Virus record (IMG/VR): IMGVR_UViG_3300012929_000016
Span: 1 to 39,150 of that record
Strand: one strand, 5' to 3'
Source of the DNA: a virus
Length of the DNA: 39,150 nt
The notes under the pieces were generated by a model that saw only the letters and a list, made by a program, of their open reading frames with translations, was not told where the DNA came from and ran no database searches. Of this stretch, positions 1-39,150 are shown piece by piece. Each line of letters starts with the position of its first letter. Within the stretch, counting starts at the first letter, position 1. A program made the translations under genes and the position numbers.

Positions 1-123
1 TATACTTGTGCCCGTGCTCATTGACGGCTCGCATCAGGGCCCGTTCAAGTTCCTTGATGCGGCGCCGGTTCCTTTGCTGAAGCGTCACGTCTTTCGGACC
101 TCGCGGCACATATCGTTCAACCA
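1..123. repeat. Exact terminal repeat, left copy
   Basis: These 123 bases are identical to 39028-39150. The overlap lies inside coding sequence: the 76-residue gene that ends at 38921 begins with an ATG that only exists when 39150 is joined to base 124. This is what an assembler leaves when a circular or circularly permuted molecule is cut at an arbitrary point, and an odd overlap length fits a k-mer size. A true short direct terminal repeat cannot be excluded from sequence alone. Confidence 0.9.
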
Positions 124-305
124 TCGTTCTTGCCCTTCGTGCTACCAGCGGCGTGGCCAGCCATGAAGGCATGCCATAGCCGATTGATCAGGTACAGCTG
201 CTGATCTGCTGGCGCCTTGAGTGTCTCAGCCTTGATTGCCTCCGAGCCGAAGCCGCTTTGTACCCATGCGTCCCATGCTTCGGTTGCTGGATGTCTACTC
301 GCCAT
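117..305 (-). CDS. Small hypothetical phage protein, 62 residues
   Basis: I do not recognise this protein. It is soluble-looking, mixed charge, with Trp-rich segments (AWDAWVQSGF near residue 10) and a Gly/Ala/Lys tail. The ATG at 303-305 follows a GGGAG ribosome site. Its first 11 bases overlap the end of the upstream gene, whose TAG is at 295-297. Its own stop (TGA at 117-119) overlaps the ATG at 122-124 of the next gene, which reads across the end of the linear sequence. It therefore sits in the middle of the leftward early operon, not at an end. Confidence 0.7.
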   Translation of the reverse strand: MASRHPATEAWDAWVQSGFGSEAIKAETLKAPADQQLYLINRLWHAFMAGHAAGSTKGKNDG

Positions 306-612
306 GTTGTTCTCCCTCGCTCACTGCGGTCGGTTTGTTCCCGACGATCAAGTCGAGCAGATCCTTCTCATGCACTTCCTGCCGAGATTCACCGAGCGCT
401 GCCAGCGTGGGTCCCGTATAGAATTCCCATTCCCCCTGCTCAATGCAGAACTTCTCAACCTGATTGCATAGATCTCTCAATGCCGCGCGTAGCCGCATAT
501 TCTCTGTCGCCAGCGGGAGCGCATCGGCATGGTGCACCCATGAACCGCCCGGGTGCTCGTCGAGCTGTAGCAATCCGGTGTCGCCTTTGAGGATGAGTTG
601 ATAGCGCTTCAT
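295..612 (-). CDS. Hypothetical early protein, 105 residues
   Basis: The start chosen is the ATG at 610-612, which overlaps the TGA of the upstream gene as ATGA; a longer frame open to 717 would run into that gene. The protein begins MKRYQLILKG and has a central helical stretch (residues about 38-60, ENMRLRAALRDLCNQVEKF) that could form a short coiled coil, then an acidic region. It contains two cysteines and no recognisable catalytic motif. It is predicted cytoplasmic. It lies in a chain of tightly overlapping early genes, so translation is probably coupled to the gene before it. No function can be assigned. Confidence 0.75.
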   Translation of the reverse strand: MKRYQLILKGDTGLLQLDEHPGGSWVHHADALPLATENMRLRAALRDLCNQVEKFCIEQGEWEFYTGPTLAALGESRQEVHEKDLLDLIVGNKPTAVSEGEQHGE

Positions 613-1421
613 GCTTGCGCGTCCCCGTTCTGAGCGTGCCACCCGGAGGGGCATGGCCGGATTACGCCGTCTATAGGGGTCATGTTGGGTGCGCCACTTG
701 AGCCACACTTCGGGCAACGGCGCACAAAGCCTCGATCCCGCTCAAACTCTGCGCGAGACTCCCCAGCGTTGGCTTTCGACCGCGTCTGTACACAGCAGCA
801 TGGGCCGGGATGGCCTTTGCCGCTCCCGCAATAGATTCGGGTACCGTCATCGCGAGTGATGAATCCCGGACACGGCTCCACGCACACGCTCAACTTGCTC
901 AGGTGGTTCCCCGGGCAATTTGGGACCGGGCAGGTATAGAGCTGGCGAGATTGGATGTCGGAGCGCGTGGGGACTGCGTTGGCTTTCGGAGCGGACGGCA
1001 CCGACTTGCTTCGAACGTGCTGAAGCGCACGGGCGTAGCCGTTGACCCATTGCTGATCCGACGCGGTAACGGGGTTTGCCTGCCAGCGATCAAAGAACGC
1101 CTGCATGGCGATGTCTGTTGTCCGGGAATAGGGGTGCTCGCTCGTCTCGTCCGAGCTACGAATCAACGGCGAGAGCTTGTCGAACAGATCACGCAGCTTG
1201 ATGCCCGTGACCCTCCCGTGCTCCTCCAGTCGTTCGCGGGTCTGGCGTATGCGACGGCGCTCAGCGACCGGAGTGGACTTATAGAAGTTGTCTTCATCAA
1301 ACTCGGTGGGTATATGAACGCCTTGCACCAAGCTGGCGGCGATCTTGATCAACTCCGCTTGAACCTCGCGGAGCACATCCTTTGAGGTGAGCTGTACTGT
1401 TTTGTCGGTTATGTCCGTCAT
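609..1421 (-). CDS. Hypothetical protein with Cys-rich zinc-binding C-terminus, 270 residues
   Basis: The first 150 residues are helical and charged, with no family I recognise. From about residue 163 the protein becomes Cys-rich: CPVPNCPGNH, CVEPCPGF, CGSGKGHPGPCCC, and a final RRCPKCGSSG that looks like a zinc-ribbon knuckle. At least two metal sites are plausible. The ATG overlaps the TGA of the upstream cytosine methyltransferase as ATGA, and its own TGA overlaps the next ATG the same way, so the gene is cotranslated with the methyltransferase. A nucleic-acid-binding role is a guess from the zinc knuckles only. Confidence 0.75.
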   Translation of the reverse strand: MTDITDKTVQLTSKDVLREVQAELIKIAASLVQGVHIPTEFDEDNFYKSTPVAERRRIRQTRERLEEHGRVTGIKLRDLFDKLSPLIRSSDETSEHPYSRTTDIAMQAFFDRWQANPVTASDQQWVNGYARALQHVRSKSVPSAPKANAVPTRSDIQSRQLYTCPVPNCPGNHLSKLSVCVEPCPGFITRDDGTRIYCGSGKGHPGPCCCVQTRSKANAGESRAEFERDRGFVRRCPKCGSSGAPNMTPIDGVIRPCPSGWHAQNGDAQA

Positions 1422-2155
1422 GCTGCGAGCCTCGGCTTATAGGTGGCGGCGATGTACCGCGCCAATGGCAGCGGAATCTTGGCTACCTGAGCAGCGGCGA
1501 ATTTACGTTTCGGGCTAGCGCTGGAGGTTCGAGGTGCTTTCCACCCAAATGCCGAGGGGTGATCACGTACATATCCATCGGCGTCTTTATTTTTGATGCC
1601 GTCAAGATTCTTGATCGCTGTATCGTTGAACGCACGACCTGGCCCGTCTCGATATCCGGGCGTGCCGTGTTTAGACCAATCCAAGTCGGGTACTTTGGCA
1701 CTGACCTTGACCATCGGCATCAAGGCTGGCACGTCCCCCCACAGGTGGAAACTGCCGAAGTTCCACCTCGAGCGCCCGACCCAGGGCTGAGCTCCACGGA
1801 CGTTCTCAACCACCATCGGGATATGGCGGCCCGCCGCCTCAGAAGCTTCACGCTGGATGCGGAAGCACGCCTCGAATAGCGAGTTGTCCGGCGGTGGCAG
1901 CGCCTTAGCGCGCTTCCAGGGCATCGCACGGTAGCTGTACGCCTGGCAGGGCGGAGAGGCGACTATCAGGGTAGCGTCTTTGAACTGCCGCCCATGGATG
2001 CTCAGAACGTCCTGCAGCACCAATTGCGCCGGATAGCGATGCTCGCCATAGACGTGTCGCTCGATGTCGAAGCCAACCACGTAGTAACCCTCAGCGAGCA
2101 GACCTTCCGTCCATCCGCCCAATCCGCAAAACAGGTCGATGGCCATGGGCTTCAT
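1418..2155 (-). CDS. DNA (cytosine-5) methyltransferase
   Basis: This 245-residue protein shows the ordered motifs of C5 methyltransferases: motif I DLFCGLGG at residues 7-14 (S-adenosylmethionine binding), motif IV SPPCQAYS at 67-74 with the catalytic cysteine at 70, motif VI VENVRG at 116-121, and a C-terminal helix (IPLPLARYIAATYK) in the place of motifs IX-X. It should transfer a methyl group to C5 of cytosine in a short DNA target that cannot be read from the sequence. It is shorter than the usual 300-400 residues, so the target-recognition region is small. In a phage this most often protects against host restriction. Its ATG overlaps a tiny upstream reading frame as ATGA, and no strong ribosome site precedes it. 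Confidence 0.93.
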   Translation of the reverse strand: MKPMAIDLFCGLGGWTEGLLAEGYYVVGFDIERHVYGEHRYPAQLVLQDVLSIHGRQFKDATLIVASPPCQAYSYRAMPWKRAKALPPPDNSLFEACFRIQREASEAAGRHIPMVVENVRGAQPWVGRSRWNFGSFHLWGDVPALMPMVKVSAKVPDLDWSKHGTPGYRDGPGRAFNDTAIKNLDGIKNKDADGYVRDHPSAFGWKAPRTSSASPKRKFAAAQVAKIPLPLARYIAATYKPRLAA

Positions 2156-2216
2156 GTGTCCGACGTTTCCGATGTGAGCGTGCTCATTTGGCCAACTCCG
2201 CGCGGATCTCCATCAT
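2152..2216 (-). other. Two micro-ORFs (10 and 11 codons) chained by ATGA overlaps
   Basis: Reading leftward, the TGA of the 77-residue gene at 2213-2215 overlaps an ATG (2214-2216) that opens a 10-residue frame, MMEIRAELAK. Its TGA (2184-2186) overlaps another ATG opening an 11-residue frame, MSTLTSETSDT. Its TGA (2152-2154) overlaps the methyltransferase ATG. Three successive 4-base overlaps could carry ribosomes across the gap by termination-reinitiation. The peptides may have no function of their own. Confidence 0.4.
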
Positions 2217-2446
2217 GGTGCAGGCCTCAATCGAGTGACCAACCGTCTGACCTCATCGGCATTGTTAGCGGTATGTCCCAACACCCGAAAGCGTGCGGTA
2301 TAGCGCCTTGGGTCCAGAGCAATCACGCTGATATCCAACTCCATCGAAAGCTCACGGGACTCGCGCTGAATGTCCTTGAAGGTACCGAAGGCTTGCAGAG
2401 TAGGTGCCGCGCCAGACAATGAGCCTGTCATTCCGATGCGGCGCAT
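2213..2446 (-). CDS. Hypothetical protein, 77 residues
   Basis: No family recognised. The sequence begins MRRIGMTGSL and has alternating hydrophobic and charged residues that suggest a small mixed alpha/beta fold; the C-terminus is Arg-rich (RRLVTRLRP). The first ATG (2444-2446) is used because it overlaps the TAA of the upstream membrane peptide by one base (TAATG), the coupling seen across this operon. Two ATG-coupled micro-ORFs separate it from the cytosine methyltransferase downstream. Confidence 0.65.
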   Translation of the reverse strand: MRRIGMTGSLSGAAPTLQAFGTFKDIQRESRELSMELDISVIALDPRRYTARFRVLGHTANNADEVRRLVTRLRPAP

Positions 2447-2565
2447 TACTTCCTCGACTCCCGGCGGGCACTACGAGGCCGCAGGCACCAGAGCGCCATC
2501 AACGTCATCACGACACCGGTTCCGATGACCATGCAGAGCGCCTCAATGACCTCACGCTCGTTCAT
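2446..2565 (-). CDS. Small single-span membrane protein, 39 residues
   Basis: This short gene encodes a protein starting MNEREVIEAL. A hydrophobic stretch at about residues 8-27 (rich in Val, Met, Leu and Gly) is followed by an Arg-rich tail (LRPRSARRESRK), the pattern of a single inner-membrane span with a positive cytoplasmic end. The ATG overlaps the TGA of the HNH gene (ATGA), and its TAA overlaps the next ATG (TAATG). That perfect fit between neighbours is the main reason to believe it. Its function is unknown; small early membrane proteins in phages often act on host envelope or exclusion functions, but nothing here shows that. Confidence 0.7.
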   Translation of the reverse strand: MNEREVIEALCMVIGTGVVMTLMALWCLRPRSARRESRK

Positions 2566-2975
2566 GCGACACCTCTCCGAGATTTAAAACGGCGCACTGC
2601 TTCACGATTGCAGATTCGGCAGCTCATGCGACCACTGGGCTGTTTTGTCATTACATGGCCTTTCGCGCAGCGCCCGGTGTTGTGAATCAATGCGCCAGGA
2701 GCTACGCCACGAAGTACATTTTCCCTATGCCCGACAGGCTCTAAATGCTCTGGATTAATGCACCATCGATTCCGGCACAAATGGTCCAATTCCAAGCCTT
2801 GCGGAATCGGTCCTACGTGGAATTCGTAAGAGACTATGTGCGCGCCGCGATCTCTACCATTTGCACGGATACACCCATATCCATCTCGGAACTTGGAAGC
2901 TATCCATTCAATACAGCCGTTGGGCAACCGTTTTGAATAGGCTTGAAGACGCTCTTTGATCGAAAAGAGTTTCAT
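2562..2975 (-). CDS. HNH endonuclease
   Basis: The 137-residue protein has a classic HNH core at about residues 61-81: LELDHLCRNRWC followed by INPEHLEPV, giving Asp64-His65, Asn74 and His77 of the beta-beta-alpha-metal fold. A second Cys/His cluster (C103, H107, C119, C122) probably binds zinc near the C-terminus. Proteins of this type are free-standing phage HNH nucleases, often of homing-endonuclease character, that nick or cut DNA near their own insertion site. The gene is joined by ATGA overlaps to the Ref-like gene before it and the membrane peptide after it, so it is fully embedded in the early operon. Confidence 0.92.
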   Translation of the reverse strand: MKLFSIKERLQAYSKRLPNGCIEWIASKFRDGYGCIRANGRDRGAHIVSYEFHVGPIPQGLELDHLCRNRWCINPEHLEPVGHRENVLRGVAPGALIHNTGRCAKGHVMTKQPSGRMSCRICNREAVRRFKSRRGVA

Positions 2976-3283
2976 GACGCCACACTCCTAGGCACAATTT
3001 TGCTCATGGGCCATTCCACGTTCGTCACGCCCAATGTACTCATTGTCAATGTCCACAACGCACGCATCATGATGACGTATCTATGCACGTTATCGTGGTG
3101 TTCATGACATAAAGGGACGCAGAAATAATGCCCCATCCGCTGGCCTCCCTGGAGCAAATGATGAGTTTCCGTGGGAGACTTCTGCTCATCGGGCAGGCAG
3201 ATGCAACAAGGCAATCCGCGCACGCGCATGAGATGTGCTCTTTCTTCTGCGGTTGCCCGCGGCATTCCCTTGTAGGCCACCAC
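2972..3283 (-). CDS. Ref-like / HNH-superfamily recombination nuclease
   Basis: The 103-residue protein has the Cys-His pattern of the phage P1 Ref and related families: LPCCIC at residues 25-29, ETHHLLQGG at 39-47, RMGH at 49-52 and VPLCHEHHDNVH at 56-67. Ref is a RecA-dependent DNA endonuclease that enhances recombination, and the likely role here is cleavage during phage recombination. The start is GTG, which overlaps the TAG of the NinB-like gene by one base (TAGTG). The neighbours (NinB-like, SSB-like, RusA-like elsewhere) support a recombination module. A structural relative without Ref activity is possible. Confidence 0.75.
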   Translation of the reverse strand: MVAYKGMPRATAEERAHLMRVRGLPCCICLPDEQKSPTETHHLLQGGQRMGHYFCVPLCHEHHDNVHRYVIMMRALWTLTMSTLGVTNVEWPMSKIVPRSVAS

Positions 3284-3729
3284 TATCGTGTCCTCAGTGC
3301 AGGATCAGGATCGGGGATGATGATGTGTAGCTTCTCGGCCGCAAAGCGTTGCAGGAATTCGACGTACTTCCAGAAGTCCTCCGTCGAGAGCACTTCACGC
3401 TTACCGTCTTCGTTTTTGGTGGTCGAGCGTATCGGGACAGATTCCTCGCCTTTGGGATTAGAAGGTTTACGCGGCACCTTCTTGGTTCGCCAGCCGAAGA
3501 ACAGGCCCAGGAAGTACTCATGCAACTCCTCGCGTTCGTAGCCGGTACGTTCGCCAATCGCCTTGTAGGCCACGCCATTGAGATACCGATTCTGTTGAAT
3601 CGTACGAGTGACTTTGACCGGCTCAACAGTAACCTGCCAGGCCACGCGCTCATCCAGGCTCCGCAATACTGTGTGCGCAAGCGTAAGGGCTCGTTCACGA
3701 TTGTGGGTCGAGAGGATGAACGCGGGCAT
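3283..3729 (-). CDS. NinB-like recombination protein
   Basis: The ATG at 3727-3729 gives 148 residues, beginning MPAFILSTHNRER. A GGAAG ribosome site lies about a dozen bases upstream; earlier ATGs would overlap the previous gene heavily. The body resembles lambda NinB (Orf): an R-E-R-A-L-T-L helix near the start, then TIQQNRYLNGVAYKAI and an acidic HEYFLGLFFG segment, ending in EFLQRFAAEKLHIIIPDP. NinB binds single-stranded DNA and SSB and helps load recombinase, replacing RecFOR functions. It lies between an SSB-like gene and a Ref-like nuclease gene, which fits. The identification rests on pattern, not alignment. Confidence 0.65.
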   Translation of the reverse strand: MPAFILSTHNRERALTLAHTVLRSLDERVAWQVTVEPVKVTRTIQQNRYLNGVAYKAIGERTGYEREELHEYFLGLFFGWRTKKVPRKPSNPKGEESVPIRSTTKNEDGKREVLSTEDFWKYVEFLQRFAAEKLHIIIPDPDPALRTR

Positions 3730-3811
3730 GGCTAATCGAACTTCCGATGATGTTAGAATTGAGTGAGGGGCTTTCCAGCCCCACACTTGAAGCATGTTTT
3801 TAGCGTGGTTC

Positions 3812-4210
3812 TCATGCAGCCACGGCATTAAAAGGTATGTCTGAATCGTCAAAGTCTGCTTCTTTGGAAGGAGCAGGCGGCGGCGCTATGGGTGGTTTGG
3901 CTTTCTTGGGCGGTCGCAATCTCAGCCCTCCGACAACACGACCCTGAAAGCTCACGTTCGGGTCTACGTACACCATGACCTTGTTGCCGATCCAGTGGTC
4001 AGAATCATCGCCGAAGGCGGCTTCCAATACCCGGATGGTGGTCACGTTGAGCACCATGCCTTTGACGTGCTCACGAAAGCGGATGACCCATTTGGTTTCG
4101 CCCTGTGCTATTTCCTCGACTCCCACATCCTTGATCGTACAGACCTGATCCTCTTCGAAGTCTGACTTCGCGAGAAACTTGCTGACGATCATCTCAGACA
4201 CTTTAGCCAC
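3812..4210 (-). CDS. SSB-like recombination accessory protein
   Basis: 132 residues, starting at a GTG (MAKVSEMIVSKF) preceded by TAGGAG at good spacing. The protein is a beta-rich small domain with a conserved-looking stretch LNVTTIRVLEAAFGDDSDHWIGNKVMVY and FQGRVVGGLRLRPP. A Pro-rich linker follows, then an acidic tail ending DDSDIPFNAVAA, which resembles the DDIPF tip that bacterial SSB proteins use to recruit partners. This family is common next to NinB-type genes in phages. A single-stranded-DNA or partner-binding role is inferred. The TAG of the previous gene is in the same frame, three codons before this GTG. Confidence 0.5.
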   Translation of the reverse strand: MAKVSEMIVSKFLAKSDFEEDQVCTIKDVGVEEIAQGETKWVIRFREHVKGMVLNVTTIRVLEAAFGDDSDHWIGNKVMVYVDPNVSFQGRVVGGLRLRPPKKAKPPIAPPPAPSKEADFDDSDIPFNAVAA

Positions 4211-4219
4211 AAAATTCTC

Positions 4220-4414
4220 CTACAGCTCGTTGAGTTGTTTCTGTTTCAGCCAGTCGCCGTACCTCAGCCCTGAGTTCCAACATTCGATACAGCCGCAGCC
4301 ACTCGTATGTGCGGGGCGGCGTGTTTCAACCGGCGGCAATGGCTTGCTCTTGGCGCACTCCGGCAGCGGCGCATCGAAGTCGATCAGCGGCTCATGTCGA
4401 TAGCGCGGTTTCAT
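4220..4414 (-). CDS. Small CxC-containing hypothetical protein, 64 residues
   Basis: The ATG at 4412-4414 is fixed by the TAATG overlap with the upstream 58-residue gene. The protein begins MKPRYRHEPL and contains SGCGCIECWNSGLRYGDW (cysteines CxCxxC), a possible metal-binding knuckle, plus a basic Gln-rich C-terminus. Its TAG at 4220-4222 is in frame with the following SSB-like gene and forms part of that gene's ribosome site (TAGGAG). Function unknown. Confidence 0.65.
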   Translation of the reverse strand: MKPRYRHEPLIDFDAPLPECAKSKPLPPVETRRPAHTSGCGCIECWNSGLRYGDWLKQKQLNEL

Positions 4415-4590
4415 TACCAACCCATCCGATCATCTAAATCTCGATGAGCTTCTTCGCGTTGTTCGGCAACGCAATCGCGTGCCCAACGTTCACACTCGCG
4501 CTCACCGCAGGTAATGGGCGGATCCCCATGCCATCGATCAACTTCGCCACCGAGATCTTTTCCACAGTATTCGCAATGTTTGATTTTCAT
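4414..4590 (-). CDS. Small zinc-finger-like protein, 58 residues
   Basis: The gene encodes MKIKHCEYCGKDLGG and continues with HGDPPITCGERECERW, giving Cys6, Cys9 and two later cysteines: a C-x2-C and C-x4-C zinc knuckle. The C-terminal third is acidic and helical (EQREEAHRDLDDRMGW). The ATG overlaps the TGA of the gene before it (ATGA), and its TAA overlaps the ATG after it (TAATG), which makes the reading frame convincing. A small phage nucleic-acid or protein-binding factor is plausible, but the function is unknown. Confidence 0.75.
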   Translation of the reverse strand: MKIKHCEYCGKDLGGEVDRWHGDPPITCGERECERWARDCVAEQREEAHRDLDDRMGW

Positions 4591-4781
4591 TTGAATAACC
4601 GGTCCAGTGCCCAGTTGAGCGTTTTCAGCTGGGCGGCTTCGGCCCGTTGGCGTGCGAGCAGATCACCATGTGCGACCGCCCAGAAGTGAACGTCAGGATC
4701 TTGCTCCTTGTGCCGTCGCGACTCTTCCAACTGTTGCTGGGCTTCAGCGGCTGAATCGATGTCGTTCTGCTCGTCACTCAT
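4587..4781 (-). CDS. Small helical hypothetical protein, 64 residues
   Basis: Begins MSDEQNDIDSAAEAQQQLEE. The sequence is highly charged and Gln/Glu/Ala-rich, predicted to be almost entirely helical and possibly coiled coil. It ends with an amphipathic segment (LKTLNWALDRLFK). ATGA overlaps join it to both neighbours. No catalytic or metal motif is visible and the family is not recognised. Confidence 0.65.
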   Translation of the reverse strand: MSDEQNDIDSAAEAQQQLEESRRHKEQDPDVHFWAVAHGDLLARQRAEAAQLKTLNWALDRLFK

Positions 4782-4981
4782 TGCAGCGCACTCCTGTATC
4801 TACAGGCAGGTGTGTGAAGCAAAGGCTCCAGCGGCAAGGTGCTGGCCAGCCGGCGGCAATCACACAGCTTCACGACCAACAACCTGCGCAGCTTCGTGAT
4901 CTCGAGCCGCAACTGCTTCACTTCTTCGCAGGTAACTTCCGCATCACCCAGCGCATCCATCAGCAGTCCCATAGCAGTCAT
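4778..4981 (-). CDS. Small helical hypothetical protein, 67 residues
   Basis: Begins MTAMGLLMDALGDAEVTCEE. The first 40 residues look like a charged amphipathic helix (VKQLRLEITKLRRLL). The C-terminal part contains CDC and a final Cys-rich, less structured tail. The ATG at 4979-4981 lies one base after the TGA of the upstream membrane peptide. Its stop overlaps the next ATG (ATGA). It belongs to the run of short early genes with no known function. Confidence 0.6.
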   Translation of the reverse strand: MTAMGLLMDALGDAEVTCEEVKQLRLEITKLRRLLVVKLCDCRRLASTLPLEPLLHTPACRYRSALQ

Positions 4982-4982
4982 T

Positions 4983-5099
4983 TCAACTTCTCCAGCGACG
5001 CAGTATGGTGCGGTGAGTCAGCTCGCAGTCCACGTACCCGAACAAGATCCCGGCTGCGAAACAGCCGATGCAGATGAAGATCCAGGTTCCGGTAGTCAT
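4983..5099 (-). CDS. Small single-span membrane protein, 38 residues
   Basis: The protein begins MTTGTWIFICIGCFAAG and has one hydrophobic span at about residues 5-22, followed by a charged tail ending RTILRRWRS. The ATG overlaps the TGA of the Gly-repeat gene (ATGA) and the TGA lies one base before the next ATG, so it tiles exactly into the operon. A longer frame on the same strand across 4978-5178 is out of phase with both neighbours and is a shadow. This is the second small membrane protein in this operon. Its function is unknown. Confidence 0.7.
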   Translation of the reverse strand: MTTGTWIFICIGCFAAGILFGYVDCELTHRTILRRWRS

Positions 5100-5788
5100 T
5101 CGCATTCACCGATGATTTCGCGTTCCAATGCTGCAAACTTGTCATCTTGCTGTTGGAGTTCGCCGAGCAACGCAACACACCAGATGCGCTGGCCTTTCCA
5201 CTTCGGCGGAAGTTCTGTTGCGTGCAGAGCTTGTGGAGTGCAAATCTTCAGCGGGCCGGAAATTTTCTCGATTGCGCCAGGGACCGCTTGTACAGTGCGA
5301 TTGCCGCCGTTACAGGCATAGCCGGTTTCATCCGACCACCAGAAAGCAATCTTCGCTCCAAGCTGTTGGAGCTCGCCGAGCCTTGCCCGCTGGGCGTCGG
5401 TCCATTTCTTTCCGAAATAGGCGAGCGTAGCGAGCCAATACGACCCGTCCCCGGACCCGGACCCGTCCCCGGACCCGTACCCGGACCCGTACCCGGACCC
5501 GTCCCCGTCCCCGTACCCGTACCCGTACCCGGACCCGGACCCGTCCCCGGACCCGTCCCCGGACCCGTACCCGGACCCGGACCCGTCCCCGTCCCCGTCC
5601 CCGTACCCGTACCCGGACCCGTCCCCGTACCCGGACCCGTCCCCGTACCCGGACCCGTCCCCGGACCCGTACCCGTACCCGGATCCGGACCCGGACCCGT
5701 CCCCGGACCCGTACCCGGATCCGTCCCCGGACCCGTACCCGGCTGTCCAGGCGGGCAACTCGCCTCGCAAGAGGGCTACCGCGTCCAT
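5096..5788 (-). CDS. Gly-(Ser/Asp/Tyr) repeat protein with conserved C-terminal domain
   Basis: 230 residues in three parts. Residues 1-16 are an ordinary start (MDAVALLRGELPAWTA). Residues 17-116 are 50 uninterrupted Gly-X dipeptides with X = Ser (22), Asp (14) or Tyr (14), a flexible acidic low-complexity region. Residues 117-230 form a folded domain (YWLATLAYFGKKW, PGAIEKISGPLKICTPQALHAT, PPKWKGQRIWCVALLGEL, AALEREIIGE). This last half resembles a domain seen in phage and metagenomic proteins with similar Gly-rich or pentapeptide-like repeats, possibly near DUF7666. GGGAAG precedes the ATG, which overlaps the DUF6948-like gene by 13 bases. It is the second gene from the early promoter. The function is unknown. 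Confidence 0.85.
   Translation of the reverse strand: MDAVALLRGELPAWTAGYGSGDGSGYGSGDGSGSGSGYGYGSGDGSGYGDGSGYGDGSGYGYGDGDGDGSGSGYGSGDGSGDGSGSGYGYGYGDGDGSGYGSGYGSGDGSGSGDGSYWLATLAYFGKKWTDAQRARLGELQQLGAKIAFWWSDETGYACNGGNRTVQAVPGAIEKISGPLKICTPQALHATELPPKWKGQRIWCVALLGELQQQDDKFAALEREIIGECE
5441..5740. repeat. Hexanucleotide tandem array, 50 units
   Basis: The minus strand is GGG followed by TCC, GAC or TAC (one unit GGATCC-type variant), repeated 50 times without a frame break. On the plus strand the units read gacccg, tccccg and tacccg. Because every unit is six bases, gain or loss of units never shifts the frame. The array lies wholly inside the coding region at 5096-5788. Confidence 0.95.
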
Positions 5789-6072
5789 TTAGCTGCTTCC
5801 CACTTGGCCTGGGCTTCGGGTGTCACTTCGACCACCGAGGTGATCTTGCGCAATTCAATGTCAGCAGCGGGACCAATTTTGCAGGTGGCATTGGGACCCT
5901 CACTGGCGAGTCCGAGAAATCCTTTCAGGTCACTCGACCAGTACACGCAATTGCGACCCGCTCGCAGTTTGATCACATCGCCATCGGTATCGGTGGCGAA
6001 ACCTGCGAACACACCTCGGTGCTCGGTTGTGATTAGCACATATCGCTCTACATTTGACTTTTTGCTGGACAC
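5776..6072 (-). CDS. DUF6948-like protein, first gene of the leftward early operon
   Basis: 98 residues, starting at a GTG (6070-6072) with AGGAGA about nine bases upstream. Conserved-looking blocks are RYVLITTEHRGVFAGFA, the segment LRAGRNCVYWSSDLKGFLGLAS, the segment GPNATCKIGPAAD and the final TSVVEVTPEAQAKWEAAKW. These match the pattern I know as DUF6948, a small beta-rich phage protein of unknown function. It is the first gene after the leftward promoter, so it is probably among the first proteins made. It ends in TAG and overlaps the repeat-protein gene by 13 bases. Confidence 0.8.
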   Translation of the reverse strand: MSSKKSNVERYVLITTEHRGVFAGFATDTDGDVIKLRAGRNCVYWSSDLKGFLGLASEGPNATCKIGPAADIELRKITSVVEVTPEAQAKWEAAKWTR

Positions 6073-6101
6073 TTCTGGGCTCTCCTGTTGGCGTGGGGCA
6101 G

Positions 6102-6130
6102 AGTATTCCAGACGTTGAAAGAGCTGTCAA
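6102..6130 (-). promoter_or_regulatory. Leftward early promoter
   Basis: On the minus strand a perfect TTGACA (-35, at 6125-6130) is followed after 17 bases by AATACT (-10, at 6102-6107; 4 of 6 matches). The predicted start near 6095 leaves a short leader with AGGAGA before the GTG at 6072. The -35 lies within one arm of the inverted-repeat operator. Confidence 0.65.
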
Positions 6131-6144
6131 CAGGTCGTTGACAG
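6124..6144. promoter_or_regulatory. Inverted-repeat operator between divergent promoters
   Basis: Perfect 8-base arms CTGTCAAC (6124-6131) and GTTGACAG (6137-6144) flank a 5-base spacer AGGTC. A further GTTGA half-site at 6114-6118 and CAACGT at 6151-6156 and 6185-6190 surround it. The likely ligand is the HTH protein encoded at 6173. This is inferred from symmetry and position. Confidence 0.7.
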
Positions 6145-6152
6145 AATATACA
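6124..6152 (+). promoter_or_regulatory. Rightward early promoter
   Basis: On the plus strand CTGTCA (6124-6129, 4 of 6 to the -35 consensus) lies 17 bases before TATACA (6147-6152, 4 of 6 to the -10). The predicted start near 6159 precedes the Cro-like gene at 6173. Both elements overlap or abut the operator, so a repressor there would block both directions. Confidence 0.5.
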
Positions 6153-6172
6153 ACGTAGGTCACACTGGCATC

Positions 6173-6385
6173 ATGACGAAAATACAACGTGCGGCGCTTG
6201 CGCTGATCAAGCGACATGGTGGAGTGCGACCGGCGGCCCGGTTATATCCAGGAGTCCTGGATGCAGGCTATCTGTGTCGGCTTGCCAAGGGACGCCATAC
6301 AAATCCGGGGCCGCAGATCATGGCGATCCTGGGTGTCGAGCGGCAGGTGACCTATCGGCGGATTCGCACTGGGAGCGGTCTATGA
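6173..6385 (+). CDS. Cro-like helix-turn-helix regulator
   Basis: 70 residues. Residues about 17-40 (GVRPAARLYPGVLDAGYLCRLAKG) have the spacing of a Cro/CI helix-turn-helix, and the following NPGPQIMAILGV is the usual next helix. It should bind operator DNA as a dimer and regulate the divergent promoters directly upstream, setting the switch from early leftward expression. There is no second repressor gene facing it, so this need not be a lysogeny switch. The ATG is 14 bases after the predicted transcription start, with only a weak ribosome site. Its TGA overlaps the next ATG (ATGA). Confidence 0.85.
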   Translation: MTKIQRAALALIKRHGGVRPAARLYPGVLDAGYLCRLAKGRHTNPGPQIMAILGVERQVTYRRIRTGSGL

Positions 6386-6663
6386 ACCATCCGTATCCGT
6401 CGCTTCCCTTAAAAGGGGACAACTGCCAATGCAGAGGATGCGGTGAGCTATTCCGGCGGACTTCGACCTTTACCGCCCATAGGTACGGGCCCATGACCGA
6501 TCGCCGCTGCCAGACCAGCATGTGGATGGTAGGCAAGGGCTGGGCGAAGGACTCCAAGGGATTCTGGAAGCGCGGTGGTCCCAAGATGCCGATTGATCGG
6601 GACGATCGTCGCAAGTGCGAATGTGGCTACGGCTGCGGATCTTTTCAGGGTTGTCGATCCTAA
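6382..6663 (+). CDS. C2H2-like zinc-finger phage protein
   Basis: 93 residues from the ATG at 6382, preceded by GGGAG and overlapping the regulator stop as ATGA. The core DNCQCRGCGELFRRTSTF with TAHRYG gives C-x2-C then a histidine, followed by RRCQTSMWMVGKGWAKDSKGFWKR. This arrangement matches small phage zinc-finger proteins found near early regulators. The C-terminus is Cys-rich (KCECGYGCGSFQGC), perhaps a second metal site. A DNA- or RNA-binding role is likely by family resemblance, though the target is unknown. Confidence 0.75.
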   Translation: MNHPYPSLPLKGDNCQCRGCGELFRRTSTFTAHRYGPMTDRRCQTSMWMVGKGWAKDSKGFWKRGGPKMPIDRDDRRKCECGYGCGSFQGCRS

Positions 6664-6675
6664 ACGTGAGGCTCC

Positions 6676-6765
6676 ATGAAACGCTTTGGACTGAACGACT
6701 GGACGGATGTGGAGGCGGGCGGAGAGGTCCTGACCGAGCATCAATGTGGGAGAGGTTTCGCATGA
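6676..6765 (+). CDS. Tiny hypothetical protein, 29 residues
   Basis: A short frame begins MKRFGLNDWTDVEAGGEVL and ends TEHQCGRGFA. It has a GAGG ribosome site five bases before the ATG. Its TGA overlaps the ATG of the methyltransferase-like gene (ATGA), so it may serve to couple that gene's translation. No function can be given. Confidence 0.5.
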   Translation: MKRFGLNDWTDVEAGGEVLTEHQCGRGFA

Positions 6766-7607
6766 GCGACTTAAGTAAACAACTCCGGTTGGCGGATGAG
6801 CGAGGCCTCAGTCCTCCACAGAATTGGACAAGTCGAGCCGTACACGAAATCGAGATTGCCGAGGCTGCCCTGGCTGAGAAGGATGCGCAGATCGCAAAGC
6901 TGCGAGAAGGGTTCGCGAGCCTTCTGCCTGGACTCGTTCTAGATCTGCGATATGCGGAGGATGAAGTTACTCGGGCTGCCCGATTCGCCTCCAGAAACGA
7001 CAACGCCCGGATGAAGGTGCTCATTGGCTGTGAGTTCTCTGGCGTGGTGCGCGATGCCTTCGCAGGTTTCGGCCATGATGCTTGGAGCTGTGATCTGCTC
7101 GAGACCGAACGACCAGGCCAGCACATCGTAGGCAGCGTCCTGGACCATCTGAACGAGGATTGGGATCTGGCTGTGTTTCATCCGCCCTGTACATATCTGA
7201 CGAATTCAGGTGTGAGGTGGTTGTATAAGGGTGGCCGCGGGAATGTCATTGATAAGGCCAGATGGGCGCTAATGGTGGATGCTGAGCGCTTCTTTGATCT
7301 GTTATGGAGAAGCGGCATTCCGAAGATCTGCATTGAGAACCCGATCCCCCACGCGCATGCCAAGCTACCGGCTTATTCGCAAATTGTGCATCCATGGTGG
7401 TTTGGTCATGGGGAGACCAAAGCGACCTGTTTGTGGCTGAAGAATCTTCCCGTGCTGATACCGACAGAAATAGTGCAAGGGCGCTGGCCCAAGGTGCATT
7501 TCGAATCTCCGGGACCGGATCGCTGGAAACGACGGTCCCGAACCGCGGTGGGATTGGCCGATGCAATGGCCAGTCAATGGACTATTAAAGCAGGGGTAGC
7601 CCGATGA
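6762..7607 (+). CDS. Coiled-coil domain fused to a cytosine-methyltransferase-like domain
   Basis: 281 residues from ATG 6762, with GGGAGAGG upstream and an ATGA overlap. Residues 1-83 are charged and helical (EIAEAALAEKDAQIAKLREG) and look like a separate small phage protein. From Met84 the sequence is methyltransferase-like: IGCEFSGVVRDAF (motif I, residues 88-100), FHPPCTYLTNSG (139-150, Cys143 in the catalytic position) and CIENPIPH (190-197) where classical enzymes have ENV. This is a known phage variant of the C5 class; its activity on cytosine is likely but unproven. The internal ATG at 7011 has no clear ribosome site, so the fused form is preferred; a separate start there is the alternative. 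Confidence 0.8.
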   Translation: MSDLSKQLRLADERGLSPPQNWTSRAVHEIEIAEAALAEKDAQIAKLREGFASLLPGLVLDLRYAEDEVTRAARFASRNDNARMKVLIGCEFSGVVRDAFAGFGHDAWSCDLLETERPGQHIVGSVLDHLNEDWDLAVFHPPCTYLTNSGVRWLYKGGRGNVIDKARWALMVDAERFFDLLWRSGIPKICIENPIPHAHAKLPAYSQIVHPWWFGHGETKATCLWLKNLPVLIPTEIVQGRWPKVHFESPGPDRWKRRSRTAVGLADAMASQWTIKAGVAR

Positions 7608-7628
7608 TCGTTGGGTCTTTTCGCGACA

Positions 7629-7648
7629 ACGCCCCGGTGAAGGGGCGT
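7629..7648. terminator. Hairpin between convergent genes
   Basis: ACGCCCC (7629-7635) pairs with GGGGCGT (7642-7648) around a 6-base loop. It lies between the rightward methyltransferase gene (ends 7607) and the leftward gp49-like gene (ends 7665), a natural place for a two-way terminator. There is no run of T on either side, so intrinsic termination is uncertain. Confidence 0.35.
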
Positions 7649-7664
7649 GCCGCAGAGTCAGTGG

Positions 7665-7964
7665 TTACTTCTGACTCAACTGTTGACGCAGCAGATAGCC
7701 CTCCAAGGGCCAGATCTTCTGCTTGGCATGCTCGCGCGCAATCTTGCGTCCGAGCTCTTCGTTGAAGTTGGCGGGACTGGCACAAGCGGATTCGCCTGTG
7801 ACGGTAAAGCCGTTCTCCAAGGTGAGGCAACAGACGGTGAGCATGGTGCCGGGGAAGACGTAGTAGGCCTCATCCTTGATCACTGCCTCAAGCCGTTCCG
7901 GCGTTACCCGAGGGGCGGTCAATCCTTTGGCCTGAATCTCGCGTTCAATCTCTTGGTCGTTCAT
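7665..7964 (-). CDS. Phage gp49/gp66-family protein (N4 gp49 / Sf6 gene 66)
   Basis: 99 residues from the ATG at 7962-7964, which has GAAAGG upstream. The block DEAYYVFPGTMLTVCCLTLENGFTVTGES, followed by ACASPANFNEELGRKIAREHAKQKIWPLEGYLL, is the hallmark of the family PF13876 (Phage_gp49_66), whose role is not established. It is a single leftward gene set among rightward genes, so it needs its own promoter. The 131 bases before it contain the palindrome AGTATACT (7998-8005), but no good -35. Alternative upstream starts would extend into that region and lack a ribosome site. Confidence 0.88.
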   Translation of the reverse strand: MNDQEIEREIQAKGLTAPRVTPERLEAVIKDEAYYVFPGTMLTVCCLTLENGFTVTGESACASPANFNEELGRKIAREHAKQKIWPLEGYLLRQQLSQK

Positions 7965-8096
7965 GGGACATAGCCTTTCATGATTGTTGGCCTCAGGAGT
8001 ATACTTCAACACGGCGGCCAACTACGACTGATCCTCGTAGGTAAGCCGTACACCATCCCGCGGTGGCCGCCATCTTCTTTGCGGATGGGCGTAGGG
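7965..8096. promoter_or_regulatory. Divergent intergenic region of the gp49-like and O-like genes
   Basis: This 132-base gap must drive the leftward gp49-like gene and possibly the rightward O-like gene. It contains AGTATACT at 7998-8005, a palindrome that gives TATACT (5 of 6 to the -10 consensus) on both strands. I find no convincing -35 at 16-18 bases on either strand, so promoter assignment is weak. No gene is seen here. Confidence 0.25.
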
Positions 8097-8804
8097 ATGG
8101 AGAGCGTATTGAGTTGGCAAGCCACCGCTTGGGCCATTAAACAGCAAGAAACGAAGGAGCCGAATCAGCGATTCGTCCTCCTGTGCCTCGCCAATTATGC
8201 CGGTCCTGACGGCTGTAATGCATTTCCTGCGGTGAACACACTAGCTGAAGACACCGGTCTTTCCGAGAGCACCGTCCGGCGCAAGCTTCAAGAGCTTGAG
8301 GAACTAGAGCTAGTCAACCGTGGCAATCAAGCCATCGCGGCAGCTCATATCGAGCGTGCCGATCGCCGCCCCATCGTCTATGACCTGCCACTCGAACGGG
8401 GTGTCACCGTGCTACCCCGTGAGCCGAACGGGGTGTCAAATAACGAGGAACGGGGTGTCAACCAGGAGGCTACGGGGTGTCAAGCTATGACACCCGATCC
8501 TCCCTCTGATCCTCCCTATAACTATAAGAAGCGCGCGCGAGTGAATCCTATGGACTCCCGCGCGGCGGACGAAACCCGTCAGCGAAGAATCCGAGACAAG
8601 ATTTGGGACCTGCGATTGAGCTCGGTGGCGCGTGACGTGAACACGATTGCCACGCTCACCGGGACGACCCCTCAAGAGGTGCAGCGTGAACTGGATCTCA
8701 AGCCGCCTGCAGGGCTTCCCAGTTCTCCAGCGCCAGCAGCCACAGCTCCCGCAGGCAGCAGGGAACCTGGCTCTCGCAGAACCAGTTTGGGTGCGTCGAA
8801 ATGA
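8097..8804 (+). CDS. Lambda O-like replication initiator with winged-helix domain
   Basis: 235 residues from ATG 8097 (MESVLSWQATAWAIKQQ). Residues about 24-75 form a helix-turn-helix of the type used by phage replication proteins: RFVLLCLANYAGPDGCNAFP then TLAEDTGLSESTVRRKLQEL. A low-complexity linker follows (RGVTV, NGVSN, RGVNQ, TGCQA), encoded by repeated DNA that looks like iterons. The C-terminal part is basic, then Pro/Ala/Ser-rich. The model is lambda O: the N-terminus binds iterons inside its own gene and the C-terminus recruits the helicase loader. No helicase-loader gene is evident. A closer upstream ATG (8085) would add four residues but lacks a ribosome site. Confidence 0.75.
   Translation: MESVLSWQATAWAIKQQETKEPNQRFVLLCLANYAGPDGCNAFPAVNTLAEDTGLSESTVRRKLQELEELELVNRGNQAIAAAHIERADRRPIVYDLPLERGVTVLPREPNGVSNNEERGVNQEATGCQAMTPDPPSDPPYNYKKRARVNPMDSRAADETRQRRIRDKIWDLRLSSVARDVNTIATLTGTTPQEVQRELDLKPPAGLPSSPAPAATAPAGSREPGSRRTSLGASK
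8394..8517. other. Putative replication origin: iterons inside the O-like gene
   Basis: Direct copies of GAACGGGGTGTCA lie at 8394-8406, 8426-8438 and 8448-8460, and ACGGGGTGTCA at 8472-8482. Starts of the last three are 22 bases apart (two helical turns). An inverted TGACACCC at 8488-8495 pairs with the last copy across AGCTA. A partial inverted ACCCCGT is at 8414-8420. Next comes a direct repeat of GATCCTCCCT (8496-8505 and 8508-8517) with two GATC sites, then a short A/T-rich stretch. This matches lambda-type origins. Confidence 0.75.
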
Positions 8805-8827
8805 GAACTTGCATCTGCAACATGGGG

Positions 8828-8836
8828 TTATCCACA
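8828..8836 (+). promoter_or_regulatory. DnaA box
   Basis: TTATCCACA is a perfect match to the strong DnaA-box consensus. It lies 24 bases after the O-like stop codon and about 310 bases after the iteron region, inside a 133-base gene-free gap. It suggests host DnaA helps at the origin or controls the promoter that follows. One 9-base match alone could be chance. Confidence 0.5.
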
Positions 8837-8864
8837 GCATTTATCGTACCGCAGCAGATGGGGC

Positions 8865-8894
8865 TTGACAATCACTATGGCGCAACGGTAGTTT
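8865..8894 (+). promoter_or_regulatory. Candidate promoter ahead of the Dam-like gene
   Basis: A perfect TTGACA at 8865-8870 is followed after 18 bases by TAGTTT (8889-8894, 3 of 6). It would drive the methyltransferase operon from 8938. A 14-codon frame (ATG 8901 to TGA 8945) overlaps the methyltransferase start and could act as a leader peptide. The -10 is weak. Confidence 0.4.
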
Positions 8895-8937
8895 TCAGTG
8901 ATGAGTAAACGAGGCATCTACTGGGCGGTTTGTTCCC

Positions 8938-9777
8938 ATGATTGACCGTCCCGTATTGCGGTATCACGGCGGCAAGTTCCGGATTGCGCCGTGGGTTATT
9001 GAGCATTTCCCGCCACACCGGACCTACGTCGAGCCCTTCGGCGGCGCTGCCGGCGTGCTGCTCCAGAAGCCACGGGCGTATAGCGAGATCTACAACGATC
9101 TGGACAGCGACGTGGTGAACTTCTTTCAGGTGCTTCGAGATCCCGCTCAGCTCGATCGACTTTTGCAGGCCTGCGCCGCGACCCCCTACGCCCGGGCAGA
9201 ATTTGAGGAAGCATGGGAGCCGGCGGATGAGCCGGTCGAGCGTGCTCGCCGGTTGACGATTCGCGCCCAGATGGGGTTCGGCTCTGCCGGCGCCACGAAA
9301 GGCACCACGGGCTTTAGGATCGACACCAAGCGCGAGTACGAAACCGCGCAGCATCTTTGGGCGCTATACCCGGATGCGATCGCGAACGCTGGCCAGCGAT
9401 TGGCGGCAGTCCTGATTGAGAATCGCCCCGCGATCGCGGTCATGGCGCAGCACGACGACCCAGAAACCCTGCACTTCGTAGACCCGCCATACGTGTATAG
9501 CACCCGCGTGATGGGCGCTGGGAAGGCCGGCTACTACCGCCATGAGATGACAGATGAGCAGCACGTCGAGCTGCTGGAATTCCTGAACACCTTGACCGGC
9601 ATGGTTGTGCTGTCCGGGTACCACTCCGAACTCTATGACAATCGCCTGCAGGGCTGGACTCGCGACGAGACGCAGGCTCGCGCCAGTGCTGGCCGCGGAG
9701 GCGTCGCCCGCACTGAAGTACTTTGGATGAATAAATCTGCGATCGCAGGACAGGACCAACAGAGGCTTTTCGCATGA
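8938..9777 (+). CDS. D12-class DNA adenine methyltransferase (Dam-like)
   Basis: 279 residues. LRYHGGK (7-13) and YVEPFGGAAGVLL (30-42) form the AdoMet-binding region, and FVDPPYVYSTR (180-190) carries the catalytic DPPY at 182-185. The order is that of D12-class (alpha-group) N6-adenine methyltransferases such as Dam and T4 Dam, so it should methylate adenine in a short site. GATC is the first candidate but the target cannot be read from sequence. It starts a rightward operon just after the putative origin, whose repeats contain GATC. Its TGA overlaps the next ATG (ATGA). Likely roles are restriction avoidance and possibly origin control. Confidence 0.93.
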   Translation: MIDRPVLRYHGGKFRIAPWVIEHFPPHRTYVEPFGGAAGVLLQKPRAYSEIYNDLDSDVVNFFQVLRDPAQLDRLLQACAATPYARAEFEEAWEPADEPVERARRLTIRAQMGFGSAGATKGTTGFRIDTKREYETAQHLWALYPDAIANAGQRLAAVLIENRPAIAVMAQHDDPETLHFVDPPYVYSTRVMGAGKAGYYRHEMTDEQHVELLEFLNTLTGMVVLSGYHSELYDNRLQGWTRDETQARASAGRGGVARTEVLWMNKSAIAGQDQQRLFA

Positions 9778-10076
9778 ACGAGCACCAGAGCGTAGGTTCC
9801 ACTGATCCTCGGTCGGATCATTCCCACTGGATCAACGCAAACGAGCGGCTGCCAGGCTGGAACCAGCATGTCGTGGCATTCCTACAGGGCACCAAGGACC
9901 ATTCTGATGCCCGCTGGGTCCGCAGCGGCTATGCCTTCATGGTCCGCCACAACAGTCGCGAGTACGTGGTGGGCACCGATCAGTGGGCCGTCTCTCAGTA
10001 CAACAGGGCACTCGCGGAACTCGACGCAGACGAGCTGACCGTTACGCAGTGGATGCCGTTGGAGAGACCGGCATGA
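9774..10076 (+). CDS. DUF551-like protein
   Basis: 100 residues. The blocks WINANERLPGWNQHVVAF, SGYAFMVRHN and the final VTQWMPLERPA are the recognisable frame of the DUF551 family, small phage and prophage proteins of unknown function that begin with a W-I-x-v-x-e-r-L-P motif and end with H/Q-W-M-P-L. It is joined by ATGA overlaps to the adenine methyltransferase before it and to an unknown gene after it. No catalytic residues are evident. Confidence 0.8.
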   Translation: MNEHQSVGSTDPRSDHSHWINANERLPGWNQHVVAFLQGTKDHSDARWVRSGYAFMVRHNSREYVVGTDQWAVSQYNRALAELDADELTVTQWMPLERPA

Positions 10077-10369
10077 CCGGAACAGAGCGAACACTCCCTG
10101 AGAGCGAAGCGGAAATCTCCCGCCAATATCTGGAGGGCTGCCCAACCTACCAGCGCTATGACGCCATGAAGCTAATACGCGAGGCTGCGCGCCTACTTGC
10201 AAGGCCCGGCGATCGCGTCATCTACCGCGACGCCTTCCGCTGGAAGGACGATGCGAGCGACAGCGTGCTACCGAATCACTACGAGAGTTTTTCGTTGAGA
10301 GGCCTCGCGGCGGAATTCGGGTTCGAGGTGCGACATGATTTCAATCACGTAGCTGTGGTGTGCCCATGA
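10073..10369 (+). CDS. Hypothetical protein, 98 residues
   Basis: Begins MTGTERTLPESEAEISRQYLEG. A helical N-terminal half (AMKLIREAARLLARPGDRV) is followed by FRWKDDASDSVLPNHYESFSLRGLAAEFGFEVRHDFNHVAVV, which alternates like a small alpha/beta domain. I do not recognise the family. ATGA overlaps at both ends place it in the methyltransferase operon. Confidence 0.65.
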   Translation: MTGTERTLPESEAEISRQYLEGCPTYQRYDAMKLIREAARLLARPGDRVIYRDAFRWKDDASDSVLPNHYESFSLRGLAAEFGFEVRHDFNHVAVVCP

Positions 10370-10632
10370 CTGACACACCAGTCCCACGTCATGCTCCCGA
10401 CAATGACCTCCCGCCACGGCCCAAAAAGCCAACGCGCATGCTTGGCGCTGGCGCGACCGACCGCCAGGCTCGCGAGCATTACTCAATGATGATGGATTAC
10501 TGGATTGCCGAGGCCATGTGGCAGGAGTTGCGCACCAATCGGCTGGTGACTGGGATCAGATCCGTGCAGGCCAAGTGCTGCCTCCCGGCAGACGAACTCT
10601 GCAAGGCGCTGTTGGGGCTGGTGAAATCATGA
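10366..10632 (+). CDS. Hypothetical protein, 88 residues
   Basis: The ATG at 10366 overlaps the previous stop (ATGA). The first 30 residues are Pro-rich (PVPRHAPDNDLPPRPKKP) and probably disordered. The rest is helical (REHYSMMMDYWIAEAMWQELRTNR), ending with LPADELCKALLGLVKS. Two cysteines in KCCLP are the only marked feature. The protein is not recognised. Its TGA overlaps the ATG of the PhaR-like gene. Confidence 0.65.
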   Translation: MTDTPVPRHAPDNDLPPRPKKPTRMLGAGATDRQAREHYSMMMDYWIAEAMWQELRTNRLVTGIRSVQAKCCLPADELCKALLGLVKS

Positions 10633-10979
10633 CGGACGCATCAGTAGCTCGGACTGCAGAGAAGAAGGCCAACGGCCTATTGGTTTTGCGCAAGTATGGA
10701 AACCGTCGGCTCTACAATCCGCAGACGGCCGCTTACATCACGCTGACCGACATAATGGGCTATGTGACGAGGGGCTATCCGCTGCAGGTGCTGCAGCACA
10801 AGACCAATATCGACATCACGACCGAGGTGCTGTTTGACATTCTGCGTCTCAAGCATTTGCAAAAGCCGGTGTTGAGCACGGACGAACTTGTGCACCTGAT
10901 CTGCGGGCCCAGCAGAATTGCTGACGTGGTACACGATGCTAGGGGCACTCGTGCCTCCTCCTCCGAGGAACGCAAATGA
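10629..10979 (+). CDS. PhaR-type (PHB_acc_N) DNA-binding domain protein
   Basis: 116 residues. Residues 18-75 carry the conserved pattern of the polyhydroxyalkanoate regulator N-domain (PF07879): LVLRKYGNRRLYNPQTAAYITL, then TDIMGYVTRGYPLQVLQHKT and NIDITTEVLFDIL. In PHA-making bacteria PhaR binds promoter DNA and PHA granules and represses phasin genes. Here only the DNA-binding domain and a short tail remain; the C-terminal repeats of cellular PhaR are absent. The protein may regulate phage genes or interfere with host PHA control. It is placed by ATGA overlaps in a rightward early operon. Confidence 0.8.
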   Translation: MTDASVARTAEKKANGLLVLRKYGNRRLYNPQTAAYITLTDIMGYVTRGYPLQVLQHKTNIDITTEVLFDILRLKHLQKPVLSTDELVHLICGPSRIADVVHDARGTRASSSEERK

Positions 10980-11233
10980 CAATCACCGAAGCTTTCGACA
11001 TGTTCCGCACCAAGATGCGAGACGATCCTGAGTACGCTTGGAGCTGGCATTGCAACTTAGCGATGCCAATCAAGGACTCGACGGGTGTCAGTCACGAGGC
11101 AGCCAACAAAGCCGCTGCGCATCTGATGCAGCACCTATTTGCTATCGACACGAGCACGAATGAGCACTACGAGTACAAGGCGCTACCATCCAATGGAGGC
11201 TCAGTCGGCTCGCCTTTGGAACACTCGGATTGA
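10976..11233 (+). CDS. Conserved small phage protein, 85 residues
   Basis: The core YAWSWHCNLAMPIKDSTGVSHEAANKAAAHLMQHLFAID is typical of a small family repeatedly seen in phage genomes, with no known function. The N-terminus (MTITEAFDMFRTKMRDDP) is helical and the last 20 residues are low-complexity. Conserved Trp and His residues suggest a structured, possibly metal- or ligand-binding core. It overlaps the PhaR-like gene by four bases. Confidence 0.75.
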   Translation: MTITEAFDMFRTKMRDDPEYAWSWHCNLAMPIKDSTGVSHEAANKAAAHLMQHLFAIDTSTNEHYEYKALPSNGGSVGSPLEHSD

Positions 11234-11259
11234 GCCGATGTGATTGGGAGGCTCAGACC

Positions 11260-11892
11260 ATGAATCCGAAAAGCTTTTTCGACAGACCGGTCACCATCCG
11301 AAGCCACGGGGAAATGATGGCGCGACTCGCGCAACGATCTATGGCAGGCGGTCGGGCCGCTATTGTGACGGAGGATTCCCTCAATGTGGAGACCGGGGAG
11401 TCTTCTGGGCCTGATCGCTTGCCGCCCGAATCCACTCAAGGAGCATCGAAATCACCCGCAGCACAGGGGGATAACCGTGATGTAAGCACGGAGCCACGCA
11501 ATCATGTCGCGGCAGTCCCGGAGACGTCCGGGTCATATTCGCGTTCCGACCCGAGCGAGGATGCTCGGACACCGGCCGGCACCTGCGTGGCTTCCCCCGA
11601 CATTGAATCTTGTGAGCGGTCCGAATCCACCCAAGCCGGGGAGCCTATCCCGACTGCAGGACATCCCGTAAATGTCACTGCAGCCCCGAGCTTGACATGG
11701 TTACCGCCGGTGAGAAATGCCGACGAGACTGGCCACCAGTGCGCGGGGGGTACGGATTATGTGGTCCGCAAAACCCTCACCGAGGGCAAGGTGATGTACT
11801 GGGCCTGGTACCAGAGGAAGCTACTGGGCTATGCCACCGATGCTCAGGGGGCGCGAGACTTCTGCCAGGCGCATCTCGAAGACTGTCCATGA
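11260..11892 (+). CDS. Hypothetical protein with disordered middle, 210 residues
   Basis: The ATG at 11260 is chosen because GGGAGG lies eight to nine bases upstream; an in-frame TTG at 11230 is the alternative. The N-terminus (MNPKSFFDRPVTIRSHGEMMARLAQRS) is compact. Residues about 40-145 are Ser/Pro/Glu/Thr-rich and predicted disordered. The last 60 residues form a small domain (GGTDYVVRKTLTEGKVMYWAWY, then QRKLLGYATDAQGARDFCQAH). No family is recognised. The stop overlaps the RusA-like start. Confidence 0.65.
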   Translation: MNPKSFFDRPVTIRSHGEMMARLAQRSMAGGRAAIVTEDSLNVETGESSGPDRLPPESTQGASKSPAAQGDNRDVSTEPRNHVAAVPETSGSYSRSDPSEDARTPAGTCVASPDIESCERSESTQAGEPIPTAGHPVNVTAAPSLTWLPPVRNADETGHQCAGGTDYVVRKTLTEGKVMYWAWYQRKLLGYATDAQGARDFCQAHLEDCP

Positions 11893-12251
11893 TCACACTG
11901 ACCTTGCGAGAAGCCAGTCCGAGCCTCAATGAGCACATACGCAAGCATTGGGTTCACCATCAACGGCTCGCCCGACATTGGTCGATGCTCGTCATGGAAG
12001 CGAAGTCGGCCGCGCGCATAGGCCAGCCGAGCACGCCTGCTCATGCCGAACTCAAAGTGACCCGTTTCGGGATTCGTCCTCTGGACACGGACAACTTCGT
12101 CGGAGGCCTCAAGCCGCTCATCGATGCGCTGAAGAATCACGGCTTCATCGCGGACGACGATCCGGCGCATTTAACATTGACCACCGTCCAAATGCGTGTG
12201 GCTAAAGGCGATTTTCCCTGTACTCTGGTGCAAATCACCCCACGGAGTTGA
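11889..12251 (+). CDS. RusA-like Holliday junction resolvase
   Basis: 120 residues. The C-terminal half has the acidic framework of the RusA family: PLDTDNFVGGLKPLIDALKN with Asp66, Asp68 and Asp79, then GFIADDDPAH with Asp89-91. RusA dimers bind four-way DNA junctions and cut them symmetrically using magnesium held by such aspartates. In a phage this resolves branched DNA made by recombination before packaging. Together with the NinB-like and Ref-like genes it completes a recombination set, though on the other strand. Translation is coupled by ATGA to the gene before. Confidence 0.8.
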   Translation: MITLTLREASPSLNEHIRKHWVHHQRLARHWSMLVMEAKSAARIGQPSTPAHAELKVTRFGIRPLDTDNFVGGLKPLIDALKNHGFIADDDPAHLTLTTVQMRVAKGDFPCTLVQITPRS

Positions 12252-12252
12252 T

Positions 12253-12615
12253 ATGGCCGACCCGACAGAGCTTGACTGGACCGACCCCACCCTCAACGAA
12301 GATGGCAGTCCCGTGGCCGCGGGCGAGATTGTCAGCTATACGGTCGGGGTGCGCGATACCTCGGCCGCCGGCTCGGCGCCCGGAACCTATCCCTACGGCA
12401 TCACGGCACCGCCTACCGCCACCTCTGCGCTCCTCGCAAGCCTCACCCCTCATCTACCCACAGGGGTATCCCTCGCAGCGGCCGTACGGGCCGATACGGC
12501 AGGCCTGGACGCACAAGGCCAGCCCATCCACTCCAAGTGGACGCCCGAGGTGACCTTCACGCTCGCCATTCCTGCCCCGATCCCGCAGGCGCCCACGGAT
12601 TTCAAATTGGCCTAG
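12253..12615 (+). CDS. Fibronectin-III/Ig-like domain protein
   Basis: 120 residues with CGGAG upstream of ATG 12253. The pattern LDWTDPTLNEDGSPVAAGEI, the strand SYTVGVRDTS and the closing SKWTPEVTFTL reads as one beta-sandwich of fibronectin type III or related Ig-like form. Such single domains decorate phage virions or bind carbohydrate on cells. It sits just before the late genes and after the resolvase. It has no signal peptide. A virion-decoration role is inferred. Confidence 0.65.
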   Translation: MADPTELDWTDPTLNEDGSPVAAGEIVSYTVGVRDTSAAGSAPGTYPYGITAPPTATSALLASLTPHLPTGVSLAAAVRADTAGLDAQGQPIHSKWTPEVTFTLAIPAPIPQAPTDFKLA

Positions 12616-12688
12616 CATGGATCCGGTACTTGCTAGGCACGGGTCCGAAGCCGAAAGACATCCTGAGACTCGACCCGCAGGATTGGTG

Positions 12689-12841
12689 ATGCATGTGCAC
12701 ATGGATGTGCCCTACGGGGTGAACGGATTGTGCCGAAACTGGAATGGAGGCAAAGCCGATCGTGGACCGCTGAAGCATGGAACCCCGACTTACCGGGCAC
12801 AAATGGTGATTTCGACGACATTCGGCGAATATCGGATATGA
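12689..12841 (+). CDS. Small hypothetical protein, 50 residues
   Basis: The ATG at 12689 follows AGGA at six bases and overlaps a preceding stop (TGATG). The protein begins MHVHMDVPYGVNGLCRNWNGG and ends TTFGEYRI. The same frame stays open from an ATG at 12617, which lacks a ribosome site. A different frame between 12618 and 12689 also reads like protein (WIRYLLGTGPKPKDILRL) but has no start codon. This stretch is therefore the least certain annotation in the rightward strand. Confidence 0.4.
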   Translation: MHVHMDVPYGVNGLCRNWNGGKADRGPLKHGTPTYRAQMVISTTFGEYRI

Positions 12842-12847
12842 AACGCG

Positions 12848-13006
12848 ATGCCCAGTAAATCCTCAGCTCAGCATCGCGCCATGGAAGCGGCCAAACACGG
12901 TCACAGTACTTTGGGCATCCCGCAGAAAGTGGGCGCTGAATTCGTAGCCGCCGACGAACAGAAAAAGGCTCATGCCAAAACACTGGCCAAGGCACTCAAG
13001 CGATGA
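12848..13006 (+). CDS. Small conserved phage protein, 52 residues
   Basis: Begins [20 protein letters not shown] and continues [19 protein letters not shown]. This is a recurrent small basic phage protein starting with a P-S-K-S-x-A-Q-H-R motif, often found before terminase genes. It is helical and Lys-rich, consistent with nucleic-acid binding, but no role is established. Its TGA overlaps the next ATG (ATGA). Confidence 0.75.
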
Positions 13007-13260
13007 AAGTGCTCGGACAAGCAGGCCTATATCACTGCGGGGAATGTGGTCAACCCTTGCTATTCGAAAACTGCAAAGTCAGTGAGCAGCAGCCCTATGG
13101 CATTGGTGCCTGCACCACTAGCGATGCCTTCAGCAATATCACCGGTGAACTGCTGCGCAAAGGCTGTTCTCGCGTCGATATCCGCCTCCGGGTACCGATC
13201 CCTCTTCTCGAATGCGAAGTAGTGCAGGGGCCTGCCGCAGTGACATTCAATGGACCCTAA
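13003..13260 (+). CDS. Zinc-knuckle hypothetical protein, 85 residues
   Basis: [11 protein letters not shown] near residue 10 is a C-x2-C knuckle, and later Cys residues (FENCKV, GACTT, KGCSR) could complete one or two metal sites. The C-terminal third is beta-strand-like ([14 protein letters not shown]). It is not recognised. It overlaps the next small gene by 11 bases. Confidence 0.6.
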
Positions 13261-13444
13261 AGCAACTCATTGCGTCTGGCTCATTCCGTCGATTCAATGC
13301 GCTGAATGCCTGAGCATGATGCAAGTGATTCGCTCTCGACCCGAAGTTCATGCTTGGTGTGCTCGCTGCGAGATTACGGTCAAGCTTCCACTCGCTCCGC
13401 TGCCGTGCGAGATAATTGAATCTGCAGACAAATCAACTGTATGA
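13250..13444 (+). CDS. Zinc-ribbon-like small protein, 64 residues
   Basis: Two cysteine pairs, IQCAECLSM and AWCARCEIT, separated by about 19 residues, form a typical four-Cys zinc ribbon. The C-terminal part is hydrophobic with prolines (LPLAPLPCEII). It resembles its upstream neighbour in general plan, with a Cys-rich front and a short strand-rich tail ending near a C-E motif. The two may be distant relatives. Function unknown. Confidence 0.6.
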   Translation: MDPKATHCVWLIPSIQCAECLSMMQVIRSRPEVHAWCARCEITVKLPLAPLPCEIIESADKSTV

Positions 13445-13445
13445 T
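13416..13445 (+). promoter_or_regulatory. Candidate late promoter
   Basis: TTGAAT (13416-13421, 4 of 6) and TATGAT (13440-13445, 5 of 6) are separated by 18 bases. The predicted start near 13452 is only about five bases before the ATG of the small terminase gene, which has no ribosome site, so a leaderless message is possible. The local A/T-rich stretch is unusual in this GC-rich genome. Confidence 0.45.
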
Positions 13446-13456
13446 AACTAAAACAA

Positions 13457-13723
13457 ATGCCTAAAGGTCGCCCTCTGGGTTCTAAGGGAAAAGCTCAGAA
13501 AAGCGCGAAGGAAAATGTCTTGGCTGTCTTCCAGCGATTAGGCAGCACACATGCCATGGCGCAGTGGGCCAAGGACAATCAGACCGAGTTCTACAAAATG
13601 TACGCCCGGCTGATCCCGCAGCAGATCGACATGGAGGTGACGACTAAACCCTGCGATGTGAGTGCCGAGCCGCTGCCGGCGAAGGAATGGGATGAGCGCT
13701 ACAGCTCAGACCGTCCAAACTGA
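13457..13723 (+). CDS. Small terminase subunit-like protein
   Basis: 88 residues, basic at the start (MPKGRPLGSKGKAQKSAKEN). The segment VLAVFQRLGSTHAMAQWAKDNQTEFYKMYARLIP is the usual pattern of short proteins lying directly before large terminase genes. The small subunit recognises the packaging site and stimulates the large-subunit ATPase. It is shorter than most small terminases (110-180 residues), so only a DNA-binding and oligomerisation core is present. It overlaps the large-subunit gene by 32 bases. No ribosome site precedes its ATG. Confidence 0.65.
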   Translation: MPKGRPLGSKGKAQKSAKENVLAVFQRLGSTHAMAQWAKDNQTEFYKMYARLIPQQIDMEVTTKPCDVSAEPLPAKEWDERYSSDRPN

Positions 13724-15122
13724 ATATAGCTGGCAGCCCCAGCTCGGTCCCCAGAAAGCGCTGATTGACTGTCCCTATCCCGAAATTCTGTTCGGGGGCG
13801 CGCGCGGTGGTGGCAAGACGGATGGCATTCTCGGCAAGTACGCGATCAAGGAAAAGCGCTGGGGTCCAGGCTTCAATGCCGTCTTCTTCCGCAAGGAGAT
13901 GCCGCAACAGGACGATCTGATAGAGCGTGCCAAAGAGATCTACCTGTCCACTGGAGCTCGATGGCAGGACCAAAAGAAGCTCTTTGCCATGCCTCATGGC
14001 GGCCGCATTCGCTTCCGACCGCTCGAGAGCGTGACCGATGCCGAGAAGTATCAAGGACAGTCTCTCAGTGATGCTGCGGTCGAAGAGGCAGGCAACTATC
14101 CGATGCCTGCGCCGATTGATCGGCTCTTCGGGTGTCTACGCAGTGCTCATGGTGTACCTATCCAACTGCTTCTCAGTGCCAATCCAGGAGGTCCTGGCCA
14201 TCAATGGATCAAGCAGCGTTTCATTGATCCGGCTCCGCTTGGAATGAAGCGCTTGGTGCGCCAGTTGCCCAACGGCAAAGAGCATCACAGCGTCTACATC
14301 CCGTCCAAGATTGGCGACAACCGTATTCTGCTGGCTAAAGACCCCGACTATGTGAACCGGCTCTACTTGGTCGGCAGTGTCGAGCTGGTCCGGGCTTGGC
14401 TTGAAGGTGATTGGAATGTCATTGCTGGCGCCTACTTTCCTGAGTTCAGTATCGAGCGTCACGTCTGCCAGCCCTTCGCGATCCCGGAGCACTGGGCGCG
14501 GATTCGTATGGCTGACTGGGGAAGTGCCCGGCCTTTCTGCGTACTGTGGGCAGCTGTCAGTGATGGAGAGATGCAATCTGTTCCACGTGGAACATTGGTG
14601 ATCTATCGCGAGTGGTATGGCTGGAACGGGACCGCCAATGAGGGCTGTCAGATGACGGCGCAGGAAGTCGGTGCTGGCGTGAAGGAGCTTGAAGGCAAAG
14701 AATCCATGGCCGACGAGGTCATCGATCCGGCTGCATTCTCGCGGGATGGCGGTCCGAGCATTGCAGAGCGCATGAATTTGAATTGGCGGCGCGCAGACAA
14801 TGCCCGTGTGGCTCGAGCCGGTGCCATGGGTGGATGGGATGAAGTGAGGCAGCGGTTGAAGTCAAATGAGCAGGGATTGAAGGTTTTCAGTACCTGTCCC
14901 CATCTTATCCGCACCTTACCCGCCCTGCAGCACGATCCTCACAAGGCCGAGGATGTGGATACAAACGGTGAGGATCACGCCCCAGATGCGCTACGATATG
15001 GTTGCATGTCCCGCCCCATGGTGAGGGACAGGCCGAAGGATCAACCGCGGCGGTTCGAAACGGATCTGACGATCAATGATCTGATCAAGCGGGCGAAGAC
15101 CAAGCGCCTGGCGGAGCAATAA
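13692..15122 (+). CDS. Large terminase subunit
   Basis: 476 residues from ATG 13692, which has AAGGA upstream; an in-frame upstream ATG (13662) would add ten residues but has no ribosome site. Residues 35-43 (GGARGGGKT) are the Walker A loop, 129-133 (AVEEA) the Walker B region, and 162-167 (SANPGG) the coupling motif III. The nuclease domain carries acidic residues in MADWG (Asp275), EVIDPAAFS (Asp345) and HAPDALRYG near the C-terminus. The motor pumps DNA into the prohead and cuts the concatemer. Headful cutting would fit the circular closure but is not shown. Confidence 0.95.
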   Translation: MSATAQTVQTEYSWQPQLGPQKALIDCPYPEILFGGARGGGKTDGILGKYAIKEKRWGPGFNAVFFRKEMPQQDDLIERAKEIYLSTGARWQDQKKLFAMPHGGRIRFRPLESVTDAEKYQGQSLSDAAVEEAGNYPMPAPIDRLFGCLRSAHGVPIQLLLSANPGGPGHQWIKQRFIDPAPLGMKRLVRQLPNGKEHHSVYIPSKIGDNRILLAKDPDYVNRLYLVGSVELVRAWLEGDWNVIAGAYFPEFSIERHVCQPFAIPEHWARIRMADWGSARPFCVLWAAVSDGEMQSVPRGTLVIYREWYGWNGTANEGCQMTAQEVGAGVKELEGKESMADEVIDPAAFSRDGGPSIAERMNLNWRRADNARVARAGAMGGWDEVRQRLKSNEQGLKVFSTCPHLIRTLPALQHDPHKAEDVDTNGEDHAPDALRYGCMSRPMVRDRPKDQPRRFETDLTINDLIKRAKTKRLAEQ

Positions 15123-16183
15123 TGCCGAACATTACGCTTGTGGACGATTTGGGAAATCCGCTGCGGTTTTCCCCCGCGATTGTGGGGTATCAACTACCGA
15201 TCACTCCGCTACCCGATGTGCTGATGATCGACAACTTCAACGGGACTGTCATCGATACCGTGAGTCGATGGCAATCCCCGGTGCTGGCGGGCACGGGGAC
15301 GATGACACAAGCGAGTGGCAACCTCGTCACGACCTTAGGCACAACCGCTTCCAATGCTGCTGCCATCAGCACGATTGAAAACTTCGAGCCCTCGATTGGT
15401 GCCATTACGGCGGGCGCGCTGATTCAGACCGAGGCTTCTCCAAGTATCAATACCAACCGCTGTTTTGGCTTCTATACCCGTCCAGGAAGTTTCACAGCTG
15501 CTACTCCAGTACAAGACGGTTATGTCTGGGAGTTAGATATCAATGGCAGCTTCGGTGCGAGCATTTATAACGGTGGCACGCGTATCTCGCGCACTGTTTT
15601 CCCATTGAGTGGCAGCACGTTCATTCCCATCAGTATCAGTTTCCAAGGGCTGAATGCGCTGTTTTATTACAACGATTTCAGTGTGCCAGTACTGAAGGTG
15701 CCCTTCCTGCAGCCCTCGACACTCAATTTACCGTTTGGATTTCACTCGATCAATCACACCTCCGGTCCTGCGGGTGCTCCTACCTGGTCACTTTACGGGA
15801 TAGCCGTGATAGATGCCTCCGGATGCCAAGCGACTCAATGGAACGGTCAGAATCTCTCCCGTGTACGTGCACCCAACAGGTTTATTCCGATCAATGCGGT
15901 ATCGGTAGCTGCCGAGATTACGATCTGGACCCCAGCCACGGGCAAGAAGTTCAGGCTCATGGGGTATGTGTTGGAAAGCGGTACGATCGGCGGTAACGTC
16001 CTGCTCAAGGATAATACTGCCGGTACGACTATCCTGGTTATTCCGTTTGGCGCAGCTAATGGCGTGATTCAAGGTCCTCCGATGGGCAATGGCATTCTAA
16101 GTGCGGCAGTCAATAACGTGCTCACTGCAACGGGTACCGCTACTCAAACATTAAGCGGCTATGTTTTCGGATGCGAAGAATGA
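15122..16183 (+). CDS. Putative virion surface/decoration protein, 353 residues
   Basis: The ATG overlaps the terminase stop (TAATG). The sequence is beta-rich, with few charges and many Thr, Ser, Gly and Asn. Residues 1-250 look like a jelly-roll or lectin-type sandwich (DNFNGTVIDTVSRWQSP, then GFHSINHTSGPAGAPTWSLYG). Residues about 255-353 form a second beta domain (IWTPATGKKFRLMGYVLES, then NVLLKDNTAGTTILVIPFG) that resembles C-terminal domains of phage head-fibre proteins. Placement between terminase and portal suggests a structural role. The specific function is not known. Confidence 0.6.
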   Translation: MPNITLVDDLGNPLRFSPAIVGYQLPITPLPDVLMIDNFNGTVIDTVSRWQSPVLAGTGTMTQASGNLVTTLGTTASNAAAISTIENFEPSIGAITAGALIQTEASPSINTNRCFGFYTRPGSFTAATPVQDGYVWELDINGSFGASIYNGGTRISRTVFPLSGSTFIPISISFQGLNALFYYNDFSVPVLKVPFLQPSTLNLPFGFHSINHTSGPAGAPTWSLYGIAVIDASGCQATQWNGQNLSRVRAPNRFIPINAVSVAAEITIWTPATGKKFRLMGYVLESGTIGGNVLLKDNTAGTTILVIPFGAANGVIQGPPMGNGILSAAVNNVLTATGTATQTLSGYVFGCEE

Positions 16184-16207
16184 GGATGCGTTTTTTCATC
16201 CCGCAGC

Positions 16208-16483
16208 ATGGCTGTGTTGATCTATCATGGAGTAGGCGACGTGCAAGGTAATAACAATAAATTTTCCAGTCTTTTCCCAGTCACTCCATCTGATACCACG
16301 CGCATCAACTGTCAAAGCATTTATGTGGGTGGTACGGGCAATATCGCGGTCAGCCCCGATGGAACGAGTGCGGCAGTTGTTTTGACGGCTGTCCCGGTAG
16401 GTGCGGTCGTACCGATTGAATTGAACCAAGGTCGGATCATGGCAACCGGAACCACGGCCACGCTACTCATTGCGCTCGCTTAA
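16208..16483 (+). CDS. Spike-base-like small virion protein
   Basis: 91 residues. The pattern TPSDTTRINCQSIYVGGTGNIAVS, then VVLTAVPVGAVVPIE and the closing RIMATGTTATLLIALA, matches small beta proteins annotated in gene transfer agents and phages as spike base protein (Rcc01079 family). They sit at a virion surface and anchor spikes. Here it comes before the portal gene and after another beta-rich surface protein, consistent with head decoration. No clear ribosome site precedes the ATG. The family assignment is by pattern. Confidence 0.65.
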   Translation: MAVLIYHGVGDVQGNNNKFSSLFPVTPSDTTRINCQSIYVGGTGNIAVSPDGTSAAVVLTAVPVGAVVPIELNQGRIMATGTTATLLIALA

Positions 16484-18703
16484 ATGGCTCGAGCGACCAA
16501 ATCACTGATCAGTCAGGCGGATCAGTCCGAAAAGGACGCCCGGACTTGGAAAAAAGAACTGCAGCTTGCGGGTAAGCGCGAAAAGGAGTGGCGGGACGCG
16601 GCTGAGAAAGTCGTCAAGCGCTATCGGGCCGAGGACAAGAAAAAGGGCAATGTAGCGATCCTGTGGAGTAACACCGAGACATTACGTCCTGCGATCTACA
16701 ACTCCCGACCCAATCCGGATGTACGTAGGCGTTTCCGTGATGCGGATCCCGTAGGCAAAGCAGTCAGCGAAGTGCTCGAGCGCTCGCTCATGGTCATGGT
16801 GGATTACGAATGCACCGACCAGACGCTCAAGAACGATACCCTTGATGGTCTGCTCGTCGGCCGGGGCTGTTCACGCATTCGGTATGTGCCCAGCTTGCGT
16901 CAGGTGGGGGAGAGCGAGAAGCAGCCCGGCGCGCCGCCCGAACAAAGTGGGGAACAGTCTGCAAATCAGATCGATTCTGATGCGGAAGGTGGGCAGGAAG
17001 AACAAGAAGAGGTCGAATACGAACAGGTGCTCCCTGAGCATGTGGACTGGCGCGACTTACGTATTGGGTACGGACGTACATGGGAAGAAGTTCCTTCGGT
17101 GTTCTTCCGACACAAGCTCACGAAGCCAGACGCACTGAAGAAGTTCAACGAGGAGGACATTGCGAGTGTGAAGTTCGCAGCTCCGATGGAGGATGATCCA
17201 AAGAAGATTGGCGAACAGGTGAATGAAACGCAGAAGGTCGCGGAGTTCTGGGAGGTCTGGGACAAGATCGGCAAACGTGTATTCTTCATCCAGGATGAGG
17301 CCAAGCAACTCATTTTCCCGACGGACAATCCGGATGGTGAACCGCCCATCGAGTTTGCGGACTTCTTCCCCATTCCCTGTCCGCTCTATCTCATCGAAAA
17401 TACGGGTTCGCTCCTGCCGCTAATTCCTTATCACCAGTATGAAGAGCAGGCCAAGCAACTCGATCGAATCAGTGGCCGGATCGACAAGATCACGCAGGGC
17501 ATGCGGTTGCGGGCGATGTATGACGCCAAGCTCTTTGGGGAGCTTGATGATCTGATGCAGAGCGATGATAACGAGATGATGCCCGTGCAGAACGCGCAGG
17601 CCTGGGCGGACGGAGGATTGGACAAGGCGATCAGCTGGTTTCCCACGGAGAATGCATCTGCATTGCTCGAGGGACTTTACAAAGCGCGAGCCGAGCAGAA
17701 GGCCATTATTGATGAGATCACGGGGATCTCGGACATCATCCGGGGAGCCACAGATCCAAACGAGACGAAGGGCGCACAGGACCTGAAAGCGACGTTCGGC
17801 TCGGTCCGACTACAGCGCATGCAGAAGGAAGTGCAGCGCTATGCCAAGGATCTGATGCGCCTGGCGAGTGAAGCCATGTGCGCCAAATTCGCGCCTGAAA
17901 CCTTCGCTGAGATGACCGAGCTACAGTTCCCGACGGCCCAGCAGAAAGCCATGCTGCGGATGCAGGCCCAGCATGCCCAGATGATGGCGGGACAACCGCC
18001 TCAACCCGGACAGCCTCCCCCTCCTGATCCTGCCTTACTGCAGGTGCCGAGTTGGGACGAGATCATGCAATTGATGCGCAGTTCCGCCATGCGGCGGTTC
18101 AAGATCGATGTCGAGACCGATTCGACGGTGGCCGGTACGCTCAATTCTGATATGCAGGGTCTGTCTCAAGTCCTGACGGCCGTACACGAAGCATTGACGG
18201 GTCTAACGCCGATTGTGCAATCCGGCATGTTGCCGATCGATGCAGCCAAAGAACTGATCATGACGATCATCCGCCGCGCTCGGATGGGGATTGCAGTGGA
18301 GGATGTGTTCGAGAAGATGCAGGCACCCAAACCGCCGCCGGATCCGAATGCCGGCAAAGCACAAGCCGAAGTGGCGAAGGTGCAGGCCCAGTCCCAGGCG
18401 GATGCCCAGCGCACGCAGGTCGAAGCCCAAGCCAAAGTGCAGGTCGCGCAGGCCGATGCGCAAGCCCAGGTGGCCAAGACCCAGGCCGAAGGTCAGGTTG
18501 AGATGCAGATTGCGCGCTTCAAGGAAGAAGCTGAGACGCAGCGGCAGATCACCGCTCATGCCCATGAAGCCGCGCTCATCTCCATGCAGGAGAAATATGA
18601 TGCGGCGGTGAAGATCATCGTGGCAACGATTTCAGCGACGAAGTCTGCGGATCCCGAGGCGGGGCCGAAGGCCGAGAGTGAGTTCAGTGGAGGCGTGCAA
18701 TGA
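16484..18703 (+). CDS. Portal protein (podovirus type)
   Basis: 739 residues, starting directly after the previous TAA. The N-terminus is Lys-rich and helical, followed by KGNVAILWSNTETLRPAIYNSRPNPDVRRRFRD-like core sequence typical of large podovirus portals. The middle has an acidic Glu-rich insertion (residues about 140-185). A long region from about 615 to 690 is a Gln/Ala/Lys coiled coil (QAQSQADAQRTQVEAQAKVQ), probably the barrel at the inner end of the portal. Portals form a dodecameric ring at one head vertex through which DNA moves. The length compares with P22-like portals (about 725). Confidence 0.9.
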   Translation: MARATKSLISQADQSEKDARTWKKELQLAGKREKEWRDAAEKVVKRYRAEDKKKGNVAILWSNTETLRPAIYNSRPNPDVRRRFRDADPVGKAVSEVLERSLMVMVDYECTDQTLKNDTLDGLLVGRGCSRIRYVPSLRQVGESEKQPGAPPEQSGEQSANQIDSDAEGGQEEQEEVEYEQVLPEHVDWRDLRIGYGRTWEEVPSVFFRHKLTKPDALKKFNEEDIASVKFAAPMEDDPKKIGEQVNETQKVAEFWEVWDKIGKRVFFIQDEAKQLIFPTDNPDGEPPIEFADFFPIPCPLYLIENTGSLLPLIPYHQYEEQAKQLDRISGRIDKITQGMRLRAMYDAKLFGELDDLMQSDDNEMMPVQNAQAWADGGLDKAISWFPTENASALLEGLYKARAEQKAIIDEITGISDIIRGATDPNETKGAQDLKATFGSVRLQRMQKEVQRYAKDLMRLASEAMCAKFAPETFAEMTELQFPTAQQKAMLRMQAQHAQMMAGQPPQPGQPPPPDPALLQVPSWDEIMQLMRSSAMRRFKIDVETDSTVAGTLNSDMQGLSQVLTAVHEALTGLTPIVQSGMLPIDAAKELIMTIIRRARMGIAVEDVFEKMQAPKPPPDPNAGKAQAEVAKVQAQSQADAQRTQVEAQAKVQVAQADAQAQVAKTQAEGQVEMQIARFKEEAETQRQITAHAHEAALISMQEKYDAAVKIIVATISATKSADPEAGPKAESEFSGGVQ

Positions 18704-19035
18704 GACGCCGCTATCGTTGGGACCGGGAAGCCAAAGCCATGGTTGAGGTGCCCTGGGATTCGCATCAGGAAGCCCTATCACCGGTCATCTGGGACGACTT
18801 GCCCGCCTATGAATCGCCCGTCGATGGACGGGTTGTGGACGGCCGTAAGCAGCGTCGGAATGATCTCGCTCGCACGCACAGCCGACCTTATGAGGGGCGC
18901 GAGCAGGAAGTGAAGGAGGCCAATAAAGTCCGCGCCGAGCAGGAGCGCAAGACGGATCAGCTGGCCGAGCGAATGGCGCGTGTGGCGTGGGCTGATGCGC
19001 CCGATAGAGTCAGAAAAATGCTCAGGGGTCGCTAA
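18700..19035 (+). CDS. Hypothetical protein between portal and scaffold, 111 residues
   Basis: Begins MRRRYRWDREAKAMVEVPWD. It is highly charged and Arg-rich with a long helical C-terminal half (EGREQEVKEANKVRAEQERK and on). The ATG overlaps the portal stop (ATGA). Proteins starting R-Y-R-W-D occur at this position in other podophages; an assembly or internal-head role is likely from location alone. Confidence 0.7.
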   Translation: MRRRYRWDREAKAMVEVPWDSHQEALSPVIWDDLPAYESPVDGRVVDGRKQRRNDLARTHSRPYEGREQEVKEANKVRAEQERKTDQLAERMARVAWADAPDRVRKMLRGR

Positions 19036-20178
19036 ATGGCAGTTCTCGCCGATAAAGACATTGACCAGACCATGGCGGCCGATTGGGCGGCCATCATGGA
19101 AAAGCATGCGGTTGAGCCGGAAGAGATTGATCCCGTCGCGGCTGAACCGGAGGCTCCCACGCAAGATTCTGTCGTGACCACCGAGCGCGTACGCAATGAA
19201 GATGGGACTTTTGCCGAAACGCCGAAGGAATCTGTCGCCAAAGAACCGGTTCCGCGCAAGGACGTTGCGCCCAAGCCGCTCAAAGGAGCCCCGAAAGAAG
19301 CCGTTGCGCCCGCCCCGGAAGAACCGGTACCTGACGCCGCTCGCGACATCAACCGCGCTCCCAGCACCTGGAAGCCGACCGCTCGAGCCGAATGGGAAAA
19401 ACTCCCGCCAGCCGTGAGGGCAGAGATACATCGGCGCGAATCGGACTTCCACAATGGCCAGTCCCAACTGATGCCGGATGCGAAGTTCGGCAAAAGCATC
19501 AGTGATCTCGTCGCGCCCTATCGCATGCTGATCGAGGCCGAAGGCGGTACCCCGGAACGCGCGATCGGCGATCTGCTGCGTACGGCCGCCCAATTGCGCA
19601 TGGGTACTCCCCACCAGAAAGTGCAGCTGTTCGCGAACATCGCCCAGCAGTACGGTGTAGATCTGAATGCTTTTGCACCGCAGATTGGCCAGCAACCACA
19701 ACCTCAATTGCCGCCGCCGGACCCTCGGATTGACCAGCTGATCGGGGCGTGGAATCAAGAACGCCAGCAGCGTGCCCAGGCCGAACAGACGAATCTTGAG
19801 GGTGCGGTAACGACATGGATGAATGAGATGGGGACGAATGGCCAACCCAAACGCCCCTATCTCGGCGATGTGATGAACGAAATGGGGGCTTTGGTCCCCC
19901 AGCTACGGCAGGCAAACCCTAGCCTTAGCCATGATCAGGTGTTACAACAGGCATATGAGACAGCGACTTGGGGAAACCCCGAGATTCGCCTACTGCTTTT
20001 GCAGGCGCAAGGGACTGCGCAACCTCGTGGGGCTGAAAGCCAGAACCGCGTGCGTGATGCCAGGCGAGCCGCGAGCGTGAACGTACCTCGGCGAGCGTCC
20101 CAACCTTCGGCCGGCAAACCCGGCACCTTGGAAGAGACGATCACGAATACGGCACGTGAGCTGGGACTCATCACGTGA
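19036..20178 (+). CDS. Scaffolding protein
   Basis: 380 residues, immediately before the major capsid gene. The first 110 residues are Pro/Ala/Glu-rich and disordered (repeated EPV, KEAVAP). A helical middle follows (STWKPTARAEWEKLPPAVRAEI, then GKSISDLVAPYRMLIEAEGGTP), then a Gln/Pro-rich stretch (QPQPQLPPPDPR) and a basic C-terminus (RDARRAASVNVPRRAS) that could bind coat protein. This composition and position are typical of podovirus scaffolds, which guide coat assembly and then leave the head. A long frame on the opposite strand (18778-19845) is a shadow. Confidence 0.8.
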   Translation: MAVLADKDIDQTMAADWAAIMEKHAVEPEEIDPVAAEPEAPTQDSVVTTERVRNEDGTFAETPKESVAKEPVPRKDVAPKPLKGAPKEAVAPAPEEPVPDAARDINRAPSTWKPTARAEWEKLPPAVRAEIHRRESDFHNGQSQLMPDAKFGKSISDLVAPYRMLIEAEGGTPERAIGDLLRTAAQLRMGTPHQKVQLFANIAQQYGVDLNAFAPQIGQQPQPQLPPPDPRIDQLIGAWNQERQQRAQAEQTNLEGAVTTWMNEMGTNGQPKRPYLGDVMNEMGALVPQLRQANPSLSHDQVLQQAYETATWGNPEIRLLLLQAQGTAQPRGAESQNRVRDARRAASVNVPRRASQPSAGKPGTLEETITNTARELGLIT

Positions 20179-20202
20179 ACGTAGCTTTCAGGAGTCACTA
20201 TC

Positions 20203-21204
20203 ATGCCCGCGGGCATTACCTCAATCTTCACGGCGTGGTCGGAACTGGCCGCCACGACGTTTCGCAAGCACGACACCCAGGTCGCCGATAACGTTTCCAA
20301 ACACAATCTCTTCTATCGCAAGCTCTCGGCCAAGGGCCGCATCCGTATGGAAGACGGCGGGCTTTCGCTCGTCATGCCGCTGGAGTACGCGAGCAATTCC
20401 ACCTATCAGCGTTACAGCGGATTCGACACGCTGAATATCGCTGCGGTGGATGTGCTGACGGCTGCGGAATTTCCCTGGCAGCAGGTCGCCGTCAACATTG
20501 CCGCCTCGGGCCGCGAATTGCGCACCAATATGGGTGAGAGTCGGATCATCAACTTCACCAAATCGAAGATCCGCAATGGCATGAACTCGTTCAAGAACGG
20601 CATGTCCACGGACATTTACTCCGATGGCACGGCTGCGAACCAGATCAACGGCGTTCAGGCACTGATTGCGGATGCGGGTACTGGGACCGTCGGACAGATC
20701 AACTCTAGCACCTTTCCATTCTGGCAGAACATCGTTCAATCCGCGGCGGCACCACTGCAGGGCGGATCGGCTCTGACCCTAGGGCCGTCCACCATTGAAG
20801 CGCTGATGTTGACGCTGTACATCAAGCTCACCCGCGGTGATGACCAGCCGGATCTGATCGGTGCCTCGGATGATCTGTTCACGTTCTTTGAGCAGAGTCA
20901 GACGAGTTTGAAGCGGTATACGAGCACAAGCGGGGGCAATGCGGAGAGCGATGCGACGGCTGGCTTTGTGACGATGAAGTACAAGAATGCAGATGTGTTC
21001 TTTGATTCATCGGGCGGTCTGCCCGCACAGCATATGTACTTCGTCAACACGGACTACTTTGAGTTGGGCGTCCATCGTGATGCCAACATGACGGTCATGG
21101 ACGAATTGCGCTCGGTGAACCAGGATGCCGTCGTCATTCCCGTCCTGTGGATGGGCAACCTACTGTGCTCCAACCGCTCGCTCCAGGGCGTGCTGAAAAC
21201 CTGA
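20203..21204 (+). CDS. Major capsid protein
   Basis: 333 residues with AGGAG upstream of ATG 20203. The sequence (MPAGITSIFTAWSELAATTF, RKLSAKGRIRMEDGG, WQQVAVNIAASGRELRTNMGESR, then NTDYFELGVHRDANMTVMDELRSV) matches the pattern of HK97-fold coat proteins of this podovirus group. The segments VMPLEYASNSTYQRYSGFD and YKNADVFFDSS are typical of the A and P domains. Hundreds of copies form the shell. It follows the scaffold and precedes decoration genes. Confidence 0.9.
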   Translation: MPAGITSIFTAWSELAATTFRKHDTQVADNVSKHNLFYRKLSAKGRIRMEDGGLSLVMPLEYASNSTYQRYSGFDTLNIAAVDVLTAAEFPWQQVAVNIAASGRELRTNMGESRIINFTKSKIRNGMNSFKNGMSTDIYSDGTAANQINGVQALIADAGTGTVGQINSSTFPFWQNIVQSAAAPLQGGSALTLGPSTIEALMLTLYIKLTRGDDQPDLIGASDDLFTFFEQSQTSLKRYTSTSGGNAESDATAGFVTMKYKNADVFFDSSGGLPAQHMYFVNTDYFELGVHRDANMTVMDELRSVNQDAVVIPVLWMGNLLCSNRSLQGVLKT

Positions 21205-21216
21205 AGGAAAACGAAC

Positions 21217-21936
21217 ATGTTTGCAGCGATTACTCCGACCGTTGGAACGCAGCCTTTCAACGACTGGTTCGTTCCCGACACCACGCAGCGTCAGCCGCTA
21301 GGCATGGTCGTCATGGCCGTCGATCCCTTTTGGGGGACCGGCGAATTCATCTATGTTAAATCTGCTGATGCACTCCTCAAAGGTTCGCTCACCATGTGGG
21401 ATGAGGCCTATAACGGAGTCCTCATACCGAACACAGCCCTGCAGGGATTCCCGTTTGGTGTGGCCATGGCACCGATTCCTTCAGGCTCATTCGGGTGGCT
21501 TCAGATTAGCGGTCGTTGTGTCTATAAGACCAATGCGACGGTAGCGGCTGATGCAGCTATTGGAATCGGGGCGGCCGCTGGTATTGCTGGCACTAATACA
21601 GCAGGCAAGCAGCTCCTGAACGTGCGTAATCGTATCTCCGCGACCGGCACAGTGACGGGATCTGCACTCACAACCAATGGCACCAACGTGCTGCTGTTCC
21701 AGAAGGGCTTCGATGGCTTCTTCTTGGGAGCTGCTCTGACTGGGACGGGTATTGGTGCATCGGCAGTTGTTGCCGCGCTGGATCCGGACGGCAAGCGCAT
21801 CTACACCGGGACAGCGATTGGGACGGCCACGGGTGCCAATCAGACCGCATCCGGTCAGGTGACGGTGACTGGAACCTATACGGGTTTTGGTTCAGGCATT
21901 CTCAACCGTCCATTCGCTCAGGGTGCGATTACCTGA
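21217..21936 (+). CDS. Putative head decoration protein, 239 residues
   Basis: GAAGGA lies upstream of the ATG, 13 bases after the coat gene. The N-terminal half (VGTQPFNDWFVPDTTQRQPL, GTGEFIYVKSADALLKGSL) resembles small phage capsid-associated proteins. The C-terminal half is Gly/Ala/Thr-rich beta repeat (ATGTVTGSALTTNG, GASAVVAALDPDGKRI, TGTYTGFGSG). A surface-exposed virion protein made in large amounts is likely. No catalytic motif. Confidence 0.65.
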   Translation: MFAAITPTVGTQPFNDWFVPDTTQRQPLGMVVMAVDPFWGTGEFIYVKSADALLKGSLTMWDEAYNGVLIPNTALQGFPFGVAMAPIPSGSFGWLQISGRCVYKTNATVAADAAIGIGAAAGIAGTNTAGKQLLNVRNRISATGTVTGSALTTNGTNVLLFQKGFDGFFLGAALTGTGIGASAVVAALDPDGKRIYTGTAIGTATGANQTASGQVTVTGTYTGFGSGILNRPFAQGAIT

Positions 21937-21946
21937 AGGAGCGTCC

Positions 21947-22318
21947 ATGCCACTCTCAGCACGATTGGTTACTGCGGGATTGTCTGCACTTCAAGCCCAG
22001 GCGATCCAAGGAACGGTCGCGGATACATTGACGGCCACGGGAACGAGTTCGCAAACCGCCTCATTTCCGTTGGCCGCGGATGTCAATCGCTTCACGACTG
22101 TGGCCGCCAATGCGGGAGCATTGCTGCCTCTGATGAATCCGGGAGATTCGATGACCGTCTTCAATAGTGGGGCGAATGCCTTGCTGTTGTTCCCTCCGGT
22201 CGGGGCCAAGATCAATGCCATTGCTACAAATGGAAGTTACTCGGTTGCTACAGCAACGCCCTATGTTGATGTGTATTGCATCAGTCCCTTGCAGTACATT
22301 GCTTCACAGTCCGCCTAA
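21947..22318 (+). CDS. Small head-fibre/decoration-like protein, 123 residues
   Basis: AAGGAG precedes ATG 21947 at ideal spacing. The protein is beta-rich, low in charge and Ala/Thr/Ser-rich (GTVADTLTATGTSSQTASFP, NPGDSMTVFNSGANALLLFPPVGAKINA). This resembles small head-decoration proteins of several tailed phages. It ends before a strong hairpin at 22326-22350. Confidence 0.65.
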   Translation: MPLSARLVTAGLSALQAQAIQGTVADTLTATGTSSQTASFPLAADVNRFTTVAANAGALLPLMNPGDSMTVFNSGANALLLFPPVGAKINAIATNGSYSVATATPYVDVYCISPLQYIASQSA

Positions 22319-22325
22319 CTCTCAT

Positions 22326-22350
22326 GGCCGGTAGGAAAACCCTGCCGGCC
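22326..22350 (+). terminator. Strong hairpin after the capsid/decoration genes
   Basis: GGCCGGTAGG (22326-22335) pairs with CCTGCCGGCC (22341-22350), 10 base pairs with one T-G wobble and a 5-base AAAAC loop. It is followed by CTTTCC, a poor T-tract. It could partly terminate late transcription or protect the coat-protein message, reducing expression of downstream genes. Confidence 0.5.
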
Positions 22351-22373
22351 CTTTCCTCAGGAGAAAACCTCCC

Positions 22374-23012
22374 ATGTCGATGATTCCTTCCGTCATGGAC
22401 AAACGTCCGCCCTTCGTGCAATTCCGTGATCAGGAATATGGGATCAACCGCGAGGCCTCTGAAGCCGCCGGCCGTCCGGTTCCCGCCATGGTGACCATGG
22501 TCTGCATCACCCCGCATGGTTCCAAGGATGAGTTCGTGAAGCCTGCTGAGGAATGGTTGGCACAGACCAAAGCCAAAGCGCTCAAGGGTGATTATCCGGT
22601 GGAGTGGTACAACCATTTCGACCTGCAGTTCAGCGAATGGAAGAAGGGCAATGAACTTCCGCGGGAAGGAACCCCAGTGCAGACTTGGCAGGCGGTGAGC
22701 AATGAGCAGCGCAGCCGATTGAAAGCGGTCGGTATCCCCACGGTCGAAGATCTGGCGCAATACCCGGATGGCAGTTTGGGGCAGATCGGTCTCGATGGCC
22801 GGTATCTGCGGGATCTGGCTCGAGGCTGGATCGCCGAAGGTAAGGACAAGGGGATCAATGCCAAGGCACTCGCGGATGCCAATGTGAAGATCATGGATCT
22901 CGAGGCGGATAAGGAGCGTATGCAAATCCGTTTGCAGAAGCTCGAGGAACGGCTGCTCGATGAGCCGGTGAAGCGTGGGCCAGGTCGGCCGCGGCGTGAA
23001 GAGGCAGCATAG
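22374..23012 (+). CDS. Virion-associated protein with AT-hook-like tail, 212 residues
   Basis: AGGAG lies upstream of the ATG. The middle (FVKPAEEWLAQTKAKALKGD and WYNHFDLQFSEWKKGNELP) and the segment RLKAVGIPTVEDLAQYPDG are soluble alpha-rich. The C-terminal third is a coiled coil (IMDLEADKERMQIRLQKLEE), followed by KRGPGRPRREEAA, which contains the GRP core of an AT-hook DNA-binding motif. A DNA-contacting internal or connector-region protein is possible. The gene ends in TAG at 23010-23012, and the same frame continues without a further stop into the next gene. Confidence 0.65.
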   Translation: MSMIPSVMDKRPPFVQFRDQEYGINREASEAAGRPVPAMVTMVCITPHGSKDEFVKPAEEWLAQTKAKALKGDYPVEWYNHFDLQFSEWKKGNELPREGTPVQTWQAVSNEQRSRLKAVGIPTVEDLAQYPDGSLGQIGLDGRYLRDLARGWIAEGKDKGINAKALADANVKIMDLEADKERMQIRLQKLEERLLDEPVKRGPGRPRREEAA

Positions 23013-23024
23013 GGGTTTGCTGCT

Positions 23025-23729
23025 ATCAGTCTACTCACGATCACGCAGAGTCTGACGACCAAGGTCCTGTCGTCCAAGCCGACTGTGGCTGCGGCTTCTG
23101 CGGATCCGAAGATCCTGCAGGCGATCGAGTATATCAATGAGGCGGGTCAGGAACTTGGCTCCCGTCATACCTGGCAAGCACTGACGAGCGAGGCCACCTT
23201 CACGACGGTCGCGACCGAAGTGCAGGGAACGATTCAGGCACTCGCGGGCAGTGGATTCAGTTTCATCATCACGGAATCGATGTGGAACCGCACCCAGCGC
23301 CGGCCACTCTTTGGGCCAAAATCCCCATCTGAATGGCAGAATCTCAAAGCCCGCTTTAGCTCAGGTCCCTGGATTGCCTATCGGATCCGCGGCAATCAAT
23401 TGCTGTTCTTTCCTGTGCCGCCTGTGGGCCACGCTGTCTATTTCGAGTGGTGTACGAAGTTCTGGGCGACCGATAGTACTGGGGTTACACCTAAGAGCAG
23501 TTTCACCGTCGATACGGATGTGGCGCTTCTGGATGAGCGTGTCATCACTCTGGATGCGCTGTGGCGGTTCAAACGCGCGAACAAACTGTCCTACGATGAG
23601 GACTATCAGAAGGCACAGGATGCCATCAATGATTTGATTACCCGCGATGGCAGCAAGCCACGCTTGAACCTACAAGGACCTCCAGCAGAGTTCGGGCCCG
23701 GGATTTTCGTTTCCGCCGGGAACTGGTAA
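23025..23729 (+). CDS. Head-tail connector/adaptor-like protein with non-canonical start
   Basis: The homologous beginning of this podovirus family is usually M-S-L-L-T-I/L; here the sequence reads ATC AGT CTA CTC ACG ATC (ISLLTI) with AGGGG nine bases before the ATC. The first ATG/GTG/TTG in frame is a GTG at 23085, which would remove the conserved N-terminus and has no ribosome site. From ATC 23025 the protein has 234 residues: PKILQAIEYINEAGQELGSRHTW then FRIRGN-type beta segments and LDALWRFKRANKLSYDEDYQ. It probably joins the portal to the tail. Start at ATC, readthrough of the TAG at 23010, or a sequence error are the three options. Confidence 0.7.
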   Translation: MSLLTITQSLTTKVLSSKPTVAAASADPKILQAIEYINEAGQELGSRHTWQALTSEATFTTVATEVQGTIQALAGSGFSFIITESMWNRTQRRPLFGPKSPSEWQNLKARFSSGPWIAYRIRGNQLLFFPVPPVGHAVYFEWCTKFWATDSTGVTPKSSFTVDTDVALLDERVITLDALWRFKRANKLSYDEDYQKAQDAINDLITRDGSKPRLNLQGPPAEFGPGIFVSAGNW

Positions 23730-25286
23730 ATGGCTTTCGGTCGCTCCCGCCGCCGGTCCCTTCCTCAACAGGATGTTGAACCAATCACGGTATCGGTTCC
23801 GGCCCCGATCGGCGGAATCAACGCGCGTGATGCTTTGGCTGCCATGCCATCCACCGATGCCATTACTTCGTCCAACTGGTTTGGTACCCCATCGTATGTC
23901 GCTTTTCGCAATGGCAAACAGCAATGGTCCACAGGTCTGCCGGGTGCGGTTGAGACAATCATGGCCTACAACGGCCTCATCAGTCGCAAACTCTTTGGTG
24001 TCAGTGGAAATTCGATCTATGACATTACGGTTCAAGGGGCTGTAGGTGCTGCGCTAGTCACCGCTTTGAGCAATTCCCGCTTGCAACATCAGATGTTCAA
24101 TGCGGGTGGAGGGAATGTTCTGATCTGGGCCAATGGGGCAGTTCAGCCCCAGTTCTACAATGGAACTGTGTGGGCGGCGACGACCATCTCAGGCAGTGGA
24201 CTGACACCGTCCAATCTGATCACAGCGACCGTCTTTAAGCAGCGGATGTTCTACATCGAGAACAACTCGATGAACGTCTGGTATTCGGCGACGACAGCTT
24301 TTCAAGGAGTGTTAACGCAGATCCCGTTAGGCCAACTCTTCAAGAAGGGCGGCATCCTGATGCAGATGGCCACCTGGACCATCGACAACGTCTCGGGTAT
24401 TGATGACTACGCTGTCTTCATCACCAGCGAAGGGGAAGTTGCGATCTATCAGGGATATGACCCCGCCCAAATCAGTACCTGGAGCCTGGTGGGTATTTTC
24501 AACATTGGAAGGCCCATCGGACGTCGGTGTTATACGAAGTATGCCTCCGATATCATCGTGATCACGGCGGATGGCCTGACGCCGCTGTCCAAGGCGATGC
24601 TGACCGATCGCACACAAGAGGATGCACAGCTTACCTACAAGATCATCAACGCCATCAATAATGATGTGCAGAGCTTCAATGCCAACTTCGGCTGGCAGGT
24701 CATCGATTATCCGCTGGGAAACAAGCTCATTTTGAATGTGCCCGATACGACCAATACCCTCATGCATCAGTGGGTGATGAATTCGGTGGCGAAGTCGTGG
24801 TGGCAGTTCAATAACTGGAATGCCAATTGTTGGGAGCTACAGCAGGATGCGTTGTATTACGGAGAAAACACCAAAGTGTTTCTGGCCGATGTGGGCACGA
24901 ACGATGCCGGAAACGCCATCACGGTCGATTGCAAACCGGCTTTTTCCTATTTTGATCTGCCGGGGAAACTCAAGAATTTCATGATGGCGCGGCCGATCTT
25001 CCAGGCCAATGCCAACATTGCACCTCAGATCACATTGAATGTGGATTTCAATGATGTGATAAACCCTGCTCCTCCCTTCATCTCAGGAGGCTTGGCGCCC
25101 TGGGATACGAGTCCATGGGATGTGACTCCGTGGGGAGATTCGAGTCCGTCCATCAGCATCAAGAATTGGCAAGGTATTGTGGGGTTGGGCTATGTCGCAA
25201 GCGCTCGTATCAGTCAACAGGTCTCGGGTGTCATCGCTCAATGGTTCGCAACCGATTTCCTCTTTGAAGAAGGAGGGCCCCTCTAA
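23730..25286 (+). CDS. Tail hub/stabilisation protein, 518 residues
   Basis: Starts right after the connector gene. PITVSVPAPIGGINARDALAAM at about residues 18-39 is the typical opening of podovirus tail proteins that close the DNA channel (compare P22 gp10-type). The body has repeating Gly-Asn-x-Leu/Ile blades (NGLISRKLFGVSGNSIYD, GGNVLIWANGAVQPQFYNG, VFKQRMFYIENNSMNVWYS) suggesting a beta-propeller. Trp-rich repeats near the end (APWDTSPWDVTPWGD) are notable. The function is inferred from the fold and gene order. Confidence 0.7.
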   Translation: MAFGRSRRRSLPQQDVEPITVSVPAPIGGINARDALAAMPSTDAITSSNWFGTPSYVAFRNGKQQWSTGLPGAVETIMAYNGLISRKLFGVSGNSIYDITVQGAVGAALVTALSNSRLQHQMFNAGGGNVLIWANGAVQPQFYNGTVWAATTISGSGLTPSNLITATVFKQRMFYIENNSMNVWYSATTAFQGVLTQIPLGQLFKKGGILMQMATWTIDNVSGIDDYAVFITSEGEVAIYQGYDPAQISTWSLVGIFNIGRPIGRRCYTKYASDIIVITADGLTPLSKAMLTDRTQEDAQLTYKIINAINNDVQSFNANFGWQVIDYPLGNKLILNVPDTTNTLMHQWVMNSVAKSWWQFNNWNANCWELQQDALYYGENTKVFLADVGTNDAGNAITVDCKPAFSYFDLPGKLKNFMMARPIFQANANIAPQITLNVDFNDVINPAPPFISGGLAPWDTSPWDVTPWGDSSPSISIKNWQGIVGLGYVASARISQQVSGVIAQWFATDFLFEEGGPL

Positions 25287-25290
25287 GCGT

Positions 25291-25713
25291 TTGGTATTTG
25301 GTGAAGATCAGCGTGTCGCGCAATGGGCAGCTGACCGTTCAGCGCATGGCAATATCTGGGATGGGAAGTTTTTGGCGATCGGGTTGGAACACAATGGGAA
25401 GTTGATCGCGGCTCTCGGGTATACCGAATATCTAGCCGGCGGGAGTGTGCGCGGCCATATCAGCGCCATAGAGGGCAAACACTGGATGACCAAATCCTTT
25501 TTGCGAATCATGTTCATCTATCCGTTCTTGCAACTGAAGGTCCAACGGTTCAACGCGCTAATTCCGGCCCAAAACAAGGCCGTGAAGCGATTCGTGGAAC
25601 ACTTGGGCTTTACCCATGAATCGACCATGGAGCGTGCACTGGCGAATGACGATGTATTGGTCTATCGGATGTTCGTCGAAGATCCGGCTTGGAAACGATG
25701 GGTGATGATATGA
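25291..25713 (+). CDS. GNAT-like acetyltransferase-fold protein
   Basis: 140 residues if it starts at the TTG 25291 (reading MVFGEDQRVAQWAADRS), four bases after the previous stop; AGGAGG is 14 bases upstream. The frame is open further upstream but there overlaps the tail gene. The pattern LAIGLEHNGKLIAALGYTEY, then QLKVQRFNALIPAQNKAVKRFVEHLGFTHE and TMERALANDDVLVYRM is a GNAT fold. The RFVEHLGF region resembles the acetyl-CoA site. Such genes occur among podovirus structural genes, where their substrate is unknown; a structural use of the fold is also possible. Confidence 0.7.
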   Translation: MVFGEDQRVAQWAADRSAHGNIWDGKFLAIGLEHNGKLIAALGYTEYLAGGSVRGHISAIEGKHWMTKSFLRIMFIYPFLQLKVQRFNALIPAQNKAVKRFVEHLGFTHESTMERALANDDVLVYRMFVEDPAWKRWVMI

Positions 25714-26714
25714 GTGATTCTCCCAGTGCACCGACGCCGGTGGATCCATATGCCCAGGCAGGAGCCCAATATGGATTGTCTACCGGAACCGCGCTATTCA
25801 ATGCAGGGTTGAACCGAACCAACCAGGTGAACCCCTTGGGTAGTTCAACTTGGAGTACGAGCTATCCGAATGGAACAGGAGGTTCGGCTGGAGGAATGGG
25901 GCCAATTGGCGGATCGGGATTACCGGTATCTGCTCCCGCAACGCCTGTTGCTCCAGCACCTGTCCAAGGCGGTGCCAGCGGGGGTGGTATTCCCTCATTG
26001 TCCGGCCATGATCTACGCACAGGTGGATATGGGGGATATGGTTTGGGCGGTCCCTCACAAGCAGCGCCCAGTTATGGCGGGGTTCCGAGCTATGGAGGCT
26101 TACCTACTGGCGGTCCCACTGGCGGGGCACCGACTTATACGCAGACCACGCAGCTGGCCCCACAGTTCCAAGATGTGCTCAACAAGCCGATTGATACCAC
26201 AGGATTGGCTGGCATGCCGGGCGGCCCGAGTACCACTCAGGACCTGCAGAACACCCAAGATGCGCTCTATCAGAAACAGATGCAGTATCTGGCGCCTGAG
26301 CAGAAATTGGCCAGTGAGCAGATGGATTCAAAGTTGGCAAACATGGGCGCGACCTATGGTTCACCGGCTTGGAATAATGAGCAGGATCGCTTGTCTCGTG
26401 AGCAGCAGGCCCAAACTTCAGATGCGCGCACGCAGGCGATTACCGGTGCGGGTGCTGAACAATCGCGGCTCTTTGGCTTGGGTGGTCAGAGTCTACAGAA
26501 CCAACTGGCTATCAGAAATGCGCCGATCAGTGAATATGCCGCTCTATCGGGTACGGGAAGTCCTTCAGCCTCAGCCTTGACGCCGGATATTTCAGGTGCT
26601 TTTGGTCAGCAGTATCAGGGGCAATTGGCCGGCTATAATGCGGGGGTTGCGAGTAACAATCAGACCGAGAGCACGATCGGATCGTTGGCGGCCATGGCCG
26701 CGATCTACTTCTAA
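25710..26714 (+). CDS. Virion protein with Gly/Pro/Tyr-rich region, 334 residues
   Basis: The ATG overlaps the GNAT stop (ATGA). The start DSPSAPTPVDPYAQAGAQYG then AGLNRTNQVNPLGSSTWSTS is a recurrent opening of podovirus structural proteins sometimes annotated as tail or internal proteins. Residues about 60-150 are Gly/Pro/Ser/Tyr-rich (RTGGYGGYGLGG, PSYGGVPSYGGLPTGG), disordered. The C-terminal half is helical and Gln-rich. It is probably an internal or tail-tip virion component. Confidence 0.7.
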   Translation: MSDSPSAPTPVDPYAQAGAQYGLSTGTALFNAGLNRTNQVNPLGSSTWSTSYPNGTGGSAGGMGPIGGSGLPVSAPATPVAPAPVQGGASGGGIPSLSGHDLRTGGYGGYGLGGPSQAAPSYGGVPSYGGLPTGGPTGGAPTYTQTTQLAPQFQDVLNKPIDTTGLAGMPGGPSTTQDLQNTQDALYQKQMQYLAPEQKLASEQMDSKLANMGATYGSPAWNNEQDRLSREQQAQTSDARTQAITGAGAEQSRLFGLGGQSLQNQLAIRNAPISEYAALSGTGSPSASALTPDISGAFGQQYQGQLAGYNAGVASNNQTESTIGSLAAMAAIYF

Positions 26715-27409
26715 TGAAGACCATATTGCAATTCAGCGGCGGCAAAGACAGTTTGGCATGTCTATATTTGCTGCAACCCCGATGGGATGAGATCACGGTC
26801 ATGTGGTGCAATTCCGGGGCGGCATTTCCGGAAACGCTCGAGCAAATGGCCGCAATCAAGGCTCTTGTGCCGCATTTCGTCGAGATTCACGGACAGCAGT
26901 CGATTGGGATCGAGGGCTATCCGGCGGATGTGGTGCCGGTCGCGGCGACCTTCTATGGCCATCAGTTTGAAGGGACGGACGGATTTCGGTTTCAGTCCCG
27001 TTATCATTGTTGTGCGGCCGCTTTGTGGACACCGACCTTGCAAGCCCTTCGTCAGTTGGGGGCTACGCACATCATCCGGGGTGAGAAGAATAGCGATCAG
27101 AAAAAAAGCGGCTTACGCAGTGGAGTGGTGGTGGATGGCATCACCTACGAATTCCCATTGGCCGACTGGTCCGATGCGGATGTAATGGCCTATCTGAATG
27201 AGAAAGGGATCGCATTACCAGCCAACTATCGGTATATGAACACGGGGTTGGACTGTTGGAATTGTACCGCCTATCTCGATGAGAATGCCGGCCGGATGGA
27301 GTACATGCGAGCCTTCCATCCACAAAAGGCAGAAACCGTCAGTGCCATCTTGAGAGAGCTGTTCGACCGAATTCACCAGGACACACAGTCCTTACGAGAA
27401 CTTCTATGA
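26714..27409 (+). CDS. PP-loop ATP pyrophosphatase, PAPS/APS-reductase-like, with Fe-S cysteine pattern
   Basis: 231 residues. SGGKDS at 8-13 is the PP-loop that binds the phosphates of ATP or PAPS. Cys99-Cys100 and C181-x2-C184 give CC-x80-CxxC, the spacing of the [4Fe-4S] ligands in APS reductases. ADWSDADVMAYL (150-161) is the usual conserved helix. The C-terminal catalytic Cys of reductases (in an E-C-G-x-H tail) is missing: no Cys follows 184. A nucleotide- or DNA-modification role, in the manner of DndC-type enzymes, is therefore as likely as sulphate reduction. It lies between virion genes with TAATG and ATGA overlaps. Confidence 0.85.
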   Translation: MKTILQFSGGKDSLACLYLLQPRWDEITVMWCNSGAAFPETLEQMAAIKALVPHFVEIHGQQSIGIEGYPADVVPVAATFYGHQFEGTDGFRFQSRYHCCAAALWTPTLQALRQLGATHIIRGEKNSDQKKSGLRSGVVVDGITYEFPLADWSDADVMAYLNEKGIALPANYRYMNTGLDCWNCTAYLDENAGRMEYMRAFHPQKAETVSAILRELFDRIHQDTQSLRELL

Positions 27410-27675
27410 GCGCAGATCCGCAAATGATGGCCCAAATGTTGGCCTCTCAGCTGGGAGGGCAGCAACCTCAATCCGTCGGTGGAATGCAGGGCCAGACGCC
27501 GCCGATCGGTGCAGCCGCACAGATGGCGCAGAAGATCATGCTCATGCGCGCATTGCAGCAGGGACAGCCACCGCAACAATCCAGAATGCCACCTCAGCCG
27601 AACATGATGGGTGGAATTGCAGCCCAGCCACAGGCGATGCAGCAAATGCAGACCCCGGGAGGCGTCAATGCCTGA
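27406..27675 (+). CDS. Gln/Met/Pro-rich hypothetical protein, 89 residues
   Basis: Begins MSADPQMMAQMLASQLGGQQ. About one third of residues are Gln, Met or Pro (MMAQML, QGQPPQQSRMPPQPNMMGG, MQQMQTPGG), so it is low-complexity and likely flexible. Similar short Met/Gln-rich proteins lie next to ejection-protein genes in podophages, and a role as an internal virion or assembly protein is suggested by location. It overlaps the PP-loop gene by four bases and the next gene by eight. Confidence 0.6.
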   Translation: MSADPQMMAQMLASQLGGQQPQSVGGMQGQTPPIGAAAQMAQKIMLMRALQQGQPPQQSRMPPQPNMMGGIAAQPQAMQQMQTPGGVNA

Positions 27676-29284
27676 CCCGGGCATTCAGCCCCCTTATCTA
27701 GATCCAGGCCAGTACCCGGCCTACATCGATCTGCAGCGTAAGCAGATGCTGGCGCAGGCGCTCATGCAAAATGCGCAGCAATCGACACAAACGCCGGCTG
27801 AATGGAATTCAATGCGGGTCGTGCCGAAGCGCTCGGCGCTGTCGAATGTCGCGACTCTGGTATCGGGATTGATGGCAGGCAAGGCACAGAATGCATCCCT
27901 TGGAGCTCAACAGCAGTACTTCCAAGGCTTGATGGGAGGCGCACCCACCGCTCCTCCAGCAGCCGCGCCACCGACTGCTCCGTCAGTTCCGGGCGTACTA
28001 CCCCCCAATGGCGTTGCCGGCTCCCAAGGGCCTCCAGGACCCGCTCCAGCGCCTGTAGCTCCTACAGGCCTATTGCCGCCTCAACAAGCGCCCAATCCGA
28101 TGATTCCGGAAGGCATGTCCAAAGCGCAGGCCAATCAGCTCATCGCCATGATGGGCCCGGAGAAGTACGCCGAGAACTTCGTCGCCCCGCAGTACAAACC
28201 GACCGAAATGCAATCGATGCTGCGCGCCGCTGGGATCGATCCGAATTCAGCGTTGGGTCATCAGATCCTGCAGCAGACGGTGGGTAAGGCGAACTACATT
28301 GCTCCCATCGAGCAGCGGCCCGGCGCGATCGAGCGCGATCCGCTCACCAATGCGGTCATCGGCCAGAATCCATCTGCGCCGACCGGCGGCGTCAATTTCT
28401 ATGACAAGGGCGGGAATCTCACCGGTCAGGGCTTGGCACCGGGAGCGGCCGCGACCATTTCAGGCTCATCAGCTGCGGAGACGGCCGGCAAGGTATCCCA
28501 AACTCCTCTTGAGGCGGGGGTAGATGCGCAGGGACGCAAAGTCTATGAGTTCCCCACCCCGCCCACGTTGGCGCCTGGCGGGGCACAGGCGGGTGCTACG
28601 GGTGTTTCCGGCGCTTCAGGAACAGGTCAGACGGCCAGTGCGGCGACCATTCAGGCGCAGAAGACTGGCGCGGAGGCAGGGCAGCACTATGCAGGGGAGT
28701 TGAGCAAAAATGCGGCCGGTGCGACGGAAGTTCGTCGATCCCTGGCTGAATTGACCAGCCTTGCGAAGACGGCGCCGCCCTCGGCCTTGAACGAAGGCAA
28801 GATGAAGACCGGCTCCATGATGATTGCCGCGGGAGTCGATCCGGCGACCGTTTCTCGATGGTTGGGTGTGGATATCGGCGCCTTGCAAGCGGCGCAGAAA
28901 CAAACGGCTACATTGGCCGTGAATACCATCCATAGTATGACCAGTCGAGGGACCAACTTCGATCTGGATACTTTTATGCGCAACAATCCTAACTTGGGCA
29001 TGTCGGATCCGACTGCGTTCAAACGGGTTGCGCAGTATATGGATAACAAAGCCAAGCAGGAAATCGCCAAACAAAAGGATTTTGCCCAATGGAAAGTGGG
29101 TAAGTCACCCGATGAGTGGGAAACCGGTCATACCGCGCACTGGCTCGATCAGCAGAATCAAGCGATCGAGGCGGGAGCCTCGAATTCAACACCCAAGGGG
29201 CCACCAAAGCCCGGTGTTGTCGAAGGTGGTTACCGGTTCAAGGGTGGCGATCCTGGCAAGCCTGAGAGTTGGGAAAAGCAGTGA
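27668..29284 (+). CDS. Internal virion / DNA-ejection protein, 538 residues
   Basis: The first 60 residues are helical (YIDLQRKQMLAQALMQNAQQ) as in ejection proteins that cross the cell envelope. A Pro/Ala-rich linker (residues about 95-160) leads to a helical Ala/Gly-rich region (AAETAGKVSQTPLEAG, QKTGAEAGQHYAGELSKNAAG) and a charged C-terminal part (FMRNNPNLGMSDPTAFKRVA). No lysozyme motif is visible. Position before the PWEQYA protein supports an ejection role. The ATG at 27668 overlaps the previous gene by eight bases. Confidence 0.65.
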   Translation: MPDPGIQPPYLDPGQYPAYIDLQRKQMLAQALMQNAQQSTQTPAEWNSMRVVPKRSALSNVATLVSGLMAGKAQNASLGAQQQYFQGLMGGAPTAPPAAAPPTAPSVPGVLPPNGVAGSQGPPGPAPAPVAPTGLLPPQQAPNPMIPEGMSKAQANQLIAMMGPEKYAENFVAPQYKPTEMQSMLRAAGIDPNSALGHQILQQTVGKANYIAPIEQRPGAIERDPLTNAVIGQNPSAPTGGVNFYDKGGNLTGQGLAPGAAATISGSSAAETAGKVSQTPLEAGVDAQGRKVYEFPTPPTLAPGGAQAGATGVSGASGTGQTASAATIQAQKTGAEAGQHYAGELSKNAAGATEVRRSLAELTSLAKTAPPSALNEGKMKTGSMMIAAGVDPATVSRWLGVDIGALQAAQKQTATLAVNTIHSMTSRGTNFDLDTFMRNNPNLGMSDPTAFKRVAQYMDNKAKQEIAKQKDFAQWKVGKSPDEWETGHTAHWLDQQNQAIEAGASNSTPKGPPKPGVVEGGYRFKGGDPGKPESWEKQ

Positions 29285-30738
29285 GTGGACCTTGGGAACA
29301 ATACGCTGCGCCTATATCTCCCTGGGAGCAATACGCTCAACCGGCCGCGCCGCCCAGTCCTTCTCTGGTAGATCAGGCTGTTCGCGGAGCAGGGCTTTCG
29401 GCCAATGCGCTTGCCCATGGCGTAACTGGCGCGATCAATCTGATTCCTGATGCAATGACCTCGGCCTATAACTTCGCCCGCAATCCGCATATGCCGAGTT
29501 GGAAGGAAATCAACCCTTTCTCTGCTGAGGCATGGCCGTCCAATACACCGTCGGCCTATGTTGATCGCGCGCTCAATAGTGTCTTGCCGACACCGCAAAC
29601 GATGCCCGAGAAGATCGCAAGTTTTGGTTTGGGAATGGAAGGTGGTGCGCTGGTGCCAAATCTTCCCATTCCGGGTGCCAAAGCCCCGGAGAGTTTTGTC
29701 TCTCCGCAGAGCTTGCAGGCTCAACGATTAGCTGCGGGACTCAAGCAAGCTCAGGATAAGGGCTATGTTGTGCCACCCTCAACGACCAATCCCAGTCTCA
29801 TCAACAAGACGCTGGAGACGATCGGCGGTAAGGAAGCAACGCAGAACCAAGCTCGCATCGTCAATCAGACCGCACGCAATGCTGGAGCTGCCACTGACAT
29901 TGGATTGAAGCCTGAAGTTTTCACGCCCGATGCAGTGGCGGCGGTGAAAGCCGAAGCGGGCAAGGGATTTGAGAACGCGCGGTCTATTCCGCAGATCAAG
30001 ACCGATCCGCAATACGTGCAAGCACTGGATTCCGTGCTGAAGGAAAGTCACGGTTCGAATGCGTCATTCCCGGGCTCTGCCAATCCGGATATCGAAAAAC
30101 TCGTTGCTATTTATCGACAACCGACCTTTACCGGCGATGCGGCCGTGTCAGCGGTGAAGATGCTACGCGCCAAGGCCAGTGATGCCTATCGAACCGGCAG
30201 CAGTGAAACCGGGATGGCCTACAAGGGTCTATCGAATGCGATTGAAGCGCAGCTTGAGCGAGGAGCACAGCAAGCCGGCGGACCCTATGCGGACCTGGTG
30301 GGGTCGATGCGGCAGGCTCGCAAAACCTATGCGCAAGCCTCCACGATCGAAGATGTCATGGATCCGGCCGGCAATGTGAATGGCCAGAAGTTGGCTGCCG
30401 CCTTACGTCGAGGTGAACCGCTGTCGGGAAATCTACTACAGGCTGCGGAGCATGCGGCGAACTACCCCAAAGCAAACTTACCGGCTAATAGCAGTAATGT
30501 CAGTCATTTGAACTTATACGCAGCGGCCTTGTTGGCAAAAGAAGGGCACGAATATGGAGGAATGCTAGGAGGTGCGGCGGGAGCTGCATTGCCCTTCATT
30601 AGGGGTGGATCCCGGGCTTATCTTCTGAGTGGTCCTGGTCAATCTGGCGCCCGTCCTGCCATGGCATTACAGTTGATTCAAGCCCTGCAGCAGCGATTTC
30701 CAAATTCAATTGCGGGGGCCGTTAATGCACCGAACTAG
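29281..30738 (+). CDS. Ejection protein with PWEQYA repeats, 485 residues
   Basis: The GTG at 29281 overlaps the previous TGA as GTGA. The protein opens with two PWEQYA motifs (residues 4-9 and 14-19), a signature of podovirus ejection and internal virion proteins. A hydrophobic Ala/Gly region (about residues 35-60) and long helical parts (LETIGGKEATQNQARIVNQT, ASDAYRTGSSETGMAYKGLS) follow. A Gly-rich hydrophobic stretch near 430-450 may insert in membrane. The stop is TAG (30736-30738), and the frame then stays open for 65 codons. Confidence 0.7.
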   Translation: MSGPWEQYAAPISPWEQYAQPAAPPSPSLVDQAVRGAGLSANALAHGVTGAINLIPDAMTSAYNFARNPHMPSWKEINPFSAEAWPSNTPSAYVDRALNSVLPTPQTMPEKIASFGLGMEGGALVPNLPIPGAKAPESFVSPQSLQAQRLAAGLKQAQDKGYVVPPSTTNPSLINKTLETIGGKEATQNQARIVNQTARNAGAATDIGLKPEVFTPDAVAAVKAEAGKGFENARSIPQIKTDPQYVQALDSVLKESHGSNASFPGSANPDIEKLVAIYRQPTFTGDAAVSAVKMLRAKASDAYRTGSSETGMAYKGLSNAIEAQLERGAQQAGGPYADLVGSMRQARKTYAQASTIEDVMDPAGNVNGQKLAAALRRGEPLSGNLLQAAEHAANYPKANLPANSSNVSHLNLYAAALLAKEGHEYGGMLGGAAGAALPFIRGGSRAYLLSGPGQSGARPAMALQLIQALQQRFPNSIAGAVNAPN

Positions 30739-30936
30739 CGCTCGGAGGAAATCTTCACAGAAGAAGCAGACGATGCAGAACAGAATGAAATTAAACATGA
30801 CGAGGAATCTCCATTCAGTGGCGGGGAGCTATTGATGTTCCCTGATATAGGCTCTTACGCTACTCCTGTTCGAGTACTGTATGGCAAGGGGTTCGATGTG
30901 ATCGATATCACAGGAGTGGTCAATGGCCGCCTTTAA
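30739..30936 (+). other. Open frame after TAG, possible readthrough extension or small gene(s)
   Basis: After the TAG at 30736 the same frame runs 65 codons to a TAA (30934-30936). Its composition is protein-like: SEEIFTEEADDAEQNEIK is strongly acidic, then GELLMFPDIGSYATPVRVLY and a closing ITGVVNGRL. Within it ATG 30835, with GGGGAG seven bases upstream, could start a 33-residue gene on its own. In another frame, 30725-30835 encodes 36 basic residues and its TGA overlaps ATG 30835. I cannot decide which is used. Confidence 0.45.
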
Positions 30937-31666
30937 TGGTTCGGGAACCTTCGTCCGCTCCTTCAATTGGGTGGTGGATAAGACCAATGCAGTTAACATA
31001 ACTGCATCTCGGATGGATACCGAGATGGATGGTGTTGCTGCGGGACTCACACTGTGCACGACCCGCGATGGACAGGGGAAGATGGCCGCTGATTGGTTGC
31101 CCTCGGTGGATGCCAGTTTCAGTCTCGGCAGTGCTTCGTTTCGCTGGTTGAATGCAGTGATCAGCGGCAATTTGACCATGGGCGGTCGGATCATCAATGC
31201 GACTGCGCCAGCGTTTAATGCCCGACGCACCGGGGGACTGCTCATCCTCGCAGCATCGGTCTATACCACTATTAAGTTTGATACCGAAAATACAGATCTG
31301 AGCAACAACTACGATAACACGACAGGGATCTTCACGGCTCCTGTGGCCGGGGTGTATCAGTTCAACAGCGTAGTAATTGTACAGAATGCCGCTACGGGAA
31401 CCGCCAACTTTCTGGGTGCTTTCTTCACTAAGAACAATGTGACCTCGGCGGGCGTCAATCAATACGACTTCGGCAATGGCAGCATTCCTCTGGCATTAGC
31501 TTCCGGCAGCAATCAGATCACGGTCAACGGTAGTGTTATCTTGCAATTGGCTGCGACCGATACCATCCGTGTCAATGTCATCATGGGGTCGATCGGTGGA
31601 ACGGGTAATTTCAATGCGCTGAATACCTCGCATTTTAGCGGCGCTCTTTTGTTTGCGACCGGCTGA
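30923..31666 (+). CDS. Tail fibre with C1q-like C-terminal domain
   Basis: 247 residues, with CAGGAG upstream. Residues 1-90 form a short anchor region typical of podovirus fibres (SFNWVVDKTNAVNITASRMD, SLGSASFRWLNAVISGNL). From about 103 the sequence resembles a C1q/TNF-like jelly-roll: FNARRTGGLLILAASVYTTI, the segment YDNTTGIFTAPVAGVYQFN, and the final TSHFSGALLFATG. Such domains trimerise at fibre tips and bind receptors. The gene comes just before the tailspike. The family call is by pattern. Confidence 0.75.
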   Translation: MAAFNGSGTFVRSFNWVVDKTNAVNITASRMDTEMDGVAAGLTLCTTRDGQGKMAADWLPSVDASFSLGSASFRWLNAVISGNLTMGGRIINATAPAFNARRTGGLLILAASVYTTIKFDTENTDLSNNYDNTTGIFTAPVAGVYQFNSVVIVQNAATGTANFLGAFFTKNNVTSAGVNQYDFGNGSIPLALASGSNQITVNGSVILQLAATDTIRVNVIMGSIGGTGNFNALNTSHFSGALLFATG

Positions 31667-33759
31667 TGGCAGTCGTACGCGACGTCCTCGAGAGTATCCA
31701 CCAACGGCGGGGCAGCGCCAATTCCGGTTCCGATCTCTTTGCCGTCATTGATCCGACCGCGCTCACCACCGATGAAACTGCAGCGGTCGTTACCAACTAT
31801 AGCTATCAGCCTGGTGATCCGCGCCGGTACGGCGCGATCGGTAATGGCTCAGCCGATGATTCGGTGGGCTTCCAACGTGCAGTCAACACCGGACTCGTGC
31901 GACTATTGAGAGGCACGAGTTACAAGATCCTGACACCCGCCACTCGCACGGGTCCGATCATCATTCTCGGGGAAGGCCCGACGAGCAAACTGCTCTGCGA
32001 TGCTACGGTGCTGACCGTCATGAGCGGCACCGGCTCTTTTGTTGATAACTTCTGGATGGAAAACCTCACCGCACCCTATATCGTTACCCGCAACCCGAAT
32101 AACTGGGCAGCAGCCCTCACTCCCGCTCAGTCAAACGGACTTGGATATCAGCCCACGACGAATGACCCTGAATATGCCACATGGGTGGCCGGTCAACCGT
32201 TGGTCGGGACGCAGAACATCGGACCGACGATCACTTTTACCGCTGCGGCGTCCGATATCAGTGTCTCGCGCATCTATGGTCGGTTTGTCCGCATCAATAT
32301 TTTCGATGCCATCAATTCGACCATACGGGACTGTGACTATCAAGGTGGCAAGGGCAACTATTCTGCGGTGCTCTTTGATAACTGCACAAATAACATTCAG
32401 CAGGGACAAAACAATCAGGCGATCAACAATCGCATCGGCTATGCGAGCCAGTGTGGAATTACCTTCTTTAATAACGTCGATTTCATCATGCGCGCCAATA
32501 CCTGCTACAACTGCGGGCAGAGTGGTGTGCAGACGGCGCAATCAGGCGGGATTGCTTTTACGGCTTCTGTCGGAGGCGCAACTTCCGGAACATTGAATGC
32601 GCCGTGGGGAGGGCCAACGGGGACTTGGCAGTTCGGCTTTTCGGACGGATCAGCACGCAGTGGGCCACTCACCAACGGCAGTACGGCCATTTCCTGGACA
32701 GGAGCCTTGGCCGCGGGCTCCATTCTCAATGCTGCCGTGTGGGGAGCACTGGGTTCACCGGCCTCGAACGCAGATCCACGCTGCGGTCGCGGCTCGATCT
32801 CGGACAATCGCACCTACAACAATTACTATGACGGCGTCGATTGCATCTCCACATTCGGTATCACCAATGATGCCACCCAGAGTCAGCACCAGATTCAGGG
32901 AAACTACACCTTTCGCAATAGGCTGAATGGCATCAACACGGACGGACAATATAACTCCATTGTCGGCAACCATATTTTTTTCAACGGCCAGTATGGTATC
33001 TGGGGAACGATTTCACTGAGTGAAGTCGTCGGAAACTTCCTCATTGACAACAACCAACTGCGCAATGGAGGAGGAGGCATCGCCGAAATCCTAGCGGTCG
33101 GGGCCATCGCCCATAGCAAGATAGCCGACAATTATATCTGGGGAGGCGCCAGCCAGAATTGCCCGGGGATACTCGTCACTGCGTCAGCCGTCAACTATAT
33201 CAGCGACAATATTGGTGTGGGCACGACGACGAACAGTTTTGGAGCAGCAGGAGGTATAGCCTCAGTCATCGAAGCAAATCTTGATACAACGACTGGGGAT
33301 TCAACCAGTCAATGTTTCATTTTTTATATTCAAAACAATGCCGGAACGATTCAGCATTCGATCATTGCGGATACAGCCAATTCCACTCTTAATCTCGCCT
33401 GCAGCCGTATCAAGAATGCATCAGCCAGTTTCACGACAACGCCGACGGGTGCGGATAATGCAACCGCAATGGCTGCAGGAGCCAAGATCTCCAGCGCCAA
33501 TACGAATCAGGTCATTTTCGATACAGCCGCGCAATATAATCTGAATGGCTTTCTGCAAGCTGTTGTGGCAAGGAACTCATCCGGTACAGCAGTCAATGTA
33601 GTGGCGTTCGTGGCGTCTGTGAATGTCAACGGGATCACCCTGACGCGCCTGTTTTTCCAGTTTGCCAATGCGACGACCGATGCGGCCTTTGCGTTGACTG
33701 CGGCCAATATTGCCGCCGGGAAGTACATACAAGTGAGTTTCCTGGGTAAACTCTCATGA
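31666..33759 (+). CDS. Tailspike with parallel beta-helix
   Basis: 697 residues. Residues about 45-75 (YQPGDPRRYGAIGNGSADDS then VGFQRAVNTG) are the classic entry of a pectate-lyase-3-like beta-helix (R-Y-G-A-x-G-D/N-G-x-x-D-D). The middle shows repeating N-x-I/V rungs (NNRIGYASQCGITFFNNVDF, NGINTDGQYNSIVGNHIFFNG). An internal Gly/Ser/Trp-rich insertion at about 300-365 interrupts it. The C-terminus is a beta trimerisation-like domain. It should bind and probably cleave surface polysaccharide. The ATG overlaps the fibre stop (TGATG). Confidence 0.85.
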   Translation: MAVVRDVLESIHQRRGSANSGSDLFAVIDPTALTTDETAAVVTNYSYQPGDPRRYGAIGNGSADDSVGFQRAVNTGLVRLLRGTSYKILTPATRTGPIIILGEGPTSKLLCDATVLTVMSGTGSFVDNFWMENLTAPYIVTRNPNNWAAALTPAQSNGLGYQPTTNDPEYATWVAGQPLVGTQNIGPTITFTAAASDISVSRIYGRFVRINIFDAINSTIRDCDYQGGKGNYSAVLFDNCTNNIQQGQNNQAINNRIGYASQCGITFFNNVDFIMRANTCYNCGQSGVQTAQSGGIAFTASVGGATSGTLNAPWGGPTGTWQFGFSDGSARSGPLTNGSTAISWTGALAAGSILNAAVWGALGSPASNADPRCGRGSISDNRTYNNYYDGVDCISTFGITNDATQSQHQIQGNYTFRNRLNGINTDGQYNSIVGNHIFFNGQYGIWGTISLSEVVGNFLIDNNQLRNGGGGIAEILAVGAIAHSKIADNYIWGGASQNCPGILVTASAVNYISDNIGVGTTTNSFGAAGGIASVIEANLDTTTGDSTSQCFIFYIQNNAGTIQHSIIADTANSTLNLACSRIKNASASFTTTPTGADNATAMAAGAKISSANTNQVIFDTAAQYNLNGFLQAVVARNSSGTAVNVVAFVASVNVNGITLTRLFFQFANATTDAAFALTAANIAAGKYIQVSFLGKLS

Positions 33760-34124
33760 TGGGAATATCCTCATGTTTCATTGGGAGCCTGGAAGACAGG
33801 ACGCAGGCACTCCTGGAACAGTTCATGGAGAGCCGCCGGCTGGATCCGGATTACAACTCGCGGCAGGACGAGGACCAGGAGAGTCTGCGCAACTTGATCA
33901 AGCAGACCTTGCGCGCTTCGGTCGAGATCCAGGGCGGCTATCACGAGGGAGGCGACGGCAACAAATGGTTAGTACCGGTTCTGACAGCACTGACGATCGC
34001 TTTCATTCTGGGAGGGATCGCGTTGACGGTGACGGTCTCCGCGCTCAAGCAGGAAGTGACGGATCTGAAGGTACAAGTAGATCACATGGAGAAGATCGTA
34101 GAACCGAGGTATCGGGGCGGATGA
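33756..34124 (+). CDS. Single-span membrane protein, 122 residues
   Basis: Residues 71-95 (WLVPVLTALTIAFILGGIAL and on) form one membrane span, followed by a coiled-coil segment (LKQEVTDLKVQVDHMEKIVE). The N-terminal 65 residues are acidic and cytoplasmic-like. It follows the tailspike by ATGA overlap and begins a group of small membrane proteins before the endolysin. A lysis role (spanin- or holin-like) or a role in the virion is possible, with no motif to decide. Confidence 0.65.
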   Translation: MMGISSCFIGSLEDRTQALLEQFMESRRLDPDYNSRQDEDQESLRNLIKQTLRASVEIQGGYHEGGDGNKWLVPVLTALTIAFILGGIALTVTVSALKQEVTDLKVQVDHMEKIVEPRYRGG

Positions 34125-34453
34125 GCCAAGTTCACCCCGAGCATTCGCCGCACCATCCGATTGATGCGGCTGCTGGTGCGAATGTCAATTCCAACCATTT
34201 CACGGAACACTCCAAGCTGCTGCCATGGATCATTTTCACTGCTGTGATTAGCGGGTTCGCGCTTGCGACTGCAATCTTTGTGTTGATTGAGTTTGCGCAG
34301 ATGCAGAATAACATGGCTCGCATGGCCGTGCATCTGATGAGTAACGATGCCTTGTTGTTACGTGAGAGAATCATTCAACCCGGCGATCAGTGGGCCGGGC
34401 CTGAAGGCAATTTGGAATACGGTCGAAAAGATCAACCTAAACCGAGGAAGTAG
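34121..34453 (+). CDS. Single-span membrane protein, 110 residues
   Basis: A His-rich N-terminus (HPEHSPHHPIDAAAG) leads to one membrane span at about 34-58 (LPWIIFTAVISGFALATAIF). The C-terminal part is basic (LRERIIQPGDQWAGPEG, KDQPKPRK). The ATG overlaps the previous stop as ATGA. Like its neighbour it lies in the pre-lysis cluster. It could be a spanin-type or accessory membrane component; no lipobox is seen. Confidence 0.65.
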   Translation: MSQVHPEHSPHHPIDAAAGANVNSNHFTEHSKLLPWIIFTAVISGFALATAIFVLIEFAQMQNNMARMAVHLMSNDALLLRERIIQPGDQWAGPEGNLEYGRKDQPKPRK

Positions 34454-34455
34454 AA

Positions 34456-34707
34456 ATGGGCGGGCTTCTATGTTGGGCGCGGCGTTCCGCGATTCTTCAG
34501 TTTGATATCGTTCCCATTCATCCAGAGGAGGCCAAAAAGTTCGATGCACAGATGCGGGTGCTATATGCAGCGCCCGGCATCACGGAGTCATTGCTGAGCG
34601 ATGAATCTGAAAAGATGGCTCAGATCTGCGAGACATTATCCAAGGCGACGTGGACGCAGATCGACCGGCAGTTTCTGCTGGATACAGTCGAGAGGTTGTA
34701 CGAGTAA
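34456..34707 (+). CDS. Hypothetical protein, 83 residues
   Basis: GAGGAAG precedes the ATG. The protein begins MGGLLCWARRSAILQFDIVP and is mostly helical, acidic at the end (EKMAQICETLSKATWTQIDR). No membrane span or catalytic motif is evident. The upstream TAG is an ordinary stop here, because the frame beyond it soon becomes an overlap of this gene. Confidence 0.6.
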   Translation: MGGLLCWARRSAILQFDIVPIHPEEAKKFDAQMRVLYAAPGITESLLSDESEKMAQICETLSKATWTQIDRQFLLDTVERLYE

Positions 34708-34718
34708 TATCTGCCAGC

Positions 34719-35060
34719 ATGAATGATGTGAGCAGTTTGGACGGGTGGAAGATCGCAGAATTGGCCATGGGCGCATTGTTGGCCGGGTTCCTCTGGATCT
34801 TCCGACGTCTGCAGTCCAAGGTCGATGCGTCGGTAAGCAAGGATGACTTCAAGGAAGCACTGGAATTATTACGCAAGGATTACGGCTCGATGAACATGCG
34901 CAATCAGACGCATCTGCAGCGCATCGAGGATAAACTCGATGGTGTCCAGCATACCGGGGTTATTGTCACGCGCATCGATCGGCATGATAGCGATATCGAG
35001 GACCTGCGCACCTGGAAGCACCAGGTGGACCCATTCATCAAACGACGGGTTGATCCGTGA
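34719..35060 (+). CDS. N-anchored membrane protein with coiled coil, 113 residues
   Basis: Residues 13-28 (AELAMGALLAGFLWIF) form an N-terminal membrane span; the rest is a charged helical region (KDDFKEALELLRKDYGSMNM, then HLQRIEDKLDGVQ). This plan, a short anchor with a periplasmic or cytoplasmic coiled coil placed directly before the endolysin, resembles inner-membrane spanins or holin-like proteins. The ATG has a weak ribosome site. Its stop overlaps the endolysin GTG. Confidence 0.65.
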   Translation: MNDVSSLDGWKIAELAMGALLAGFLWIFRRLQSKVDASVSKDDFKEALELLRKDYGSMNMRNQTHLQRIEDKLDGVQHTGVIVTRIDRHDSDIEDLRTWKHQVDPFIKRRVDP

Positions 35061-35407
35061 ACGAAACCCTCGGAGCACGCCAGCGCCGCTTTCTACCGCT
35101 CGTCGCCAAGCTGATCGACTGGGCCTATGCCCAAGGCTACCAACTCACGGCTGGCGAGCTCTACCGTCCGTCCGAGCAGGCAGCATTGAATGCCGCCAAG
35201 GGCTCAGGAATCGCGCACAGCCTGCACACGCAGCGCCTGGCGGTCGATCTGCAACTGTTCAAGGATGGCACCTACCTGACGGATCCCGCGGCGTATAGAC
35301 CGCTAGGGGAGTTCTGGAAGACGCTGGATCCAGATGCAGCCTACGGTGGTGACTTCAAAAGCATCGATGCGGACCACTTCTCACTTTCCTGGAATGGTGT
35401 CAAATGA
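35057..35407 (+). CDS. M15-family peptidase endolysin
   Basis: 116 residues from a GTG overlapping the previous stop (GTGA). GELYRPSEQAAL (33-44), SLHTQRLAVDLQLF (55-68) and DADHFSLSW (104-112) give the zinc ligands His57, Asp64 and His107 of the VanY/M15 group. The enzyme should cut peptide cross-links in peptidoglycan, like the L-alanyl-D-glutamate endopeptidases of T5 and related phages. It has no signal peptide, so it needs the holin. It is followed by that gene with an ATGA overlap. Confidence 0.93.
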   Translation: MNETLGARQRRFLPLVAKLIDWAYAQGYQLTAGELYRPSEQAALNAAKGSGIAHSLHTQRLAVDLQLFKDGTYLTDPAAYRPLGEFWKTLDPDAAYGGDFKSIDADHFSLSWNGVK

Positions 35408-35928
35408 GCAGTTTCGGCGCAAAAGCTCTACAGGTCCTCAGGACCGTTGCACCGACCATTGCGCTCGCCGCGGGCGGTCCCTTCGGCCCTTTGGCTGCCG
35501 CTGCCGTCCACGCGGCATTGGGCACAGGAGGCGATGACAAGGCCGCTGAGACGGCTTTGCTCACGGCCACCCCTGATCAGCTACTGGCATTGAAGAAGGC
35601 TGACAGCGACCTGCAGGTGCGCCTGAAGGAGCTGGGGATCGCTGAGGAGAAACTCACTTTCGACGATATGGCCAATGCCCGGGCCATGCAGGTCTCGACG
35701 CACGACTCGACCCCGAAATATCTAGCGTACTTCGTCACCTTCGGGTTCTTCGCCACCTTGGGCTATCTGATCATGTACGGTAAGCCGCAGGCCGGTGGCG
35801 ATGTCATGCTGGTGATGGTGGGCGCACTGGGCACGGCATGGGCCTCCATAGTCAGCTTCTACTACGGCAGTTCCGCCGGCAGCGCGGCCAATCGGGATGC
35901 GCTCAACCGGATCGCGGTCACGAAGTGA
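35404..35928 (+). CDS. Holin, multi-span (3TM family-like)
   Basis: 174 residues. Two clear spans are at about 105-126 (KYLAYFVTFGFFATLGYLIM) and 132-155 (GDVMLVMVGALGTAWASIVS). A weaker Ala/Gly-rich hydrophobic segment is at about 14-38. The charged region between (residues 65-95) is helical. This matches the phage holin family of three spans, which opens the inner membrane for the endolysin. It is the last gene of the rightward late operon, with the leftward operon ending 28 bases further on. Confidence 0.75.
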   Translation: MSSFGAKALQVLRTVAPTIALAAGGPFGPLAAAAVHAALGTGGDDKAAETALLTATPDQLLALKKADSDLQVRLKELGIAEEKLTFDDMANARAMQVSTHDSTPKYLAYFVTFGFFATLGYLIMYGKPQAGGDVMLVMVGALGTAWASIVSFYYGSSAGSAANRDALNRIAVTK

Positions 35929-35955
35929 AATACCTGCGCCTGATCTGGCTGATGC

Positions 35956-36153
35956 TCACTCGGCGGGTGCCTTTCCCGTAGGCATCCGCACGAATCCCAC
36001 CACGCTCCCACAGCGTGTGCAGCGGATCTTGTTTCCATCGATCTTCTTATTCGACTAATGCTCGCAGCCGTCGCTGCCTTTGAGATATAGATGCAGTCTC
36101 CGGCGCTGTTCGGAGGCCCGATAGTCAGTGATGATTTTTGGTGGCTTCCCCAT
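35956..36153 (-). pseudogene. Zinc-ribbon protein interrupted by an in-frame TAG
   Basis: The ATG at 36151-36153 opens MGKPPKIITDYRASEQRRRL and reaches GSDGCEH, then TAG (36055-36057), then SNKKIDGNKIRCTRCGSVVGF and on to TGA (35956-35958). Read through, the halves make one 65-residue protein with a C-x-H and C-x2-C zinc ribbon; apart, neither half is complete. The preceding gene ends in TAG at 36157-36159, in the same frame and one codon before this ATG. It may be a pseudogene, a suppressed gene, or an assembly error. It is the last gene of the leftward operon. Confidence 0.6.
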
Positions 36154-36156
36154 CCG

Positions 36157-36375
36157 CTATGAGTGTTCACTTCTAGTGTCGATGATCTTCAGCGTTAGGC
36201 CACAGAAGGTCCTGCGTTCCGGGTCCATCGATGGCTGAAAAAACGGAGCACGATTCCAGAGAGTCATTTTTTCGTCGGCTGTGATATGAAAAACGCCGGC
36301 TGGATCTTTACCCTCCCGCAACAGCTGGCGCCGAAGCGTTATTGCAGCCGCATAGATCTCTTCGAACGTTCTCAT
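36157..36375 (-). CDS. Hypothetical protein, 72 residues
   Basis: The start chosen is the ATG at 36373-36375, which overlaps the upstream stop as ATGA. The sequence MRTFEEIYAAAITLRRQLLREGKDPAGVFHITADEKMTLWN is a helical start followed by a beta-like region and a C-terminus GLTLKIIDTRSEHS. Phage relatives with an I-x-A-D-E-K core exist, but the role is not known. It ends in TAG, in frame with the interrupted zinc-ribbon gene. Confidence 0.65.
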   Translation of the reverse strand: MRTFEEIYAAAITLRRQLLREGKDPAGVFHITADEKMTLWNRAPFFQPSMDPERRTFCGLTLKIIDTRSEHS

Positions 36376-36617
36376 GATTGCTCGGATCGACGCTTTGCTG
36401 ACGCTTGGTTCCCGACCCACTTGGCGTAGGCCGGATCTTCCATCGCGCAGTCCGGACAGACTGGAGTGCAATAGGGGTTGGGGCTGAGCGCGACACCGTC
36501 CGTCAGCTTGCACTGCTGCCCGCAGCCGCAGATGAAGTTCTCACCGCAGACATTCTCGTCAGCCCAGCGCTCGGCCGAGGACTCGCCTTGTTCGATTGGA
36601 TCGGGAACGTTGTGCAT
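36372..36617 (-). CDS. Cys-rich hypothetical protein, 81 residues
   Basis: The ATG at 36615-36617 (MHNVPDPIEQGESS) is preferred because it lies two bases after the upstream stop; an in-frame ATG at 36639-36641 would add eight residues. The cysteines (VCGENFICGCGQQCKL, YCTPVCPDCAM) form two knuckles and could bind two zinc ions. The C-terminus is basic. Like several products of this operon it is a small zinc-binding protein of unknown function. Confidence 0.65.
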   Translation of the reverse strand: MHNVPDPIEQGESSAERWADENVCGENFICGCGQQCKLTDGVALSPNPYCTPVCPDCAMEDPAYAKWVGNQASAKRRSEQS

Positions 36618-36619
36618 GC

Positions 36620-37414
36620 TCAGGTTCTCACCGGTTTGCATTTACCCAGCACGCACTGCACTTCTTCATAGGGACGCGGTGGCCCAGCACACTCGTCGCA
36701 GGTCCAGAGGTCCGGCGGAGCAGCTTCCGATTTCGACGCACGCCAATCAACGCTGGCTGGCTCCAGATCATCAAAGATCAAATCATGGCCGCCATCCTCT
36801 TGCACAACCAGACGAGGAAGCGATTTCTGTGGTGATGCTAGTGTGCCTCGCATGGCATCTGCCACCGCGTGGAGGCAGTGCAGGGCGCCAATGCGCATGT
36901 CGCCTGAAGTCTGGCACACCACTTCCTGTACGACATCGCGGGCCTTCTCCCAATCGGTCGGGACCGCAGCGTACGCTCCCGGTTCGTGGGCTGTCGGTTG
37001 CACCAACCTGACCCAGCCCAGCGCCTCAGCGGACTTCTCGTCCACTCCATCATAGCCTGCCATCAGCATGGCATCGTCCATGAGACGTTCGCAGGCTCCC
37101 GCCATAACTTCTCCCGGGTCTGGCACGCACGGCATCCAGAAGCTCAGGGCGCGTTGTAGCCGCTGGATCTCGACATCCTTTGCCGCATTCGCTGTTTTGA
37201 GCACGAACGCTTGGCCCTTCAGTCCGGCGATTTCCTCTTGCAGCCTCTCCATCTCATCCGCGATCGGCCCGAGCATCGACAGGTCCATCGAGCCGCATGT
37301 CGCCAGCAGGCGCAGAGTGGAGACGCTCGATAGGGCTGCAGGTGGCTTATAAGCGGGACAGCCAACCGTGTGCGGCTGCCAGTGCTCGGCCTTGCAGGTG
37401 CAGCACTTTGTCAT
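36620..37414 (-). CDS. Zinc-ended coiled-coil hypothetical protein, 264 residues
   Basis: The protein starts MTKCCTCKAEHWQPHTVGCP with a Cys/His cluster and ends LWTCDECAGPPRPYEEVQCV with a second one. Between them residues about 50-90 are a coiled coil (IADEMERLQEEIAGLKGQAF), then an alpha-rich region (ACERLMDDAMLMAGYD, CHLHAVADAM-like). I do not recognise the family. It is one of the larger proteins in the right part of the leftward operon, with ATGA overlap to its upstream neighbour. Confidence 0.65.
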   Translation of the reverse strand: MTKCCTCKAEHWQPHTVGCPAYKPPAALSSVSTLRLLATCGSMDLSMLGPIADEMERLQEEIAGLKGQAFVLKTANAAKDVEIQRLQRALSFWMPCVPDPGEVMAGACERLMDDAMLMAGYDGVDEKSAEALGWVRLVQPTAHEPGAYAAVPTDWEKARDVVQEVVCQTSGDMRIGALHCLHAVADAMRGTLASPQKSLPRLVVQEDGGHDLIFDDLEPASVDWRASKSEAAPPDLWTCDECAGPPRPYEEVQCVLGKCKPVRT

Positions 37415-37626
37415 TCCTGCGACTTCCCGAGAATCTTGGCCTCATATGTTTGTATGTCCATACTCCCACGCAGCGCCTCTTCGGCCGCTTTGAGCCGCAA
37501 CTGTTGCTCCAGCTGTTCATAATCCTCAACCTTTACCCACCGTTGCCAGTCAGTGAAGGCGCCGTCATCCCAAAGACGACCACTATGTACCGTCACCTCA
37601 TTGTCAAGGAGCGTTCGGTCGTTCAT
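37411..37626 (-). CDS. Hypothetical protein, 71 residues
   Basis: Begins MNDRTLLDNEVTVHSGRLWD. The first half is Trp/Asp-rich (DDGAFTDWQRWVKVEDYEQL) and the second is a helical, Glu/Gln/Lys-rich coiled-coil segment. No metal or catalytic motif is seen. ATGA overlaps join it to both neighbours. Confidence 0.6.
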   Translation of the reverse strand: MNDRTLLDNEVTVHSGRLWDDGAFTDWQRWVKVEDYEQLEQQLRLKAAEEALRGSMDIQTYEAKILGKSQE

Positions 37627-37847
37627 AGCTTGCTCCCAGTGCCTGTACGGCTACCCAACGCGCGTGTGAGGTCTTGTGTGGACTGGATCAGTGCATCGCC
37701 CGTACCTGCCAACTCGGCCTCGTTGTAGGCCGCTTCAAGCACTCCCACGACGGCCTCCATGATGCTTTCATAGGTATCTGGCTCGCTCTGATCCAGAATC
37801 ATCATGTGGTCGCGCAACCAGTTGAGGTTGGGTATTGAGTCAGTCAT
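37623..37847 (-). CDS. Hypothetical acidic helical protein, 74 residues
   Basis: Begins MTDSIPNLNWLRDHMMILDQ and continues SEPDTYESIMEAVVGVLEAAY, an amphipathic helix, then a polar tail ending TRALGSRTGTGSKL. It is acidic overall. Family not recognised. The ATG overlaps the TGA of the 56-residue gene before it (ATGA). Confidence 0.6.
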   Translation of the reverse strand: MTDSIPNLNWLRDHMMILDQSEPDTYESIMEAVVGVLEAAYNEAELAGTGDALIQSTQDLTRALGSRTGTGSKL

Positions 37848-38014
37848 GACCGTCCTTCGAATAAGTTATGAGAACGCTTTTCCGCTTCGCGCGCGATCTC
37901 TCGAAAACGAGCATATAGGTTGCGCCACGCCTGCTTGTTTTCGTCGCTCTGCAGCGGCAACTCGACCTTCGTGAGCCCGTTGGGAAACAACTCGACTACT
38001 TTTGTTTCTTCCAT
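37844..38014 (-). CDS. Small hypothetical protein, 56 residues
   Basis: The gene encodes MEETKVVELFPNGLTKVELP then a helix (NKQAWRNLYARFREIAREAE) and a short basic tail. It has a strong AGGAG ribosome site seven bases before the ATG, the clearest in this part of the operon, and ends with an ATGA overlap. A gap of about 27 bases separates it from the gene upstream, so it may be a fresh translation start within the operon. Confidence 0.7.
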   Translation of the reverse strand: MEETKVVELFPNGLTKVELPLQSDENKQAWRNLYARFREIAREAEKRSHNLFEGRS

Positions 38015-38041
38015 GGCTATGCTCCTAGTTGGTTACCGGCG

Positions 38042-38317
38042 CTAGTACTCGGCCCGATACATCGCGATCAAGTCGCCCTGGCGTTCGCTGCGCTCCACTT
38101 CGGCGGCGGTGGGGCGGTAAGCGGTGATCTGCTGTCGCTTCTTTTGCTCGCTATCACGCTGCGGGCAGTACACATCGCAGCTGCTCAGCCGCACGCGCTC
38201 GGCTTCGTCCAGTTTGGCGTAGATGTCGGTGTCGTAAAACTTCACGAGCTTGCCGAGCTTGTCGTCCAGTTCGGTCTTCTCGTCTACTACTCGCTGCTGA
38301 TGTGGTTGCATAGTCAT
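38042..38317 (-). CDS. Conserved small phage protein, 91 residues
   Basis: The start MTMQPHQQRVVDEKTELDDKLGKLVKF, with ATGA overlap and GGAG upstream, is the conserved opening of a small phage protein found widely (M-Q-P-H-Q-Q-R-V-V-x-E). The usual ending after the E-A-E-R-x-R-L motif is a short leucine-rich helix; here it is replaced by a longer, Arg/Glu-rich tail (RDSEQKKRQQITAYRPTAAE). The function of the family is unknown. It ends in TAG. Confidence 0.7.
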   Translation of the reverse strand: MTMQPHQQRVVDEKTELDDKLGKLVKFYDTDIYAKLDEAERVRLSSCDVYCPQRDSEQKKRQQITAYRPTAAEVERSERQGDLIAMYRAEY

Positions 38318-38574
38318 TCTCCAGTTGATGATTGTGGGTTTGCGCTGGAAGCGGTCACTTTTATGTAGGTCTGCGCATTGATTATCGGGATGAAATCGAC
38401 CAGATAGGTCTGGTTGTCATCGCGGTCCAAGACAGCATCGGCCGCGACGGCTTGCACGATCTCACGAAGGCGAAGCAACTGCCTCGACAGGACAGCCAAA
38501 TCGTCGTCGGAATCTCCGGAAGGCCGGTCCAAGATCCGGTTGGCCAGTTCGATGGCCTGCGCTCGCTCATCCAT
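38314..38574 (-). CDS. Conserved small phage protein, 86 residues
   Basis: The ATG at 38572-38574 (MDERAQAIELANRILDRPSG) matches the usual beginning of this family, which continues with DSDDDLAVLSRQLLRLRE. A longer start at 38592 (MKRTPTMDER) is possible; neither has a strong ribosome site. The gene overlaps the one before it by eight bases. The C-terminal half (LVDFIPIINAQTYIKV) is strand-like. Function unknown. Confidence 0.65.
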   Translation of the reverse strand: MDERAQAIELANRILDRPSGDSDDDLAVLSRQLLRLREIVQAVAADAVLDRDDNQTYLVDFIPIINAQTYIKVTASSANPQSSTGE

Positions 38575-38773
38575 TGTTGGCGTTCGCTTCATCGAGCGTC
38601 TTGGCAAACCAAGCTGCCAATGGTTTTTCGCCGAAACCGCCTAGGCTAGTCTCAGGATCTGCTGGCGTTTTTCGACCACCCTTGAACTGAATTCTTTGGC
38701 AAGCATCGGTGTCGAAGCTGCCGACGTCGAATAGCTTGCGTGCCAGATACTTGCCGAGTTCTGCGTTGGTCAT
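38567..38773 (-). CDS. Conserved small phage protein, 68 residues
   Basis: ATG 38771-38773 has GGAGA at five bases and overlaps the stop of the decayed ASCH-like gene (ATGA). The protein MTNAELGKYLARKLFDVGSF then CQRIQFKGGRKTPADPETSL and LGGFGEKPLAAWFAKTLDE belongs to a small family recurring in phage early operons (L-A-x-x-L-F-D-x-G-S then R-I-Q-F). Its function is not known. It is probably a soluble alpha/beta protein. Confidence 0.75.
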   Translation of the reverse strand: MTNAELGKYLARKLFDVGSFDTDACQRIQFKGGRKTPADPETSLGGFGEKPLAAWFAKTLDEANANNG

Positions 38774-38924
38774 GTTTTCTCCGATGCGCACGGTAAGGAT
38801 GTAGGAGCGTTGTATTCCCAAAGGCCCTGCGCCCCTTTCCAGGGGATTGCCTCGGACAGCCGCTCAACGTCTTCCAGCACCCAGCACCATGTGCCGTTGG
38901 CGTGCGGATCGTCAAAGCTTTCAT
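38770..38924 (-). pseudogene. Decayed ASCH-like gene
   Basis: The slot starts with an ATG overlapping the upstream stop (ATGA at 38921-38924) reading MKALTIR, the typical opening of ASCH-domain proteins. It ends with a TGA (38770-38772) overlapping the next ATG. Its length of 155 bases is not a multiple of three. The ending in the other frame, HANGTWCWVLEDVERLSEAI then PWKGAQGLWEY, resembles the C-terminus of phage ASCH proteins. The middle 60-90 residues are missing. It looks like an internal deletion with a frame change. Confidence 0.55.
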
Positions 38925-39150
38925 TTCTGTCCTTCGGAGTGCTGTGGAGTGAAGCTTTTGACCAGCTCGCGGACCTCCAGCCAGCCACAATGGCAATCTC
39001 TTTCCATGCCACGAGCGGCGCTGCAGTTATACTTGTGCCCGTGCTCATTGACGGCTCGCATCAGGGCCCGTTCAAGTTCCTTGATGCGGCGCCGGTTCCT
39101 TTGCTGAAGCGTCACGTCTTTCGGACCTCGCGGCACATATCGTTCAACCA
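38921..39150 (-). CDS. Small basic protein across the circular junction, 76 residues
   Basis: In the linear window the frame runs off the right end. On the circle its ATG is bases 122-124, giving MVERYVPRGPKDVTLQQRNR and then RIKELERALMRAVNEHGHKY, CHCGWLEVRELV. That ATG overlaps the stop of the 62-residue gene at 117-305. An internal GTG at 39134-39136 would give 71 residues. It is Arg-rich with a helical middle and two to three cysteines (NCSAARGMERDCHCG). Function unknown. Its stop overlaps the ATG of the decayed ASCH-like gene. Confidence 0.7.
   Translation of the reverse strand, partial: VERYVPRGPKDVTLQQRNRRRIKELERALMRAVNEHGHKYNCSAARGMERDCHCGWLEVRELVKSFTPQHSEGQK
39028..39150. repeat. Exact terminal repeat, right copy
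   Basis: Second copy of bases 1-123, with no mismatch. Removing one copy gives a unit of 39,027 bp. The flanking genes on both sides belong to the same leftward operon, which supports joining the ends. Confidence 0.9.

Follow-up and report, generated by a model that had tools for sequence, protein, structure and literature searches.

Translation starts at AUC and AUU are very rare, and most known weak starts of this type belong to a handful of bacterial genes, the gene for initiation factor IF3 among them. In that gene, infC, the start codon is AUU, AUC or AUA (AUC in Streptomyces, PMC5472188; AUA in S. aureus, PMC13009471); an AUH start together with a Shine-Dalgarno sequence is kept among orthologues, and the gene is autoregulated by IF3. 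Attenuated or IF3-repressed initiation has experimental precedents at AUU, AUA and GUC starts (PMC5472188, PMC13009471). In sigR of Streptomyces (GUC) and in cvfC1 (AUU) and ccpN (AUA) of S. aureus the weak start acts as a brake on expression, and the S. aureus pair has an extended Shine-Dalgarno sequence as well (PMC5472188, PMC13009471). Non-canonical starts are thus already known, but a recurrent AUC or AUU start in a phage virion gene is without precedent in the open-access papers that we searched, in which no AUC or AUU start was found for any phage; this is weak evidence of absence.

Here we describe such a gene in a viral stretch of 39,150 nucleotides (IMG/VR record IMGVR_UViG_3300012929_000016), which we refer to as the window. 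The gene lies at 23025-23729 on the plus strand and would encode 234 amino acids if initiated at ATC, with fMet as the first residue. Its product matches Pfam family PF24175 (SU10_adaptor; 37.2 bits, above the cutoff of 27) and phrog_6013 (tail protein; E 6e-36, residues 2-217 against profile positions 2-214). An AlphaFold2 model (pLDDT 87; input alignment of 36 sequences) had its top Foldseek matches in tail chains of Pa223 and SU10 and in other portal-tail adaptors, cyanophage A4 among them (TM 0.6-0.7, E about 1e-6). The gene sits in the structural operon, between the capsid and the stabilization protein. It is preceded by a gene for 212 amino acids (22374-23012, plus strand; phrog_20268) in the position of p50 of Myxococcus phage Mx8, and followed by one (23730-25286, plus strand; phrog_5107) in the position of Mx8 p52 or "phage stabilization protein". 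This order agrees with p50-p51-p52 of Mx8 and with MW202489, where the next gene is annotated as a stabilization protein. Judged by profile, modelled fold and neighbours, the product is a head-to-tail connector with the SU10/T7 gp11 adaptor fold, and the first-pass annotation had labelled it correctly. This gene agrees with the SU10, phrog_6013 and T7 gp11-type adaptors in profile, predicted fold and gene order, and stands apart from them in its unusual start codon only.

The junction with the upstream gene reads GAG GCA GCA TAG GGG TTT GCT GCT ATC AGT CTA CTC ACG ATC ACG CAG. The TAG (23010-23012, plus strand) ends the upstream gene and falls within the ribosome-binding site for the connector, whose Shine-Dalgarno sequence AGGGG (23011-23015, plus strand) stands nine bases before the ATC (23025-23027, plus strand) that homologue comparison points to as the start codon. 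TAG and ATC are in frame in the window lineage, with only the codons GGG TTT GCT GCT between them, and the connector frame contains no ATG, GTG or TTG from the TAG until the GTG at 23085-23087 (plus strand), which is codon 21. The first-pass annotation had reported exactly this: a connector lacking a normal start codon, with AGGGG nine bases ahead of an ATC and a frame open back to the TAG. It offered three explanations, namely initiation at AUC, readthrough of the TAG, or one wrong base, and it called for an alignment with homologues from related phages.

We scanned viral contigs and fetched more than 80 connector homologues. The start column holds ATC in the window, in L002, and in L005 (72% identity), L007 (68%) and L035 (66%), and ATT in L037 (59%) and L128 (52-57% to L007 and L037). 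L002, the contig closest to the window, is a separate contig with a 99% identical protein and 45 differences in 1,356 bases (3.3%). Nearly all other closer homologues have ATG, TTG or GTG in this column; L092 appears to start at GTG, its position being the least certain. In the closest ATG relatives, L003 and L004 (87-88% identical), the family start M-S-L-L named in the first-pass annotation falls at the same position. Distant homologues that have no start codon at the column mostly begin a little further upstream, at an ATG. A usable canonical start is lacking in all seven non-canonical members. In L007 a TGA two codons ahead of the ATC leaves only TGT or ATC as possible starts, and in most of the others the choice is nearly as restricted. 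Since related phages carry AUC or AUU exactly where others have AUG, GUG or UUG, the connector gene very probably initiates at AUC 23025, the first of the three explanations. The ATC in this column is also more than a chance occurrence, because independent contigs have ATC or ATT there.

The same recurrence bears on a sequencing or assembly error, with base 23027 really being G. The codon of the closest ATG relatives does differ from that of the window in this base, but ATC appears in five contigs, among them L002, whose DNA differs by 3.3%, and two further contigs have ATT. Because ATC and ATT recur in separate contigs, we regard a wrong base as effectively excluded.

Across five non-canonical lineages, pN/pS is 0.50 at codons 2-20 (about 0.6 in the rest of the gene) versus 0.96 at codons -5 to -1, and protein-level constraint therefore begins at the ATC or ATT and is absent upstream of it. 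Together with the TGA of L007, which restricts the possible starts, this strongly disfavours readthrough, a GTG start and translational bypassing. Under readthrough, decoding of the TAG would join the upstream protein and the connector into one chain of about 450 residues, and the stop is indeed in frame with the ATC or ATT in the window, L002, L035 and L037. However, three of six non-canonical lineages place it at a distance from the start codon that breaks the frame (10 bases in L005, 8 in L007 and 8 in L128), so the arrangement needed for readthrough is not conserved. In this the connector differs from programmed stop-codon readthrough. L007 also has its further in-frame TGA, the ATG homologues begin immediately after the stop, and the codons between stop and ATC lack protein-level constraint. 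The readthrough suggested in the first-pass annotation is therefore very unlikely.

A start at GTG 23085, with the residues upstream of it untranslated, is the choice that gene callers would make, this being the first canonical start in frame. Yet it would remove codons 2-20, which are under protein-level constraint, including a helix predicted by the AlphaFold2 model at codons 3-14 (23031-23066, plus strand), a loss of conserved sequence foreseen in the first-pass annotation. Across non-canonical relatives the first canonical start falls at codon 12, 14, 21, 31, 33 or 34, and because this position varies it is not conserved. We consider this start as improbable as readthrough.

Bypassing of the kind known from T4 gene 60 would take off from the GCA before the UAG, use a hairpin that contains the stop, and land on the GCU before the AUC. 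The window, L002 and L035 do have a stop-bearing hairpin with an Ala codon on either side, but in L005, L007, L037 and L128 no matching landing codon precedes the ATC or ATT, so that take-off and landing codons are unmatched, a difference from gene 60, and homologues with canonical starts need no fusion. Its probability is slightly lower still. Lower again is that of an out-of-frame ATG just upstream from which translation would begin and then shift frame. Such an ATG precedes the ATC by 7 bases in L005, 4 in L007 and 5 in L035, but is absent from the window and L002; the distances imply shifts from two different frames, and these ATGs fall within the Shine-Dalgarno sequence or immediately next to it, too near for use. 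Initiation at the AUC or AUU itself is thus the reading that we adopt below. In L005 (2998-3003; L011 9998-10003), SLL is preceded by two ATC codons in a row, both in frame, and either could be the AUC start.

The non-canonical codons are scattered over the family, with ATC spread over four lineages and ATT over two. On maximum-likelihood trees, which do not separate gains from losses of non-canonical starts, ATC alone needs four changes on strongly supported branches, and the canonical/non-canonical distinction needs at least six switches. No close relative was found among phage isolates, the best isolate record being 37% identical, and no prophage relative was found in the genome contigs scanned. 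Among the matches listed in a genome-wide scan, no other conserved gene had a convincing homology-backed start outside ATG, GTG and TTG. In many of the adaptor homologues, residue 61 is followed by an inserted, Gly/Ser-rich extra domain of ~95 residues (alignment A2, columns 62-156); its carriers are L018 (2637-3626), L022 (1561-2541), L050/L052, L053-L057, L059-L061, L063, L064, L083 and L128.

We compared ribosome-binding sites and stop contexts across the family. Pairing to the 3' end of 16S rRNA is predicted to average -8.3 kcal/mol for non-canonical starts versus -5.9 kcal/mol for ATG starts (p 0.002, uncorrected for kinship); after correction for kinship, with only 3-6 independent pairs, the association of Shine-Dalgarno strength with start codon is not significant. 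The direction fits the general trade-off between weak starts and strong Shine-Dalgarno sequences (PMC5622118). At -6.4, the window's own Shine-Dalgarno sequence AGGGG ranks lowest in strength in the set; it is spaced by nine bases, and most others have AGGAG at 6-7 bases or better. ATG homologues often lie directly behind the upstream stop or overlap it (e.g., TAAATG, TGATG), and this adjacency suggests that they use termination-reinitiation. The AUC and AUU homologues lie 8-12 bases behind a stop that the Shine-Dalgarno sequence incorporates (TAGGAG, TAGGGG, TGAGGTG). We found no internal promoter or terminator at the junction and no Rfam match in the window. A phage-encoded tRNA that reads AUC as initiator was also considered and rejected, as neither the window nor the thirteen relative loci scanned contained tRNA genes.

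In the window lineage a hairpin abuts the AUC (23003-23024, plus strand). A 7-bp stem, GGCAGCA (23003-23009) with TGCTGCT (23018-23024), ends at the base before the start codon, and the loop TAGGGGTT (23010-23017) carries the stop and the Shine-Dalgarno sequence. Across 22841-23090 the window and L002 differ at two positions only, 23006 (A>G in L002) and 23021 (T>C). These two bases pair with each other in the stem, so that a single compensatory change turns an A-U pair into G-C; in a simulation with the observed rates, a pair of this kind had a probability close to 0.01. The hairpin is likely to be real in this lineage. Start-abutting hairpins are more stable in non-canonical than in ATG members (p 0.007, uncorrected for kinship, with the window carrying most of the signal), and the longer stretch 22975-23085 folds no better than shuffled sequences (z -0.2). 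The hairpin is strong in the window and L002, weaker in L035, L007, L005 and L037, and inspection by eye did not show it in L128. We thus rejected it as a family-wide feature and claim it for the window lineage only.

Our combined findings suggest how initiation at this AUC may proceed. The 30S subunit would be positioned by the Shine-Dalgarno sequence, which shares bases with the upstream gene's stop codon, and fMet-tRNA would decode AUC with a mismatch at the third base, giving an expected N-terminus of (f)M-SLLTITQSLTTK or SLLTITQSLTTK. Ribosomes terminating at the UAG would probably help, either by opening the small hairpin and then re-initiating or by passing on their 30S subunits. AUC is a weak start against which host IF3 should discriminate, and the likely effect is therefore that connector output is held down. 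Relatives of the connector are dodecameric, with 12 copies per virion, and low output may suit a protein needed in so few copies. On balance we lean slightly towards the view that the weak AUC start limits connector dose. It is doubtful that a regulatory switch is made up of the hairpin, the overlapping stop and Shine-Dalgarno sequence, and the AUC; if it were so, the connector would be made mainly by ribosomes finishing the upstream gene, in response to host IF3, its dose would be fixed relative to that of its neighbours, and a phage structural gene would be under initiation-fidelity control. Control of the start by the level of IF3 is more speculative yet, and we think it improbable.

The comparison with infC runs in both directions. 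As in infC, no canonical start in frame would preserve the conserved protein, the AUH codon class recurs at the column, and the Shine-Dalgarno spacing is workable. Unlike infC, which is subject to feedback by its own product, the connector is a phage virion gene with no known feedback, and the codon in its family switches among AUG, UUG, GUG, AUC and AUU. The connector start may similarly be likened to the brakes of sigR, cvfC1 and ccpN, but those are bacterial genes, tested by experiment, and this is a structural phage gene. A virion gene family with at least six switches between canonical and AUC/AUU starts amounts to a natural experiment on weak starts and on the ways in which they are compensated. 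It also illustrates that gene callers limited to ATG, GTG and TTG mis-start or miss real phage structural genes.

Elsewhere in the window, the gene that follows the 518-residue protein (about 25280-25713) seems to start at a TTG overlapping the stop (TTGA), and the longer open reading frame listed upstream of it is a shadow of the previous gene. On the minus strand, an open reading frame at 5096-5788 contains a long low-complexity run of GYGSGDGSG repeats, and the opposite strand is open there and rich in PGPVPV repeats.
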